Below, in pieces: positions 1 to 64,000 of a stretch of 64,000 bases of DNA (position 1 is its first letter; every line of letters starts with the position of its first letter). The position numbers and the translations under genes are program-made. The stretch covers positions 2,356,001 through 2,420,000 of the forward strand of contig NC_010175.1 of NCBI RefSeq assembly GCF_000018865.1, given 5' to 3'. Under the pieces are notes generated by a model, which worked only from the letters and a program-made list of their open reading frames with translations, was not told the DNA's origin and ran no database searches. Origin of the DNA: Chloroflexus aurantiacus J-10-fl (lineage in GTDB: Bacteria > Chloroflexota > Chloroflexia > Chloroflexales > Chloroflexaceae).

Positions 1-294
1 TGTTGTTCCAGGTGAGGTCATGCGCGAGACCTGTCACTCGTGTCTGACAGTATCGTTTTAACTATTACCAATAGTGTTGCTGATCTTACTACAAGTCTTT
101 CAAGTCGATCAGCAGATAACTATACTTTACCCGCTCCGGTAGCGTTTTGGGATAGGCTCTACATCTCTACTCTTAGTATACCGCTGTCGCGCAAAATGTG
201 CATCATCTAACCCGGGATGAGGGCGTTGCCACCAGCTTATTTTTGCATACGGGGCAACCCACATGTACCGCGGGTTGCCCTCCTTCTGCCCAGG
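1..294. other. gene-free left edge with a hairpin
   Basis: No credible reading frame is seen here. The only clear structure is a perfect 9-bp inverted repeat, GGGCAACCC at 252-260 and GGGTTGCCC at 272-280, just beyond the stop codon of the minus-strand aminotransferase. It may act as that gene's transcription terminator, although no strong U-run follows it on the minus strand. Confidence 0.45.
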
Positions 295-1644
295 CTACGC
301 AGTCAGACAGGCTTCAATTGCCAGTGCAAACCGGGCTACGGCCTCGTCGGCCTGAGCTTTCGTCAGGGTCAATGGTGGGCAGAAGCGGATTGTTGAGGCA
401 CCGCAGGTGAGTACCAGCAGTCCTTTGCGAAAACTCTCGACCATCACTGCCTCGGCCAGCGCACCGGCGGGATTGCCCTGACTATCGACAAACTCGACAC
501 CGATCATCAGGCCGCGCCCGCGTACTGCTCCGATCTGCGGGAATCGCTGCTGAAGGGCTTGCAGTTGTTCGAGGAGATAGGCACCAACCGTGGCGGCATT
601 GTCCATCAACTCCTCTTCAACCATCGTGAGCAGTTCATACGCGACCGCACAGGTCAGACCATTCCCGCCATACGTATTGCCATGCGAACCGGGTTGCCAT
701 TTGCGGGCCAGCTCGCTGCGGGCGATCATGGCACCCAGCGGTAAACCACCGCCCAGTCCCTTGGCCGAAGCCACAATATCGGGCACAATACCCTCGTGTT
801 CAAAAGCCCACATCTTACCGGTACGACCCACACCACTCTGCACCTCATCAACGATGAGCAGAATGCCGTAACGATCACAGATCGAGCGCAGACGAGCCAG
901 CGCTCCGGGAGGCGGCACTACATAGCCACCCTCACCCTGGATCGGCTCGATAATGATGGCGGCAACTTCTTCCGGGGGGGTTGTGGTCTTGAACAACGTG
1001 CGCTCGATCAGATCAAGACAGGCAATGTCACACTCTGGAAAACGAAGATTGATCGGGCAGCGGTAACAATTGGGATAGTAGGTATGGCTGACGCCGGGTA
1101 GCAGCGGGAAGAACCCCTGGCGCTGGCGTGGTTTGGACGCGGTGAGCGAAAGGCTGCCGTAGCTGCGACCGTGAAATGCGCCGTAAAAGGCAATAATGTT
1201 CTGGCGACCGGTTGCATAACGGGCCAGTTTAATACTGGCTTCAACTGCTTCCGTGCCACTGTTCGTGAAAAAAACCTGCCAGTCCTTGCCGCCGGGCATC
1301 AGTGAGACCAGCTTCTCGGCAGCGCGCACCATTGGTTCGTTGTAGAAGTCGGTGCCTGCCATGTGGGTGAAGCGTTGAAGCTGTTCCTGGGCAACCTGGA
1401 TCAGACGCGGATGGCAATGACCGGCAGCCAAAACTGCAATGCCTGCATTCATATCGAGGAAGCGATTGCCATCGACATCCCAGACCTCGCAGCCCTGCGC
1501 ATGGTCAATCACCAGGGGGTACACCCGTCCGAGTGGGGCAATTACAGTGTGATCGCGAGCCACCAGCTCCTGCGCTCGTGGGCCAGGAACCGGGCCCGGC
1601 ATGTAATCGGTTGGCAACCGTGCCGTTTCAGTGTGTGTGGTCAT
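295..1644 (-). CDS. class III PLP-dependent aminotransferase (4-aminobutyrate / acetylornithine aminotransferase type)
   Basis: This 449-residue protein is a fold-type I PLP enzyme of class III that transfers an omega-amino group from a substrate such as 4-aminobutyrate or acetylornithine to 2-oxoglutarate. Visible signatures are NSGTEAVEASIKLA for phosphate binding, IIIEPIQGEGG, LLIVDEVQSGVGRTG with the cofactor Asp at about 266, and SAKGLGGGLPLGA with the Schiff-base Lys at about 295. An insertion near residues 193-209 carries four cysteines (CYRC then CDIAC), a feature I associate with GABA aminotransferase-like members. The ATG at 1644 is preferred over an upstream in-frame codon because AAGGGAG lies six bases before it. 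A good promoter lies at 1686-1715. The exact substrate cannot be decided from sequence; no neighbouring pathway genes help. Confidence 0.85.
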   Translation of the reverse strand: MTTHTETARLPTDYMPGPVPGPRAQELVARDHTVIAPLGRVYPLVIDHAQGCEVWDVDGNRFLDMNAGIAVLAAGHCHPRLIQVAQEQLQRFTHMAGTDFYNEPMVRAAEKLVSLMPGGKDWQVFFTNSGTEAVEASIKLARYATGRQNIIAFYGAFHGRSYGSLSLTASKPRQRQGFFPLLPGVSHTYYPNCYRCPINLRFPECDIACLDLIERTLFKTTTPPEEVAAIIIEPIQGEGGYVVPPPGALARLRSICDRYGILLIVDEVQSGVGRTGKMWAFEHEGIVPDIVASAKGLGGGLPLGAMIARSELARKWQPGSHGNTYGGNGLTCAVAYELLTMVEEELMDNAATVGAYLLEQLQALQQRFPQIGAVRGRGLMIGVEFVDSQGNPAGALAEAVMVESFRKGLLVLTCGASTIRFCPPLTLTKAQADEAVARFALAIEACLTA

Positions 1645-1685
1645 GATGTGCTCCCTTGCGGCTAACTCCAATTGTCAGGGTCATC

Positions 1686-1715
1686 ATTGTAGCCGACGTG
1701 CAGATCAGGCGTCAA
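1686..1715 (-). promoter_or_regulatory. sigma-70 type promoter of the aminotransferase gene
   Basis: Read on the minus strand this is TTGACG (plus positions 1710-1715), an 18-base spacer and TACAAT (1686-1691). It lies about 40 bases before the ribosome-binding site of the class III aminotransferase. Five of six bases match the consensus in each hexamer. Confidence 0.6.
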
Positions 1716-1909
1716 GCATTGTCAATGGCGGTATAGTTCAGGCGTTGAGATTGTCCTCACTTACCTGTGGCTATCGTTCCTGTTTCCTATTTTCTATCTC
1801 CTGTCTTCTCTGCAACATACACATTAACCCAAGAGTCGGCAATCCTGGACATACCTGTTATGATGAGAATGCGATATTTCTTGCTCGTTTATAACGATGA
1901 CATCTCATC

Positions 1910-4900
1910 GTGAGCAGTTGTATGACACCATTGTTGAATTCTCATCATCGCCTCTGGACAGCCATAGAAGAGCAGATAACTACACCTTCTGCGCAGCGGC
2001 GTTTGTTATACCAGAGTTTGCAACGTCGGCTACACTCCACGCCTGCCGGGGAAGGTGGGGTATGGAGTATTCTCCGCCAGCGCGCTGATCCGGTGCAATA
2101 CCGACCGCAGCGCATCGATGGAGTGATCGAGGAGACCGTCCACGAGGGTGACCAGCAGGTGACGGTGTTACGCAGTCCGGGCGGACACTACCTGCGGCTC
2201 AGCCCTACCGAACGTGAAATCTGGCAGGCGATGGATGGCACGCAAACCATCGCGCAGTTGGCGATGATGGGTTTTGTGCGCTTCAAACAGTTGTTGCCGG
2301 TTGCCGGACTGGTCGAGACGTTACGGACACAGGGATTTCTCGTTGATCGCCCGGTTGGCATCTATCGACACATACGCGCTCGCCTCGAACAGCATACGGC
2401 TGAAGGCTGGGGGCAGCGTCTTTTACGCCTTACCCATGGCCATACGTTTACCCTGTCGCATACTGATGGTGTGTTTGAATTGCTATACCGTTGGGGCGGA
2501 CGGTGGCTCTTCAATCGTGTGTTTGCGATATTGCTCGGCATTATCTGCGTGATTGGGTTGCTTTGCTACTTTTTGCCGGGTACGCAGATTGAACTGATCA
2601 GCAATGAATCGTTTGCCCTCGACGTTTTGTTGTTGGGTGTGGCGTTGTTTGTGACCCTTACGTTGCACGAGATCGCCCATGGCCTGACGGTCAAACATTT
2701 CGGTCGTCAGGTATCGCGAGCCGGGATTATGCTCTACTTCGGGATGCCGGCGGCTTTTGTTGATACCAGTGACATCTGGCTGGCCCCACGCAATGCCCGT
2801 ATTCTCGTGTCGCTGGCAGGGCCGCTATGTGACTTGCTGGTCGGTTCGCTTGCTGCGATTATTGCTGTCTTAGCACCCGAAACAATCGGTGGAGTATGGA
2901 TGCACCGGATTGCAACCGCTTCATATCTCACGGCGCTCTTCAATTTCAATCCACTGCTCGAACTTGATGGTTACTTTATCCTGGTTGACGCCTTGCGCCT
3001 GCCCAATCTGCGTAAGCGGGCACTGGCATTTATCAGTGGGCCATTCTGGCAAAAGTTGCGTTCCGGGGTCGCGTTGAATCGTGAAGAGCGGATTTTTGCC
3101 GGTTATGGGCTGTTAAGTGCGGTTTACACGGCGGTAGCCGTCGTGATGGCGATTCTGTTCTGGCAGCGACAGTTTGCCGGTATGCTCAGTAACCTGTGGG
3201 CCGGCGGTTTGATCGGGCGTCTGCTGGCAATCGCACTCGTTGTCCTGGTCATTGGGCCATTACTGATCGGTGTTGGCTTGATCGGTTGGGGAGCAGTGCG
3301 AGCCGGCGCTGCCTGGCTGAATCGACGTGGTTATGCCCGTAATCCATTGATCGTTGCCGGTGCATTTGGCTTACTGGCGCTGATGGTCGGTCTTCTCCCA
3401 CTACGCTTTGGGTTGAGTCTGGAGATTGGCGTTCTTCTCACCTCGCTCTGGATAGCCGCTGTGGTGGTGCAGTGGTATCTACAACGTGATTACGAGGGAG
3501 CCTGGATCAATCGGGCACTGGCCAGTTTTTTATTGATAAGTGTTATCGAACTGATCGCACAGGCAGGCTATCTCATCGCGCCGGCAGCGGCCCGTCTCTG
3601 GTCAGGAATGGAGGTTGTGGGCTATGCGTTGTTGTTGTTCGCGGGGTTTGTCGCTCTCCTTGATGTTGATCTGCATCAGCAGCGCAGCGGTGAACTGATC
3701 GCCAGTGCGTTACTGCTTACCATTGCCTTTCCAGCCGGTGCACTTGCCGCCGAACTGATTCGCCAGACGCACCCAGAGTACAGCCCATGGTGGGCATTGA
3801 TTGCTGCGGTTCCGGTGTACAGCGGGTTGATCGGACAGGCATTGCTGTTACCACTCTTGATTAGTTTACGCGATGCCCGCCTCTTCTGGAGCTGGTTGCT
3901 GCTCTGGTTTGGTATTCTGGTTCAGATTGGCAGCTATTTGCTCGAATTGCTGCCAATGTGGCGCAATACACCACCAGCCTTGACCCTGCTGGTTTTGGCC
4001 GCAGGTTTGTGGGCAGCAGCCTGGGCAACGCATCTGGTCACACTGCGTAATATTAGCCTGCATGAGTTAAGCTGGCCGTTGGAGCCGGCGCTGGGTGAAC
4101 GTGTCCGCTTGCAGGATGGCTTTCGCCATGTCTATGTTGGACTATACCGGTTACTCCGTAACAATTATGGTATTCAGCGCACGACTGCACTAGACAATCG
4201 GATGGATGTGCTGGCGGCAACTGCCAACTGGGAGATCACATTTGATCGCGATCAGGTACGGATCAGCCCGGTGGTGATGGAACAACCGCTCGATGTGCAG
4301 GGCACCCGTTATGCCGAGGTCTTGCGCTATGCGATAAAGACGCTGGAACAGCTTGCCGGTCGCACCTTCGCCCGACAGGCGCTCGTAAAAGCGTATGATG
4401 CACTGCCGTGGCCAGAGCGGGAGGCACTTGAACGCCATTGTCTGCCCCATATGCCGTGGGCAAAGGATATTTCACGTGCTTTTGGCGATGCTCGTGAGGC
4501 GCGTATGCGATTGCTGCGCCAGATTGAGTTATTCGTGGCCTGCGATGACCAGGAGCTGCAAGCGCTGGCTGCGGCCTTTGTGCCGCAACGGGTTGGCGCC
4601 GGCGAACTAATCCTGCGCGCCGGCGAACCACCAGATGGCATCTGGGTGATTGAGACGGGCGAGATTCTGGAGCGTGATGGTGATCGGGTGCGTGAATTGC
4701 ACCGTGGCGACTATTTCGGTGAGCTGCAAGGGCCAGAGGTGACGCAGTGTGAATATCGGGCTACTATCGAGAGCGAACTCCTCTATTTACCGGCAGGTGA
4801 GTTGCAACGAATGTTGCGTGAAGCGGCACCACACACTGCTGAGGGGGCTGAACTATTGGCCCGCATGCGTCTACTCGAACGAGTTCCGTTGCTCAGTGAC

Positions 4901-5293
4901 CTGTCACGGGCCCAATTGCGCGAGTTGGCCCGGCAGGCCGAACGGATAACTGTTGATGCACGTCAGGTGATCATCCGTCAGGGTCGCCCTGGCGGAAAAC
5001 TCTACGTGATCGCACATGGTCAGGCAGCCGTGTTACGGCAGGAAGAGACGCCGCAAGGACCACGGGGACCGGCTCGTTTGATTGCCCGTCTGGGGCCGAC
5101 CGAGTTTTTTGGCGAGATGGAGTTTCTTCGCAATACCCCGCCGGTTGCCAGTGTTGTGGCTGTTACTCAGATGGATTTGATTGCACTGCCGCATCAGGCA
5201 CTAGCTCAATTGATGCTGGGCGGTGATCGGGTCATTCACCGGCTAGAACACCTTGCTGGCGGTCGTTTGCTTGAATTGCAGGCAAAGTCTTGA
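1910..5293 (+). CDS. membrane M50-family zinc metallopeptidase with PqqD-like N-terminus and two cyclic-nucleotide-binding domains
   Basis: A 1127-residue multidomain membrane protein. Residues ~65-150 resemble a PqqD-like winged-helix domain. Residues ~200-700 are strongly hydrophobic with many membrane spans and contain the M50 zinc motif HEIAH at 253-257 followed by HFG. LLELDGYFILVD at ~350 supplies the expected Asp-containing second metal-binding motif. Two cNMP-binding domains follow, at ~865-965 (LFVACDDQELQAL...GDYFGELQG) and ~985-1110 (VPLLSDLSRAQL...EFFGEMEFLRNTPP). M50 enzymes cleave substrates within or near the membrane, and similar proteins are annotated as peptide zinc metalloproteases. 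Control of the protease by a cyclic nucleotide or similar ligand is an inference from architecture. The start is uncertain: GTG at 1910 or ATG at 1922, neither with a strong ribosome-binding site. No operon partner is seen. Confidence 0.8.
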   Translation: MSSCMTPLLNSHHRLWTAIEEQITTPSAQRRLLYQSLQRRLHSTPAGEGGVWSILRQRADPVQYRPQRIDGVIEETVHEGDQQVTVLRSPGGHYLRLSPTEREIWQAMDGTQTIAQLAMMGFVRFKQLLPVAGLVETLRTQGFLVDRPVGIYRHIRARLEQHTAEGWGQRLLRLTHGHTFTLSHTDGVFELLYRWGGRWLFNRVFAILLGIICVIGLLCYFLPGTQIELISNESFALDVLLLGVALFVTLTLHEIAHGLTVKHFGRQVSRAGIMLYFGMPAAFVDTSDIWLAPRNARILVSLAGPLCDLLVGSLAAIIAVLAPETIGGVWMHRIATASYLTALFNFNPLLELDGYFILVDALRLPNLRKRALAFISGPFWQKLRSGVALNREERIFAGYGLLSAVYTAVAVVMAILFWQRQFAGMLSNLWAGGLIGRLLAIALVVLVIGPLLIGVGLIGWGAVRAGAAWLNRRGYARNPLIVAGAFGLLALMVGLLPLRFGLSLEIGVLLTSLWIAAVVVQWYLQRDYEGAWINRALASFLLISVIELIAQAGYLIAPAAARLWSGMEVVGYALLLFAGFVALLDVDLHQQRSGELIASALLLTIAFPAGALAAELIRQTHPEYSPWWALIAAVPVYSGLIGQALLLPLLISLRDARLFWSWLLLWFGILVQIGSYLLELLPMWRNTPPALTLLVLAAGLWAAAWATHLVTLRNISLHELSWPLEPALGERVRLQDGFRHVYVGLYRLLRNNYGIQRTTALDNRMDVLAATANWEITFDRDQVRISPVVMEQPLDVQGTRYAEVLRYAIKTLEQLAGRTFARQALVKAYDALPWPEREALERHCLPHMPWAKDISRAFGDAREARMRLLRQIELFVACDDQELQALAAAFVPQRVGAGELILRAGEPPDGIWVIETGEILERDGDRVRELHRGDYFGELQGPEVTQCEYRATIESELLYLPAGELQRMLREAAPHTAEGAELLARMRLLERVPLLSDLSRAQLRELARQAERITVDARQVIIRQGRPGGKLYVIAHGQAAVLRQEETPQGPRGPARLIARLGPTEFFGEMEFLRNTPPVASVVAVTQMDLIALPHQALAQLMLGGDRVIHRLEHLAGGRLLELQAKS

Positions 5294-5545
5294 AGAGCGC
5301 AGTGCGCTGCAACTGGCCCCATCTCCACCCGCCCCCGCTGGGGCAAGAATTGCCGATGCAGGTCAGGGTTGCGATACACCTTCGGAAGCAGGCATGGCGG
5401 GCGATTGCCAGTGATAGGCGCGTCGGAGGCTCGCGCTCCCAGGAAACAGTCAGGCGCGTGATTCCGATTGGATAGATAGAATAGCTATGAGTCCGCATTG
5501 TCTGATGGTGGGCAGGACAAACCGAATTGTTTGCCGGTCCCGCCA
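5294..5545. other. gene-free spacer before the ribokinase promoter
   Basis: No supported gene. There is a small GCGCAGTGCGC palindrome just after the peptidase stop codon and a C/G-rich stretch, but no convincing terminator. Promoter elements for the downstream ribokinase begin near its right edge. Confidence 0.4.
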
Positions 5546-5574
5546 TTACCATTCCCGGCAACATTTGCTATGAT
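5531..5574 (+). promoter_or_regulatory. ribokinase promoter overlapped by an inverted repeat
   Basis: TTACCA (5546-5551), a 17-base spacer and TATGAT (5569-5574) form a plausible sigma-70 promoter about 45 bases before the ribokinase ATG. A perfect inverted repeat, TTGCCGG (5531-5537) and CCGGCAA (5555-5561), brackets the -35 element and could be an operator for a LacI-like or other dimeric repressor. Operator function is only inferred. Confidence 0.45.
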
Positions 5575-5618
5575 GTTGACCTGAGCCTTCGTTGATGAAC
5601 GTCTGAGGGAGCACATCT

Positions 5619-6530
5619 ATGACTCCTACGATTGTGGTTGTCGGTAGCCTGAACATGGATCTGGTAGTGCGCGCACCACGCCATCCACAACCGGGAGAGA
5701 CGGTTATTGGTAGTGATTTTCAAACCTTTCCGGGTGGTAAAGGGGCAAATCAGGCGGTGGCCGCAGCCCGGTTGGGAGCACGTGTTCACCTTGTCGGGCG
5801 GGTGGGAGTAGATGCGTTCGGTCATACCCTGCTGGCGACAGCCCAAGAGCACGGCGTCGATACCACCTTTGTCCAGCGTGACCCGACGGCACCTACCGGT
5901 GTTGCGCTGATTACCATTGACTCTCACGGTCAAAATACGATAGTTGTCGCGCCGGGTGCGAATATGCAGGTAACGGAAGCGGATGTGCTACGTGCAGAGT
6001 CGGTGCTGGCCACGGCTGATATGCTGTTGATGCAACTTGAATGTCCGCTTGAGGTCGTGATTGCGGCGGCCCGCCTGGCTCATCATCACGGTGTTCCGGT
6101 GGTGTTAAATCCGGCCCCGGCCCGTCCGTTACCGGTTGATCTGTTGGCGCTGGTTGATTTCCTCATTCCCAATCAGCTTGAATTGCAAGCCCTTGCCGAA
6201 GGTGAAGCCGATCTGCGCACCGCAATTCGCTATCTGCAACAACGTGGTGCTCGCAATGTGGTGGTTACCCTGGCTGAAGCCGGCGCGGTCCTGGCCGAAG
6301 CCGATCAGATCATCCACGAGCCGGCGTTCGAGGTACCGGTTGTCGATACGGTGGCGGCGGGTGATGCGTTTGTTGCTGCTTTCTGCGTTGCCAGCGCCAG
6401 CGGCAAATCGCCGCAGGAGGCTGTACGTTGGGGAAACGCAGCCGGTGCGCTGGCAGTCACCCGTGAAGGTGCGCAGCCGTCATTGCCGGCCTATCGAGAG
6501 GTGCTGCGGTTGTTGAAGGTTAGTGGGTGA
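5619..6530 (+). CDS. rbsK: ribokinase (PfkB family sugar kinase)
   Basis: This 303-residue protein belongs to the PfkB/ribokinase family and probably phosphorylates D-ribose to ribose 5-phosphate. The N-terminus reads VVGSLNMDLVVRAP, followed by PGGKGANQAVAAARLGA, the first PfkB signature for sugar binding. The second signature is near the C-terminus, DTVAAGDAF, with the catalytic base at Asp249; the usual GAGD is AAGD here, a tolerated variant. Length is typical of ribokinase. It stands alone, with no ribose transporter beside it, so a nucleoside-salvage role or a related sugar substrate remains possible. An inverted repeat over its promoter suggests regulated expression. Confidence 0.88.
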   Translation: MTPTIVVVGSLNMDLVVRAPRHPQPGETVIGSDFQTFPGGKGANQAVAAARLGARVHLVGRVGVDAFGHTLLATAQEHGVDTTFVQRDPTAPTGVALITIDSHGQNTIVVAPGANMQVTEADVLRAESVLATADMLLMQLECPLEVVIAAARLAHHHGVPVVLNPAPARPLPVDLLALVDFLIPNQLELQALAEGEADLRTAIRYLQQRGARNVVVTLAEAGAVLAEADQIIHEPAFEVPVVDTVAAGDAFVAAFCVASASGKSPQEAVRWGNAAGALAVTREGAQPSLPAYREVLRLLKVSG

Positions 6531-6546
6531 GGGAATTTGCCCGGCA

Positions 6547-6772
6547 TAACCCAAGTTGCCACCTTTATCACCACAGAGACACGAAGGACACCGAGGATGT
6601 GGATAACCGGGGTTGCTCCCGTGAGGTGTGACGTAGCATGTCCATGGGAACCGAATGCTACCCACATCGCTCATGCGGTTACGCCACATGGTGTTGCGGG
6701 CAACGTCAGGCTGTTCATCCTGGCAGTCAGCCTCCGTGGTCTGCTCACAATCATAGGTGGCAACTTGGATTA
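6547..6772. mobile_element. MITE-like element, copy 1, with TA target duplication
   Basis: A 222-bp non-coding element (6549-6770) starts ACCCAAGTTGCCACCT and ends AGGTGGCAACTTGGAT, inverted repeats matching at 15 of 16 positions. It is flanked by TA on both sides (6547-6548 and 6771-6772). A second copy at 46991-47199 shares ends and interior, including CACCACAGAGACACG and GTCCATGGGAAC. A TA duplication is typical of IS630/Tc1-mariner elements, so this is probably a non-autonomous relic mobilised in trans. Confidence 0.65.
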
Positions 6773-6852
6773 AATTACCGACAGGATGATCGTGACGAGG
6801 ACACACATCATCTTAGTGACTGGCAGGGTGCATAGCATGATACGAGTCAGAT

Positions 6853-6933
6853 CGTGAGCACGGCTGCTACGGCAGCATGGCTGCCGCACTCCAAACGTCG
6901 CGCCACGCGCATGATGAGCGGGCAAGGCAACCA
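6853..6933 (-). repeat. partial copy of dispersed repeat family B
   Basis: This stretch carries the family core in reverse orientation: GAGCACGGCTGC, then CGGCAGCATGGCTGCCG (an imperfect palindrome), then CTCCAAACGTCGCGCCACG. The same block recurs at 7190-7275, 14759-14860, 15291-15385 and 53217-53320. It is a fragment without the terminal inverted repeats seen in the longer copies. Confidence 0.65.
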
Positions 6934-7127
6934 ATCAAGTGTAGATGGCCGCAGCGCTGCTCGTTTCCATACCGACATGCCGGGAGTAGAATATGGTGTC
7001 ATTGATAATTGGCAAGCGTTCATGAGCCTGTGTGATAAGCTGGTAGCATGACCTCATATTTATTGAGGTACGTTCTAGTAATTGTTCATCATTCTGTAGC
7101 AGTTTTTCGACCACGTCAGGAATTGCG

Positions 7128-7330
7128 TTGTAGAACTTATTTCAAAAACCATCCGTGACCGGTAGGTTCAACGGCGTGCCATGCGCTGGAGCGTGAGCAC
7201 GGCTGCTGCGGCAGCATGGCTGCCGCACTCCAAACGTCGCGCCACGCGCATGATGAGCGGGCAAGGCAACCCTTCCAGTACGTGATGGCATGGCTGGAGC
7301 TGCGCTCTGCCAACGGGCCAGGAGCCGGGT
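7128..7330 (-). repeat. second partial copy of dispersed repeat family B
   Basis: The core palindrome and flanks match the copy at 6853-6933 over about 80 bases, and here similarity extends further. GAACTTATTTCA near 7134 resembles the end-proximal part of the copy at 15208-15500, and the stretch after GGCAAGGCAACC resembles the outer part of the copy at 14641-15107. It contains no gene and lies directly beyond the 3' end of the methyltransferase gene. Confidence 0.6.
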
Positions 7331-7416
7331 AGGTTGTCGTTGGTGCCTGGCACGCGGTTATGCGTCTGTGCGATCTGAGCACGATAGCACGGCTTTATGT
7401 AATTAGTTCTATTCTA

Positions 7417-8895
7417 TCAGGTAAGTTTCTGCGCGAGCGGTAGGTGTAAATAATATCTGGAGTGTTTCGTAGCGTTTCTATTCATTATCGGCTTGCGCAG
7501 AATAAGGACATGCTCTGCCAAATTCTGCCTGGTGACAGTAGCACGCCGGGTGCGCCACAGCTCAATACCTTCCAATTCATATCCAACGCTGTGAGCAACA
7601 TCAGCTAACAGGTGTGCGGTGGGAATATGCACCCGGAAAAATGACATTTGATCGCCAACAACATACGCACAACGTGCTCCAGGCCGTAATTTTGGAAATA
7701 ATGCTGCCAGATGGCGGTACATGCCACCAAAGTAAAGACGAACCACCCGATGATACAGTCGTTCAAATCCTGATGTTTTGCCTAATGCAAGCCGTCGTTC
7801 TTCAACTTCTTCGGCGATGCGCACAATGGCCGGAATATCTTTAATATAGACATCGTCGTTATCTCCGGCAAATACATTCCGTGAGTTGCTACGGAGTAGA
7901 TTCGCTTTCAGTGCGCGCAGCTCTTGTTTCGTTTGGATCAGGCCAAGCAGAACACTCTCCAGGCGAGTGCTGCGCGTATAGTCTTTCTCGTTTGGGTAAG
8001 GTGGCGAGGTAATCACAATACCAATCGGTGGACAGTGGTCAAGACGCGAAAGCGATCGCGCATCATCCTGGTACATATATGCAGGTGGAAATGGCAGCGG
8101 TCGGTTTTTCCGAATGGTTTGTATGTCTGCAAGCATCCGCTCAACAGTGCTGGCAAATGCGCCAATGACATCAGCATCTTCACGAGGCGGCAGACAGTAT
8201 ATCTCCGGGCCGAAGCCAATATTACCGGCTTTCGTAACAATCACATGGGCCAGTGCTAGGCGCATAAAGTCTCGAATACAATCTTCAGCAACTGCCTGTT
8301 CGATGGCAAATCGAATGGCCAGCACTCTCAGCAGAGGCTTCGGACTTATAAATCCTTTCGGTATCAGCGTGGCTACTGAAGAAGGAAGGATTTCATCTGG
8401 ATGAAACTGTTCGGCAATATGCCTGTCCGCAATGGCATTTCCCTTCGATAACAGCGGTGTAAACAGGTCTAGTTGATGATTGCCGTCTGGAATTGGCTGT
8501 AAACCTACCCGACGGAGACAGGCGATTGCCAGTTCTAACGTATCATCAAGGCAGCGCAGTACCGCCGCAACATCGATATCCCACGCCATCTTGACGCGAG
8601 TTGCCAGCAGTGCAACAGGATTGGCATCACTACTGATAGTAGGAAAACCCTGTAATCGAGCCTCTACCGGTGTCGTAGCCGTGCCGCAAAACGGATCAAA
8701 TACCCAATCTCGCTCAGCGTCAGCATTAAGGCGATGTAAATATTCACGTACTAAATGAGGTGGATAACCGAGAATGAAGCGATACCATCCATGAATTGGT
8801 TCGTCAGCCGGCTGTAACTGATTCTTCGCAACATACTCTGCTGCTGATGGCCCGGCAATGGTTGAACTATGCGGCATGGTTTCTATTTTTCGCAT
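7417..8895 (-). CDS. DNA methyltransferase (SAM-dependent, DNA N4/N6-type)
   Basis: A 492-residue predicted DNA methyltransferase. The SAM-binding motif I reads DPFCGTATTPVEA near residue 67 and the catalytic motif IV reads TSPPYPNEKDYTR roughly 220 residues later, so motif I precedes motif IV. TSPPY-type catalytic loops are typical of enzymes that methylate exocyclic amino groups (N4-cytosine or N6-adenine). The C-terminal part, with LRPGARCAYVVGDQ and HVLILRKP, fits this family. The ATG at 8895 is preferred because AAAGG precedes it by eight bases; the frame stays open to 9000. No restriction endonuclease gene lies on either side, so it looks solitary. The gene reads as more AT-rich than its neighbours and lies next to repeats, which hints at acquisition. 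Confidence 0.8.
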   Translation of the reverse strand: MRKIETMPHSSTIAGPSAAEYVAKNQLQPADEPIHGWYRFILGYPPHLVREYLHRLNADAERDWVFDPFCGTATTPVEARLQGFPTISSDANPVALLATRVKMAWDIDVAAVLRCLDDTLELAIACLRRVGLQPIPDGNHQLDLFTPLLSKGNAIADRHIAEQFHPDEILPSSVATLIPKGFISPKPLLRVLAIRFAIEQAVAEDCIRDFMRLALAHVIVTKAGNIGFGPEIYCLPPREDADVIGAFASTVERMLADIQTIRKNRPLPFPPAYMYQDDARSLSRLDHCPPIGIVITSPPYPNEKDYTRSTRLESVLLGLIQTKQELRALKANLLRSNSRNVFAGDNDDVYIKDIPAIVRIAEEVEERRLALGKTSGFERLYHRVVRLYFGGMYRHLAALFPKLRPGARCAYVVGDQMSFFRVHIPTAHLLADVAHSVGYELEGIELWRTRRATVTRQNLAEHVLILRKPIMNRNATKHSRYYLHLPLAQKLT

Positions 8896-9055
8896 AAGTA
8901 TTGCCTTTGTCTGTGCTGGTGAAATCATACACGCAATGCCGATCAACAGCCATGTCTCATAGTCCAAATCTGAGTCGCACCGGTTGGATACCTCTCGCAA
9001 TGGACCGGGCAGGGCAGGAAGTTACCGGGCAGGCGATGAGCGCAATGAAGTGTAT

Positions 9056-9514
9056 CTACGGCAATAAAAACATCTGAATCTCACCATTGCGGGCATTACG
9101 GGCCGTGATCCGATACCGTATCTGCCCCTGTTCGTCGCTGCGTAACGGGCCACTGCGCGTGACCTGGGAGCCGGGCCGGGCGGCCAGGACGAATGATACC
9201 GATCCGTCGGGTTGGATGAGGGCGATTTCTAAGTCTCCCGACTCGACGGCAACCATGACGATGGCCTGGACTTCGGTGTTGGCCGGTAGGGCCGGTATCC
9301 GGTATTCGTCGCTCCCTTCCGCGCTGACGAAGGTGGTCAGGATGTTGGCGGCACCGGCTTGTTGTGAGATGGTGGTCTGTTCGCCACTGATGAGCAGGCA
9401 TCCGGCGAGCAGGGTGGCGAAGCCGATGAAGGCGATGATTGCACCCGCTCGCCGGATGAGCGCTGACAGCTTGACAGGGCCAGTTGGGATTGAGCGGTTT
9501 TGGTGATCAGCCAT
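9056..9514 (-). CDS. predicted lipoprotein of unknown function
   Basis: A 152-residue protein with a basic N-terminus, a hydrophobic helix (AGAIIAFIGFATLLAGC) and a lipobox LLAGC that would make Cys39 the lipidated residue after signal peptidase II cleavage. The remainder, about 110 residues, is predicted to be beta-rich and extracytoplasmic (SGDLEIALIQPDGSVSF, then QIRYRITARN). I do not recognise a family. Its start overlaps the stop of the upstream zinc-ribbon gene by eight bases, so the two are probably co-transcribed and translationally coupled. Confidence 0.7.
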   Translation of the reverse strand: MADHQNRSIPTGPVKLSALIRRAGAIIAFIGFATLLAGCLLISGEQTTISQQAGAANILTTFVSAEGSDEYRIPALPANTEVQAIVMVAVESGDLEIALIQPDGSVSFVLAARPGSQVTRSGPLRSDEQGQIRYRITARNARNGEIQMFLLP

Positions 9515-9710
9515 ACGACTCCGGACGGTAATCCACGGTGTAGGTGGCTTCTTCGGGAACCAGCTCTACCCGCAGGGGGCGTCGTGAAACCAGGCGAATG
9601 CTGGCGCCACAGTTCCGGTTCGCACAGACGACCTGTCCACCAACCGGAACGTAAGGAAAGATGGCCAGTTTTTGTTTGCAGGATGGGCATTTGACGATTT
9701 CAACCGACAT
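9507..9710 (-). CDS. small zinc-ribbon protein of unknown function
   Basis: A 67-residue protein starting MSVEIVKCPSCKQKL with two cysteine pairs (CPSC and CANRNC) that can bind one zinc ion. It recalls short zinc-ribbon carrier or accessory proteins such as LysW but lacks the C-terminal EDWGE tail of LysW, so that function is rejected. The frame is open upstream to 9755, but the methionine at 9710 directly precedes the conserved ribbon. It overlaps the downstream lipoprotein gene by eight bases and lies about 100 bases upstream of nothing else on this strand except ftsY. Confidence 0.65.
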   Translation of the reverse strand: MSVEIVKCPSCKQKLAIFPYVPVGGQVVCANRNCGASIRLVSRRPLRVELVPEEATYTVDYRPESYG

Positions 9711-9833
9711 AGTGTCACCTACAGGTCTGTATCTCTGAACCTGAACACGCCACACGTATCCCTACGACCCGCTTACTCGTTTGGTGAGTAAGAAAGGTCG
9801 GTTAGCGCATTGCTTTGCGTGCTATTTGACTTA

Positions 9834-10811
9834 CTACTTTGAATCGGCAAAAAGTGCATCAACGAAGGTTTGCGCATCAAACAGCGCCAGATCGTCCATC
9901 TTTTCGCCGGTGCCGATGTAGCGAATTGGTCGTTCGATGTCCTGGGCAATCGCGAAGGCAATGCCTCCCTTCGCTGTGCCGTCCATTTTGGTGATGGCGA
10001 CATCGGTGACGCCGGCAGCTTTCAGAAATGCCTTCGCCTGTAACACGCCGTTCTGGCCGGTTGTGGCATCGATCACCAGGATGGTCTCGTGCGGTGCTCC
10101 CGGTAGTTTGCGGCCAATGATGTTGCGGATTTTTTCCAGTTCTTGCATCAGGTTGTATTTGGCGTGCAGGCGACCGGCAGTGTCGATAATCAGCACGTCA
10201 ACGTCTTGTTCGAGCGCGGCATCAATGGCCTTGTAGACAACGGCAGCGGCGTCGGCACCCTGGCCGAGGCTGACACACGGCACGCCGGCTCGCTCGGCCC
10301 AGGTTTCGAGTTGTTCGGTGGCAGCCGCGCGGAAGGTGTCTCCTGCTGCCAGCAAGACCTTCTTACCGAAACGGTTTTTGTAGCGATGGGCCAGCTTCGC
10401 GATCAGGGTTGTTTTGCCGGCACCGTTCACGCCAACGACCAGAATCACGTAGGGTCGGGCATTGGGGCGCTGTTGACCGGCGTACTCGGCAAAGGTACGC
10501 ACCATTTCGGCTTTGAGCATCTCGCGCGCCTCGCGTGCCTTTTTGACCCCGTGACGATTGACCCGGTCAATGGTGCGGTTGACCAGATACTGGGTTGTCT
10601 CCAGCCCGACATCGGCCTGGATCAATGCCTCTTCCAGTTCGTCCCACAGCTCATCGGTGATAGGATCGTCACCAGCGAAGAGTTGCGCGATCCGGCCAAA
10701 GATACCTTTGCGCGATTTTTCCAGTGACGCAGCAACCTGCTCTTCTTCGCGCGCAGCTTCTTCTTCGCTGCGCGGTGCATCCTGAGCGCGACCGAATAGA
10801 CGGCGAAACAT
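9834..10811 (-). CDS. ftsY: signal recognition particle receptor FtsY
   Basis: This 325-residue SRP-family GTPase docks SRP-bound ribosomes to the membrane for co-translational insertion. An acidic, charged N-terminal stretch (residues 11-30) and the helical N domain precede the G domain. The G domain shows GVNGAGKTT (P-loop, from residue ~127), DTFRAAATEQL (the SRP-specific insertion box), DTAGRLH, TKMDGTAKGG and YIGTGEKMDDL, the last typical of FtsY and Ffh. The absence of an M domain and the short acidic N-terminus distinguish it from Ffh. AAGGGGA six bases before the ATG supports the start. The next minus-strand gene upstream is a hydrolase 74 bases away with no functional link. Confidence 0.96.
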   Translation of the reverse strand: MFRRLFGRAQDAPRSEEEAAREEEQVAASLEKSRKGIFGRIAQLFAGDDPITDELWDELEEALIQADVGLETTQYLVNRTIDRVNRHGVKKAREAREMLKAEMVRTFAEYAGQQRPNARPYVILVVGVNGAGKTTLIAKLAHRYKNRFGKKVLLAAGDTFRAAATEQLETWAERAGVPCVSLGQGADAAAVVYKAIDAALEQDVDVLIIDTAGRLHAKYNLMQELEKIRNIIGRKLPGAPHETILVIDATTGQNGVLQAKAFLKAAGVTDVAITKMDGTAKGGIAFAIAQDIERPIRYIGTGEKMDDLALFDAQTFVDALFADSK

Positions 10812-10885
10812 ACCGGTTCCCCTTATGCGGTGCGAACAACACGCTGCTGGCGGTTGTTCGCTGATTAGCTGCGGATTGTGGCAGG

Positions 10886-11686
10886 TCAGCTCCGTTGGGC
10901 AACGTAACCAGATGGTTTGACCTGCGTCTCTTCTTGATTATAGCTGATCACGAGCGGAGGTGCGGCAGCAAATGCAATCGCAGCCTGCCACCAGACGGCT
11001 ACAATCGCCGGACTGGAACCATACCAGAGGCGATCTGGTCGTGGGTCGTGGCGTAAGCCGGGGATGATCAGGTGCAGTGAGCCGGGCAAGAGGCCGTAAT
11101 CAAGTGGTACGACGCCGTCTCCCCACTGGGCACCCTCGCCACTGAGCAGGCGATAGCTCTGATAGGCGCCACGTTCCGGCGGGGGGCCGTCGGGATCGCC
11201 GAAGATGCTGCGGCCAATGACGCTTACGTAACGCACGTCTGGCCAGTACGCACCCGGGTAGTTCTGATCAGCCCAGCGAATCTGACTCAACCCACCAATC
11301 CGACCGTCACGAATGGCCCGTTGCGGTGTGCCAAGGGTCACCAGCATGCTGATGCGCTGATAGCCATAGTAAGCGCGCCGGCGATACGGTTTGTCGCCGA
11401 GAAAGATGCGGGCCAGAACCCCACCCGCACTGTGGGCGACCAGTATCACCTTATCGCTGCCGGTGGCGGCCAGGGTCTGATTGACCGCTCGATCAAGTTT
11501 CTCAAGTAAGCCGGCATAACTATCGAACACCACCACCTGTGCCCAATCCAGGCGGTTGATGGGGGTGATGAAGACAGGTTGGCCACTGATGGTATGCAAA
11601 TGGGCACGCAGTGGCTCGTAGAGCAATGGATTGCTGCCAAAGCCACCAACTATCAGAATGGGTTGTTTCTGCACCGATGTTGTCAT
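10886..11686 (-). CDS. lipase-like alpha/beta hydrolase
   Basis: A 266-residue predicted serine hydrolase. It opens with PILIVGGFGSNPLLYEPL, an oxyanion-hole region, and carries the nucleophile elbow VAHSAGGV with Ser at about residue 86. LVTLGTPQRA follows, as in triacylglycerol lipases and PGAP1/lipase class 2 proteins. There is no signal peptide, so action is probably cytoplasmic or membrane-adjacent. A weak AAAGG lies eight bases before the ATG. It is divergent from the molybdenum hydroxylase genes. Substrate unknown. Confidence 0.75.
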   Translation of the reverse strand: MTTSVQKQPILIVGGFGSNPLLYEPLRAHLHTISGQPVFITPINRLDWAQVVVFDSYAGLLEKLDRAVNQTLAATGSDKVILVAHSAGGVLARIFLGDKPYRRRAYYGYQRISMLVTLGTPQRAIRDGRIGGLSQIRWADQNYPGAYWPDVRYVSVIGRSIFGDPDGPPPERGAYQSYRLLSGEGAQWGDGVVPLDYGLLPGSLHLIIPGLRHDPRPDRLWYGSSPAIVAVWWQAAIAFAAAPPLVISYNQEETQVKPSGYVAQRS

Positions 11687-11906
11687 CGATTACGCCTTTT
11701 GACGATAAACGGGAAAGCCTGCGCTTCCCCGACGGTGATTCGTTAACATGCCGGGCAACGTTCAGATTCACCGTCTGCACCTGCCGCCAACGTCATTGTC
11801 CGTGGGCAAGCGCATATCGGTTACTAACGCCCTTGCCGTGACTCTGCCGTGCACTGGTAGTATACTATGAACAGGTATTGCACGACAATTGCACCAGAGG
11901 ATGATT

Positions 11907-12374
11907 ATGGAATTGACGATCAACGGTCAACGTTACACGGTCGCTGATGAACCGGCCCGTCCGCTGTTGTACGTGTTGCGCGATGAGCTGGGGCTGACGG
12001 GAACCAAATTTGGGTGTGGCGCCGGTATCTGCGGTGCATGTACCGTCCATGTGAATGGCCAGGCCACTCGCAGTTGTCAGACGATGATCGCGACGCTGGC
12101 CGGGGCGCAGATTACGACCATCGAGGGATTGGCCGATGGTGAGCGTTTGCATCCGGTACAACAGGCATTTCTTGAGCTACAGGTACCGCAGTGTGGCTGG
12201 TGTATGAGCGGGCAGATGATGACCGCAGCCGCATTGCTGGCCGCCAACCCTACGCCGACGCACGAAGAGATGATTGCGGCGATGCGTTATAACTACTGTC
12301 GTTGTGGCACCTATGCCCGGATCGGGCGAGCAGTGATGCGGGCGGCAGAGCTGATGAAGGAGCGGGCGGGATGA
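11907..12374 (+). CDS. 2Fe-2S small subunit of a molybdenum hydroxylase (isoquinoline 1-oxidoreductase alpha type)
   Basis: A 155-residue electron-transfer subunit. The N-terminal plant-ferredoxin-like cluster is GCGAGICGACTVHVNG with cysteines at 37, 42, 45 and 57. The C-terminal four-helix domain carries the second cluster, QCGWCMSGQMM and NYCRCGTY. These subunits relay electrons from the molybdenum centre. AGAGG six bases before the ATG at 11907 decides the start; a TTG 18 bases upstream is less likely. The stop codon overlaps the next start as ATGA, so the two subunits are coupled. No FAD subunit gene is present, as in isoquinoline-oxidoreductase and aldehyde-dehydrogenase-like two-subunit enzymes. 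Confidence 0.88.
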   Translation: MELTINGQRYTVADEPARPLLYVLRDELGLTGTKFGCGAGICGACTVHVNGQATRSCQTMIATLAGAQITTIEGLADGERLHPVQQAFLELQVPQCGWCMSGQMMTAAALLAANPTPTHEEMIAAMRYNYCRCGTYARIGRAVMRAAELMKERAG

Positions 12375-14536
12375 AGCAGGATACATCACCAAAACGCTGG
12401 CGGATGACGCGACGGGGTTTTCTGATCGGGATGGGGCTGGCTGGCGGTGGGTTGGCGCTGGGCGCAATCTTTGGTCTACCGGCGGCACGGCTGGCGCTGG
12501 CCGACATGTTCGCTGATGTGATCAATATTCCGTCGAATATGCCGCGCGAACCGCAGCTCTGGTTCACGATCCAGCCCGATGGCCGTGTGACGATGACGAT
12601 GCCCAAGGTGGAGATGGGGCAGGGTGTGCATACGGCGCTGGCTCAGATTGCGGCTGAGGAGCTGGGTGTGAGTTGGGAACAGATGCAGGTGGTGCAGAGC
12701 AGTTCGCTCGGCCCGGTTGCCGATGGTGCCGGTACCAGTGCTTCCTATTCGGTGATCTCACTCTTCCCGTTGCTCCGCGAGATGGCGGCGACGTTGCGCG
12801 AGATGTTGCGCACCGCCGGTGCCGATCAGCTCGGTATTGCACCGGCGCAAACCCGAATTGAGCAGGGATTCGTGGTTGATGCCGATCAGCCGGCACGCCG
12901 GATCAGTTTCGCTGAACTGGTCGCCCAACCTCGTAACTGGGAGACTCCCACCGAAGCCGCTCCGCTCACGCCACCTGAGCGCTGGCAGATTATTGGTCAG
13001 CCAGTGCCGCGGCTCGATCTCCCGGCCAAGATTCGTGGGGAAGCGGTGTACGGCTACGACGCTCGGATTGAGGGGATGCTCTACGGCGCTGTTGCCCGAC
13101 CACCGCGTCTGGGGGCAAAGCTGCGGCGGGCAGCAGCGGGTACGGCTCGCAACCGACCGGGCGTGGTTGAGGTGGTGATTCGCGATGGCTTTGCCGGCGT
13201 GGTCGCCGAGTCGCGGCTGACGGCGTATGCTGCACTGAACGATCTGGAACTGGATTGGGAACTGCCGCCGCCGTTCAATCTGGCAGAGCTTCAAGCCCGG
13301 CTCGCAGCGCAGGCCGGATCGGGAACGGTGATTCAGCGGCAGGGTGATGCTGCGGCAGCGCTGCGCGGTGCCGGCGTGATTGAGGCAACCTATCAGACTC
13401 CTCTGGCTGCACACGCCAATCTTGAGCCGCAGGCCGCCCTGGTCGATGTGCAACCGGATCGGGTTCGAGCCTGGGTCAGCACACAATCACCGGTGCAGGT
13501 TGCGCGCACCATAGCCGAGGTGATCGGTCGTAAGCCGGAGACGGTTGAGGTTACGCCAACCTACCTGGGAGGCGGATTTGGACGCAAAGTGACCACAACT
13601 GTTGCCACCGAAGCGGCACTGTTGTCGGCAGCGGTTGGGCGTCCTGTTCACGTTGGCTGGACGCGCACCGAGGAGTTTCGCTACGGGTATCTGCGTCCAC
13701 CGACCTACGCAACCTTTCGGGCTACCCTCACGGACGATGGTCGGATCGCCGCGCTTGTGCAACACCATGTGAGCGGGAACGTGTTGTTTGATCTCTTTCC
13801 GCCGCCACTGCGCTGGCTGTTCGGTAGTGATTTTGGCGGTTGGCGTGGTGCCCGGCTTATCTACGACATTCCCAACCTGGAAGTCAAGGCGCAAACGGTC
13901 GATCTGCCGGTGCCAACCGGCCCCTGGCGGGGGTTGGGTCTACTGGCGAACGTCTTTGCCGTCGAAAGTTTTATCGATGAACTGGCGGTGGCTGCCGGTA
14001 GCGATCCGCTCGATTTTCGCCTGCGGCACCTGCCCGATACTGCGACGGGCAATCGCTTCCGTGCCGCGTTGGAGGCAGTTGCTGCAATGGCCGGCTGGTA
14101 CGATCAGCCACCACCTGGCCGGGCGCGGGGGATTGCCTGTAGTATTGATGCCGGCACAATAGCTGCCCATGTCGCTGAGGTGGGTCTGGTCGAAGGCCGG
14201 TTGCGGGTCTATCGGGTGTGGGCCGCTGTCGATCCCGGTGTCGCCATCAACCCCGACGGTCTGGCGGCTCAGACCGAGGGCGGCATCATGATGGGGCTGA
14301 GTGCAGCACTGTTCGAGCAGATTACGATTGCCGATGGGCGGATTGAAGCCGGTAATTTTGATCGCTACCCGCTCTTGACCATCGCCGATGCGCCAGAGGT
14401 GTTTGTGCAGATTCTGCGCAGCGGCGATCAACCGTTTGGCGGTGGTGAACCGCCGATGGGGCCGATTGCGGCAGCGGTAGCCAATGCGCTGGCTCGCTTA
14501 ACCGGTGAACGGCGTCGGCAGTGGCCGTTGGTGTAG
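12371..14536 (+). CDS. molybdopterin-binding large subunit of a molybdenum hydroxylase, Tat-exported (isoquinoline 1-oxidoreductase beta type)
   Basis: A 721-residue xanthine-oxidase-family catalytic subunit. The N-terminus contains a twin-arginine signal, MTRRGFLIGMG, followed by a hydrophobic Gly/Ala/Leu-rich helix, so the folded heterodimer is probably exported. Typical elements are VEMGQGVHTALAQIAAEELG, YLGGGFGRKV and VPTGPWRGLG for molybdopterin binding, and a final GGGEPPMGPIAAAVANAL, which carries the usual catalytic glutamate. The reaction is probably oxidative hydroxylation of an aldehyde or N-heterocycle with water as oxygen source. The start is the ATG of the ATGA overlap with the small subunit. 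No molybdenum-cofactor insertion (XdhC) gene is adjacent. Substrate cannot be assigned. Confidence 0.87.
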   Translation: MKQDTSPKRWRMTRRGFLIGMGLAGGGLALGAIFGLPAARLALADMFADVINIPSNMPREPQLWFTIQPDGRVTMTMPKVEMGQGVHTALAQIAAEELGVSWEQMQVVQSSSLGPVADGAGTSASYSVISLFPLLREMAATLREMLRTAGADQLGIAPAQTRIEQGFVVDADQPARRISFAELVAQPRNWETPTEAAPLTPPERWQIIGQPVPRLDLPAKIRGEAVYGYDARIEGMLYGAVARPPRLGAKLRRAAAGTARNRPGVVEVVIRDGFAGVVAESRLTAYAALNDLELDWELPPPFNLAELQARLAAQAGSGTVIQRQGDAAAALRGAGVIEATYQTPLAAHANLEPQAALVDVQPDRVRAWVSTQSPVQVARTIAEVIGRKPETVEVTPTYLGGGFGRKVTTTVATEAALLSAAVGRPVHVGWTRTEEFRYGYLRPPTYATFRATLTDDGRIAALVQHHVSGNVLFDLFPPPLRWLFGSDFGGWRGARLIYDIPNLEVKAQTVDLPVPTGPWRGLGLLANVFAVESFIDELAVAAGSDPLDFRLRHLPDTATGNRFRAALEAVAAMAGWYDQPPPGRARGIACSIDAGTIAAHVAEVGLVEGRLRVYRVWAAVDPGVAINPDGLAAQTEGGIMMGLSAALFEQITIADGRIEAGNFDRYPLLTIADAPEVFVQILRSGDQPFGGGEPPMGPIAAAVANALARLTGERRRQWPLV

Positions 14537-14640
14537 GGGGGTGGTTAGGAAATAGGATGTAGAAGATAGGATATAGGGTGTAGGATATAAGATATCGTGG
14601 GGCTGAAGCTCTTGCTCACGATGTGCAAGTTCCTGCGGGA

Positions 14641-15107
14641 CCTATGCATTACCCATAACTGGTGTCAACCACATGCGTATCAGCGGGTATGATCGCTATG
14701 GGTGCTGTTTTGAGCGACTGGCCCAGTGGCAATGCGCCGCTCCAGCCGTGCCATCACGTGCTGGATGGATTGCCGTACCCGCTCGTCATGCGCGTGTCGC
14801 GACGTTTGGAGTGCGGCAGCCATGCTGCCGCGCCAGCCGTGCTCGCGATCCAGCGCGTGGCATACCGTTACCCATCCTGGTCACGGGGGGGCTGGATGGG
14901 ATCATGCCGATCATCGCGTCGGTCAGGTATGAAGGCGATCCCTGCGCGTAGAAGTGTTGTTGTACTTGGTTTGTGCCTCTACACCAACGGTCACGGGCAG
15001 CATCTGCCGGCGGTGGCGAGGATGCCTCCATGCAGGCTGGAAGCCTGCGCCACAGGGAGCACTTGCAGCCTGGCCTAACGCAGCGCGACATGTGGGTAAT
15101 GCATAGG
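14641..15107 (+). mobile_element. inverted-repeat element, family B, full-length copy 1
   Basis: A 467-bp non-coding element bounded by CCTATGCATTACCCATA and TGTGGGTAATGCATAGG, inverted repeats that match at 16 of 17 positions. A near-full copy lies at 53099-53567 and a shorter one immediately downstream at 15208-15500. Internal landmarks are GCGGCAGCCATGCTGCCGC (a palindrome), a G-run before CTGGATGGGATC, and GCAGGCTGGAAGCCTGCGCC (another palindrome). No transposase frame is present. The TA within both ends may be a target duplication. Confidence 0.6.
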
Positions 15108-15207
15108 CGTGTCCAGGGGTACCGCTCTTCGCCGTCAGGCCAGCCCCGCAGGGGCTTTCACGACTTGCGGCAGGGTTTTAACCCGCCAGTTCCTCACCGG
15201 CACCCCG

Positions 15208-15500
15208 CCTATGCATTACCCATAACGAGAACTTATTTCATAAAACGCTTTACTGTCGCGCTCTCACAACCATCTCCGGTGCCATCATGTGCTGGATGGG
15301 TTGCCTTGCCCGCTCATCATGCGCGTGTCGCGACGTTTGGAGTGTGGCAGCCATGCTGCCGCGCCAGCCGTGCTCGCGATCTGGTACGTGTCAGGTCGTT
15401 GACCCGGCTGGTCACGCGAACGCCGGGTGTGATCGTCATACATGACGATGTGATACGAGGCGTCATACCGACTGCCGTGTGACATGTGGGTATTGCATCG
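15208..15500 (+). mobile_element. inverted-repeat element, family B, shorter copy 2
   Basis: It starts CCTATGCATTACCCATA and ends TGTGGGTATTGCATCG, and carries the same core as copy 1 (GTCGCGACGTTTGGAGTG, then GGCAGCCATGCTGCCGC, then CAGCCGTGCTCGCGATC). The remainder is different from copy 1, as in an internally rearranged non-autonomous element. The 100 bases between the two copies hold no gene. Confidence 0.55.
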
Positions 15501-15651
15501 TTTTCAACGATGGATGCAGCAGCTTCTTGAATCGTTATCCCGCTACCGTGTCCGATCAATCCCTGAATGATGATACAATAGACATACTAAAGCTACGAAA
15601 CACCTTCATCAGTGTAGCTTTGGCAAACATATTTCTCGGTTAGGAGCAGGT

Positions 15652-17187
15652 GTGGAGTACCAACCCGACGTAAAACGCATCACCGGTGAAGGTGGAGTGA
15701 TTGCCCGTGTCGCAGAGCAGAGTCTGGGCGAACACATCGGTCTGCAAGCGGGTGACATCATTGTGGCGATTGATGGTCAGCGGCTTCGCGATGTGATTGA
15801 TTATCGCTTTGCGATTGCGGAAGAGCGCGTAACCCTGTTGATCCGCACCGCCACCGGTGATGAACGCGAAATAACGATTGATAAAGACCCCGACGATGAC
15901 CTGGGTATTGAATTTACCGAACCGCTCTTTGATCGGTTGCGTACCTGTAATAATAAATGCCCCTTCTGTTTTCTCACCCAGATGCCGAAAGGCTTTCGCA
16001 AAACACTCTATCTGAAAGATGACGATTACCGGCTATCGTTCCTCTACGCGAATTTTGTCACCTTTACCAATCTGACCGAAGCCGATTGGGAACGGATCGA
16101 GCGTCAGCGTCTGTCGCCGTTGCACATTAGCGTCCACGCCACCGATCCCTTCTGGCGGGCGATTATGCTGGGTAAGCGCGATGTGCCTGATGTTCGTGAG
16201 CAGATTCGCCGCCTGGGCAAGATGGGCATTCGCGTTCACACCCAGATTGTGGCCTGTCCCCAGGTCAATGACGGCGAGGTGTTGCGGCAGAGTATTGAAG
16301 ACCTGATCGCCCTCCATCCTATTGTCGAGTCAATTGCTGTGGTGCCGGTGGGTCTGACGAAGTTTCGCTTTGAAGGCAAAGCGCCGAAGACGATTCGGGC
16401 CGCGATCCAGATTCACGAGACGCCAGAGTGGATTGATACCAACTGGGAACGTCAGCCGCTATGGGAAGACCCCACCGCAACCATCCCTCTTCAGTCGGGG
16501 TCACAGCCGCTCCACAACCCGGAAATGGGTTTCTGCTCACGGCTCGGTGCGGTGACCGATATTCCGCTTCGCTGTTATACGCCGGTCGAGGCAGCCGCCG
16601 TGATCGATATGATCGAGCCGTATCAGCGCCGCTGCTATGAGCAATTCGGCTTACACCTGGTGTATGCTTCCGATGAGTTCTACCTGCTGGCCGGGCGCCC
16701 GATTCCACCTGCTGAAATCTATGACGATATGCCGCAATACAGCAATGGTGTCGGAATGGTGCGCGACTTCCTCGATACCTGGATGCGCGCCCGGCGGCGC
16801 TTGCCGGCTCGGATCGCTCGCCCCACGCAACTGGCGCTGGTGTGTGGCACGCTGATCGCACCGGTCATGGAGCAGATTGCCAACCGCCTGAATCGGATTG
16901 AAAACCTGACGGTCAGGGTTGTTCCGGTCGTCAATCAGTTTTTCGGCGAAACGGTAACGGTGAGTGGGTTGTTAACGGCACAGGATGTGATTCCTGCCCT
17001 TCGTGCATCTGGTTGTGACCGGGCATTACTGCCACGGGTGATGTTCGACTACACAGGTGAACGATCTATCGACGATTACTCACCGGCCCAAATCAGCCTG
17101 GCAGCAGGTATGCCGGTGGCTATTGCCGGTGAGGCCTCTGAACTGGTGCGCTACGTACAGGCATTGGCCCGCAGTGACCAGGAGTAG
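15652..17187 (+). CDS. PDZ and radical SAM domain protein, DUF512 family
   Basis: A 511-residue protein. Residues ~10-85 form a PDZ-like domain (LGEHIGLQAGDIIVAIDGQ). The radical SAM cluster is CNNKCPFC with cysteines at 99, 103 and 106, in the conserved context RTCNNKCPFCFLTQMPKG. The C-terminal part (~280-500) corresponds to DUF512 (YASDEFYLLAGRPIPP, GVGMVRDFL). This matches a widely conserved family, including cyanobacterial members, whose substrate is not established to my knowledge. The start is GTG at 15652 (GTGGAGTACC), preceded by GGAGCAG; no ATG is near. The HD-GYP gene follows in the same direction after about 60 bases. Confidence 0.85.
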   Translation: MEYQPDVKRITGEGGVIARVAEQSLGEHIGLQAGDIIVAIDGQRLRDVIDYRFAIAEERVTLLIRTATGDEREITIDKDPDDDLGIEFTEPLFDRLRTCNNKCPFCFLTQMPKGFRKTLYLKDDDYRLSFLYANFVTFTNLTEADWERIERQRLSPLHISVHATDPFWRAIMLGKRDVPDVREQIRRLGKMGIRVHTQIVACPQVNDGEVLRQSIEDLIALHPIVESIAVVPVGLTKFRFEGKAPKTIRAAIQIHETPEWIDTNWERQPLWEDPTATIPLQSGSQPLHNPEMGFCSRLGAVTDIPLRCYTPVEAAAVIDMIEPYQRRCYEQFGLHLVYASDEFYLLAGRPIPPAEIYDDMPQYSNGVGMVRDFLDTWMRARRRLPARIARPTQLALVCGTLIAPVMEQIANRLNRIENLTVRVVPVVNQFFGETVTVSGLLTAQDVIPALRASGCDRALLPRVMFDYTGERSIDDYSPAQISLAAGMPVAIAGEASELVRYVQALARSDQE

Positions 17188-17250
17188 TAGGTGCTGGTCA
17201 CATAAGTTCTCGCGTGCATCTCAGCTATGGGTCAAGAGGGGGAACTGGTT

Positions 17251-18951
17251 ATGAACGATCAAGAACAAGCACCTAAACGCTACTTAGAGATTATCCAACG
17301 TGCCAATCAGATTGCTGCCACAACCCAACTTGATGATCTCCTTGATCGTTTGCTCGATCTCATTATCGAGATCACGCAATCAGAAGCCGGTACCCTCTAC
17401 CTGTACGATGCCGCAACCGATGAACTCATCTTCAAAGTCGTAAAAGGCAGTCCTGCCGGCGAGGCGCTGCTCGGTCGCCGCCTGCCGGCCAATACCGGAT
17501 TGGCCGGTTATGCCTTGCAACATCGGCAACCGTTTTTCGTCAACGATGTCGCGAATGATCCACGCTGGAATCGAACCTTCGGCGAAATGGGTTCACTCGA
17601 TCTGCGCACGATGTTCTGTGTACCTTTGCTGTTACGGGGCGAACCGGTGGGCGTGGTGCAGGTCTTCAATGGCGCGTTTGAGGCGGTTGATGAACAGGAA
17701 GAGCTGCTTCTGATCGATTTGCTTACGTCACGGCTGGTGACTGAAATCGAAAAAGCCCGGTTGTTAGAGGAGTCGCAACAGCGCGAACGCCGCCAGCATG
17801 CGCTGGTCGAGATCGTCTCACATTTGACGACCACCCTGGAACGTGATGAGTTGTTACGCCGGATCATGAGTTACGCCTGCGAACTGCTTGAGGTCGAAGC
17901 GGCATCGATCTGGCTGATCGATCATGAGCGAAACGATCTGGTCTTGCACATTGCCGGCGGTGAAAACAGCGAGCGCGTAGAGTCGTTACGTGTGCCACGC
18001 GGACAGGGCATCATCGGTCACGTGATTGAAACCGGTGAAACAGTTGTCGTTAATGATGTCCAGCGCGATCATCGCTTCTACCAGGGACTTGATCAACGGA
18101 GCGGATTTCAGACCCGTGCCATTCTCTGTGTACCGTTGCGCTCGCCCCAAATCATTCTTGGTGGTGAACGTGGTGAAGTGGAGGGGATGATCATCGGTGG
18201 GTCGCAAGCCCTCAACCCAAAGCACGGTCGAACATTTTCTAACGACGATATTGTTCTGTTTCAAACCCTTGCGTCACAGGCAGCAACGGTGATTCGGCTG
18301 GCTGAACTGTATCGAGAGACGGATAGCCTGTTTACCCGGATTATTGCCGCCATCACGGGGGCGATTGATCTTAAAGACCCGTACACTCGTGGACACAGTC
18401 AGCGGGTCAGCGATTTTTCGGTAGCCATTGCCCAAGAGCTAGGGCTATCACGGGAACAGATTTACCAGTTGCGCATTGCCAGTAAGTTGCACGATGTTGG
18501 CAAGATTCGTGTTCCTGACCATATCCTCAAGAAACCGGGTCGGCTTGACGAGGAAGAGTTTGCCGAGATGCGCCGGCATCCTCTCTACGGCATCGAATTT
18601 CTCCGCGATAATGGGTTGCTCGAACTCGATCTGCTGCGCGAGTCGTGGACGGCACTGGCTCAGCACCACGAACGGCTTGATGGCCGTGGCTATCCATACG
18701 GTCTGAAGGGTGAAGATATTTCACTCTTTGGCCGCATTGTCGCGGTTGCCGATGTGTTCGATGCGATTACCAGCCATCGACCATATCGGCCCCCAATGCC
18801 CATCGACGAAGCCCTGGCACTTTTGCAGCGCGGTGCCGGTACGGAGTTCGATCCGGCATGTGTGGAAGCGCTGATTCGGGCACGGGCGAAAGGGGCTATC
18901 CTGACCCAAGATGAACGTGAACAGGCAATTGCATCGCAGACGATGGAGTGA
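17251..18951 (+). CDS. GAF-GAF-HD-GYP protein, predicted cyclic-di-GMP phosphodiesterase
   Basis: A 566-residue cytoplasmic signalling protein. Two GAF domains occupy ~10-180 and ~190-350, the second with a short insertion. A C-terminal HD-GYP domain (~365-560) shows [37 protein letters not shown] and [19 protein letters not shown] enzymes hydrolyse cyclic di-GMP; GAF domains would sense a small ligand or redox signal. The ATG at 17251 follows AAGAGGGGGAA and is preferred over an ATG 24 bases upstream. Its stop lies at the start of trpG/pabA, so the two genes are co-transcribed although no functional link is obvious. No membrane span or output domain besides HD-GYP is seen. Confidence 0.88.
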
Positions 18952-18956
18952 TAATT

Positions 18957-19529
18957 ATGCGCGTTCTCCTGATCGACAACTACGACTCGTTTACATACAA
19001 TCTGTACCAGTATCTTTGTGAACTGGGCGCTGACGTTGAGGTGGTGCGGAACGACCAGATAACCGTTGCCGATGTCGCATCCCGCGCTCCTGACCGAATC
19101 GTGATTAGCCCTGGCCCCTGTACGCCGGCAGAGGCGGGGATCAGTGTTGACGTGATCCGCCAGTTAGGTGGGCACATCCCCATTCTCGGCGTCTGCCTTG
19201 GGCATCAGGCCATCGGCGCTGCCTACGGTGGAGCAGTCGTGCGGGCACCACTGGTGATGCACGGCAAACTATCACCCATCTACCATCAGGGTCAGGGCGT
19301 GTTTGCCGGCCTTCCCTCGCCATTCCGCGCCACCCGTTACCATTCGTTGATCGTGCGCCGTGAGGATTTGCCCGCTGAACTAGAGGTCACCGCGTGGACG
19401 GACGATGGCATCATTATGGGTCTGCGCCATCGCACATTACCGGTAGAAGGTGTCCAGTTTCACCCTGAGTCGATCATGACCGAGGGTGGAAAACAGATGC
19501 TGGCCAATTTTCTAAATCACGGTCGCTGA
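18957..19529 (+). CDS. trpG: anthranilate / aminodeoxychorismate synthase glutamine amidotransferase subunit
   Basis: A 190-residue class I glutamine amidotransferase that supplies ammonia to anthranilate synthase (tryptophan) or aminodeoxychorismate synthase (folate). It starts [20 protein letters not shown]. The nucleophile is Cys80 in [10 protein letters not shown], and the rest of the triad is His169 and Glu171 in [20 protein letters not shown] is the conserved substrate loop. GGAG at 18945 positions the ATG at 18957; an upstream GTG overlapping the previous stop is the alternative. trpD lies far away at 47.5 kb and no trpE or pabB is adjacent, so TrpG versus PabA cannot be settled. A strong hairpin follows at 19591. 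Confidence 0.9.
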
Positions 19530-19590
19530 TGGGTTGGTTAACGGTCGTTGCATGATCGTGGTGTACGTACTGAGGACTATTGACCGCAGC

Positions 19591-19622
19591 GGAAAGGGGC
19601 GCACAGCCGTGCGCCCCTTTCC
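19591..19622 (+). terminator. strong hairpin downstream of trpG/pabA
   Basis: GGAAAGGGGCGCA and TGCGCCCCTTTCC form a perfect 13-bp stem with a six-base loop. The A-rich and T-rich parts are within the stem foot, as in a bidirectional intrinsic terminator between convergent genes. A related hairpin with the same GGGGCGCA core lies at 60591-60616. Confidence 0.65.
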
Positions 19623-19767
19623 TACGCACCGGCGGGATAGGCGCTTGCAGTAGATCATTCAGGGTGCGTGGAGCACGTCGTGTCATCGGCAGGGTTGCCC
19701 ACGCTCGCCTGACTGTTCACGATTGACGAACGACTTCTGGCAAGATTGTTGCCCCGGTGCTTGCTCA

Positions 19768-20421
19768 TCATCCAGGCCGGTCAAGTTCTGCCAGAGCGGT
19801 CAACACCTCCGCACGCGATAATCCACCGGCATCCAGCACCTGATCGTCCTGGCTGAGCAAGCGGGTATAGAACGCACGGGCCGTTGCCAGCCAGCCGGCC
19901 CGGTCACGGGAGATCAGCTCGTGGAGAAGGTCTTCGCTACGCGCCAGATCACCGTTTTGCTCGCAGAGGGTGAAGAGCGCCGCCAGGGTTGGCGTCGGCA
20001 GCACATAATCGCGCAGCAGATCAAGCAGTACGGCATAATCCGGAATATAATCGGGCACATCCTCCGGGGCAGCCAGTCGGCACTCAATCACCAGTTGCAA
20101 CGCCAGCAGTGCACGTGTTGCGGCTTCCTCCATCTCCCCATCATCGGCGAACAGACGCGACTCGGTTGTGAGGAGTGCCGCGAGGTATGCCCCTTCCACC
20201 CACCATTCCTCGCTCCGGTGATGAAAGCGAAGCAGTGCCAGTAATTGTTGATCACTCAGCGTCGCTATCCGATCACTGCCCACCCCTAATCGGTCGCGGT
20301 ATGCGTTATCGATAGCGATGCGCACCAGTGGCGATTTACCCTCGCGGTAGAGACCGAGAATATGACGAATGATCGCTCCAAACTGGGCAATCATACGCAG
20401 AATGTAGTCGTCACGGTACAT
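19768..20421 (-). CDS. conserved protein of unknown function (DUF6483-like)
   Basis: A 217-residue acidic, helix-rich soluble protein beginning MYRDDYILRMIAQFGAIIRHIL and containing an LSDQQLLALLRF segment. The start MYRDDYILRMI pattern and TPR-like helical character resemble a Firmicutes/Chloroflexota family of unknown function that I recall as DUF6483, with moderate certainty. The frame stays open 354 bases further upstream, but that part is antisense to the dehydrogenase gene and is low-complexity, so it is excluded. GAGGGA nine bases before the ATG supports this start. The gene is divergent from the SDR gene with an 82-base shared regulatory gap. Confidence 0.7.
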   Translation of the reverse strand: MYRDDYILRMIAQFGAIIRHILGLYREGKSPLVRIAIDNAYRDRLGVGSDRIATLSDQQLLALLRFHHRSEEWWVEGAYLAALLTTESRLFADDGEMEEAATRALLALQLVIECRLAAPEDVPDYIPDYAVLLDLLRDYVLPTPTLAALFTLCEQNGDLARSEDLLHELISRDRAGWLATARAFYTRLLSQDDQVLDAGGLSRAEVLTALAELDRPG

Positions 20422-20503
20422 AATGGGAATTCCCTCGAACTTATGCGAAACGATATACTTATGGTATGATACCGCATGCAGAGACTGGCTAGAGGAGGAA
20501 CTC

Positions 20504-21262
20504 ATGGAGCCACCTTTCATTGGGAAGGTTGCGCTGGTCACCGGCGCAGCAGCCGGTATTGGTCGTGCTTCAGCACTGGCGTTTGCCCGTGAGGGTGCCA
20601 AGGTTGTCGTTGCTGATGTGAATGTCGAGGGCGGGGAAGAGACGATTGCGCTGTGTCGGGCTTTGAATACCGATGCAATGTTCGTGCGTTGTGATGTTTC
20701 GCAACGCGATGAAGTGGAGCGATTAATTGCTCTGGCAGTTGACACGTTCGGTCGGATCGACTTTGCGCACAACAACGCCGGGATTGAAGGCGTGCAGGCA
20801 ATGCTGGCCGATTATCCCGAAGAGGTCTGGGATCGGGTGATCGAGATCAACCTCAAAGGGGTCTGGTTGTGTATGAAGTACGAAATCCGGCACATGCTCA
20901 AGCAGGGTGGCGGTGCGATTGTGAATACCTCATCGGTCGCCGGTCTGGCCGGATCACGTGGCGTTTCGGCGTATGTAGCCAGCAAGCACGGTATTGTTGG
21001 TATTACCAAAGCGGCAGCCCTTGAGTATGCGCGTAACGGTATTCGTGTCAACGCAATCTGTCCAGGTACGATTCATACTGCGATGATCGACCGCTTTACC
21101 CAGGGTGATCCCCAACTGCTTGCCCAGTTCGCTGAGGGTGAACCGATTGGTCGGCTCGGCTCGCCTGAAGAGGTCGCCAATGCGGTGATCTGGCTCTGCT
21201 CAGATAAGGCTTCGTTTGTGACCGGAGCGACACTGGCGGTTGATGGTGGCCGCCTGGCGTAA
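20504..21262 (+). CDS. short-chain dehydrogenase/reductase (SDR family)
   Basis: A 252-residue classical SDR oxidoreductase with NAD(P)H as cofactor. Motifs in order are VTGAAAGIGRAS (cofactor-binding TGxxxGIG), HNNAGIEG (NNAG), NTSSVAG with the catalytic Ser, and YVASKHG with the YxxxK pair. NGIRVNAICPG and a C-terminal FVTGATLAVDGG are typical. Asp in VVADVNVEGG after beta-2 suggests NAD(H) preference. AGAGGAGG five bases before the ATG at 20504 fixes the start; longer readings are not needed. Substrate is unknown, as is usual for this family. Confidence 0.88.
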   Translation: MEPPFIGKVALVTGAAAGIGRASALAFAREGAKVVVADVNVEGGEETIALCRALNTDAMFVRCDVSQRDEVERLIALAVDTFGRIDFAHNNAGIEGVQAMLADYPEEVWDRVIEINLKGVWLCMKYEIRHMLKQGGGAIVNTSSVAGLAGSRGVSAYVASKHGIVGITKAAALEYARNGIRVNAICPGTIHTAMIDRFTQGDPQLLAQFAEGEPIGRLGSPEEVANAVIWLCSDKASFVTGATLAVDGGRLA

Positions 21263-21309
21263 CCAAGAGTTTGTCTGACTTGCCTGACACCACCGTAGCG
21301 TCAGAAATT

Positions 21310-21344
21310 GTAGAGGGATTGCCGATATTGTTGCATCCCTCTAC
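21310..21344 (+). terminator. hairpin after the short-chain dehydrogenase
   Basis: GTAGAGGGAT and ATCCCTCTAC form a 10-bp stem around a 15-base loop, within 50 bases of the SDR stop codon. There is no clear T-run afterwards, so terminator function is only probable. Confidence 0.45.
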
Positions 21345-21442
21345 ATATGTTGATGAGATCATTGTCTCAAGACCATCCTGCAATCGCGGAATAGCCAAAC
21401 CGATGATCGCCTTCAGCCCGTCACCGCCGAAGCAGCGTTGAG

Positions 21443-21769
21443 ATGAGCGTTAACAGCGAATCGCCCTATACAGCCATTTACACTGTTGTGAAACGCATTC
21501 CGCCAGGTCGCGTCTGTACCTATGGGCGCATTGCTGCCCTGGCTGGATTTCCCGGCCAGGCCCGCATGGTCGGGTATGCGCTGCACGCACTGCTCGGCGA
21601 CAACGATGTACCCTGGTGGCGAGTGATTAATCGGATCGGTCGTATCAGCAATGTCTACGCCGCCGATGAGCAACGGGCGCGCCTGGAAGCTGAAGGTGTG
21701 CCGGTGAGTGATGACTATCTGATTGACCTCAACCGGTTTCTGTGGGTAGGCGATGATGATGAGGAATGA
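21443..21769 (+). CDS. alkyltransferase-like protein (ATL), O6-alkylguanine recognition
   Basis: A 108-residue protein equal to the DNA-binding domain of O6-methylguanine-DNA methyltransferase. It has the helix-turn-helix part (PPGRVCTYGRIAALAGFPGQARMVGYAL) including the Arg finger in GQARMVG. The active-site loop reads PWWRVIN where methyltransferases have PCHRV, so the acceptor cysteine is replaced by tryptophan and the following His by Trp. Such ATL proteins bind alkylated guanine without removing the group and hand the lesion to nucleotide-excision repair. Length fits short ATLs. A separate cysteine in the protein (Cys27 area, RVCTYG) is the conserved non-catalytic one. The MFS gene lies about 90 bases downstream, unrelated. 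Confidence 0.85.
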   Translation: MSVNSESPYTAIYTVVKRIPPGRVCTYGRIAALAGFPGQARMVGYALHALLGDNDVPWWRVINRIGRISNVYAADEQRARLEAEGVPVSDDYLIDLNRFLWVGDDDEE

Positions 21770-21861
21770 GGAGTTTCTCGCCCCACAACCTCTCCCAGGC
21801 CGTCGCACGTAGCGCAAACTGACGCCTGTGCTACCCCAGACACGATGATGAGTAATTGCGC

Positions 21862-23022
21862 ATGAACGCTGCTTCAGTTACCTCTCGCCGCACCTGGACA
21901 ATTGCCCTTTACTGCGCCGGTGTGATTGTCTTCTCGGACATGTATCTCACCCAACCGATCCTGCCCCAGTTGTCGGTGACCTTCAATGTCGCGCCGGCAA
22001 CGGCGGGTTTGACCGTCTCGGTTGTCGTTCTGATGATTGCGCTCGGTTCACTGGCCGTTGGCCCGCTCAGCGACCGGCTGGGCCGTCAACCGGTAATGGC
22101 CGGCAGTTGTCTTCTCCTCGGTTTGCCGACCCTGCTCTGCGCACTGGCGCCATCGTTTGAACTGTTGCTCTTCTGGCGGGCGCTTCAGGGTCTGTGTATT
22201 CCCGGCTTAACTGCGGTAGCCGTAGCGTACCTCGGTGATCATCTGCCGCCATCTGCACTGGGGCGGGCCGTCGGCGGCTGGATTGCGGCAAATGTGGCCG
22301 GTGGCTTGAGTGGTCGAGTCTTCGGCGGATTGATCAGCGATAGCCTGGGCTGGCGGATGAGCTTTATCGTCTTTGCCGGACTGACCCTGGCAAGCGGTAT
22401 AGGATTGTTGCTGACCCTTCCTCGTGACCAACCCTCATCGGTGGGCGGCTGGCAACAGGCGTATCGGGCGATGATCGCCCATCTTTACGACAGACAGTTG
22501 CGCTATGCCTACCTGCTCGCCGGCACGCTCTTTTTTGGCTTTCTTGGCATATTCACGTATCTACCCTACTACCTGAATGCACCGCCCTTTCAATTGCCAC
22601 CGTCAATTGTTGCCCTGGCCTACATCAGTTATCTGGCCGGCGTGATTGTCTCACCCTGGGCAGGCTCCCTCTCAGCACGCTATCCCCGTCAACGCCTGAT
22701 TGCGCTCGGCCTGCTGATCGCCATGAGCGGGATTGCCCTCACGCTCATCCCCAACCTGCCGGTCATTGCGTTGGGATTGTGGACGTTGTGTACCGGCATG
22801 TTCATCGCCCAATCCATCGCGCCGGCATTGGTCAACCAACTGGCGCAACAGGCCAAAGGTGCGGCAAGTGCGCTCTACCTGGTCGCCTACTATATCGGTG
22901 GCACCCTGGGCGGAGTGATCCCCGGCCTCGCCTGGCAGATGGCCGGCTGGGTTGGGGTCACCCTGATGTGTCTGGGGGCGCTGGGGCTGGCGTTATTTGC
23001 AACTACGCGACTGGCAAAATAG
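21862..23022 (+). CDS. MFS transporter (YnfM/Bcr-type exporter)
   Basis: A 386-residue integral membrane protein with about 12 hydrophobic spans. The major facilitator signature GPLSDRLGRQPVM follows the second helix, and DMYLTQPILPQLSVTF in helix 1 is typical of drug and metabolite exporters of the YnfM/CynX-like group. It is probably a proton-driven efflux pump for a small organic compound, but no substrate can be read from sequence. The ATG at 21862 is preferred to a TTG six bases upstream. A duplicated block with terminator-like hairpins follows. Confidence 0.82.
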   Translation: MNAASVTSRRTWTIALYCAGVIVFSDMYLTQPILPQLSVTFNVAPATAGLTVSVVVLMIALGSLAVGPLSDRLGRQPVMAGSCLLLGLPTLLCALAPSFELLLFWRALQGLCIPGLTAVAVAYLGDHLPPSALGRAVGGWIAANVAGGLSGRVFGGLISDSLGWRMSFIVFAGLTLASGIGLLLTLPRDQPSSVGGWQQAYRAMIAHLYDRQLRYAYLLAGTLFFGFLGIFTYLPYYLNAPPFQLPPSIVALAYISYLAGVIVSPWAGSLSARYPRQRLIALGLLIAMSGIALTLIPNLPVIALGLWTLCTGMFIAQSIAPALVNQLAQQAKGAASALYLVAYYIGGTLGGVIPGLAWQMAGWVGVTLMCLGALGLALFATTRLAK

Positions 23023-23161
23023 CCGGATGGGCAGGTTGCCATCACCACTGGTTGGGTGTGGTGATCATCTGGTATGTTGTTAATGTTGTCGTCTCTGCAA
23101 TCGACATAGCCTGGGTAATGGTATGGGCAATACACCGCTGGTCGCCAGGTAACAGAGGGTT

Positions 23162-23183
23162 AACACAGGCCGAGTCCTGTGTT
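23162..23183 (+). terminator. hairpin in unit 1 of the tandem duplication
   Basis: AACACAGG, loop CCGAGT, CCTGTGTT and then TTCCC. A probable intrinsic terminator for the MFS gene, repeated exactly at 23311-23332. Confidence 0.45.
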
Positions 23184-23310
23184 TTCCCGTAAAGATGCGG
23201 CAGGTATTGATCATCGTCTGGTATGTTGTTAATGTTGTCGTCTCTGCAATCGACATAGCCTGGGTAATGGTATGGGCAATACACCGCTGGTCGCCAGGTA
23301 ACAGAGGGTT

Positions 23311-23332
23311 AACACAGGCCGAGTCCTGTGTT
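23311..23332 (+). terminator. hairpin in unit 2 of the tandem duplication
   Basis: Exact copy of the 23162-23183 hairpin in the second unit. On the minus strand it could serve the hydrolase gene, whose stop codon lies about 60 bases away. Confidence 0.4.
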
Positions 23333-23395
23333 TTCCCGTAAAGATGCGGCAGGTATTGATCATAGTCGGATAATCACAGGTTGCCGGGTACCTGA

Positions 23396-24247
23396 TCACT
23401 GGCGCAAAAATTCGAGCAAGAGCTGATGGAAGCGATCTGCCGCTTCGATCATCGGAAAATGACCGCAATTCGGAATAATCTCCAGTCGGGCGTGCGGGAG
23501 AGCACGTTGCGCTTCGTAGGCGTAGCGTACCGGGAAGAGCCGATCTTCAGCCCCCCACATGATGAGCGTCGGCTGCCGGATGTCGGCAAGTCGCGGCCAG
23601 AGACCACTCCCGCGCAGATCGTTGGCATCAAAATAGCGACTCAGCGCCACCATGGTGCGTCGAATCTCAGGATTACCCAGGGTTGCTGTGCCACGAGCGA
23701 TCAGATCAGGGGTAATGTAGCGATCAGGATTGGCAAACGCCGTTCGTAACTGCATCCGCACCACAAAGGGCAGCGCCGACAACCCGACCAGCGCTTCACC
23801 GAGGAATGGTATTGCTCCCCCTTTGCGCATAAACAATGGAAGCTGCATGAAGCCTTCGCTATCGGCAATGACTAAGCGCGAAACCTGCTGTGGGTAGAGG
23901 ATAGTCGTTGCCAGCGCATGTTTCCCGCCCATTGAATGACCGACAACCGCTGCCTGATCAACCGCGAAGAAGCGCAGTAACCCTGCATTGAGATCGGCAT
24001 ATCGACGCAACGTGTAGACGGCACCGCCTGGCTTATCTGAGGCACCAAATCCTAACGCATCGGGAGCAATCGCCTGAAAACCACTCGCCGCTAACAGACG
24101 AATGGTCGGAATCCAGTCGTCAGCACTCACGACGAAGCCGTGCAGCAAGAGCACGGCTGGCCCCTGACCGGCGGTCAACACACGCAAGCGAAATCCATCA
24201 ATAACCACATGTTGATCAGTAATCGCCACCTCAGTTGTTGCTGGCAT
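23396..24247 (-). CDS. alpha/beta hydrolase
   Basis: A 283-residue hydrolase of the alpha/beta fold. LLLHGFVVSADDWIPTI holds the oxyanion region, VVGHSMGGKHALA the nucleophile Ser, and NCGHFPMIEAADRF the catalytic His near the end; the acid is probably in MWGAEDRLFP. The family includes esterases, epoxide hydrolases and meta-cleavage hydrolases, and the reaction cannot be chosen here. No signal peptide. It is transcribed toward the tandem duplication. Confidence 0.8.
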   Translation of the reverse strand: MPATTEVAITDQHVVIDGFRLRVLTAGQGPAVLLLHGFVVSADDWIPTIRLLAASGFQAIAPDALGFGASDKPGGAVYTLRRYADLNAGLLRFFAVDQAAVVGHSMGGKHALATTILYPQQVSRLVIADSEGFMQLPLFMRKGGAIPFLGEALVGLSALPFVVRMQLRTAFANPDRYITPDLIARGTATLGNPEIRRTMVALSRYFDANDLRGSGLWPRLADIRQPTLIMWGAEDRLFPVRYAYEAQRALPHARLEIIPNCGHFPMIEAADRFHQLLLEFLRQ

Positions 24248-24428
24248 ACACTCGATACTCCTCTTTGCAAAGCGGAGAATACGAACTGCTCTTTGTCACG
24301 ATCTCACTCTAGCAAATAACGCTCGCAATGTCAGGACAAGACCCGACAACGGTAAGTAAAAACATCTATGGTACAATGCAGCCGCAGCCTGGTCTGCACG
24401 ACATTTGGTGTACAATGACAAGCAACCC

Positions 24429-26312
24429 ATGATTTCACGTCAGTTTGCATTAAGCGCTATTATCGTATCTTTCATTATTGGCGCTGTCGGGGTCTTCCTC
24501 TTCATCAGTCAGCGACTTGAACGTTGCGCTGCACCCCCCTTTGTCGATCCAAACCTGTTGCCCAATGCCAGGTTTGCCACACCCGGTGATGTTGTCGGTC
24601 TGCCTGAAGGGTGGGGCCGCGGCGCCGGTGGGGTTGAAGTGCGTGGCCCGGCAGTTGATGGTCAGGGCTTCGATCTTGATGGTGATGGGCGGGCGTTGCA
24701 ATTGATCGGAATCGCCAATTATGCGCTAACGCCCCCGATTGGGGTGCAACCCGGCACGTCCTATTGTTTCACGGTTGCAACCCTGACCGACTCATTGCTG
24801 CGTTCGCCGACCCGTGCTCGCCTCGTTTTCGAGTGGTACGACGATCAGGGTGTACTGCGTGAACGTTCCGTCACCCCCTGGCAACCGGTTGTCTTATGGA
24901 CGCCGGAGCGTCCGCCGACTGCCTGGACAACGATTGCCGGCTATGCTCGTGCTCCACAGACGGCACGCATACTGCGGGTACGCATTGAACCGTCTTCCGA
25001 CGACCGTATCTATCTCGATATGCCGCGCCTGCAACGTGGTGGGCATACGCTGCCGCCGGCGCAGAACGCAGATGTCTCGCCGCCGTTGACCATCGCGCCA
25101 TGGCCTGAAGGGTACCGTGCCGCAGTTGCGTTCACCTTCGATTGGGAAACCGCGATGGGAGGATTGATCCACTCACGCTCGGTTGATGATCCGCTGGCCG
25201 ACGAAGACCCCATTCAACGCGGGATGCGCATGCGTACCGGTGTTGAGACGAGCATGAGCATTTTTGCCCGTTACAATGTGCGGGCGACCTATTTCGCGAC
25301 CGGTTATAACTTCTTAATGGGGAATCGCGAGCAGCGACGCTTCATGAACGACCCGGTCTTCACCTGGGCTTCGGCAGCCAATGGCTGGCGGAGTGATCGT
25401 TGGACAAACCGACCCTGGTTTGCCGATGACCCGTATGGCACGGTTGCCACCGATCCGGCCTGGTACTTTGGCGATCAGATTGAGCCGTTGCGCGCCGCCG
25501 GTCACGAAATTCAGAGCCATACCTTTAGCCATTTGTACGGCGGGTATGCCGATGCGGCTACCTGGCGAGCTGATATTGAAGCATGGAATAGCGTTGCTGC
25601 CGAGCGTGGAATTGGTATTGCCCGTGCGCTGGCGTTCCCGTGGAGCAGTAGTGCCGGTATGAGCGACGCGAACTGGGATGTCCTCGAACAGGGCGGCATT
25701 CGTGCAGTTACACGTCTGAGCGACTATGGCCCCTATAATCTCTTCCCCCTTGATGAACGTGGTCTGGTGCGCGACCCGCACTGTCGCTGGCTCCCCGGTC
25801 GTGAAGGACGAATCATCGCCTGCCCGGATTTTTATCTGACACCGGCACGGGCAAAGCTGGCTGTCGCGCAGATTGAACAAACGGTAGCCGCCGGTGGCAT
25901 GATCGACATCTGGTCACATACCGAAGAGGTAACCAGTGCCGCACAGCAGGCGGCCTGGGAAGATGTGGTATCTTATACTGTCGGGCGTGGCGATGTCTGG
26001 GTCGCGCCATTTAGCGAGATTGCCGGCTGGCAAATTGCTCGCATGACACTCAATATAACAACGCTGACCGAACCAACCGCGAGTACTGATCGGGGGCGAA
26101 GCACGGCACATCGCTATCAGGTGCAGAACACATCACCCTATCATCTGGTGGGAATGATGATCGATCTACCGCCTGATACGACTGATGTCGCGATCAACAA
26201 CGACATCGTGCCACGGGAACAGTGGCAGCATAGTGGATGGCTCCGGATCGATCTGGCTGCCGGTCAGACAGTAGAGGTGACATTGTGGCCAACACGATCA
26301 AGCAGCCGCTAA
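24429..26312 (+). CDS. membrane-anchored polysaccharide deacetylase
   Basis: A 627-residue protein with an N-terminal signal anchor (IIVSFIIGAVGVFLFI), a ~160-residue beta-rich domain resembling a carbohydrate-binding module (GTSYCFTVATL, RVRIEPSS), and a NodB-homology deacetylase domain at ~220-540. Catalytic-motif candidates are VAFTFDWE (motif 1 Asp), HEIQSHTFSH (motif 2 with zinc His residues) and IDIWSHTEE near the end. It probably removes N- or O-acetyl groups from an exported glycan, consistent with being the first gene of the polysaccharide locus. The ATG at 24429 has no clear ribosome-binding site; a TTG at 24405 is an alternative. Its end overlaps the permease gene by 28 bases. Confidence 0.8.
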   Translation: MISRQFALSAIIVSFIIGAVGVFLFISQRLERCAAPPFVDPNLLPNARFATPGDVVGLPEGWGRGAGGVEVRGPAVDGQGFDLDGDGRALQLIGIANYALTPPIGVQPGTSYCFTVATLTDSLLRSPTRARLVFEWYDDQGVLRERSVTPWQPVVLWTPERPPTAWTTIAGYARAPQTARILRVRIEPSSDDRIYLDMPRLQRGGHTLPPAQNADVSPPLTIAPWPEGYRAAVAFTFDWETAMGGLIHSRSVDDPLADEDPIQRGMRMRTGVETSMSIFARYNVRATYFATGYNFLMGNREQRRFMNDPVFTWASAANGWRSDRWTNRPWFADDPYGTVATDPAWYFGDQIEPLRAAGHEIQSHTFSHLYGGYADAATWRADIEAWNSVAAERGIGIARALAFPWSSSAGMSDANWDVLEQGGIRAVTRLSDYGPYNLFPLDERGLVRDPHCRWLPGREGRIIACPDFYLTPARAKLAVAQIEQTVAAGGMIDIWSHTEEVTSAAQQAAWEDVVSYTVGRGDVWVAPFSEIAGWQIARMTLNITTLTEPTASTDRGRSTAHRYQVQNTSPYHLVGMMIDLPPDTTDVAINNDIVPREQWQHSGWLRIDLAAGQTVEVTLWPTRSSSR

Positions 26313-28186
26313 ACCGGGCGACAGGCTGGCGTGCAATCGGCGATCTGCTAACGAGGCAACGCGGAGCGCTACGCTTGTACCAGTGGTTGTGGCTGGTATT
26401 GTGTATTGTGGGCGCGCTGAGTATCGCCCTTCCGCCAATCCTTACGCGACCGATCATTTATTATGCCAATGCGGTAGTTCGCTTCGACATGGCGCGCTAT
26501 GGCCCGATCTATCAGCCGGTTGGGCCAAACCTGACCGGGATGGATATTGCGATTGCCGATGCCACGGAAGCGTTACGCCTCTCGACATTAGCGCGGGCCG
26601 ATGTGCGCTTCGGCCTACCCAATTTTCGCGTTGAATATCTCTTACAGCAACCGGGTGAAGTTCTGGTGCGCGGGGTTGCCGATAACGCCACCGAGGCGAA
26701 GCTCCTGGCCGATGCCGGTGCTGCTGAACTGGTACGCCAGATCCGAGCTGCCGGTGGGCGCGAAATTTTACGCAACATGCTCGGCTGGCAGCTCTGGCAG
26801 GCACTCAACGGCACGACGCCGCCCGCTGATGACCGTTTTGCGCTGCTGCTGCGCGATATTCTGCGTCTTGAGGCATTGCCCCTCTCGCGACCAATAGAAC
26901 CGTTTAGCACACCACGCACCCTGAGCGATCTCTCCGGTGAAGAGATTAGTGATGTTGCGCGGGCGCTTGAGTCACGTTACGACTTGTGGCGATTTGCGAT
27001 CAATACTCGCAACGCGACCCTCGATGCACTCTGTGGCAGCGCTGGTCTAACCGATACTGCCACTCGTGAAGCAACCTTGCGCGACTGTGCCGCAACGAAT
27101 CCGTCCGCTGCCGCTGAGCTGGCGGCGCGTGATCGCACTATCGCCCAATTACGCAGCATTGAAGCAGCACTTACCTATATGATTCGGGAAGCGGGTGCCC
27201 GCTTCAACGCCGACCAGGAGAGCGCAGCATTCCGCATTCCAGCAGCACTGCCTGCTGCGCCAGAACCACGTTATGAAATACCGCTGACTGCGCTGGCAAT
27301 CCTGTTTGGCACGGCCCTTGGCCTGGGGGGGATTGCGCTCGACCGCAGTGCCGGCGTACTCCCGAAATTGCAGGAATTGTGGCAATACCGCGAGCTGATC
27401 CGTAACCTGATCCTGCGCGATCTACGTGCCCGCTACAAAGGTAGTGCTCTCGGCTACCTCTGGACACAGATCGCACCACTGGGGATGATGCTGGTCTACG
27501 TCATCGTCTTCAGCTTTCTCCTGCCCAACGGACTAGCGATGTTTCCGGTCTTCGTGATTGTCGGATTGCTGCCCTGGAACTACACCGCAGAAGCGGTATT
27601 GAGCGGTACCCGCAGTATCATCGACAATGCTGCGCTGGTGAAAAAGGTCTACTTCCCGCGAGAGGTATTGCCCCTGGTAGCGGTTGGATCGAGTCTGCTC
27701 AATTTCATCCTCTCGCTACCGATGATGGCACTGGTGATCATTGTTGTACAACTCGCTACCCTGGGCCGCCTCAACCTGAGCTGGAGCATCGTCTACCTGC
27801 CGGTTATTATGGCACTTCAGACCATCTTTCTGGCCGGCCTGGCGCTCCTTCTCGGTGCGGGTGCCGTCTTCTTCCGCGATGTTGTGCACCTGATCGGTAT
27901 CGTAATCAACATCTGGTTCTTCCTCACCCCGATCATCTATCCACTAAGCACAATCAGTGAAGGGCTGGCTGCCCGTCTAATCCGCTGGTTTAACCCACTC
28001 GCCTCGATCATCGAGTTCTACCGCGAGATCATTTACGGCAACCCTGTGCCGGTTGGTCTGATCCCAACACCGGGTGTACCCGCGCTTAGTGCGATGCTCC
28101 GGGTCGGTCTGACCGGACTGATCATCCTCGCGTTTGGCTACTGGGTGTTCCAGCGCACCAGCCGCCATTTTGGTGAAGAACTATGA
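26285..28186 (+). CDS. polysaccharide ABC exporter permease (Wzm-like) with fused N-terminal extracytoplasmic domain
   Basis: A 633-residue protein. Residues ~35-55 form a membrane helix (LWLVLCIVGALSIALPPIL). About 280 residues without spans follow, then a second helix at ~337-355. This arrangement and the stretch just after the first helix recall Wzz chain-length determinants. Residues ~385-633 are a complete ABC-2 permease of the polysaccharide-export type (LILRDLRARYKGSALGYLWT, FPREVLPLVAV, NPLASIIEFYREIIY). Typical Wzm proteins are about 260 residues, so the first half is extra. GAGG seven bases before GTG at 26285 supports the start. It ends in ATGA with the ATPase gene. Role: export of an undecaprenyl-linked or similar glycan. 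Confidence 0.85.
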   Translation: MANTIKQPLNRATGWRAIGDLLTRQRGALRLYQWLWLVLCIVGALSIALPPILTRPIIYYANAVVRFDMARYGPIYQPVGPNLTGMDIAIADATEALRLSTLARADVRFGLPNFRVEYLLQQPGEVLVRGVADNATEAKLLADAGAAELVRQIRAAGGREILRNMLGWQLWQALNGTTPPADDRFALLLRDILRLEALPLSRPIEPFSTPRTLSDLSGEEISDVARALESRYDLWRFAINTRNATLDALCGSAGLTDTATREATLRDCAATNPSAAAELAARDRTIAQLRSIEAALTYMIREAGARFNADQESAAFRIPAALPAAPEPRYEIPLTALAILFGTALGLGGIALDRSAGVLPKLQELWQYRELIRNLILRDLRARYKGSALGYLWTQIAPLGMMLVYVIVFSFLLPNGLAMFPVFVIVGLLPWNYTAEAVLSGTRSIIDNAALVKKVYFPREVLPLVAVGSSLLNFILSLPMMALVIIVVQLATLGRLNLSWSIVYLPVIMALQTIFLAGLALLLGAGAVFFRDVVHLIGIVINIWFFLTPIIYPLSTISEGLAARLIRWFNPLASIIEFYREIIYGNPVPVGLIPTPGVPALSAMLRVGLTGLIILAFGYWVFQRTSRHFGEEL

Positions 28187-29415
28187 GTGTCGTGATTGAG
28201 TTTGACAAGGTTTCACGGCAGTTTGTCCGTCGCCAGAACGCCTCGACTATTCAAGAGCGTTTTATGGGCCTGATCCGGGGGCTACCGCCGGCAGAAGCCT
28301 TCTGGGCCGTGCGTGATGTGAGCTTTGCCGTTGAAGAAGGGCAGAGCATTGGTCTCGTTGGGCACAATGGTGCCGGCAAGAGTACCATTCTCAAATTGAT
28401 GACCCGCGTACTTGAACCGACTAGCGGTCGGGTAACAACCCAGGGTCGCATCGCGGCCCTGCTCGAACTGGGCAGTGGCTTTCATCCCGAACTCAGTGGT
28501 CGCGAGAACGTCTTTCTCTACGGATCACTGATGGGCTTTGGCCGCAAAGAGATGCAGCGCAAACTGCCAGAAATTATCGAATTCTCCGAAATTGGGCCGT
28601 TTCTCGATACCGAGGTCAAACACTATTCGTCGGGAATGTACACCCGGCTAGCGTTTGCTGTCGCAACCGCCGTTGATCCCGACATCCTGATTACTGATGA
28701 AGTACTGGCCGTCGGTGATGAGACCTTTCAGCGCAAATGTATTGATCGCATCTATGGCTTTCGACGGGCCGGGAAGACCATCGTCTTCGTCTCGCACGCG
28801 CTTGACGTTGTGCGCTCACTTTGTGATGTCGCCGTCTGGCTCGACCACGGCGAAATGAAAGCGTATGGTGAGGCTGGTAAGGTGGTTGACGCCTATCTGG
28901 CCGATGTGAACGAGCGCGAACGGGCTGAGTTTGAGGAGCGTTTGCACAGTGAAGATGACGATCAGATTCGCGAATCGCGCATGCGCCGTGGTAGCCGCGA
29001 AGTTGAGATCACGCGCGTGCAACTCCTCGATGCGCAGGGGCGTGAACGTATTACCTTCCGTACCCACGAACCGCTCACCATTCGCATTCACTATCTCGCC
29101 CATCAACGGATCGAGCGCCCGGTCTTCGGTGTGGGGATCAACCACGAAAGTGGGCCGTGGTTGACCGGGCCAAATACCGGTTTTGATAAATACCATATCC
29201 CGTTCATTGAAGGAGCTGGTATCATCGATTATCACATTCCGCGCTTGCCCTTCCTTGGTGGACGCTACCTGGTCAGTGCCTCGGCCACCGATTCCACACA
29301 GTTGTACGAATTTGATGTTCACGACCGCATGTATCCTCTGGTCATCCATAGTGATGGTCTGAGCCAACGGTACGGCATGGTGTTCTGCGAAGGGAACTGG
29401 AGCTGGCACGGATGA
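28183..29415 (+). CDS. polysaccharide ABC exporter ATPase (Wzt-like)
   Basis: A 410-residue ATP-binding subunit. The nucleotide-binding domain (~1-245) has Walker A GHNGAGKST, signature YSSGMYTRLAFA and Walker B ILITDEVLAVGD, with the ELGSGFHPELSGREN element characteristic of O-antigen and teichoic-acid exporters. Residues ~265-410 form a C-terminal beta-sandwich like the Wzt carbohydrate-binding domain, which reads the terminal modification of the glycan. ATGA overlaps link it to the permease upstream and the glycosyltransferase downstream. Together with the permease it forms the export channel. Confidence 0.92.
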   Translation: MSVVIEFDKVSRQFVRRQNASTIQERFMGLIRGLPPAEAFWAVRDVSFAVEEGQSIGLVGHNGAGKSTILKLMTRVLEPTSGRVTTQGRIAALLELGSGFHPELSGRENVFLYGSLMGFGRKEMQRKLPEIIEFSEIGPFLDTEVKHYSSGMYTRLAFAVATAVDPDILITDEVLAVGDETFQRKCIDRIYGFRRAGKTIVFVSHALDVVRSLCDVAVWLDHGEMKAYGEAGKVVDAYLADVNERERAEFEERLHSEDDDQIRESRMRRGSREVEITRVQLLDAQGRERITFRTHEPLTIRIHYLAHQRIERPVFGVGINHESGPWLTGPNTGFDKYHIPFIEGAGIIDYHIPRLPFLGGRYLVSASATDSTQLYEFDVHDRMYPLVIHSDGLSQRYGMVFCEGNWSWHG

Positions 29416-31196
29416 GTGATCTGCTGATCATCAGCCATGATGTCGTTGGTCAACGAATGGCTGGACCTGGCATTCGGATGTGGGAGCTGGCACGAACGTT
29501 GGCCAGACAGATTCCGGTGACCTTGATAGCACCTCGCCCTATTGATTTGCCGTTAGCGCCGGGGATCACGTATGGACATTACACCTGGGGTGACAAAACC
29601 TCGCTCACACCGTATCTGAACGGAGCGACCACAGTACTGGCAAATGGTTTCGTTGCCTCTGTTCATCCCGAACTGCTTACGTTTCATGGCCGATTGATAG
29701 TTGATCTTTACGATCCTATCGTCTTTGAAAATCTCGAACTGTTTCGCCAGCGACCGATTGCCGAACGGGAAGCACAGACACAACGTGACATAACGTTATT
29801 GCGAGGGCTGCTCCTGCGTGGCGACCATTTTCTCTGCGCTACCGAACGGCAGCGCGATCTGTACATCGGCGGATTACTGGCGCTTGGCCGATTGTCACCT
29901 GCGATGGTTGATAGCGATCCGCTGCTACGTGACCTGATCGACGTTGTGCCATTCGGGGTGAGCGATGATCCGCCGCAGGCAAGTGGCCAACCGGCACTAC
30001 GTGGTGTCCTTGATGACCTGAACGCCGATCATCAGATCATTCTCTGGAGCAGTGGCCTCTGGGACTGGCTCGATCCGCTGACAGTAGTACGGGCGATGCC
30101 GGATGTGCTGCCTGTTGTACCAAAAGCCCGCCTGGTCTTCCTGGCCGGACGACATCCAGGCCAGGTTCCTGAAATGACAACCCTCCAGCAAACTCGCCAA
30201 CTGGCTACCGACCTGGGATTACTCGGCAACGGCATTCACTTCTACAACGAATGGATACCCTACGCACGACGCGCCGACTTTCTGCTGGAAGCGGCGATTA
30301 TGGTATCATTGCACCAGGAACATTTAGAGACACGCTATGCCGCTGTAAGGTCGCGTATTCTTGATCATTTCTGGGTAGGACGCCCCAGCATTGTCAGCGC
30401 CGGTGATGCTGCTGCCGAACTCATCAGGGAACATCAGGCCGGAGAGGTTGTTCCGATTGGTGACAGTCAGGCGGTCGCTGCCGCGCTTATTCGTTTACTA
30501 ACCGATCAGCAGTACTGTGCACATCAGAGTGCTCAGGCCACAGCCCTTGGCCAGCGCTTGCGCTGGTCCCAGGTGGTAGCGCCGTTGTGGCGTATGGTAT
30601 CATCTCCTATAAGGAAGACTGAATGCAGCACAACCGAGAAACGGCAATCAACCATGGATAATCTGCAAACCATTCTGCAAGAGCGCAATGCATTAATCCA
30701 CGAACTGGAAAAGTACTGGCAGGTCGCTCCAGATTCTTCCCAACCAGGCTCAATGCTCGGGCGCGTAAAGCAATGGCTGCAACGACGAATAACTGGTTCA
30801 CTACACGCCGACCTGTGTCGAATTGCGGATCAGCAACGGGCGTTTAATGCAGCATTGATCAATCTGGTATATCGTTTATCCAGTGCTTTCGATGAACAGG
30901 CGCGACGAACGGAAGAGCAACTGCATACGCTCCGCTATGAGACAACGCTCTATCAGCAGCATGTAGCAAATCATCTGGCGTCGCTCACCCAACAACTTGC
31001 CGAGATGAAGCCGTTGCTGGAAGTAGTCAGACAGGAGCAGATTACACTCAATACTGAATTACAAAAAGCTCGCGACACATTACCACCACTCCATCAACAC
31101 ATTATTGATCTCGAAACACGTATCCTTGATTTGGATGAAGTGCTCTCACAAGTGGCACAGCGATTAAGCGATCTATCTCTCTCTTTATCAAAATGA
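29412..31196 (+). CDS. GT4-type glycosyltransferase with C-terminal coiled-coil module
   Basis: A 594-residue protein. Residues ~1-400 form a GT-B glycosyltransferase (GPGIRMWELARTLA near the N-terminus, IILWSSGLWDWLDPLTVVRA, YADFLLEA-like loop and FWVGRPSIVSAGDAAAEL). Residues ~415-594 are a different module: an acidic helix, KYWQVAPDS, a basic RVKQWLQRRI stretch, DQQRAFNAALINLVYRL, and then a long coiled coil. Versions of this module occur as separate proteins at 34237 and 39840. The gene overlaps its neighbours by ATGA at both ends. It probably adds a sugar to the exported glycan; donor and linkage are unknown. Confidence 0.82.
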   Translation: MSDLLIISHDVVGQRMAGPGIRMWELARTLARQIPVTLIAPRPIDLPLAPGITYGHYTWGDKTSLTPYLNGATTVLANGFVASVHPELLTFHGRLIVDLYDPIVFENLELFRQRPIAEREAQTQRDITLLRGLLLRGDHFLCATERQRDLYIGGLLALGRLSPAMVDSDPLLRDLIDVVPFGVSDDPPQASGQPALRGVLDDLNADHQIILWSSGLWDWLDPLTVVRAMPDVLPVVPKARLVFLAGRHPGQVPEMTTLQQTRQLATDLGLLGNGIHFYNEWIPYARRADFLLEAAIMVSLHQEHLETRYAAVRSRILDHFWVGRPSIVSAGDAAAELIREHQAGEVVPIGDSQAVAAALIRLLTDQQYCAHQSAQATALGQRLRWSQVVAPLWRMVSSPIRKTECSTTEKRQSTMDNLQTILQERNALIHELEKYWQVAPDSSQPGSMLGRVKQWLQRRITGSLHADLCRIADQQRAFNAALINLVYRLSSAFDEQARRTEEQLHTLRYETTLYQQHVANHLASLTQQLAEMKPLLEVVRQEQITLNTELQKARDTLPPLHQHIIDLETRILDLDEVLSQVAQRLSDLSLSLSK

Positions 31197-34100
31197 AAGC
31201 AAGCGTTGTTATTCCATTGTTGCAGGGTGGGTTATACATTCGCGACTGCCTGCAATCATTGCAACAACAGTCAGAACAACCGGCCATTATTGTCGTGAAT
31301 AATGGTAGTAGTGATGATGGGCCAGACATTGTTCGTCGCGAGTTTCCTGATGTAACACTCCTGGATTTTGCCCGACCACTCGGCTTTGCCGGTGCAGTCA
31401 ATGCAGGTATACAGGCCGCTTTAACCACAGTCGAACCTCCCGATGTAGTGATTGCGCTAAACCAGGACACAGTGGTTGATCCCGGTTGGCTGGCTGCAAT
31501 AATGTCGGCGTTCGTCGACCCGGCGGTTGGCCTTGCAGGCTGTCTGGCCCGTTTTCCTGATGGTCAGATTCAGCATGCCGGCGGCACCCTGATCGAGCCA
31601 CTCTGGTATGGACGGAATCGCCACTCGATTGACGATCCCGCGCCGATACACTATCTGGCTGCGCTGGCCCTGGGTATGCGCGTGACAATGCTCGATCAGA
31701 TTGGATTATTTGATGAAGGATTCTTTCCGGCTTACTACGAAGATGTGGACCTCTGCCTGCGTGCGCTGGCGCAGGGCTGGCGTATCGAACTGGTACCCGC
31801 AGCAACGCTGATACATCATGAGGGCGCATTGCAGCAGACATCACCCAGACATACCTATATGCTTGAGCGCCAGCGCTGGCGCCTGCTCTTGAAGCATCGT
31901 TCCATCGCCGAACTACACGAGATTGTCTTTCCAGCCGAGCATGCCTTGTTGCAAGAGCGTGCTGCCGCAGGGATCAGTGACAGTCTGCGCGCCGCCTATT
32001 TGCAAGCGATTCTTGCCTTGCCTGAGATTGGTCGGCAGCGTGGCTGGACAGCCGAGGAGATCAGTGTCATCCGTGGTCGATTAATTGAATTGCGCTCTGA
32101 AGCGATTGCCCGCGAACGTACCAGCCGCATTACCGGCTTACAACAGGCATTGCATTCGCATGTGTTGCCGTATGCATCGGCACCTGCTGGTACCGATGAA
32201 CGTGTGATGGCAGAAATTGTTGGATTATCACCTGCTACATTGCCGGATGGTGCAGAAGCGCCTTCCCGTGGTGAGCATCCGGCGACAATAGCAACGGACA
32301 ACAAACAGGGTACAGATGACACAGGGGTATCTGCCGTCACCGATCTCCCCCAGCAATCCACCAATCCGAGGCGACCTCCCTTCCAGCCCGGTACACGTCC
32401 GCCGGTTGCTATCGTGATACTCACATGGAATGGGTTGGCGCTCACTCAACGGTGTCTTACCAGCCTGCGTGCAAACACCCGTGATGTAGCGTATCGGTTC
32501 ATTGTTGTTGACAACGGGAGTACCGACGGTACCGTGGAGTGGCTTCGTGATCAACCCGATGTTACGCTGATTGCCAATAGCGAAAATCGAGGTTTCGCGG
32601 CAGGCGTGAATCAGGGCATTGCCGCAGCCCCTCCAGATCACGATGTGCTCCTCCTCAACAACGACACCGAAATCATTGAGGAGGCATGGCTGGCCCACTT
32701 GCGTGATGTGGCAAACAATCATCCCGACTATGGGATTGTCGGTTGTTTGCTCCTCTTCCCAAATGGCCTCTTACAACACGCCGGCACCTATATGCCGCAA
32801 CATAACTTCTGGGGCTATCAGATCGGTGGTGGTGAACCGTTTATCGGCCAGTATCCCGGCATCCGCGAGGTTGAAGGGGTCACCGGTGCGTGCATGTACA
32901 TTCGGCGTGATGTGATTGCCACCATTGGCGGTCTGGACGAAACCTACTTCTCGTATTACGAAGACACCGACTATTGCCTGCGTGCAATGCAGGCCGGATT
33001 CAAAGTTGTTTGCACCGGCGGAGCCAGGGTCGTCCACCACGAAAATTCGAGTACAAAACTTAACAACGCCGACTGGTGGCGTATGTTCAGTCATGGACAA
33101 CGGGTTTTCCTGTCGAAATGGCGTGATTACTACCGGCAACGCTACCGTTATGGTTTGGTCTGGCATTCGCTCATCGCCCATGCCACCGGGTACGCGACCT
33201 CGTCGCGTGAATTTGTCCGCGAGCTGGATCGGCGTGGTGTCGATATTCGGCTGGCCTGCATCTTCGGCACCGATTACACGGAACCGCCGACCCGCGATCC
33301 GCGGCTTGATCAACTGCGGCAGCGTCCCAAAGATACGTCATTGCCCCAGGTTGTCTACAGTCAGGGTGATGCCTTTATCAAAAACAGTGGTCGGTACCGG
33401 ATTGGGTTTACCATGCTGGAGTCTGATGCCCTGCCTGCCGATTGGGTGCATCAGGCAAATCAGATGGACGAGGTGTGGGTGCCGAGCCACTTTACCCGTG
33501 ATGTCTTTGTGCAATCCGGTGTACGACGGCCAATCCATATTATCCCGTTGGGATTTAATCCCAACTATTTTCATCCGGGTATCCAGGGGCATAAACCAAC
33601 TGACTCGTTCGTGTTTCTCTCTGTTTTTGAATGGATTGAGCGGAAGGCACCCGAAACCTTGCTACGCGCATACGTGAGTGAATTTAAGCGTAGCGATGAT
33701 GTGGTGCTGGTACTGAAGATTTTTAACCATGATCCACGGTTCGATGTTCATCAGCGTATCCACGAGATTGTCAACCGTCCCGATGCACCCAGAGTCGTGG
33801 TTATCCTGAACCAGGAAATTGCCGAGCACCAGATGGGGAGTTTCTACCGGAGTGCCGACTGCTTTGTCCTGCCCACTCGTGGCGAAGGATGGGGTATGCC
33901 GATACTTGAGGCCATGGCCTGTGGCTTACCGGTCATTGCAACCGACTGGGGTGCTCAGCGTGACTTTTTCAACGACCGGTTAGGATACCCGCTGCGGGTT
34001 CGTCAGTTAATACCGGCAGTCGCTCGTTCCCCATATTATGCCGGTTCACGCTGGGCCGATCCTGACATAGATCATTTACGTTATCTTATGCGGTACGTCT

Positions 34101-34225
34101 ACGAGCATCCAGCAGAAGCACGTGAAAAAGGAGCACAGGCTGCTGTTGAAGTACAGCAATGCTGGACGTGGGAAAAAGCTGTTGATCGAATTATCGAGCG
34201 CTTAGCAGACATTACACATTCGTGA
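31193..34225 (+). CDS. three-domain glycosyltransferase (GT2-GT2-GT4)
   Basis: A 1010-residue protein with three glycosyltransferase units. GT2-A (~1-260) has VVNNGSSDDGPDIV and ALNQDT (a DxD-type motif). A charged linker (~265-395) follows. GT2-B (~400-650) has IVVDNGSTDGTVEWL, LLNNDTEIIEEAWL and YFSYYEDTDYCLRAM. A GT4 unit (~655-1005) has GFTMLESDALPADWV, VWVPSHFTRDVF and TRGEGWGMPILEAMACGLP. It could build several linkages of a repeat unit in one polypeptide. The GT4 part is clearly paralogous to the two free-standing GT4 enzymes at 34772 and 40220. The start is the ATGA overlap with the upstream gene. Confidence 0.88.
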   Translation: MKASVVIPLLQGGLYIRDCLQSLQQQSEQPAIIVVNNGSSDDGPDIVRREFPDVTLLDFARPLGFAGAVNAGIQAALTTVEPPDVVIALNQDTVVDPGWLAAIMSAFVDPAVGLAGCLARFPDGQIQHAGGTLIEPLWYGRNRHSIDDPAPIHYLAALALGMRVTMLDQIGLFDEGFFPAYYEDVDLCLRALAQGWRIELVPAATLIHHEGALQQTSPRHTYMLERQRWRLLLKHRSIAELHEIVFPAEHALLQERAAAGISDSLRAAYLQAILALPEIGRQRGWTAEEISVIRGRLIELRSEAIARERTSRITGLQQALHSHVLPYASAPAGTDERVMAEIVGLSPATLPDGAEAPSRGEHPATIATDNKQGTDDTGVSAVTDLPQQSTNPRRPPFQPGTRPPVAIVILTWNGLALTQRCLTSLRANTRDVAYRFIVVDNGSTDGTVEWLRDQPDVTLIANSENRGFAAGVNQGIAAAPPDHDVLLLNNDTEIIEEAWLAHLRDVANNHPDYGIVGCLLLFPNGLLQHAGTYMPQHNFWGYQIGGGEPFIGQYPGIREVEGVTGACMYIRRDVIATIGGLDETYFSYYEDTDYCLRAMQAGFKVVCTGGARVVHHENSSTKLNNADWWRMFSHGQRVFLSKWRDYYRQRYRYGLVWHSLIAHATGYATSSREFVRELDRRGVDIRLACIFGTDYTEPPTRDPRLDQLRQRPKDTSLPQVVYSQGDAFIKNSGRYRIGFTMLESDALPADWVHQANQMDEVWVPSHFTRDVFVQSGVRRPIHIIPLGFNPNYFHPGIQGHKPTDSFVFLSVFEWIERKAPETLLRAYVSEFKRSDDVVLVLKIFNHDPRFDVHQRIHEIVNRPDAPRVVVILNQEIAEHQMGSFYRSADCFVLPTRGEGWGMPILEAMACGLPVIATDWGAQRDFFNDRLGYPLRVRQLIPAVARSPYYAGSRWADPDIDHLRYLMRYVYEHPAEAREKGAQAAVEVQQCWTWEKAVDRIIERLADITHS

Positions 34226-34236
34226 AGTGAGGCAAT

Positions 34237-34767
34237 ATGAGCATTTACTGGATTCGCTTTCAGGGTGACAGTGCGGCAGAAGCAATGAAGGCTGTTGCCG
34301 ACGCATTGTACCAGGGTGAGCATGGTGTTGCGCCCGATGCCGGGTACAGTGAGAAACCGAGGACAGAACCTGAAGTAACGACACCCGGCGAAGACTATCT
34401 CCAATCTAACCTGCAAACGCTGCACACGTCCTGGTCTGTTGATCCGTTGCGTGCCGAGCCTCCCGCCGATCAACGACTCATCAGCCGACTGCGTGTACAC
34501 GTTCAACATCTGATACGTCGGGTGACCCGCTGGTATTTCCTTGCTCCATGGTTGCAAGCCAACGAATTTCACGCCGCCGTGGTACGGATTATTGAGGTTC
34601 TTTTAGCCCGCCAGCAACAGTTTCAACAACAGATCAACGATTATCACTACCGCCTGCATGCGGCAGAACAGCAGATTCATCTGCTGCGTAATGAACTGGC
34701 AATAACTCGTCAACACCTTATGGAGTTGAAGCAGTATCAGGCGATGCACCAGGCTAAATCAGAGTAG
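34237..34767 (+). CDS. small coiled-coil protein associated with glycosyltransferases
   Basis: A 176-residue protein without signal peptide. After a variable N-terminal third it shows LHTSWSVDP, a basic segment ISRLRVHVQHLIRRV, an amphipathic segment with FHAAVVRIIEVLL, and a Gln-rich coiled coil to the end. The order matches the C-terminal module of the 594-residue glycosyltransferase and the 129-residue protein at 39840. It lies four bases upstream of a GT4 gene. It may tether the enzyme to the membrane or to a complex, but this is inferred only from position and shape. Confidence 0.7.
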   Translation: MSIYWIRFQGDSAAEAMKAVADALYQGEHGVAPDAGYSEKPRTEPEVTTPGEDYLQSNLQTLHTSWSVDPLRAEPPADQRLISRLRVHVQHLIRRVTRWYFLAPWLQANEFHAAVVRIIEVLLARQQQFQQQINDYHYRLHAAEQQIHLLRNELAITRQHLMELKQYQAMHQAKSE

Positions 34768-34771
34768 CCTT

Positions 34772-35857
34772 ATGAAAGAGTATTCTGCGTTACAAGCTAT
34801 CTGGCAGTCACGGTGGGGTTTGCCGATAGGGTATTCGGTGAGTTCGGAAGAACTGGCTCTCCACCTCGATCAGGCAGGAGTGGAGTTATTCCACCGACCT
34901 ACACCCTGGCATATGCCTGCCAACCTTTCGCATCCACGCCTGCGCGAGATTGCCGCACGCTCGTTGCCCGAAGGCATTCCACAAGTGAGCTATGATCAGG
35001 CAGATCTCTTTTATACTGAACACCGCGGCTACCGTATCGGTTATACCATGCTTGAAGTCAATGGATTGCCTGCTGATTGGGTGGCAGCCTGCAATCAGAT
35101 GGATGAAGTCTGGACACCGAGTCATTGGGGGGTCGAGACCTTCGCCGCGGCTGGCGTGATTCGGCCACTGCATGCAATGCCACTTGGCTATGATCCAACA
35201 CAGTTTCATCCTAGAGTGCCGGTACACCGTCTGGATAGTCGTTTCACATTTCTCTCGATCTTCGAATGGGGTGAACGAAAAGCGCCCGAAATTTTACTTC
35301 GCGCATATGTGAGTGCGTTTCAAAACCATGATGATGTCATTCTTATTTTACGGATCAACAATTTTGATGCATCTATCAGTGTTTCTCAGCAAATTGCCAG
35401 CCTGAACTTACCAGCCGATGGGCCACCGATAGCAATTCTCTACAACCAGTATTTGAGTCGTGCCCAATTGGCTTCGCTTTATCGTAGCGCAGATTGCTTT
35501 GTGCTGACCAGTCGTGGCGAAGGATGGGGGCTGCCCATTCTTGAGGCAATGGCCTGCGGCGTCCCGGTCATTGCAACTAATTGGAGCGCTCAAACCGAGT
35601 TTTTGCACAAGGGTGTTGGTTATCCACTACGGGTCCGTTCTCTCGTTCCGGCTGAGGCGAAGTGTCCTTATTATCTGGGCTGGTCGTGGGCCGAGCCTGA
35701 TCTTGACCACCTCGTCTACCTGATGCGGTATGTCTATGAGCATCCGACCGAGGCGCGTGCTATCGGTCAGGCAGCGGCAGCCGAAGTTGTCCAACGCTGG
35801 ACTTGGCAACATGCAGCCCAACGGATCCGACAGCGATTGGCGGCGATTATGGGGTAA
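34772..35857 (+). CDS. GT4-family glycosyltransferase
   Basis: A 361-residue GT-B enzyme. Features are YRIGYTMLEVNGLPADWV, QMDEVWTPSHWG, FLSIFEWGERKAPEILL, YRSADCFVLTSRGEGWG and PILEAMACGVPVIATNW; the last two form the nucleotide-sugar binding region with the conserved Glu. It is paralogous to the C-terminal third of the 1010-residue protein and to the enzyme at 40220. It is paired with the coiled-coil protein upstream and ends the first block of the locus. Donor sugar unknown. Confidence 0.88.
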   Translation: MKEYSALQAIWQSRWGLPIGYSVSSEELALHLDQAGVELFHRPTPWHMPANLSHPRLREIAARSLPEGIPQVSYDQADLFYTEHRGYRIGYTMLEVNGLPADWVAACNQMDEVWTPSHWGVETFAAAGVIRPLHAMPLGYDPTQFHPRVPVHRLDSRFTFLSIFEWGERKAPEILLRAYVSAFQNHDDVILILRINNFDASISVSQQIASLNLPADGPPIAILYNQYLSRAQLASLYRSADCFVLTSRGEGWGLPILEAMACGVPVIATNWSAQTEFLHKGVGYPLRVRSLVPAEAKCPYYLGWSWAEPDLDHLVYLMRYVYEHPTEARAIGQAAAAEVVQRWTWQHAAQRIRQRLAAIMG

Positions 35858-36579
35858 TTTGGTGATGGATCAATCCTGTCTACGGGCCAGAAATCTGGAC
35901 TACAGGTCGTTCAATAGGCTGACTGCAAGCAATTGGATAGTCCACATGGCCGTCGGATTGCTTAAACCTCTCCATCAGCGACATGCAGAATGCGGTTAGA
36001 AGAGGCTTTCTTCTCGCCTGACAGTCCTCTCCATGTCCCTGAAGATGGTATCAGTGTGAATGTTCACGGATCGTTCAGTACTGTTCTTGGGGCAATCTGG
36101 TAGCTGATTGCCCTGCGCCAATGATAGAGCGCAAGAGTTATCTGGAGGCAGCTCTTGCTTTCTGTGGCCAATGTACGGTGCTGTCATAGTGCTGCCGACG
36201 CTTCGGAGTTCTTCCCGGTATAAGCCAGCTTGATGTGGAAGCCGCGCTTCGCCTCATCGTCAGAGACTGTATGCAGAGTTCGCAAAGAGTTGTGCGTGAA
36301 CATACAGCGGTACGTTCTATTCCTGATGCACGACCTGAGTTTTACCCTCGTTGATCCTGCCGACTGATCCAGCAGTAACCACCATTGGTAAGAGATTGGT
36401 AATTCAGAACCGTTATAGTACGCCTGGGTGTTTGAAATCGGAACTGATTTCATCCAACAATGCCGAATCTCTCAATTCTAAACCGAAATATAACTTGATT
36501 TAATCGTTTGGGTGGATAGATTGATCTTCACAGGTGCAATTGAAATATATACACATTATCAGGGAAAGGATATGATCCT
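35858..36579. other. gene-free gap inside the polysaccharide locus
   Basis: About 720 bases without a supported gene. Composition looks less GC-rich than the flanks. Two minus-strand frames (about 36184-36453 and 35996-36187) are open and adjoin each other, but they have no recognisable motif. The region may be a decayed gene or insertion relic. The right end, with GGGAAAGGATATGATCCT, supplies the ribosome-binding site of the next gene. Confidence 0.4.
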
Positions 36580-38637
36580 ATGACACGCCTTCGGTTTTTC
36601 TTCGTTCTAGTTGTTGTACTACTCATTGCACCATCGCTCGCCTTTGCGTTTTATCGGAATCCGGTCAATTCCCAACCCGGTTTTTCACGAACCGAAATTT
36701 TACAACAGGACGACAACCTGGCCGGGAAGCAACTGGATGGTGCCCGAATTATTCGTAGTTCACCGGTAGTGAGTGATCTGGATGGCAATCCCAGCAACGG
36801 TTTGGAGATCGTGATTGGGGATCGCAACGGGAAGTTGTTCGCTCTGCGCAACAATGGTCAGGTGATGTGGACGACGCAGGTGGCAAGTTGTAGTGTGACC
36901 GGTGATGATAGTTTGCTCAACGGTGCCCCCTCCCTGTTCGATCTGAGACCCGATTTGCCCGGCCTGGAAGTGATTGTAGGCTACGGCAAAATTCTGGCCG
37001 ACCCGAGTTGTCCCGGTGGTATCCGTGCTTATTCGGCTACCGGCCAGCCATTGTGGAATTACCAGATTCCGATCAGTTCGATTAGTGGTCAATCGGGTGT
37101 TTTCAGCACACCATCGGTGACCGATGTAAACGGTGCAGGCGACATTATTATCGTTGCCGGTTCAGCCGACCTCTACCTTCACGTGCTGAATAAGGATGGC
37201 ACGTTGCGCTGGAAATACTTTGCGATGGACTCGATCTGGTCATCACCGGCATTTGCCGATGTTAATCGTGATGGACGCAAAGACATTATCGTTGGCACCG
37301 ATTTTACGCCGGGGATGGTGTGCAATCCCAATAGTATCACACCATTCCCTGAGACGAATTCGTACTATGAAAGTGCAAAGGGATTCCTCTACGCTTTTCC
37401 CGCCAATCCGACCTTTGTGGCTGATCCGATCTACTGTGCAAGGGATGGTGGTAACGTGATCGGCTTTGGCAAAGGTTTTCTGTGGGCTGTGCGCTTTGAC
37501 CAGTCTATCTACTCGTCACCAGCAGTGGCCGATCTGGAAAATGATGGTCAGCTTGAGGTGATCGTCGGTAGTAGCTGTTTTTACGGGGGTAATCCCAAAC
37601 CGGGTCGATGGGTGAAGATTTTCAATGCAGCGAACGGCACTGAAAAGATGACACTTAATGCGCCAGAATGTGTTGCTTCATCGCCGGCCATCGGTGATAT
37701 TACCGGTGATGGTAAGCCGGAGATTGTCGCTGCTGTTGCCTCTGGCGGTTCGATTAATCCACCCGTAGACACGCCCCGTGAAGGTGGTCGACTGGTAGCG
37801 TGGACCTATGACAATCCCAATCCGATCTGGAATATCGTCGTGCGTGGTTCCACCCAGGAACAGGCCGATATGTCGGAGGCTTTCAACAACCCGCTGATTG
37901 CCGATATTGATGGTAACGGTTCGCACGAGGTCATTATTGTTGTCCAGAATTCGGTGATGATCTACAACGGTGCCGGACAGGAACTTACGCCAAGTTGCCC
38001 AATTGGTGGTCTCGAGGCCCAGGCCTGTATGCCCCGGAAGTCGATGTTTATGTGGATGCCAATCCGCAATACACCAGCAATTGCCGATATTGATAACGAC
38101 GGTAAGCTGGAAATTGTAGCTGCTGGATCACACACCAGTTATGATCAGCCGGCTATGCAGAATCGAGCTTTCGTCTACGTCTGGCGCGATCTCGAACAGG
38201 CGATTACCAGTGCGAGTGGTCCCTACCAGCCATACAGCACGCCGTGGCCGCAGTTTCAGCGTGATCCTGCCCATAACGGTCTGTTCCTCGAACGCAGGAT
38301 ACGTCCTGGTGTCACCAGTATGGCGGTATTGATGGAGGCGAATCAGGTGCAACAATACACGATTAGCCTCTATTCAAACGATGGTTCACCAATCAACGTA
38401 ACCATTGGGGAGGACGATGCGAGCGGTGTTATCCAGCTTAGCCCGACCAGCGTATCACTTAGCTCAGCTACCGGCAGTTCATTCAGTGTGACGATTAATA
38501 CCAGTAGTAAAGCTCCCGGTACCTATAATGCAAGAATACTGCTCAGTGGTAATGATGTGCCCAACGTCGAGATTCCAATCACGGTACGAGTAGCAACTAA
38601 CGTCTACACGACGTATACCCCTCTGGTCCTTCGTTAA
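36580..38637 (+). CDS. secreted FG-GAP/VCBS repeat protein
   Basis: A 685-residue protein with a signal peptide (FFVLVVVLLIAPSLAFA). It carries at least seven FG-GAP/VCBS-type repeats containing calcium-binding-like loops, such as DLDGNPSNGLEIVIG, DVNRDGRKDIIVG, DLENDGQLEVIVG, DITGDGKPEIVAA and DIDNDGKLEIVAA, which should fold as a beta-propeller. Residues ~580-680 form a beta-sandwich (SPTSVSLSSATGSSFSVTI) of BACON-like character. The protein ends YTPLVLR at its very last residue, a pattern shared with the DUF11 protein at 57521. It sits inside the polysaccharide locus and may bind the glycan at the cell surface; that is inference. A strong hairpin follows. Confidence 0.82.
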   Translation: MTRLRFFFVLVVVLLIAPSLAFAFYRNPVNSQPGFSRTEILQQDDNLAGKQLDGARIIRSSPVVSDLDGNPSNGLEIVIGDRNGKLFALRNNGQVMWTTQVASCSVTGDDSLLNGAPSLFDLRPDLPGLEVIVGYGKILADPSCPGGIRAYSATGQPLWNYQIPISSISGQSGVFSTPSVTDVNGAGDIIIVAGSADLYLHVLNKDGTLRWKYFAMDSIWSSPAFADVNRDGRKDIIVGTDFTPGMVCNPNSITPFPETNSYYESAKGFLYAFPANPTFVADPIYCARDGGNVIGFGKGFLWAVRFDQSIYSSPAVADLENDGQLEVIVGSSCFYGGNPKPGRWVKIFNAANGTEKMTLNAPECVASSPAIGDITGDGKPEIVAAVASGGSINPPVDTPREGGRLVAWTYDNPNPIWNIVVRGSTQEQADMSEAFNNPLIADIDGNGSHEVIIVVQNSVMIYNGAGQELTPSCPIGGLEAQACMPRKSMFMWMPIRNTPAIADIDNDGKLEIVAAGSHTSYDQPAMQNRAFVYVWRDLEQAITSASGPYQPYSTPWPQFQRDPAHNGLFLERRIRPGVTSMAVLMEANQVQQYTISLYSNDGSPINVTIGEDDASGVIQLSPTSVSLSSATGSSFSVTINTSSKAPGTYNARILLSGNDVPNVEIPITVRVATNVYTTYTPLVLR

Positions 38638-38668
38638 TAATATCCTGGCCAAACCACCCTCTGAGGAA

Positions 38669-38698
38669 GAATCGGTCGGCTGATTTGCCGACCGATTC
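38669..38698 (+). terminator. 12-bp hairpin after the FG-GAP gene
   Basis: GAATCGGTCGGC and GCCGACCGATTC form a perfect 12-bp stem with a six-base loop, 31 bases after the stop codon. Only a short AT-rich stretch follows, so it may be a terminator or an RNA-stabilising hairpin. Confidence 0.6.
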
Positions 38699-38769
38699 AT
38701 TGTATCGTTATAATGATGAAGCCTGAATTGAAATTACGAAGGAGCAGGCTGTACGATACTATAAACGCT

Positions 38770-39798
38770 ATGAAAACATCGTTCCACCTCATCACCGGCG
38801 GTGCCGGGTTCATCGGTTGTAATCTGGCTGATTATTTGCTGGCCCGTGGCGAACACGTCACGATTGTTGATAATCTGAGTCGTCCACGAACCCCGCTCAA
38901 TCTGGCGTGGTTGCAGGAACGGTACGGTAGCCGGCTTCGCTTCGTGCAGGCCGATATTCGTGATGCCGCGGTGATGCAGGCTGTGATCCCCGGTCATCGG
39001 GTCGTTTACCATCTTGCCGGTCAGGTGGCAGTGACGACATCGGTGCAGGATCCGCGCAGTGATTTTGAAATTAATGCGCTCGGCACGCTGAATATCCTCG
39101 AAGCAGCCCGGCTGGCGAGCGAGCCACCGATTGTCTTTTTTGCCTCTACCAACAAGGTCTACGGCGGGATGGAGACCGTTGCCGTAGTGGAAGATGAGAC
39201 TCGCTACCGTTACCGTGATTTGCCGCATGGAGTACCTGAACATCAGTTACTCGATTTTCATTCACCGTATGGGTGCAGCAAAGGTGCTGCCGATCAATAT
39301 GTGCGTGATTATGCCCGTATCTACGGTTTGAAAACGGTGGTCTTCCGCCAGTCGTGCATCTATGGCCCGCGCCAGTTTGGGGTTGAGGATCAGGGGTGGG
39401 CTGCGCACTTCGCGATTGCCGCACTCTTGAACCGTCCCATTACCATCTACGGCAACGGGAAGCAGGTGCGCGATATGCTCTACGTTGATGATCTGATCGC
39501 AGCCTATATGGCGGCACTGGACCGGATCGATCAGGTGAGTGGACGGATATATAATATCGGTGGTGGTCCGCAGAATGCACTTTCCATCTGGGCTGAATTT
39601 GGCCCACTGCTGAGCCGGCTGATCGGACGAGAGATTCCGGTGCGTTATGGCGACTGGCGACCCGGCGATCAGCCGGTCTACATCAGTGATATTTCGCTGG
39701 CGCAGCGCGATCTGGCCTGGCAACCACAGGTGTCGGTGTACGAAGGGGTGGAACGGATGGTGGGCTGGATTCGCGATCATCTCGATCTGTTCCGTTAG
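38770..39798 (+). CDS. NAD-dependent epimerase, CDP-paratose 2-epimerase type
   Basis: A 342-residue extended SDR sugar-nucleotide enzyme. GGAGFIGCNLADYLL binds NAD, FASTNKVYGG replaces the usual serine-containing segment, and SPYGCSKGAADQYVRDYARIYG holds the YxxxK pair. The NKVYG and YGCSKGAADQYV combination is what I associate with CDP-paratose 2-epimerase (RfbE/TyvE), which makes CDP-tyvelose. It probably supplies a deoxysugar donor for the glycosyltransferases around it, but related 4-epimerases and dehydratases cannot be excluded. The ATG at 38770 directly precedes the nucleotide-binding strand but has no near ribosome-binding site; an upstream ATG pair at 38713 is the alternative. Confidence 0.78.
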   Translation: MKTSFHLITGGAGFIGCNLADYLLARGEHVTIVDNLSRPRTPLNLAWLQERYGSRLRFVQADIRDAAVMQAVIPGHRVVYHLAGQVAVTTSVQDPRSDFEINALGTLNILEAARLASEPPIVFFASTNKVYGGMETVAVVEDETRYRYRDLPHGVPEHQLLDFHSPYGCSKGAADQYVRDYARIYGLKTVVFRQSCIYGPRQFGVEDQGWAAHFAIAALLNRPITIYGNGKQVRDMLYVDDLIAAYMAALDRIDQVSGRIYNIGGGPQNALSIWAEFGPLLSRLIGREIPVRYGDWRPGDQPVYISDISLAQRDLAWQPQVSVYEGVERMVGWIRDHLDLFR

Positions 39799-39839
39799 CG
39801 ATGTCTGATCTACTCTCTGTAAGCGAAACGTGAGTGGTT

Positions 39840-40223
39840 ATGAGTATATCAAGGCCGGTCATAGTTCATCCACAAGACGATGAGCCGTTCGATGTGGCAA
39901 TTGCCCGCGCATTGCAGCAGTCTGCCCACAACCAGCATCAGATCACGCTCCTCAATGAGTTGTTGAGTCGCGATGCGTATCTGGCTGAACAACTCGGGAT
40001 ATTGCAGGCGACGTGGGCACTCACCCCACCACCCGCAACTTCACTGCTGGCACGATTACGGCGCTGGCTGGCCTGGCGGTTGTGTGGCCCTGAATTCACC
40101 CATATCAATGCTACTCACGCTACGCTCACCCGTATCATCGAGAGCCTGATTGCTCACCTCGATGCGGAACGGGATGCCCGTCAGAAGCTGGCCGAACGCC
40201 TCGCTGCCCTCGAACGACTATGA
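39840..40223 (+). CDS. small coiled-coil protein associated with glycosyltransferases (second copy)
   Basis: A 127-residue protein with the order seen at 34237: LQATWALTPP, then SLLARLRRWLAWRL, then ATLTRIIESLIAHL, then a short charged coiled coil (ERDARQKLAERLAAL). It has no signal peptide; the Trp/Leu-rich basic helix could lie on the membrane. The stop overlaps the next GT4 start as ATGA, so the pair is translated together, the second such pair in the locus. The start could also be GTG at 39834. Confidence 0.68.
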   Translation: MSISRPVIVHPQDDEPFDVAIARALQQSAHNQHQITLLNELLSRDAYLAEQLGILQATWALTPPPATSLLARLRRWLAWRLCGPEFTHINATHATLTRIIESLIAHLDAERDARQKLAERLAALERL

Positions 40224-41314
40224 CGCAGCTCGTCTGGCATTCGACGTTTGCCTCGCCGACCGGTTACAGTAGCTCGTCACGGGCAATTGTGGCCGGTCTG
40301 GCGGCCACCGGTCTGGCCGTCCGGCCGCTCTATCTCTTCGATGCCGACGATGCCGAGCGCATCTATGGGACTGTTCCACCTGCTATTCACGCTCTGCAAC
40401 AGTTGCCAATTCGCCTCGATGTGCCCCAGGTTGTCTATGGTCGGGGTGAGCTGTTCTGCAAGAATAGTGGTTCCTATCGGATCGGCTTTACCATGCTGGA
40501 AACCGACCGCCTGCCCACCCATTGGGTTGCCCAGGCTAATCTGATGGATGAAGTCTGGACGCCAACGGCATGGGGGTGTGCGGTCTTTGCCGCCAGTGGT
40601 GTCAGGCGTCCCCTTCACGCAATCCCACTTGGGGTTGATGTGAGTGTCTTTACACCTGGTACGCCACGACGCGAGCTTACTGACCATACAGTGTTTCTGT
40701 CGGTGTTTGAATGGAGCCAGCGTAAGGGCTGGGATATCTTGCTCTCCGCCTATCGGACGGCCTTCAAGCCGACCGATCCGGTAGTGCTGGTGTTGAAGAT
40801 TGATCACCGCGTTGCCGGTAATCCGCTCCGCGAGCTGGCAGGCATCCTCAGCGATCAGGCACCGCCGGTGGCGGTGATTTACAACCAGACGTTCAATCCG
40901 GCGCGGATGGCCGAACTCTACCGGAGCGCCGATTGTTTCGTCTTACCCAGTCGGGGTGAGGGTTGGGGGATGCCGGTGCTGGAAGCAATGGCGTGCGGTC
41001 TACCGGTCATTGCCACTGCCTGGAGTGGACCAACCACATTTCTCGATGATACCTGTGGCTACCCGCTGCCGATTCGCGGTCTGGTGCCGACAGGCATCCC
41101 CACCGGCCCATACGCAGATGCCTGTTGGGCAGAGCCTGATTTCGATGCGCTGGTGGAGTTGCTAAGGCATGTGCATCGACAACGCGACGAGGCCCGGCAG
41201 CGCGGGGGACAAGCCGCATTGCGTGCCCAGGCCTGGTCGTGGCAAAACAGCACGCAGACGATCCTGAACCGTCTGCGTGCTATCGGTGTCGAAGTGGTTG
41301 ATGAGAAGCACTAA
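40220..41314 (+). CDS. GT4-family glycosyltransferase
   Basis: A 364-residue GT-B enzyme. YRIGFTMLETDRLPTHWV, LMDEVWTPTAWG, FLSVFEWSQRKGWDILL, YRSADCFVLPSRGEGWG and PVLEAMACGLPVIATAW are shared with the enzyme at 34772 and the GT4 part of the 1010-residue protein. The N-terminus also begins with the WHSTFASPTGYSSSSR pattern found in those relatives. It is coupled by ATGA to the upstream coiled-coil protein. It is the last gene of the polysaccharide block and faces a convergent aminotransferase. Confidence 0.88.
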   Translation: MTQLVWHSTFASPTGYSSSSRAIVAGLAATGLAVRPLYLFDADDAERIYGTVPPAIHALQQLPIRLDVPQVVYGRGELFCKNSGSYRIGFTMLETDRLPTHWVAQANLMDEVWTPTAWGCAVFAASGVRRPLHAIPLGVDVSVFTPGTPRRELTDHTVFLSVFEWSQRKGWDILLSAYRTAFKPTDPVVLVLKIDHRVAGNPLRELAGILSDQAPPVAVIYNQTFNPARMAELYRSADCFVLPSRGEGWGMPVLEAMACGLPVIATAWSGPTTFLDDTCGYPLPIRGLVPTGIPTGPYADACWAEPDFDALVELLRHVHRQRDEARQRGGQAALRAQAWSWQNSTQTILNRLRAIGVEVVDEKH

Positions 41315-41349
41315 GGCTGTATAAACGTATCGGATGGCCTGTCTGCCGC

Positions 41350-42492
41350 TCAGTGGGTTGCCGCATCAAGTGCTTCACCGACCCGCAACACCTCATCGAG
41401 CGTATTGTAGAAGTGGGGGGCGATCCGCACGCCGGCTCCCCGCGGAGTAACAACAATCCCGGCCTCGTAGAGGCGTTGTGCGACCACAGCCGGATTCTCG
41501 ACCATCGCGACCACAATGCCACTCCGGTGTTCTGGTTTGGTACTTGCAGCCAGTTGATAGCCGCGCTCCTGGAGATCGTTGATCAACGCATCCACCAGCG
41601 TCGCAATCTGGTGCGTGATCCGCTCAATGCCAACCTCTTGCAGCAACGTAACCGCAGCCAATAGGGCGAGATTGTTGGCGACATTTGGTGTTCCCAGTGT
41701 AAACCGCTCGGCAGTTTCAGGCAGGGTTAGATTGTAGTCGAGATAGTTCATCCCGCTCACACTACTGGCGGCGCCGACATAAGCTCCTGGCACCAGATCG
41801 CGAATCAACTCACGGCGCACGTAGAGGAAGCCACTGCCGGGTGTTGATAGCAACCACTTTTGCGAACCACATGCCAGCATGTCGATATGGCATTCCTGCA
41901 CATCGAGCGGAAATGCCCCCAGTGTCTGGATCGCATCAACCACAAAATAGATGCCTCGCTCGCGACAAAGCTGGCCGACGGTCGCCAGATCATTGCGAAA
42001 CCCGGTCGCAAACATCGCTGAGCTAAGCGCGATCACCCGCGTCCGATGATCAATGCGTCGCACCAGCAGATCGAGATCGAGGCCACCCTGATGTTGCGGC
42101 ACGACCTTTGTTAGCACACCACGATATGCCAGTTGCTGCCACGGGTAGATGTTAGCCGGATAGTCACCATCAAGCACCAGCACATTATCACCGGGGTGTA
42201 ACGGCAGGCTAACGGCTGCGGTGTTAATGCCGGCAGCCGTATTGGGCATTAGCACTATCTCGTCGGGCGAGCGGGCGTTGATCAGCCGGGCCAGGCGCTG
42301 CTTAAGCTCGGCAAACTGTGCCATCACCTGTGGAAAGACGGCCAGAAACGGCTCACGGGTGGCATGGTCAAGGTAGCTCTGCACTGCTGCCTGCACATGC
42401 TGATGCAACGGTGAGACAGCCGCGTGGCTAAGAAAGGCGTAGCGTTCGGTAATCGGAAATCCAGCGCGATAAGCGGCCAAATCGACAGTCAT
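41350..42492 (-). CDS. class V aminotransferase (cysteine desulfurase/isopenicillin-epimerase-like)
   Basis: A 380-residue PLP enzyme of the class V family. VLMPNTAAGINTAAVSL lies near the N-terminus, FVVDAIQTLGAFPLD contains the cofactor Asp, and CGSQKWLLSTPGSGFLYV contains the Schiff-base Lys. The active-site cysteine loop of true desulfurases is not evident near the C-terminus, so a kynureninase-, epimerase- or desulfurase-like activity is possible. The methionine at 42492 is chosen because it overlaps the upstream gene's stop as ATGA; the frame is open to 42570. Confidence 0.82.
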   Translation of the reverse strand: MTVDLAAYRAGFPITERYAFLSHAAVSPLHQHVQAAVQSYLDHATREPFLAVFPQVMAQFAELKQRLARLINARSPDEIVLMPNTAAGINTAAVSLPLHPGDNVLVLDGDYPANIYPWQQLAYRGVLTKVVPQHQGGLDLDLLVRRIDHRTRVIALSSAMFATGFRNDLATVGQLCRERGIYFVVDAIQTLGAFPLDVQECHIDMLACGSQKWLLSTPGSGFLYVRRELIRDLVPGAYVGAASSVSGMNYLDYNLTLPETAERFTLGTPNVANNLALLAAVTLLQEVGIERITHQIATLVDALINDLQERGYQLAASTKPEHRSGIVVAMVENPAVVAQRLYEAGIVVTPRGAGVRIAPHFYNTLDEVLRVGEALDAATH

Positions 42493-43322
42493 ACAGCCCC
42501 ATCCTTCAGAAATTCGGTCAGAATAGCGTGGTATTCGTGCGGTCGTTCCAGCATTGGCAAATGACCACACTGCTCAATCCAAACCAGCCGGCAGCGGGGG
42601 ATGCGCGCAGCAGCAACCGGTGCACCCGGCGGTGGCATAATCTGGTCGTGACGGCAGGCGATCAGTAGTGCCGGAGCGCGCACCGCGGCCAGGGCAGCGC
42701 TGATCGTCGGACTTCCTGCTCCCCGTGCGGTCTCCAGCGCTGTGCGTTGTTCCATCGCCAGAAAATCGGCAAAGGTCTCGCGCAGCAGGGCGTGATCAGC
42801 AGGTAACCGGTAGAAGAAGCGACTACCCACCAGACGCATCAGGGGCTGGACATCGAGCATCCATGGGCGGCGTAATGCTAACCAGAGGGCCATCAGATGG
42901 TGGATCGACGCCACAACCCGTCGTTCACGTTCATCGCGAAAGGTGCTGAAGCTGGTAACAATCAGATGGGAAACCCGTTCGGGGTAGCGCGCAGCAACGT
43001 GAACGGCGACAGCAGCACACAGCGAATGGCCGTTGATGGCAAACCGTTCCAGACCAAGGGCATCGGCAAACGCAATCACCCAATCGGCAAGCCGTTCGAG
43101 CGACAACCGACCGCTGAGCGGAGGTGATGCCCCAAAGCCGGGCAGATCAGGGGCGATCAGCATGTACCGATCCGCCAGATCGCGCAGCGTATAGTGCCAC
43201 AACCGCGACGAGCCACCCCAACCGTGCAGCAAGAGGAGCGGATAACCCTGCCCGGCACGACGAAACGACGTGCGCAGGCCGGCAACGGCAGTTTCAGCAG
43301 CAGATGCAGTATGTGTGGTCAT
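42489..43322 (-). CDS. alpha/beta hydrolase
   Basis: A 277-residue hydrolase. LLLHGWGGSSRLWHYTL forms the oxyanion region, INGHSLCAAVAVHVA is the nucleophile elbow with Ser, and QCGHLPMLERPHEY carries the catalytic His. Its stop overlaps the start of the class V aminotransferase by ATGA, so the two are an operon, but the shared pathway is unknown. It resembles the hydrolase at 23396 in layout, without obvious close identity. Confidence 0.8.
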   Translation of the reverse strand: MTTHTASAAETAVAGLRTSFRRAGQGYPLLLLHGWGGSSRLWHYTLRDLADRYMLIAPDLPGFGASPPLSGRLSLERLADWVIAFADALGLERFAINGHSLCAAVAVHVAARYPERVSHLIVTSFSTFRDERERRVVASIHHLMALWLALRRPWMLDVQPLMRLVGSRFFYRLPADHALLRETFADFLAMEQRTALETARGAGSPTISAALAAVRAPALLIACRHDQIMPPPGAPVAAARIPRCRLVWIEQCGHLPMLERPHEYHAILTEFLKDGAV

Positions 43323-43391
43323 AGGGAAATAATCCCTCGCAAGAAGTGTCTACATAAACTATGATACCACATCGCATGGTCATCGTTTCAC

Positions 43392-43500
43392 GCTCAAAAA
43401 TACACGTGTCGCAGGTTTGGCGTGCGGTCGCCATGCTGTCGCGTCAGCCGTGCTCCCGAACCGGCGCGTGGTGCAGCGGTACACCTGCTGGTCATGGGGA
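43392..43500 (+). repeat. direct repeat, unit 1 (diverged family B core)
   Basis: GCTCAAAAATACACGTGTCG begins this unit and recurs at 43653, 261 bases away; the two copies agree closely over about 110 bases, including GCGTGCGGTCGCCATGCTGTCGCG and CCGTGCTCCCGAACCGGCGCG. The interior CGGTCGCCATGCTGTCGCG resembles the palindromic core of family B (CGGCAGCCATGCTGCCGC), so this is probably a diverged member. Confidence 0.65.
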
Positions 43501-43652
43501 TGCGGTGTGCGTTTGTCACGATCATGCAGTCTGTAGGTGATAAATGAGATGACTTCTAATCACGTCGGCACCGCACCTGATCTCGGATACATAAAACCGG
43601 CGTTCCCGCTGCGCATGCCGTGAGATCACACACCGGCGTGAAATCGGTTTAT

Positions 43653-43763
43653 GCTCAAAAATACACGTGTCGCAGGTTTGGCGTGCGGTCGCCATGCTGT
43701 CGCGCCAGCCGTGCTCCCGAACCGGCGCGTGGTACAGCGGTGCCCCTGCTGGTAATGGCGATG
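43653..43763 (+). repeat. direct repeat, unit 2 (diverged family B core)
   Basis: Second copy of the 43392-43500 unit with a few substitutions. The bases between the units and up to about 44245 hold no convincing gene; a palindromic CGCAGGCTGGAAGCCTGCG at 43889-43907 also occurs in the family B element at about 15030. Confidence 0.65.
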
Positions 43764-44247
43764 ATGAGCAGGCGCGTCGTTTGCAACGGGCCTGACCACT
43801 CGTGAGTCTGACGGTGCGTGAGCGGGGATGCGGATCGGAAGGTGCCGCGTGCCAGGGTGATGTGGTGTTAGTGCAGGTGATGCCCCAACGCAGGCTGGAA
43901 GCCTGCGCCACTGTGGTGCTGTGCTGACAACGCAGGGGCATGCTATGCAGTGGAATACCCCAACTACCCCACGTTGGTGATGGGTAGCGCATCGATTGGG
44001 CGAGAGACGGTTTCGACCGATATGTCTACCACGTCTGCAAGTTTGGTGGCAGGTTGAATCGCTCTCTGCACAACGGCCCGCCGATACAGACGGGCACCCC
44101 GGCAGCGCGAACGAAACAGGCAACGGATATTAATGATCATCCCCAATATCCAAGAGCCATAGCGTGAGGCATAGGAAGGCAAACTGGCGTGGAGCACCCG
44201 GTTTATTATCGTCAAGTTTGTAAAAGATTTTTGTAATCTTTCCCCGC

Positions 44248-44277
44248 TTGACACAACGCCGATTACTATGCTAAACT
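44248..44277 (+). promoter_or_regulatory. predicted nrdJ promoter
   Basis: TTGACA (44248-44253) is a perfect -35 hexamer. TAAACT (44272-44277) is placed 18 bases downstream as the best -10. The overlapping TATGCT is only 13 bases away and less likely. This gives a leader of about 180 bases before nrdJ, containing the NrdR-like boxes. Confidence 0.5.
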
Positions 44278-44293
44278 AGCGAAGCGTGCAAGA

Positions 44294-44342
44294 ATACCAA
44301 TATATGCACTCTATCAGCCGTAGTACACACTAGATATAGTAT
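44294..44342 (+). promoter_or_regulatory. paired NrdR-like boxes upstream of nrdJ
   Basis: ATACCAATATATGCAC (44294-44309) and ACACTAGATATAGTAT (44327-44342) each resemble the 16-bp NrdR box, whose consensus from memory is close to ACACWATATATWGTGT. Their starts are 33 bases apart, near the three-turn spacing typical for NrdR pairs. They lie just downstream of the predicted promoter, as expected for a repressor that responds to ATP/dATP. Confidence 0.55.
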
Positions 44343-44463
44343 GACGATCTAGTGCTCATTGATTGTGACCTGATTTGTCGTTAATAAACCTTTTACAATT
44401 AAGTGCACCCCTATTGGTTCCTGCACGTGTGAGAGGTCTGTCCTGAAGAGGAGCATCCAACCA

Positions 44464-46932
44464 ATGATGAAACAAGAGCTTGCCCCCGCCAATCTGACCG
44501 ACATTGCCCGTACTGTGCTCAAAAAGCGCTATCTGTTGAAGAATGAGCACGGTGATGTGATCGAAACCCCCGAAACGATGTTTTGGCGGGTGGCCGAGAC
44601 CATCGCCGCCGTCGATGCTCGCTACGGGGCGTCAGCCGAGCAGGTCGAGGAGCGTGCCGAACGATTTTATCATCTGATGACCCAGGGCTATTTTGAACCA
44701 AACAGCCCAACCCTGATGAATGCCGGGCGGCCATTGGGGCAATTGAGTGCCTGCTTCGTCCTGCCTATCGACGACAATCTGACCAGTATCTACGAGACGC
44801 TCAAACATCAGGCACTGATCCATCAGAGTGGTGGCGGGACCGGCTTTAGCTTCTCGCGGCTGCGTCCGCGCAACGATGTGGTGCGCAGTACGATGGGGGT
44901 GGCCAGCGGCCCGGTGAGTTTTATGGATGTCTATAATCACTCCACCGAGGCGATTAAACAGGGTGGAACGCGCCGTGGCGCAAATATGGGTATTCTGCGC
45001 TGCGATCATCCTGATATTCTTGAGTTTATTACCTGCAAACTCGATACAACGAAAATCACGAATTTCAATATCTCGGTGGCGATTACCGATGCGTTCATGC
45101 GTGCCGTTGAGCGCGACGAGGAGTATGACCTGATCAACCCGCGCACCGGTCTGGGGCAGATTGCGTCGCGTGATGGTCTCAAGCATCCGCTCACCGGCGA
45201 GGTGCTCGTTCCCGCCGGTCAACCGATGCGCTTGCGGGCCCGCATGGTCTTCGATCTGATTGTGCAGTGCGCCCACGCCACCGGTGAACCCGGTCTCTTC
45301 TTCATCGACCGGGCCAACGAGTACAATCCGGTACCCCACCTTGGCGAATACGAAGCGACCAATCCCTGCGGTGAACAACCGTTGCTGGCCTATGACGTGT
45401 GCAACCTCGGTTCGATCAATCTGGGGAAATTCGTCACCGATGCCGGCACCATTGATTGGGAATCGCTGCGTGACGTGGTGCATGAGAGCACCCGCTTTCT
45501 CGATAATGTGATCGACGCCAATCACTATCCGCTCGAACAGATTACGCAGCTCAGCCAGCGGATTCGCCGCATCGGCCTTGGGGTGATGGGATGGGCCGAT
45601 ATGCTGGTGCGTCTGGGCATTCCGTACAATTCAGCGCAAGCGATTGATCTGGCGCGACAGGTGATGCGCTTTATCGACGAAGAGAGCAAAGTGGCGTCCG
45701 AGCAGCTTGCCCGCGAGCGTGGTCCCTTCCCGGAATGGGAGTACAGCATCTGGGGACCTGATGCGACCTGCGCCCGTCGCCCCGATGGATCGCGCATTCG
45801 GCCCCAACGCCTGCTCCGCAATTGTAACGTCACCACCGTTGCCCCAACCGGCACGATCAGCATTATCGCCGGCTGCTCATCCGGCATCGAGCCACTGTTT
45901 GCGATTGCGTTCTGGCGCTACCAGGCCGACACCCGCATGCTCGACATCAATCAGGACTTTGTCGCCCAGGCCAAACGTGAGGGATGGTACAGCGATGAAC
46001 TGATGGAGCGGATTGCGGACACCGGTCATATCCATCACCCGGAAGTACCGGCCTCGGTGCAGCGGGTGTGGGTCACTGCCCACGATATTGCCCCAGAGTG
46101 GCACGTGCGCATGCAGGCAGCGTTCCAGGAGTACACCGATAGTGCGATCTCGAAGACGATTAACTTCCCGCACGAAGCAACCCCCGACCAGGTTCGCGAA
46201 GCCTACGAGCTGGCCTTCCGCCTTGGCTGCAAGGGGATCACCGTCTATCGTGACGGATCGCGCGCAAACCAGGTGCTCTCAACCGGCTCAACCGGTAAGA
46301 GTGCGGAGCCGGCGCCGGCCTCCGATCAACCGGTGGAGCTGAAGCCGCGCCCGGTCCCGGCTGAGGGATTGCCCAGCCACTCCTTCCCTGTTGTTACGCC
46401 ACTCGGCAAACTGCGCCTCTTCGTGACCGAGCTGGACGGGAAGCCGTTCGAGGTCTTTGCCATCATCGGGCGCGCCGGCAGCGATGTTACCGCCTTCACC
46501 GAAGCCATTGGCCGCCTGATTTCACTCGCCCTCCGGTGTGGAGTCCCGGTGAAACTCATTGCCGAGCAACTGCGCGGCATCGGTGGTTCGCGCTCGGCGG
46601 GCTTCGGCCCGGATCGGGTACGTTCGGTGCCTGACGCAATAGGCAAGGTATTGCTCGATCATTACGTGAAAAACGGGAACGGGAATGGCAATGGGAATGG
46701 CAACGGTAATGGGCATGACTACGAGTACGGCAACGGCGAAACCGATACGAGTCGGACGTACACCAATGGAGCCAGCGAGGCTACAGCCACAACACCGGTA
46801 AGCCATCCCCATAGCGATCATGGTCACGGCACAATTGAAGCCGCCGAGATTTGCCCTGAATGCCAGAATGCGACCATGCTGAACGAAGAAGGGTGTCGGA
46901 AGTGCCACTCGTGCGGTTATAGCGAGTGCTAA
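44464..46932 (+). CDS. nrdJ: adenosylcobalamin-dependent (class II) ribonucleotide reductase
   Basis: An 822-residue class II reductase that makes deoxyribonucleotides with a B12 radical. [13 protein letters not shown] holds the first redox cysteine, [18 protein letters not shown] is the substrate loop, and [21 protein letters not shown] near residue 301 contains the radical Cys303 and Glu. [20 protein letters not shown] follows. Residues ~600-740 form the C-terminal regulatory part. A Gly-Asn repeat, (GN)n at ~737-752, is a flexible linker to a C-terminal zinc-ribbon with CPEC and CRKCHSC cysteines, typical of the NrdJ thioredoxin/redox tail. No intein is present. GAAGAGGAGC precedes the ATG. 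NrdR-like boxes lie upstream. No nrdA/B is visible in the window. Confidence 0.93.
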
Positions 46933-46952
46933 TAGCATGTCGTGAAACACGT

Positions 46953-46982
46953 GTGCCGGGGTGAGAATGATCATCCCGGCAC
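46953..46982 (+). terminator. hairpin after nrdJ
   Basis: GTGCCGGGGTGA and TCATCCCGGCAC pair over 12 bases (one G-U) around a six-base loop, about 20 bases after the nrdJ stop. No T-run follows, so intrinsic termination is uncertain. Confidence 0.5.
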
Positions 46983-46988
46983 GTTATA

Positions 46989-47201
46989 TAACCCGAGTTG
47001 CTACCTTTGTCACCACAGAGACACGGAGGACACAGAGGATGTGTGTAACCCGGGTTGCTACTATGAGGTGCGCCGTAGCGCGTCCATGGGAACTGTCTGC
47101 TCCCCATATCGTTCATCCGGTTACGTCATACGGTGTTGTGCGCAATGTGCTGGCAGTCAGCCTCCGTGGCCTGCTCACAGTGTAGGTGGCAACTTGGGTT
47201 A
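46989..47201. mobile_element. MITE-like element, copy 2, with TA target duplication
   Basis: A 209-bp element (46991-47199), beginning ACCCGAGTTGCTACCT and ending AGGTGGCAACTTGGGT, flanked by TA at both sides. It shares ends and interior (CACCACAGAGACACG, CAGTCAGCCTCCGTGG, GTCCATGGGAAC) with the copy at 6549-6770. It has no coding capacity and lies between nrdJ and trpD. Confidence 0.65.
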
Positions 47202-47534
47202 CCATATAATGATATTGATCAATGCTGCTGTACGGGTTATTGGATACATAATAACACATCACGTTGCAGGTCATCGGTATACATTTCTGGTCATTAACCT
47301 TTGAAATGGCGCATGTAGAGTGCATCTGTCATTGACGTCACGCTACATTGCTGTCACCGTTACGTGCACAGCAAAGCAGGAAGCCAGCGTTGCAACAATT
47401 GCAAGTAGTGCCTTCTCTCTTTGCTGGACACGTTGCTACCAGAGTCTGCTTCTCTTAATCCCCCACATTGACCACAACGCATCGGATCGCTACAATACAA
47501 ACGCAGTGCGCATGACGAGCCAAAGGAGCTGATG
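47202..47534. other. gene-free stretch before trpD
   Basis: About 330 bases without a supported gene. Only the trpD ribosome-binding site (AAAGGAG at 47522-47528) is clear. No promoter was convincing. Confidence 0.4.
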
Positions 47535-48554
47535 ATGAACATCCGCGAAGCGATTGCGGCAGTGGTCGCCCGGCGAGATTTGACCCAGGCTGAAGCAGCG
47601 AGTGTGATGGAAGAGATTATGAGCGGTACGGCCACGCCGGCCCAGATCGGGGCGTTTCTGACCGCTTTGCATATGAAGGGTGAGACGGACGCTGAGATCG
47701 CCGGTATGGCGGCGGTGATGCGTGAAAAGGCAACCCACGTCTATTTTGATGGACCGGTGATTGATACCTGCGGTACCGGTGGCGATGGGGCGCATACGTT
47801 TAACATTAGCACGACAGCAGCATTTGTGGCTGCCGGTGCCGGGTTGACGGTGGCAAAGCATGGGAATCGCGCTATGTCGAGTGTGTGCGGCAGCGCCGAT
47901 GTGCTTGAGGGTTTAGGAGTGCAGATCGAACTCGATGCCGAGGGTGTCGCCCGCTGTTTGCGCGAGGCCGGGATCGGGTTTATGTTTGCCCCTAAGTTCC
48001 ATCCGGCTATGCGGTTTGCCGGGCCGGTACGCCGCGAGATTGGCATTCGCACGGTGTTCAATATTCTCGGCCCGCTGACCAACCCGGCTCGCGCCCGTTA
48101 TCAGGTGCTGGGCGTCGCCAGTGCTGCCCTGGCCGAAAAACTGGCTTACGCGCTCAGCCGGCTTGATACGGTGCATGCTCTGGTGGTTCACGGTGATGGT
48201 GGTGTCGATGAGCTGACGCTATCCGGGCCGAATCTGATTTTTGACGTTCGCGCCGGTCAGGCACCCCGGCAGATGCTGGTTGCGCCCGAAGATGTCGGGC
48301 TGCCCAGAGCACCCCAGGATGCGCTGCGCGGCGGTGATGTGGCGTACAATGTCGCAATTGTACGCGCCATTCTGAGTGGCGAAGAACATGGGCCGCGTCG
48401 CGATGTTGTGCTGTTCAATGCGGCGGCAGCGATGGTCGCCGGTGATCTGGCCCCCGATCTGGCTACCGGTGTGGCGATGGCCCGTCATAGTATCGACAGT
48501 GGCCGAGCGCTGGAGCGGTTGAACCAGATGATTGCTGTCAGTCGTGGCGAATGA
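47535..48554 (+). CDS. trpD: anthranilate phosphoribosyltransferase
   Basis: A 339-residue enzyme of tryptophan synthesis that joins anthranilate and PRPP. The signature stretch is CGTGGDGAHTFNISTTAAFV (PRPP-binding), followed by GLTVAKHGNRAMSSVCGSADV, which binds anthranilate and metal. KFHPAMRFAGPVRREIG and FNILGPLTNPA are further family motifs. The ATG at 47535 is preferred over 47532 because AAAGGAG is then six bases away. It stands apart from trpG, with no other trp genes near. Thymidine phosphorylase-like proteins share the fold, but the motif set fits TrpD. Confidence 0.94.
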   Translation: MNIREAIAAVVARRDLTQAEAASVMEEIMSGTATPAQIGAFLTALHMKGETDAEIAGMAAVMREKATHVYFDGPVIDTCGTGGDGAHTFNISTTAAFVAAGAGLTVAKHGNRAMSSVCGSADVLEGLGVQIELDAEGVARCLREAGIGFMFAPKFHPAMRFAGPVRREIGIRTVFNILGPLTNPARARYQVLGVASAALAEKLAYALSRLDTVHALVVHGDGGVDELTLSGPNLIFDVRAGQAPRQMLVAPEDVGLPRAPQDALRGGDVAYNVAIVRAILSGEEHGPRRDVVLFNAAAAMVAGDLAPDLATGVAMARHSIDSGRALERLNQMIAVSRGE

Positions 48555-48570
48555 AGGCGACGGTCGTGGT

Positions 48571-50268
48571 ATGGCTCAGGATGTACGACTGACACGGTTA
48601 CGTCGTCGTAGATTTGCGCTCTGGCGCCTGATAGTTGCGAATCTGCTTGACGATCTGCGCGTGCTGCGGGAAGCCTGGTTTCCCCTCACAGCGCTTGCAC
48701 TGGTGCTGACCAGCGGGGTGTTGTACCTGCGCTGGTTTTATTTGCCACCTGTCTGTGGCTGTAGCCCTGATCTTGAAGTTGCCCTCTTTGAAACGCTGAA
48801 GCTGCTCATTTTTCAAACCGACCTCGACCTGCCGACCGATCCCGCCGGTCGCGTGCTCTTCTTCCTCATTCCACTCCTTGGTCTGTTCTTCCTGTTGCAA
48901 AGTGCGGTTGATATAGGGCGTCTGCTGGTTGACAAACGCGCACGTCCCGAGCGATGGCAGGAAGCGTTAGCTGCAACCTACCGCCGACACATGATCGTCT
49001 GTGGTCTGGGCCGGGTGGGGTATCGGGCTGTGCTGCAATTGCTTGATTGCCGACGTGAGGTGGTCGCGATTGAGCCTGATCCGGGCTGTGAATTTTTGCC
49101 GATCCTGTACCAGTTGGGTGTGCCGGTCGTGCGTGGCGATGCCCGCGATCCGGCAGTACTGGTGAGGGCAGGTCTGCGCCGTGCCCAGGGGTTAATTGCC
49201 ACCATTGATGATGACCTGAAAAATCTGGAGATCGCACTGGCAGCCCGCCGTATTCGGCCTGAATTGCCGACGGTGCAGCGTATCTTCAGTCGCGCCCTTG
49301 ATGCGCGCATCGAACGCTCGTTTGGCCGGAATTCAGCCTTTAGCCCGGCAGCCCTGGCTGCGCCTACATTTGCCGCTGCCCTCTTGAGTTCCAATGTCCG
49401 TTATGTGCTTGATCTAACGGCGGGACTCTTGGGGATAGCCTTCGTCAATGTGAGTGATGATAGCCCACTGATCGGACCGGTCGCCGATCTGGAAACACGG
49501 TTTGGTGTCCGCCGCTTGCCCGGTCCTAATGCCCATCTCCCAATTCTGCCGAGCGAAGAGATTGCGCTGATTGGCCCACTCCCTGCTCTTGAGGCAGTGC
49601 AGTGGGCTAATCGACCTCATCCCACTCGGCGCAATGGTGGCCTGATCGTTTGTGGGTTGGGGAAGGTTGGTACCCAGGTCGTGCGACTACTCAGTCGGCG
49701 CGAACCACGTCCTCCGCTCACCGTCATCTGCACCGTCGAGACACCACTGCGCTACGTTGAAGCCTTGACTGCCCAGGGCATACGGGTCTTGCGTGGTGAT
49801 GCTCGTGATCCGGTTCTGCTTCGCGAAGCAGGAATCGAAGAGGCAGCGGCACTGGCCGCGCTCTACAGCGATGATCTGCTCAATTTGCAGATCGGGCTGG
49901 CCGTGCGCAGCATGTATCCTGATGTGCATCTGGTGCTGCGCGTCTTCAGTGATGTGTTGGCCGACCGCCTCGTTGATCTGTTTGGAATCCATACTGCATT
50001 CAGCACCTCGGCTCTTGCCGCTCCCAGCCTGGTTGCGGCTGCCCTGCTCCCCGACGTCGAGGCGGCATTTGACGTTGGCGATCACCTGTTGGTCGTTCGC
50101 CGTCAGATCATGACTGATGGTCGGGTCGGCCAGACGGTAGCCGAATTACGCACTGCCGGTCAGTTACCACTCAGTCTGCGCCGCGGTGAACAGTATCAAT
50201 GGTTGCCACCAGATGAAACGGTGATTGAGGCGAACGACGAAGTTGAATTGCTTACGTTCCTGACGTAA
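48571..50268 (+). CDS. membrane protein with two RCK (TrkA-N) domains, potassium-channel-like
   Basis: A 565-residue protein. Two hydrophobic spans lie near residues ~35-55 and ~95-115 with a short loop between. Two RCK NAD-binding domains follow: HMIVCGLGRVGYRAVLQLL (~155) and GGLIVCGLGKVGTQVVRLL (~365). The C-terminal part is TrkA-C-like (NDEVELLTFL). The layout resembles ligand-gated K+ channels with tandem RCK domains, but no TVGYG-type selectivity filter is seen between the spans, so it may be a regulatory or differently selective protein. The ATG at 48571 lies 16 bases after the trpD stop with no clear ribosome-binding site; GTG at 48544 is possible. Confidence 0.72.
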   Translation: MAQDVRLTRLRRRRFALWRLIVANLLDDLRVLREAWFPLTALALVLTSGVLYLRWFYLPPVCGCSPDLEVALFETLKLLIFQTDLDLPTDPAGRVLFFLIPLLGLFFLLQSAVDIGRLLVDKRARPERWQEALAATYRRHMIVCGLGRVGYRAVLQLLDCRREVVAIEPDPGCEFLPILYQLGVPVVRGDARDPAVLVRAGLRRAQGLIATIDDDLKNLEIALAARRIRPELPTVQRIFSRALDARIERSFGRNSAFSPAALAAPTFAAALLSSNVRYVLDLTAGLLGIAFVNVSDDSPLIGPVADLETRFGVRRLPGPNAHLPILPSEEIALIGPLPALEAVQWANRPHPTRRNGGLIVCGLGKVGTQVVRLLSRREPRPPLTVICTVETPLRYVEALTAQGIRVLRGDARDPVLLREAGIEEAAALAALYSDDLLNLQIGLAVRSMYPDVHLVLRVFSDVLADRLVDLFGIHTAFSTSALAAPSLVAAALLPDVEAAFDVGDHLLVVRRQIMTDGRVGQTVAELRTAGQLPLSLRRGEQYQWLPPDETVIEANDEVELLTFLT

Positions 50269-50288
50269 ACACCCGTCCACTGCTGTCC

Positions 50289-51890
50289 TTAGCGGGTAAA
50301 GACAATCCGCCCGCCAACCATCGTCAACATCACCCGCGTTGTCGCAATCTGATCAGGTGGGATCGTCGTAATATCGCGATCAAGCAAAACCAGATCGGCC
50401 AGGTAGCCAGGAGCCAGTCGCCCCAATTCGTGATCACGATGGCCTGCATAAGCGGCCCAGGTCGTATACCCGGCCAGGGCTTCGGCAATTGTCAGGCGCT
50501 GATCTGGAAAATCGCTATCCGCGGCACTTCCATCAAGTTTTCCGCGTGTACAGGCTACCTGTATCCCACGCAACGGATTCGGATCGGCGACCGGCCAGTC
50601 GCTCCCCAGAGCCATACGCGCCCCGGCCTGCAACAGGTCGCGCCAGGGAAACCCGTACCGCAGACGCTGCTCACCAACCAGTCGCCACCAGGGGTTGTCC
50701 CGATCCATGCCAAAATCAACGTGGAGCGGTTGCACAGAAGCAATGACCCCCAGGTGGGCAAAACGGGGCAGATCGGTTGGATCGACAATCTCGGCGTGCT
50801 CGACTCGATGCCGCGCGTCGCGCTGCCCGTTGATCTGTTGGGCCTGTGCCAGTGCATCGAGAGTCTGCTGGACGCCGCCATCACCAATCGCATGCACACA
50901 AACCTGAAGACCAGCCGCATCGGCGCGGGTGACCAGCCTGATAAACTCATCGGCGTCGTAATTGGCGACACCACAATCGCCACTGCCATCGGCATACGGT
51001 GCCAGCATGAGCGCAGTCTTCGCTTCCACCACACCATCAATAAACAGCTTCACCGCATCGGTCTGTACCAACGTGTTGCGATACTGACGCGCATCCATCG
51101 CCCAATCTGTGATACGAGCCGGGTCAGTATCCGGCGATACCGAGAGTGGCAACCTGATGCGCAGGGTCAATTCACCAGCCGCTGCCAGATCGCGGTAGCG
51201 CGTGCGCTGTGCCTCATCGCCGTCCATGTTGTGGACGCCGGTCAACCCCAAGGCTGCCAGCTCACGAAGCGCACGCCGTACCGAATCCCGAATCTCAGCT
51301 TCGGTCGGTGATGGAATACAGCGACGCACCAGATCCATCGCCGGTGCTTCACGCAATTCGCCACTTGCCAGCCCATCATTGCCCATCACCACTTGACTGA
51401 ATGGATTGCCGGTATCGGCACCCGCCAGAATGCCGGCAATCTGCAAGGCTGCCGTGTTGGCCCAGGCAGTATGGCCATCAAATGCGGTGAGCAGCACCGG
51501 TCGATCAGGGACGACTGCATCGAGGAGATGGCGGGTTGGCAATTCGCCGGGTGCAAACAAGCGGTACCGCCAGCCCCGCCCGATAATCCACGGCAGCGTA
51601 GGGTTGGCAGCGGCATAATCGGCCAGGCGCGTCTGGAGATCGGCGATACTCTCGGCCTGCTCTAACCGCAACACACTCAGCGCACGCGCACCGTTGTGCA
51701 AATGAAAATGGCTATCGGTGAAACCGGGGAGCACCAGCATCCCGGCACCGTCAATGATCTGGGTTGCCGGTTGTTGCCACTGCGCTGCATCGTGATCGGG
51801 ACCAATCCAGGTAATGCGTTCACCGCGAATCGCGATAGCCTGGGCAACCGATTGACCGGGAAAGCGAACATTGCGCAGAATGAGATCCAT
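50289..51890 (-). CDS. amidohydrolase of the YtcJ-like family
   Basis: A 533-residue metal-dependent hydrolase. VLPGFTDSHFHLHNGAR carries the first HxH metal pair after the N-terminal beta-sandwich. VCVHAIGDGGVQQTLDAL and RHRVEHAEIVDPTDL provide later histidines, and ALGSDWPVADPNPL the catalytic Asp. The 530-residue length and layout fit YtcJ-like (amidohydrolase_3) enzymes, which hydrolyse an unknown amide or imide. The AEC transporter gene lies nine bases upstream, so uptake or export of the substrate or product is plausible. Confidence 0.86.
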   Translation of the reverse strand: MDLILRNVRFPGQSVAQAIAIRGERITWIGPDHDAAQWQQPATQIIDGAGMLVLPGFTDSHFHLHNGARALSVLRLEQAESIADLQTRLADYAAANPTLPWIIGRGWRYRLFAPGELPTRHLLDAVVPDRPVLLTAFDGHTAWANTAALQIAGILAGADTGNPFSQVVMGNDGLASGELREAPAMDLVRRCIPSPTEAEIRDSVRRALRELAALGLTGVHNMDGDEAQRTRYRDLAAAGELTLRIRLPLSVSPDTDPARITDWAMDARQYRNTLVQTDAVKLFIDGVVEAKTALMLAPYADGSGDCGVANYDADEFIRLVTRADAAGLQVCVHAIGDGGVQQTLDALAQAQQINGQRDARHRVEHAEIVDPTDLPRFAHLGVIASVQPLHVDFGMDRDNPWWRLVGEQRLRYGFPWRDLLQAGARMALGSDWPVADPNPLRGIQVACTRGKLDGSAADSDFPDQRLTIAEALAGYTTWAAYAGHRDHELGRLAPGYLADLVLLDRDITTIPPDQIATTRVMLTMVGGRIVFTR

Positions 51891-51899
51891 CGTACCTTC

Positions 51900-52832
51900 C
51901 TACCGTACCAGACTCAACAACACACTCAGCGTTACCAGACTGGCAAATGATGAGACTACAACGGTACTTACCACCAGTTGCGGTCGGGTGTCAAACTCAA
52001 TTGCCAGAATCGTCGTATTGACTGCGGTCGGCATCCCGGCCATCATCACCCCAACCCCTAATGCCACACCATCCATTCCAAGCAGGCGTCCCAGGCCAAA
52101 CGCCAGTATGGGTGATACAACCAGCCGGATCGCAGTAGCGAAGGCCACCATCGTCGGTTGTACAATCGGCGCCCCGGCTCCCAACTGCACCCCAAGAATG
52201 AGCAGCATCACCGGCAGCGCCGCTTCACTGAGCAACGCCACGCCTTCAAAGAGACTACGGGCGACACCGGTTGCAGTTGCTGGATGAAATCCCAATCCTC
52301 GCAGCAGCAGTGCTCCGGCAACGGCGTAGATTTGGGGCATATGGAGCAAACGGTTGCCAACCTGACGCCAGGCCCGTCGTCCACCCCCGGCAGCACCCGC
52401 AGCGGCCACGCCTACCCCTAACGTTTGGGCCATGATTGACTGCATGATAAAGTAGAAAACACCCAACGTAAACCCGGTTTCACCGAAGGCAAAACGTGAC
52501 GCGGGCAGGCCGTAATTCCCCGAATTCATGAACATGCTGGTCAGCAAGAGCGCCGTTACCTCTTTGCCACGCAGGCGCAGTGCCATAGCGCTCAGCCAGA
52601 CCGTGATCGCCATCAGCCCAATCACGCCAACCGAAAAAAACAGCATACGCCCGGCATCCGGCCCGCTGAGATCGGCGCGGAGCAAAGCGACAAAGATGAG
52701 GGCCGGACTGAGACCGTAGATCATCAACCGATTAAGCGTCATCAGATCGAGCGGTAAGGCGCGACGGAGCGCAAATCCTGCGCTTGCTACGACAGCAATC
52801 GGCAAGAGGACATCAACTAAAACGGCGATCAT
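51900..52832 (-). CDS. AEC-family (auxin efflux carrier) permease
   Basis: A 310-residue membrane protein with about ten spans in two halves, beginning MIAVLVDVLLPIAVVASAGF. NRLMIYGLSPALIFVALL and NSGNYGLPASRFAFGETG in the middle are characteristic of the AEC/MdcF-like family, which moves organic acids or amino-acid derivatives. The ATG at 52832 is preferred over a start at 52865. It is followed after nine bases by the amidohydrolase, so the two form an operon. Confidence 0.85.
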   Translation of the reverse strand: MIAVLVDVLLPIAVVASAGFALRRALPLDLMTLNRLMIYGLSPALIFVALLRADLSGPDAGRMLFFSVGVIGLMAITVWLSAMALRLRGKEVTALLLTSMFMNSGNYGLPASRFAFGETGFTLGVFYFIMQSIMAQTLGVGVAAAGAAGGGRRAWRQVGNRLLHMPQIYAVAGALLLRGLGFHPATATGVARSLFEGVALLSEAALPVMLLILGVQLGAGAPIVQPTMVAFATAIRLVVSPILAFGLGRLLGMDGVALGVGVMMAGMPTAVNTTILAIEFDTRPQLVVSTVVVSSFASLVTLSVLLSLVR

Positions 52833-53098
52833 GGCATCCCCGGTCAACAATATCTTACAAGTCAAATATCATAGCATAGATCGGTGTGTCAGGTGATGGG
52901 AATGCCAGGGAGATGCTAAACCCTGCCTCAGCATTCCTATGGAGCAGATGGTTTGCTCGTGTCAGTTGTATCATCTCGTTGCCTGCATAGAAATAATGTG
53001 AACAAACAGACTTATGTTTCCCTTTCATACCTCTGTGAATTACCGGATGGCTATGTGCGTTTGGCAACTATCACCTGCTATCCTGACGCCTGTAATAG

Positions 53099-53567
53099 CC
53101 TATGCATTACCCACAACTGGTGTCAACCACGTGCGTATCAGCGGGGAGGATCGCCATGGGTGCTGTTGTGGGCGACTGGCCCGGTGGCAGTGCGCCGCTC
53201 CAGCCGTGCCGGCATGTGCTGGATGGATTGCCGTACCCGCTCGTCATGCGCGTGTCGCTCGGTGTGGAGTGCGGCAGCCATGCTGCCGCAGCAGCCGCGC
53301 TCACGATCCGGCGCGTGGCCCACTGTTACCCATCCTGGTCACGGGGGGGGGCTGGATGGGATCGTATCGATCATCACGTCGGTCAGGCATGCTTGCGATC
53401 CCTGCGCATAGATGGGTTGTTGCAATAAGTTCGTGCCTGCGCACCAGCGGCCATGGCCGGCCCCTGAAGGCGGTGGCGATGATGCTGGCACGCGGGCTGG
53501 AAACTCGCGCCACGGGGAGTGCTTGCAGCCCGGCCTACCGCAGCGTGACATGTGGGTAATGCATAGT
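53099..53567 (+). mobile_element. inverted-repeat element, family B, full-length copy 3
   Basis: A 469-bp non-coding element starting CCTATGCATTACCCACA and ending TGTGGGTAATGCATAGT. It is collinear with copy 1 (14641-15107) over its whole length with many single-base differences, including the core GGAGTGCGGCAGCCATGCTG. TA occurs near both ends. It lies in the gap between the AEC gene and the large surface protein; the rest of that gap has no supported gene. Confidence 0.6.
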
Positions 53568-53778
53568 GTGATAGCGGGGATGTGTATGGTTCAGGCGACC
53601 ACACGCCTGCGTTACAGACGCAGGCGGTTACTACCTGCGCAGCGATACACGCGAGTGGTGCTGTAATGATTTCTGCACTCAATCCAACGTCTTATGGTAT
53701 CCAAATGGTATACGGTGCGTGCTACACTTTGTATGAGATGTTGTTTCTACAGGATGTGTCTTCTTTCAAGGAGTGGAT

Positions 53779-54531
53779 ATGGTAATACCACGATTGTTTT
53801 GGTTTGTGATGGTTCTTTCAGCACTCATCATCTCACCTTTCCAGGGCACCCCAATAGTTGCTGCACAATCCGCAACAATCGACCGACCAGCTTCAGCGCG
53901 TGTTAACGATACGTCCGTAACGGAGCCTGCTGCCGCACCGGCGCCAATCACCGTCACTCAGAGTGGTGTGAGCGTTTCAATCCTTGCCTCACCGGCCCGA
54001 TTACGGGGTGGTCAGGATTTGATCTATACCGTTTCCTACAGCAACAACAGTGGGACAACCCTCAGCAATGCCCGGATCAAGATTACATGGAATTTCTGGA
54101 TTACTTCCCGACCAAATACCCTGAACGCCGACAAATATCAACAGTATTGTCGTGATCAGGGGGTCAATGCCTGTGCCCCCCTTGAGGTCAGTGGGCCGGC
54201 TGTTACCCGCAGTGCTACCTCTCATTACAACTCGACGACCGCGGTCGGTGGATATACCTACGACATCGGCAATCTCACCAACGGCACCAGTGGCAGCTTC
54301 ACGATAGCCCTGCGCGTACCGGAAAATGTTTATCCTGTTTATGGCAAAGACCCACGCCGTCCGTCGGCTTCTGCCGAATTCTTTGTCGGCAGTGAAAGCA
54401 CTGCACGGGCCATTGCCAACGCCTCAGCACTGGTCGAAGGGCCGCTTTTCGAGTTACGGAAGGAACGCACGGCCAGCGGTCTTACCCGCGCATCTTTCCG
54501 ACCCAAACCGGCGAGTATCGTTTGCGCCTGA
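53779..54531 (+). CDS. large secreted DUF11 surface protein, 5' part (frameshifted)
   Basis: The N-terminal ~250 residues of a secreted protein. MVIPRLFWFVMVLSALIISPF is a signal peptide, followed by a Ser/Thr/Pro/Ala-rich stretch, then a DUF11-like domain (GGQDLIYTVSYSNNSGTTL, IGNLTNGTSGSFTIALRV). AAGGAG five bases before the ATG at 53779 sets the start. In frame 1 the protein ends abnormally about 15 residues after the sequence ERTASGLTR. From about 54489 a different frame reads RIFPTQTGEYRLRLTNVD, a normal DUF11 strand, and continues to 57521. The parts therefore belong to one original gene of about 1250 codons. Confidence 0.75.
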   Translation: MVIPRLFWFVMVLSALIISPFQGTPIVAAQSATIDRPASARVNDTSVTEPAAAPAPITVTQSGVSVSILASPARLRGGQDLIYTVSYSNNSGTTLSNARIKITWNFWITSRPNTLNADKYQQYCRDQGVNACAPLEVSGPAVTRSATSHYNSTTAVGGYTYDIGNLTNGTSGSFTIALRVPENVYPVYGKDPRRPSASAEFFVGSESTARAIANASALVEGPLFELRKERTASGLTRASFRPKPASIVCA

Positions 54532-57521
54532 CCAACGTTGACCGCGAAGACTCGATCACGGCAACAAACGTGAAGCTGACCGATATTGTGCCAGAAGGTG
54601 CCGAATTCGTCAGCAGTGTGCGCGGCGCGGAACGCACCAATTTTCCCCCTACGCAGACGATCATTGATGGTCGTCCGGCACTGGTCTGGACAATAGATCG
54701 GCTTGAGCGTGGACAAACGGTTGACATCTTCGTCACGTTCCGCAAGCTCGATCTCAGTCCGTGTGATCGTATGAAAAACGAAAAAGCGGGCTATTATGTC
54801 ACCAGTGATGAGATACCATTCCAACCTGAAAGCACTACTGACCGCTATCGGGTTCCACCTCAGACCGGCGACGTGACCTACAATGTGCGGCCACCGGTAG
54901 ATGTTGTATTTGGTTCAACCCAGACCGTAATCTTTGGTGAACGTGGAAGCTTTAGTTTCAAAGTGCGTAACTATTGGCCGGCGGCCCTGAATGGCTTACA
55001 GGTTCGGATCGTTCTTCAGCCGAATGTACGCTACGTGAACGGAACCGCATCACCGGTTGGTACATTTACCGCCCTGCCTCCCTCGTCAGGCGATGGTGGC
55101 ACGTTAATCTGGACATTCAACATGGCGGCGGGGAATATCAATACCCCGGTCGAGCAGAGTTTCTCTTTTGAGGTGACCGCTCGCTATTCAACTGTGGGTA
55201 ATGGGAGTGGATCGGGGACAACCTATGCCAGTGTTGTCGTGCCCAGTGGTGTACCATCCAATTGTAACGATGGTGATGGTGGTGGTTTTAAGGTTATGCC
55301 TCGATTAGAGGTAGCCAAGTATTCAGAGGCTGATCGCAGCGGAACGAACTACATTGCCCGCAATAATCAGCCATTCCAGTACATTATTTCACTCACTAAC
55401 ATCGGCTCTAGCCAGATGACCGGCATTGACGTCTACGATCTATTACCCACCGGAAATCAGGCTGACTTCACCTACGTAGCCAACAGTGCCACGATTGACA
55501 ACGGAAATATTGATGATGGTATCCCCTTTGAGCCGACAGTTAGCTCAACCAGTACCAATTCTGGTGTGCGTACAACCCTGATCTGGTCAGATATTACGCT
55601 GGCACCGGGAGAGACGCGCTACATTCGCTACAATGTGATAACGCGCGGTGAGTTCAACCGCACCTACTGTAATGACCTTGACCAGCAACGCATGGAAGAG
55701 GCGCTGATTAACCCTGACACGAATCAGCCTGGCGAAGATATTACCTTCAAGAGTGCTCGTGCCTGTGTCAGAATGATTCCCAACATTCAAGTCAGCAAGG
55801 TGTTTAGCGATCAGAATGGCGCCGATCTTGGTACAACCCGTATCATTACCGGTCCGGTACCAGCCGGAGGGCAGACGATCTACTTTACCCTGACAATCAC
55901 CAACGCCGAAACCACCAATACCTACACGGCTGGCCTGGTCGATTTTGCCCCGCAAGAGCTGGCCTTCCAGGCGGTTGAATTCAGCAACCTACCGGTTGAC
56001 AAGCGTCTGCCGGACATCAGCGGTAGCAACCCCTGGACATGGCCAACGCTGTCAATTGCACCCGGCCAGAGTTACACGGTACGGATACGCGCTCTGTTCA
56101 ATCCGCCATGTGTGACTGATGAATACAGTAATCGGGTAGGCTACTCCTTCTTTGATCCCTCAACCGGACGCACCACCGTGGTGTCGCCACGCCCGCCGAT
56201 TGAAGCGGTTATTGACTATCGCTGCGGCAGTAACCGGCTCGATTTCGATATTAAAGCCGAGCGCACAACCTTAGGCTTGCGTGATCGCGGTCTCTTCACG
56301 CTTACCGTGCGCAATCTCAACACCACTGGTACTTTAGACGGTGTCAGTGCCTATGCTATTCTGCCACCGCGCTACCTCTACAGTGAAACGGTTAGCAGTT
56401 CGCTCTACGCCTTTGCCGGTCAGCGCCCATTGGCTGATGGTCGTACTGAACTGCGCTGGCTGGTTGGCTCGATTCCGGCTGGCGGCCAAGTCGAGATTCT
56501 CTTCCGTGCTGCTGCCGCCGACATTATTGGTACAACTGAGGTGTACGCCCACGCCACCGCCAGTAATCTGCTGTCGGCAAGCTGCCGCACATCATCACGT
56601 TGTACGACCTATACCATTGACAATCAACCATACACAGTTGCCTGGGAACGAGTGACAACCCAGCCACTCCATACGTACACGCCGCGGATTGAGGGTCTCA
56701 GCCAGTGTACATCGGCTGGTGACGAGCGTGTCTACACGCTCACCCTGCTCAATACGAATGTGATACCCTACCGCAATACCGTGGTCACGCTGACCTTACC
56801 CATCGGTTTGCAGTACATACGTCCCGATACCGGTTCGCCGGCACCGAACAGTATCATTCCGATTACAAGTGGTTCGCTGGCCGGCTCTACCCAACTGGTC
56901 TGGCGCGATCTAACCGTACCGGCCAAACCATCTGGCAGCAACGTCAGCGAGTTGTCGCTGGCAATCTGGCTGCGGGTTGGTCAGGTCTGGAGCGATCAGG
57001 GGACCAGTGCCGAAGTGACTAGTCCTGATGGGATTATCCCGATTACCGACGGCGAAGTGAACCCAACAGTACGGATCTGTGTCGATGGGCCGGCAGTCGC
57101 CAAGACAGCGAGTATTACCACACTGCCACCGTACAATCCGGGCGATCCCAATCCGACCTTCTTCTACCAGATCGAGGTCGTCAATCCAACTGCCAGTGCG
57201 TTTACCATCACATTGCGCGATGTCTTACCTGCCGGTTTGACCTTCAACGCAATGGTTAGCGGAACAGCACCGCAGATCAGCACCAGCGCTGGCCGCACTG
57301 TGCTAACATGGAACAATCTCAGCGTACCTGCCCAAAGCGGCGACACACCTGGGCGGCGCACACTGCTCTTCCGGGTAACGGCGAATCCGAGCCAGATCAG
57401 TGGCAGTCTCACCAACACTGTTGAGATTGTGAACAGTTCTGTCCCGATTGGATCACAACTCCTGGAAGCCCCGGTTTCGCTGAGTGTACCGCGTCTGTGG
57501 GTACCGCTGGTTGCCCGCTAA
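54522..57521 (+). CDS. large secreted DUF11 surface protein, 3' part
   Basis: The downstream part (about 1000 residues) of the same surface protein; its first codon here (TTG, 54522) is not a real start because the DUF11 strand already begins near 54489. It contains repeated DUF11-type beta-sandwich domains (NVKLTDIVPEGAEFVSSV, QPFQYIISLTNIGSS, LLPTGNQADFTYVANSATID, FFYQIEVVNPTASAF, RDVLPAGLTFN), as found in bacterial surface stalk proteins. The protein ends RLWVPLVAR. That end matches YTPLVLR in the FG-GAP protein, suggesting a shared sorting or attachment signal. Cell-surface location is inferred. A terminator follows at once. Confidence 0.8.
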   Translation: MRLTNVDREDSITATNVKLTDIVPEGAEFVSSVRGAERTNFPPTQTIIDGRPALVWTIDRLERGQTVDIFVTFRKLDLSPCDRMKNEKAGYYVTSDEIPFQPESTTDRYRVPPQTGDVTYNVRPPVDVVFGSTQTVIFGERGSFSFKVRNYWPAALNGLQVRIVLQPNVRYVNGTASPVGTFTALPPSSGDGGTLIWTFNMAAGNINTPVEQSFSFEVTARYSTVGNGSGSGTTYASVVVPSGVPSNCNDGDGGGFKVMPRLEVAKYSEADRSGTNYIARNNQPFQYIISLTNIGSSQMTGIDVYDLLPTGNQADFTYVANSATIDNGNIDDGIPFEPTVSSTSTNSGVRTTLIWSDITLAPGETRYIRYNVITRGEFNRTYCNDLDQQRMEEALINPDTNQPGEDITFKSARACVRMIPNIQVSKVFSDQNGADLGTTRIITGPVPAGGQTIYFTLTITNAETTNTYTAGLVDFAPQELAFQAVEFSNLPVDKRLPDISGSNPWTWPTLSIAPGQSYTVRIRALFNPPCVTDEYSNRVGYSFFDPSTGRTTVVSPRPPIEAVIDYRCGSNRLDFDIKAERTTLGLRDRGLFTLTVRNLNTTGTLDGVSAYAILPPRYLYSETVSSSLYAFAGQRPLADGRTELRWLVGSIPAGGQVEILFRAAAADIIGTTEVYAHATASNLLSASCRTSSRCTTYTIDNQPYTVAWERVTTQPLHTYTPRIEGLSQCTSAGDERVYTLTLLNTNVIPYRNTVVTLTLPIGLQYIRPDTGSPAPNSIIPITSGSLAGSTQLVWRDLTVPAKPSGSNVSELSLAIWLRVGQVWSDQGTSAEVTSPDGIIPITDGEVNPTVRICVDGPAVAKTASITTLPPYNPGDPNPTFFYQIEVVNPTASAFTITLRDVLPAGLTFNAMVSGTAPQISTSAGRTVLTWNNLSVPAQSGDTPGRRTLLFRVTANPSQISGSLTNTVEIVNSSVPIGSQLLEAPVSLSVPRLWVPLVAR

Positions 57522-57528
57522 CCGATAT

Positions 57529-57556
57529 GGGGGTGTGCTTTAGCAAGCGCACCCCC
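57529..57556 (+). terminator. terminator of the DUF11 gene
   Basis: GGGGGTGTGCTT and AAGCGCACCCCC form a 12-bp stem (one G-U) with loop TAGC, eight bases after the stop codon. TTGCTC follows, a weak T-tract. Confidence 0.65.
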
Positions 57557-57575
57557 TTGCTCAACGGAGCTATCC

Positions 57576-57788
57576 ATGAACTGCTGGCATTGTAACCGTC
57601 CGGCCCATGGCACGTGTATCTTCTGCGGTCGTGCGATTTGTCGCGATCACGCTCAGGAAATGCCGCATATCGTTGCCCTCTTCGCCGACCGCAAAGGGGG
57701 ACACAAAGCAATCGTCACAGCGCGTGCCCTCTTCTGTGGTCTGTGCGAACCTCGCGAAGATCCGATTGAACTGCCTGAATTGCGTTAG
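57576..57788 (+). CDS. small zinc-binding protein of unknown function
   Basis: A 70-residue protein beginning MNCWHCNRPAHGTCIFCGRAIC and containing CxxC pairs at CWHC, CIFC and FCGLC, plus a Cys-Arg-Asp-His segment. It should bind one or two zinc ions. It resembles DUF2180-like small zinc proteins, but I do not assign a function. AACGGAGC precedes the ATG. It follows the terminator of the DUF11 gene, so it is a separate transcription unit. Confidence 0.6.
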   Translation: MNCWHCNRPAHGTCIFCGRAICRDHAQEMPHIVALFADRKGGHKAIVTARALFCGLCEPREDPIELPELR

Positions 57789-57948
57789 ATGCTGCTTAAG
57801 AATCAGCATCGGCAATTCATCGCGAAGATTTGCGTAAAGTTATCGTGAAGATAAGTAAACCGTTATCCCATGGCCATGATCAGCGTGGTATAATGCGGGT
57901 GGGCCATGTCCGCCCCAATCCTTTCCCCTGACGTCATGAGGTGAACCT

Positions 57949-58182
57949 ATGCCAATGTACGAATATGGCTGTCTGGACTGTGCGCGCCAGTTTGAACGGC
58001 TCCTGCCGATGAATGCGACCGATCAGCAGATTGTTTGTCCATTTTGCCAGAGCACCCATGTCCGGCGTCGGCTCTCTGTGTTCGCGACGCAGAGCCGCGG
58101 TGATGCAGCCGTTGCGGCGACGACGACGACAACTGGTGGCGGGTGCGGTTGCAGTGGCTGTAGTTGTGGCTCAAGGAGCTAA
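57949..58182 (+). CDS. FmdB-family zinc ribbon protein
   Basis: A 77-residue protein with the FmdB start MPMYEYGCLDCARQFERL and a second pair CPFCQSTHVRRRLS, forming a zinc ribbon. The C-terminal tail is Thr/Gly-rich and ends in a cysteine cluster, GGGCGCSGCSCGSRS, common in this family. FmdB proteins were named as regulators of formamidase or amidase genes; here the role is unknown. It is four bases upstream of the nucleotidyltransferase gene. Confidence 0.8.
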   Translation: MPMYEYGCLDCARQFERLLPMNATDQQIVCPFCQSTHVRRRLSVFATQSRGDAAVAATTTTTGGGCGCSGCSCGSRS

Positions 58183-58185
58183 AGT

Positions 58186-59160
58186 ATGCGCGTTATGATC
58201 CTGACAGCCGGCCTCGGTACTCGCCTGCGCCCACATACCTTTGTGCGTCCCAAGCCATTGGTGAGTGTTGCCGGAAAGACGGTGTTGGCTCACATTATCG
58301 ATTATCTGGCCCCCCTTCAGATCGACGAACTGATCTGTGTGGTTGGTTATCTGGGTAACCAGATCGAAGAGTTTATGCGGGCCAACTACACCTATCCAAT
58401 GCGCTTCCTTGAACAGAAGGTAATGCGCGGGCAGGCCGATGCTATTGCTCTCGCCCGCGAGCTGACCGGGCCGCTGCTGGTGGTGTTCGGCGACGGGTTG
58501 CTGGAGTTTGATATTGAACAGCTCAATCAGCATCCCAATTACGGCATTATCTACTGCAAGGAAGTTGACGATCCGCGCCGTTTCGGTGTTGTGGTGGTCG
58601 AACAAGGCCGTATCGTGCGGCTGGTGGAGAAGCCGAGTGAGCCGATTTCCAATCTGGCTGTGGCCGGTATCTATTATGTACCAGAGGCTGCCCGGCTGAT
58701 GTCAGCGATCGACTACATTATGCAGAACAACATTCAAACCAAGGGCGAGTTCTATCTGGCAGATGCTCTTCAGGTAATGATCGACCGCGGTGAGGAATTA
58801 CGTGCTGAAACGGTGCGAACCTGGTACGATTGCGGTACGATAGAGGCATTACTCGATACCAATCGTTATCTGCTCGATCACGGGCACAATCAGGCTGCTG
58901 AGTATCCCAATGCCGTTATTGTGCCGCCGGTGAATATTGCTCCGACAGCAGTCATCGAACATGCAGTCATTGGCCCGTATGTCTCGATTGCTGATGGTGC
59001 CGTCGTGCGGCATGCGATTGTCCGCGACTCGATTATTAACGCAGGCGCACAAATTCAGTCGGTTATTCTCAATCGCAGCCTGATCGGTGACCGTGCTTCC
59101 GTTAATGGTGTCAGTCAGGAGTTAAACGTCGGCGATTTATCTGATATTCGTTTCAGGTGA
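58186..59160 (+). CDS. sugar-1-phosphate nucleotidyltransferase
   Basis: A 324-residue NTP-transferase. MILTAGLGTRLRPHTFVRPKPLV is the nucleotide-binding signature (GxGxRxxPxT..KP), VVFGDGLLEFDIE carries the metal Asp, and VEKPSEPISNLAVAGIYY is the substrate loop. After residue ~240 comes a left-handed beta-helix-like stretch (PPVNIAPTAVIEHAVIGPYVSIADGAVV). It activates a hexose 1-phosphate to a UDP-, dTDP- or GDP-sugar; the sugar is not determined. It probably feeds cell-surface polysaccharide synthesis. It overlaps in orientation with FmdB and the AAA-like gene. Confidence 0.85.
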   Translation: MRVMILTAGLGTRLRPHTFVRPKPLVSVAGKTVLAHIIDYLAPLQIDELICVVGYLGNQIEEFMRANYTYPMRFLEQKVMRGQADAIALARELTGPLLVVFGDGLLEFDIEQLNQHPNYGIIYCKEVDDPRRFGVVVVEQGRIVRLVEKPSEPISNLAVAGIYYVPEAARLMSAIDYIMQNNIQTKGEFYLADALQVMIDRGEELRAETVRTWYDCGTIEALLDTNRYLLDHGHNQAAEYPNAVIVPPVNIAPTAVIEHAVIGPYVSIADGAVVRHAIVRDSIINAGAQIQSVILNRSLIGDRASVNGVSQELNVGDLSDIRFR

Positions 59161-59166
59161 ACAACT

Positions 59167-60228
59167 ATGATTGCTTACAACTTCCATGCTGCAAGCAATG
59201 GCGCTCGCGGCGAGGCCGAGGATGGCCGTTGGGAGTTGGCTTCGCCTGGTAACAGGCATATGCCAGCAATAGCCACTGCTGATCACGCTCCATCCTTAAG
59301 TGCTGAACAAGAGATCATTCGTCGTCTTACGGTTGCTGCCAGTCCTGCAGAAACACGCCTCTTAACCGCAGTCTACGTCTCACTCAAGACCTATCCGTGC
59401 GCGGTACTCAGTGGCAGGGCTGGAGCTGGTAAGGCAGTGTTGGTTCAGCATCTGGCCGCGGCCATTATTGGCCACACCCCCGGCCAGTTGATCCGTATCG
59501 GTTCGTCACACTGGGCCAACCACAGCGGTCAGCGTGAATACTACCGCGATCTGCACACCCGCTTTGGTGATAGTCAGTTGAATGAAGTACTCAGTGAAGC
59601 CCAATCACCGCAGGGCGCGGGGAAGCTGTACCTCGTTTTATTTGATGGCCTGGCCCCTGATGAACTCTTCCACTATCTGCACAAACGTCTGCAACTCTTG
59701 CCGGTGTCCACGCCCCCAGTAGCACCGACCGCTCCGCCGCCAGCTAATGTCTGGTTCATTGCAACCTTCCACCAGTCGCATCGGCTGTCGGTTCGTGATG
59801 CGCAAGTGCTGGCTCACGCGCATCAGATCAACGTTACTGCCTATCGCCGCTCGCTCCCATCACTTCCCCCGCCGCCGGTTGGCTTACAGCGCGCCGTGAT
59901 CCGTGACTCCTTGCACGATGTCGTCGCAGCTCGTGATCGCTTGCGTACCGTGTTTGGCAGCACGCAGTTGCCTCAGCTCAGTCCTTCCGCGCACATTGCC
60001 GGCTTTCTGCGCTGGTATGGGCTGACGCCCGATACCACTCTCGATAGCGATATGTGGCTGTTCCTGGCTAACAGTTTCGACCGCCACGGCTATGGCTTGT
60101 TTGATACCGATGTGTATCGCAATCTTCAAATTGCTTATGATCTGCGGATGGTGCAACGCATTATGGCCCAGCTCGACCCGGCGAACGCAGCACTGCGGCC
60201 TGAACTGGCCCGAGCGGTTGGATGTTAG
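59167..60228 (+). CDS. AAA-like P-loop protein of unknown function
   Basis: A 353-residue protein with a P-loop ATPase-like core: SGRAGAGKAVLVQHLAAAI (Walker A shape but with Ala where Thr/Ser is expected), LYLVLFDGLAPDE as a Walker B-like strand, and NVWFIATFHQSHRL as a sensor-like strand, resembling McrB/MCM-type AAA modules. The missing Ser/Thr may reduce ATP hydrolysis. The 3' end of the gene begins a 107-bp unit repeated three more times downstream. The TAG stop is in the first unit; the other copies have CAG there. Function unknown. Confidence 0.6.
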   Translation: MIAYNFHAASNGARGEAEDGRWELASPGNRHMPAIATADHAPSLSAEQEIIRRLTVAASPAETRLLTAVYVSLKTYPCAVLSGRAGAGKAVLVQHLAAAIIGHTPGQLIRIGSSHWANHSGQREYYRDLHTRFGDSQLNEVLSEAQSPQGAGKLYLVLFDGLAPDELFHYLHKRLQLLPVSTPPVAPTAPPPANVWFIATFHQSHRLSVRDAQVLAHAHQINVTAYRRSLPSLPPPPVGLQRAVIRDSLHDVVAARDRLRTVFGSTQLPQLSPSAHIAGFLRWYGLTPDTTLDSDMWLFLANSFDRHGYGLFDTDVYRNLQIAYDLRMVQRIMAQLDPANAALRPELARAVGC

Positions 60229-60588
60229 GCAGAGTGATTAACGACAGATGAGGTTGCTTGATGCAGCTTATGGCCCAGCTCGACCAGGCGAACGCAGCAC
60301 TGCGGCCTGAGCTGGCCCGGGCGGTTGGATGTCAGGCAGAGTGATTAACGACGGATGAGGTTGCTTGATGCAGCTTATGGCCCAGCTCGACCCGGCGAAC
60401 GCAGCACTGCGGCCTGAACTGGCCCGGGCGGTTGGATGTCAGGCAGAGTGATTAACGACGGATGAGGTTGCTTGATGCAGCTTATGGCCCAGCTCGACCC
60501 GGCGAACGCAGCACTGCGGCCTGAACTGGCCCGGGCGGTTGGATGTCAGGCAGAGTGATTAACGACAGATGAGGTTGCTTGATGCAGC
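60163..60588 (+). repeat. 107-bp tandem repeat, four copies, derived from the 3' end of the AAA-like gene
   Basis: ATGGCCCAGCTCGAC starts units at 60163, 60270, 60377 and 60484, exactly 107 bases apart, with a few point differences. The first unit contains the end of the AAA-like gene. Each of the next three carries an ATG-to-TGA frame of 27 codons, beginning MQLMAQLD and ending AVGCQAE (for example 60261-60344). Because 107 is not a multiple of three, the copies are in different frames. A hairpin follows directly. Confidence 0.85.
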
Positions 60589-60590
60589 GT

Positions 60591-60616
60591 GAGGGGCGCA
60601 TGACCGTGCGCCCCTC
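60591..60616. terminator. hairpin after the tandem repeat
   Basis: GAGGGGCGCA and TGCGCCCCTC form a perfect 10-bp stem with a six-base loop, followed by CTCTATG. It shares the GGGGCGCA core with the hairpin at 19591-19622. It can serve the AAA-like gene or, on the other strand, the mannosyltransferase gene. Confidence 0.55.
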
Positions 60617-60809
60617 CTCTATGCACTGCCGGGGAATGGTGATGGCATACCACATCGTGTATAAAACCTGCCGCAACGTTGGCAGTGCGGCGTTAGCACG
60701 GCACACCGGCAGCAAGATGCAAGATCACGCTTGCCATCTGAACAGTGTATCATGACGCCATCTGTGACAGAATACATCTGCTGACAGAGCCAGCCTGAAC
60801 CTCTACACC

Positions 60810-61901
60810 TCACCGCACCAGTGCCGCCAGTGTTGCATCATACTGCGCAACCAGGCTTTCCCAGCGGTAAGGGCGGGCCACTGCCGACCAATCGTAGCGC
60901 GTCAGCCGTGGCAGGTCGCCGATCAATCGCGCAAGTGCGTTCGGCAAATCGGCATCGTCTGCGTAAAGACAGTCGGCGTGCCATTCCGGCGGAATCAGAT
61001 CAGGGTAGTTGAGCCGTGCCGGCAAAAGTGGCACACAACCACAGGCGATTGCTTCAAGGATCGCAATCCCAAAATATTCCTGAATCGCTGCCGACACAAC
61101 AATATCGGCCTGACGTAATAATGCGAGGTATGTCTGGCGATCTCCGGCATAGCCCCAGTGAATGGTGTGATCTGCCCAGCGCCGGCGGGCAGCTATCAGA
61201 TCAGGGGCAGTTGGATCAATATGCTCACCGGTCACAATCAGGCGAAATCGTACCCCACGCTCTGCCAGATATTCCAGAGCAGCCATTACAACGTGCGGCT
61301 GTTTATCATACTCCCAACGGGCATTCCAAAGGATAACCGGTGGTGCGGTTGGGTCACGCGGTTGCCGTGGCGGTAGCGGTGGCAGATCAAGACCGGGTGG
61401 TAACACCTGCGCTTTTGCCGCAATCTGCTCGACGGTCTGTAGTTCGTGGTAATCGTGATAGCGGCGGAGCATGCCCGGCAGCGCCGCCAGCCAGTCTCGC
61501 CGATGAAAAGCGGAATTGAACAACACGGTATCGGCTACCAGAGCACTGGTGAAATTGATCCAGGCAAATGTGTAGTCGCGCTTGCGCTCTGGCGGGATGG
61601 GATACGTAAGCTGGTTTTCGTGAAAATAGAGTGCTACCGGAATGTGCCCCAATTGGCGATAGGTCAACGCCCGAAAGGTCGCCAGATCGAGCATATCAGT
61701 GGCAACGATGACATCAGGCCATTCAGACAAATCGGCTACCAGGCGAGCCAGGGTCACTGCCCCGCCGCGCATTCGCCAGCGCCATCCGCCGGCCTGACTG
61801 AGGGTGATGAGTCTGACGCGGTGGGTGCTATGGGCAGCATAGCCGCTTGCTACTGCTGCGTGTGACCCACCATGAAATGGATCAAGCCACCAGATCAACA
61901 T
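60810..61901 (-). CDS. tRNA-queuosine mannosyltransferase-like glycosyltransferase (QTMAN/GTDC1 family)
   Basis: A 363-residue glycosyltransferase with the DUF3524 N-terminal domain of the GTDC1/QTMAN family: WWLDPFHGGSHAAVASGY, WRWRMRGGAVTLA, DMLDLATFRAL, YFHENQLTYP and VLFNSAFHR. The C-terminal GT4-like part has ILWNARWEYDKQP and QEYFGIAILEAIACGCVPLLP. In animals QTMAN adds mannose to queuosine in tRNA-Asp. In bacteria the activity is not proven to my knowledge, so a tRNA-modifying role is a hypothesis from family membership. The ATG at 61901 is chosen; a TTG at 61943 that overlaps the upstream stop is the alternative. It is the last gene of a minus-strand run. Confidence 0.78.
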   Translation of the reverse strand: MLIWWLDPFHGGSHAAVASGYAAHSTHRVRLITLSQAGGWRWRMRGGAVTLARLVADLSEWPDVIVATDMLDLATFRALTYRQLGHIPVALYFHENQLTYPIPPERKRDYTFAWINFTSALVADTVLFNSAFHRRDWLAALPGMLRRYHDYHELQTVEQIAAKAQVLPPGLDLPPLPPRQPRDPTAPPVILWNARWEYDKQPHVVMAALEYLAERGVRFRLIVTGEHIDPTAPDLIAARRRWADHTIHWGYAGDRQTYLALLRQADIVVSAAIQEYFGIAILEAIACGCVPLLPARLNYPDLIPPEWHADCLYADDADLPNALARLIGDLPRLTRYDWSAVARPYRWESLVAQYDATLAALVR

Positions 61902-61935
61902 GTCCCGGTATCTCAGTGAGTCCTGGCGAAGGTTG

Positions 61936-62631
61936 TCACTCAATATCCACCCGCATCATATAGCGATTCACGCCTTCGATACCTAATTGAGCCTCAAGCT
62001 GAAGGAGATAGCGCAGCGGTTCGTGATACGGGTGATTTTCATCGAGCATCCGTGCTGCCGCTTTGTGGCTGCCAAGCTGCAAGAGGTGCTGATAGGCCAC
62101 CCATTCGGCATGCCCTTCCCGCAAGAACTCGTTGCGCAGCAGGGGGCAATGCTCGGCTTGCCAGGCATGGGCATATTCATGAGCTGCTGTGATGCGGAAG
62201 ATGAGTGTCGGCAGGCCATACAGCAGATAGATCACACGCACATGATTCTGGCGGCGGTATAAGCCGAGAGTATCCTGTCCAGGTGGAGTTGGACCACGCA
62301 AACGGGCCATTGTTGGTGCATCAACCAGCCGGAACGCCACCCCCACATGAAGCCGTAATCCCATGCCTTCAGCCAGCATACCCGCAGTTTGTTGAAACAA
62401 GTGTTGAGCCTGTACCGGATCGTAAATCGCGACCGCGTGGCAGGCATCGCATTGCTGGCGGCCATCGTGCAGTTTCCAGAAGTGGTTCCCCAGCGGTGCG
62501 CCACAAGTGCTGCATCGTGGCCGCGTCGCAATACATTGAGGGCAAAACCGTTCTGGCCGGTTGATCAAGACATAATAACTACCAGTAAGCGGCTGTCCAC
62601 AACTGGCACAATGCACATGATCAGCGGCCAT
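61936..62631 (-). CDS. DA1-like zinc peptidase with N-terminal zinc ribbons
   Basis: A 231-residue protein. The N-terminal ~75 residues hold CxxC pairs (CASCGQPL, CPQC, CSTCGAPL, CDAC), LIM/zinc-ribbon-like. The C-terminal part carries the metallopeptidase motif HEYAHAWQAE, followed after about 18 residues by LREGHAEWVAYQ, as in DA1-type peptidases. Eukaryotic DA1 is a ubiquitin-activated peptidase; here substrates are unknown. It ends where a possible TTG start of the mannosyltransferase begins and starts 11 bases after the esterase stop, so it is in an operon. Confidence 0.78.
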   Translation of the reverse strand: MAADHVHCASCGQPLTGSYYVLINRPERFCPQCIATRPRCSTCGAPLGNHFWKLHDGRQQCDACHAVAIYDPVQAQHLFQQTAGMLAEGMGLRLHVGVAFRLVDAPTMARLRGPTPPGQDTLGLYRRQNHVRVIYLLYGLPTLIFRITAAHEYAHAWQAEHCPLLRNEFLREGHAEWVAYQHLLQLGSHKAAARMLDENHPYHEPLRYLLQLEAQLGIEGVNRYMMRVDIE

Positions 62632-62642
62632 AGCCTACCTGC

Positions 62643-63311
62643 CTACGCGAGATCGTGCGGTGGCGGGGCGTCGAGCTGTTCGGCCAACCAGTGCTGCATC
62701 AGGCTCAAGCCATTTGGATGCAGACTGTGTCCTACCGGGTCTTCATGATAGCGATGGCGTGGTGCGTATTGGGCCAGCACATCACGGGTCGCTCGTGCCT
62801 GTTCAACCGGAATGACTTCATCGTAGGTGCCGTGCAATTGCAAGATCGGCAGACGGGCAATGCCGGCAGCGGGTGGTTGTGTGGTCAGGGCCGGATCAAG
62901 GTAGCCGTTCGCTGCAATCACGCCGGCCAGGTGTTCGGGAATGCGCCAGGCCAGCGCCATACTGAGAATCGCCCCCTGGCTAAAGCCGAACAGATAGGTT
63001 CGCCGCGGATCAGTTCCGATCCGGCCAGGCAATTCGCTGACAAACTTGATCAGCAACTCGATGGCCTGCGCCCGACCCACCGGATCGGGAACGAGCCGAC
63101 CGGGTGTACCACTTAGCTCATACCAGGCAAAGCCGCCCCACGGCAACGCAATCGGTGCCCGGGCACTCACGATATGCATCCGGTCGTCAATCAGATCGGC
63201 AAGCTCGAAGAGATCGCGTTCGTGACTCCCGAAACCGTGCAGCATCAGTAACAACGGTGCCGGTCCGCTCTCGATAATTGGCCTGCGTTCAATAGTACGA
63301 ATTGTTGTCAT
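62643..63311 (-). CDS. phospholipase/carboxylesterase family hydrolase
   Basis: A 222-residue serine hydrolase of the carboxylesterase/phospholipase (YpfH/EstB) type. LLLMLHGFGSHERDLFEL holds the oxyanion region, LFGFSQGAILSMALA the nucleophile Ser, and LHGTYDEVIPVEQAR the Asp; the His is near the end in PVGHSLHPNGL. No signal peptide. Its start overlaps the LysM gene's stop as ATGA, so they are translated together. Confidence 0.85.
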   Translation of the reverse strand: MTTIRTIERRPIIESGPAPLLLMLHGFGSHERDLFELADLIDDRMHIVSARAPIALPWGGFAWYELSGTPGRLVPDPVGRAQAIELLIKFVSELPGRIGTDPRRTYLFGFSQGAILSMALAWRIPEHLAGVIAANGYLDPALTTQPPAAGIARLPILQLHGTYDEVIPVEQARATRDVLAQYAPRHRYHEDPVGHSLHPNGLSLMQHWLAEQLDAPPPHDLA

Positions 63312-63877
63312 GGAATCACCAGTTCCTGTCCAACTTGCAGGTTATCCCCCTGGGCTGGAGTGAGATTATTGGCTTGCAAGAGTGCCTCAATTGTAACCCC
63401 AAATTGCTCAGCAATCGTCCGCAATGTATCACCGGCCTGCACCGTGTACCGTCGTGGGCCACTTTCCGTTGGGGCGAGGGTAGGTGTCGGTTCCGGTGTT
63501 GGTTCAACGGTTGGCGTTGGTTCAGACGTTGGAGATGGTTCTGGTGTTGCGGTTGCCGTTATCGTGACCGTTGGCCGTGGTGTCAGGGTTGGTAACACCG
63601 GCAATGTTGGCATTATCAATGGTTCTTCACTCATTGTATCAACGACCGGCGGCACCCACGCCGGGAGGATCGTTAGATCGCCGATCCGTAGTGGCGGTAA
63701 CGGGTTGCGGGCGATAGTCAACAGGGCAACGGCTGCCATCACAAGGATGGTCGTCATCCCGGCGGCGATGCCGATGCTACCAATCAAGTGCTGCACCATT
63801 CGCAACACGAGGGCGCCGACCAGTGGTGCCAGCAAGATAAAGAGGAGTAAGAGCCAGAGTGTCGTTTCAGTCAGCAT
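63308..63877 (-). CDS. membrane protein with C-terminal LysM domain
   Basis: A 189-residue protein with two hydrophobic segments near the N-terminus (LWLLLLFILLAPLVGALVL and ITILVMAAVALLTIA-like), a long Pro/Thr/Glu-rich linker (~85-140, PTxEPTPEPTPT type) and one C-terminal LysM domain (YTVQAGDTLRTIAEQFGVTI ... LQVGQELVIP). LysM binds peptidoglycan or chitin-like N-acetylglucosamine polymers, so the protein probably links membrane and cell wall. It lies 44 bases after the LytR-type gene and overlaps the esterase gene by ATGA. Confidence 0.85.
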   Translation of the reverse strand: MLTETTLWLLLLFILLAPLVGALVLRMVQHLIGSIGIAAGMTTILVMAAVALLTIARNPLPPLRIGDLTILPAWVPPVVDTMSEEPLIMPTLPVLPTLTPRPTVTITATATPEPSPTSEPTPTVEPTPEPTPTLAPTESGPRRYTVQAGDTLRTIAEQFGVTIEALLQANNLTPAQGDNLQVGQELVIP

Positions 63878-63921
63878 ATAATATGCTCAATCCCAGGTCA
63901 TTGCTTGACAAGAACGTACTG

Positions 63922-64000
63922 TTATGGTGCCATTGCCCAGGCTGGATCGTAATCCTGTCCGATCAACAACACAATATCCGCTCCCAATGGTTGCGGGGGC
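63922..64000 (-). CDS. LytR-type protein, C-terminal end (partial)
   Basis: Only the last 25 codons are in the window, reading PPQPLGADIVLLIGQDYDPAW before the stop. GADIVLLIGQD matches the end of the LytR_C domain seen in LytR-CpsA-Psr cell-wall ligases. The rest of the gene lies beyond the right edge. Its position upstream of the LysM gene fits a cell-envelope operon. Confidence 0.6.
   Translation of the reverse strand, partial: PPQPLGADIVLLIGQDYDPAWAMAP

Follow-up and report, generated by a model that had tools for sequence, protein, structure and literature searches.

A 107-bp tandem array over the 3' end of a P-loop-like protein gene in Chloroflexus aurantiacus, most likely a neutral minisatellite

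Why should the last part of a gene stand four times, head to tail, in the chromosome of Chloroflexus aurantiacus, and do the extra copies matter to the gene or its product? The array lies in the window, a stretch of 64,000 nucleotides that we analysed as a whole (bases 2356001-2420000 of NC_010175.1, the one contig of 5,258,541 bp that makes up the genome). Our analysis indicates that it is a true minisatellite over the 3' end of a gene, of a common kind and most likely neutral. We consider it very likely that it is a young, lineage-specific array that arose by local duplication followed by slippage or unequal exchange, and that it is probably neutral, with no function beyond a longer stretch between stop codon and hairpin. 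We infer this absence of function from the absence of signals.

Four units at a single site

The original prediction held that the terminal segment of the gene occurs in four copies at an exact spacing of 107 bp. Tandem Repeats Finder reported an array at 60161-60588 with a period of 107, 4.0 copies, 97% matches, no indels and a score of 814, and a separate repeat search spaced the units at 107, 107 and 107 as well. The copy number and spacing are therefore borne out; of the predicted span, 60163-60588, the right edge stands and the left edge moves two bases upstream (Table 1). In 100 dinucleotide-preserving shuffles of the window, arrays with periods of at least 50 were absent. The locus thus consists, like a minisatellite, of head-to-tail copies of one unit, far above what is expected by chance.

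Table 1. Features of the array and its surroundings, in window coordinates
Feature	Position	Strand	Description	Basis
353-aa P-loop-like protein gene	59167..60228	+	last 21 codons and stop inside unit 1	ORF, homologues, alignment
Repeat unit 1	60161..60267	+	genic: gene 3' end, TAG stop (60226-60228), 39 nt beyond stop	
Repeat unit 2	60268..60374	+	CAG replaces TAG; two private substitutions	
Repeat unit 3	60375..60481	+	CAG	
Repeat unit 4	60482..60588	+	CAG	
27-codon frame, first copy	60261..60344	+	begins at end of unit 1; GAGGT 6 nt before ATG; probably no gene	
27-codon frame, second copy	60368..60451	+	probably no gene	sequence only
27-codon frame, third copy	60475..60558	+	probably no gene	sequence only
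Hairpin, probable transcript end	60591..60616	+	10-bp stem, 6-nt loop; 2 nt past array	

The units vary at 5 of 107 positions, and any two of them differ at 1 to 5 (two differences between units 1 and 4, one between 3 and 4, two between 2 and 3, three between 1 and 3 and between 2 and 4, and five between 1 and 2). Unit 1 is alone in having A at position 53 and T at position 66, the first base of its TAG; position 86 is G in units 2 and 3 and A in units 1 and 4. The resulting chain of differences, from unit 1 through 4 and 3 to 2, fits a history in which the outer units would be the oldest and the inner ones later additions. Repeats are a known source of misassembly, and a single unit might have been expanded by the assembly. 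However, five variable positions set the units apart, and the genome, assembled as a single contig, has arrays built of other units at further places. With differences at such informative sites, copies invented by an assembler are unlikely, and we regard an artefact of this kind as extremely improbable.

A search of the genome with unit 1 at E up to 10 returned 21 matches, of which four were the units themselves and 17 were short, the strongest of these at E = 0.075 over 20 bases and the longest covering 26 bases; no full match to the unit lies outside the array. Searches of plasmids and phages with the array gave no match at E up to 1e-5. A mobile element or dispersed repeat was rejected on these grounds, full matches being confined to the array site and plasmid or phage matches being absent, and we describe the array as local and lineage-specific rather than as a dispersed mobile repeat.

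The gene, its stop codon and the hairpin

The gene was originally called AAA-like, which holds only weakly: its best Pfam match, AAA_16, has an E-value of 0.00037 and misses the curated cut-off. Of the 61 genomes searched, its own among them, 44 contain a match to its product with an E-value of 0.001 or less; the weakest of these matches may be non-orthologues. Across the 11 sequences chosen for an alignment, the P-loop lysine does not vary. P-loops usually carry S or T after GK; in the P-loop-like motif of this family (residues 83-90), GK is followed by A in 10 of the 11 rows and by T in one distant relative.

Within the genus we compared the locus with seven other genomes, drawn from sets that hold one genome per species and from which records close to the window's own are possibly absent. 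Six of them yielded full-length orthologues, and the seventh orthologue (L031) is cut by a contig end. All six full-length proteins end at ..AVGC, with TGA as the stop in five and TAA in one. Within the stretches fetched, none of the six loci carries an array with a period of 40 or more, and unit DNA follows the gene in none of them. The gene truly ends in unit 1. Its terminal coding segment has indeed been amplified, and the amplified end (0 of six full-length congeneric orthologues) is confined to the lineage of C. aurantiacus as far as seen.

What, then, of the stop codon? As the stop falls at one and the same codon position in all six orthologues, the TAG of unit 1 stands at the ancestral stop position. 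The prediction was correct that the same base is C in units 2 to 4, giving CAG, and that a T-to-C change in unit 1 would extend the protein by three residues, Q-A-E, before a TGA. The weight that it placed on this difference does not hold up, as six orthologues stop at the same codon and CAG occurs solely in non-genic copies. Most simply, the CAG of units 2 to 4 would go back to one later change, which arose in a spare copy and spread as that copy was duplicated further. That three of the four units carry CAG would suit the opposite order, in which CAG already stood in the gene at the time of amplification, the protein ended in ..AVGCQAE, and unit 1 reverted to TAG. However, with all six orthologues stopping exactly at the TAG position, this order calls for a base to change twice where a single change would do, and we think it improbable; it is compatible with all other readings of the array.

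The array ends just before a hairpin. No T run follows this hairpin, and it is therefore called a transcript end only with reserve; it is also missing from the output of a simple terminator scan. Five of the six orthologues have a hairpin (stem 9 to 11) that begins 11 to 27 nt past the stop, and over the 497 nt downstream of its stop the sixth (L015) has none whose stem reaches 7. In C. aurantiacus the distance from stop to hairpin is 362 nt, which equals 41 + 3 x 107. Given the spacing of the hairpin in the orthologues, and given that they hold neither the array nor unit DNA at this place, the array most likely grew between the stop and the hairpin in its own lineage. As a separate observation, the core of the hairpin (60593-60614, 22 nt, up to 2 mismatches) has 22 matches over both strands of its own genome, which correspond to 15 places, palindromic copies being counted on both strands. 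Such near-copies are rarer in the seven congeners, with 0 to 2 matches in each.

Origin of the array and possible functions of the copies

We hypothesize that one local tandem duplication first joined a point before 60161 to a point 2 nt before the hairpin. Microhomology is not visible at the duplication junction, and simple slippage between short direct repeats thus fails to explain this first step. A head-to-tail duplication over the 3' edge of a gene leaves copy 1 on the gene, and for this reason the protein and the hairpin would both have come through unharmed. Further units may then have been added by slippage or unequal exchange between the copies, and TAG would have changed to CAG in one copy, from which the change was carried into later units. 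Together these steps would have moved the hairpin from about 41 nt to its present distance from the stop, most likely without any other function for the array.

Could the copies be translated? The 27-codon start-to-stop frames that had been predicted are present as three ATG-to-TGA frames, which appear with 28 aa in the list of open reading frames, where a TTG directly before the ATG is included. In each of them GAGGT lies 6 nt before the ATG, a spacing that makes weak translation possible. If translated, the array would give rise to a 27-residue peptide from each of three starts, perhaps through re-initiation downstream of the main stop, and the frames together with the GAGGT-ATG spacing ahead of all three speak for such a reading. 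On the other side, the reading frame is simply that of the duplicated gene end, and the post-stop stretch in which GAGGT and ATG lie was not found in the six orthologous loci. Four of the variable positions lie in the coding portion or in the stop codon itself; one of these changes P to Q in unit 2, and this divergence is too small for selection to be shown. We therefore judge translation of the copies to be very unlikely; the frames are what a duplication of the last 21 codons of the gene leaves behind. Since 107 is no multiple of three (3 x 35 + 2) and each frame closes at a TGA, the array is also unreadable as a repeat protein, and a satellite coding for amino-acid repeats was rejected.

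The array sits between the stop and the probable terminator and is for this reason probably transcribed, a position that would suit a role as RNA or DNA, either as a structured 3' untranslated region or as a set of repeated binding sites, in tuning the stability or expression of the gene. However, the unit folds worse than most shuffled sequences (z = +1.43, with 189 of 200 at least as good), for copies 2 to 4 plus the hairpin the advantage over shuffles is slight (z = -1.12, with 15 of 100 at least as good), and the array is absent from the six full-length congeneric loci. Such a role has, in our view, a slim chance of being real. An Rfam search of 57000-64000 on both strands gave no match up to E = 1, and a structured RNA was set aside as being without support from folding or Rfam at the sensitivity used. 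The region 59900-61000 contains one terminator-like site (60668-60685, minus strand; shuffle mean 0.8) and no sigma-70-like promoter site, and a promoter reading was rejected on the latter ground.

Other arrays in the genome and comparison with known systems

The array is one of many. In an 844-kb sample of the same genome (the window plus 39 stretches, one overlapping stretch having been dropped), we counted 40 arrays with a period of 50 or more, as Tandem Repeats Finder rows after merging of overlaps above half; three of these rows, in L060, still partly overlap, and one (L096) touches the edge of its stretch. The first 444 kb contain 23 arrays, whereas G006, a congener likewise assembled as one contig, has 8 in 400 kb. 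By crude calls of open reading frames of 150 aa or more, 14 of the 40 lie inside and 15 between reading frames, 7 lie over a 3' end, 3 over a 5' end and 1 over both, and we claim no enrichment of 3' over 5' ends from 7 versus 3 of 40. Two long open reading frames elsewhere in the window flank a tandem duplication at 23064-23367 (149 bp x 2.0, copies 98% alike), and its unit includes a stem-8 hairpin with a few T after it. At 14546-14595 lies a heptamer array with the unit TAGGATA, which resembles the GATAGRA satellite family described for C. aurantiacus in the satellite text of PMC6749651.

Five of the arrays over 3' ends were compared with orthologous loci, namely the one at 60161-60588 and four further ones, L066 (145 x 4.6), L073 (194 x 2.0), L106 (213 x 2.0) and L108 (97 x 2.0). 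These four each begin within the part of the gene that aligns to orthologues. Their genes, which we take to encode a MATE transporter, an agmatine deiminase, a peroxiredoxin and cytochrome oxidase subunit I, are present in 8 of 8 genus genomes searched. An array of the same period was found in none of their 28 orthologous loci, and four of the 28 have an array of another period somewhere in the fetched stretch (L119, L132, L139 and L142). Two of these, at L119:2572-2795 and L132:1002-1329, lie just downstream of genes whose C. aurantiacus orthologues carry 3'-end arrays, and these sites are perhaps recurrent spots.

Among the 52 boundaries of the 26 arrays not inside open reading frames of 150 aa or more, three abut a hairpin (stem 8 or more) that lies outside the array. 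Random non-coding positions gave a mean of 0.61, and three were reached in 50 of 2000 trials. The idea of hairpins as breakpoints came from the array at 60161-60588, which is one of the three, and the result is for this reason a hint only. One could imagine a recurrent process in the lineage, in which forks perhaps stall and switch template at terminator hairpins, that repeatedly amplifies the final few dozen bases of genes along with the 3' untranslated stretch behind them; we consider this unlikely. If true, such amplification would leave genes intact, make transcript tails longer and provide spare 3' ends as raw material for protein extensions.

The tandem repeats of this chromosome have been surveyed before. 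Subirana and Messeguer (2019; PMC6749651) counted long-repeat satellites of C. aurantiacus (5.26 Mb, NC_010175.1), and their Table 1 gives 76 satellites, or 14.4 per Mb, 42.1% of them with repeats over 30 nt. No other single bacterial chromosome in that table has as large a count, and by density it ranks third; two Burkholderia chromosomes are denser, and both B. mallei chromosomes together hold more. Their rule for a satellite is a minimum of four repeats, each 10-260 nt long, with no fewer than 60% of them sharing one length. The array of 4 x 107 nt conforms to this by its geometry, the authors' program not having been run, and should be in their list under the rule as stated. The satellite text of that paper does not discuss gene 3' ends in C. 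aurantiacus. In the main text of the genome paper (PMC3150298), 'tandem', 'satellite' and 'palindrom' do not occur and 'repeat' occurs twice, once on the origin of replication and once in the reference list; among the papers listed on Chloroflexus tandem repeats and minisatellites, no title or abstract opening names the array.

By itself, the array matters little, as one of many local duplications in the genome of a species known to be rich in tandem repeats. It would have modest value as a possible marker for strain typing or as one case in an inquiry into why arrays accumulate at the 3' ends of genes in this lineage. VNTR loci are defined by a unit number that varies between strains, whereas this array is known from one genome. 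In other respects it is like bacterial minisatellites and VNTR loci, with near-identical, head-to-tail units of tens to hundreds of base pairs that are lineage-specific and have no shown coding role. It differs from the usual loci of this kind in that its first unit holds the real end of a gene.
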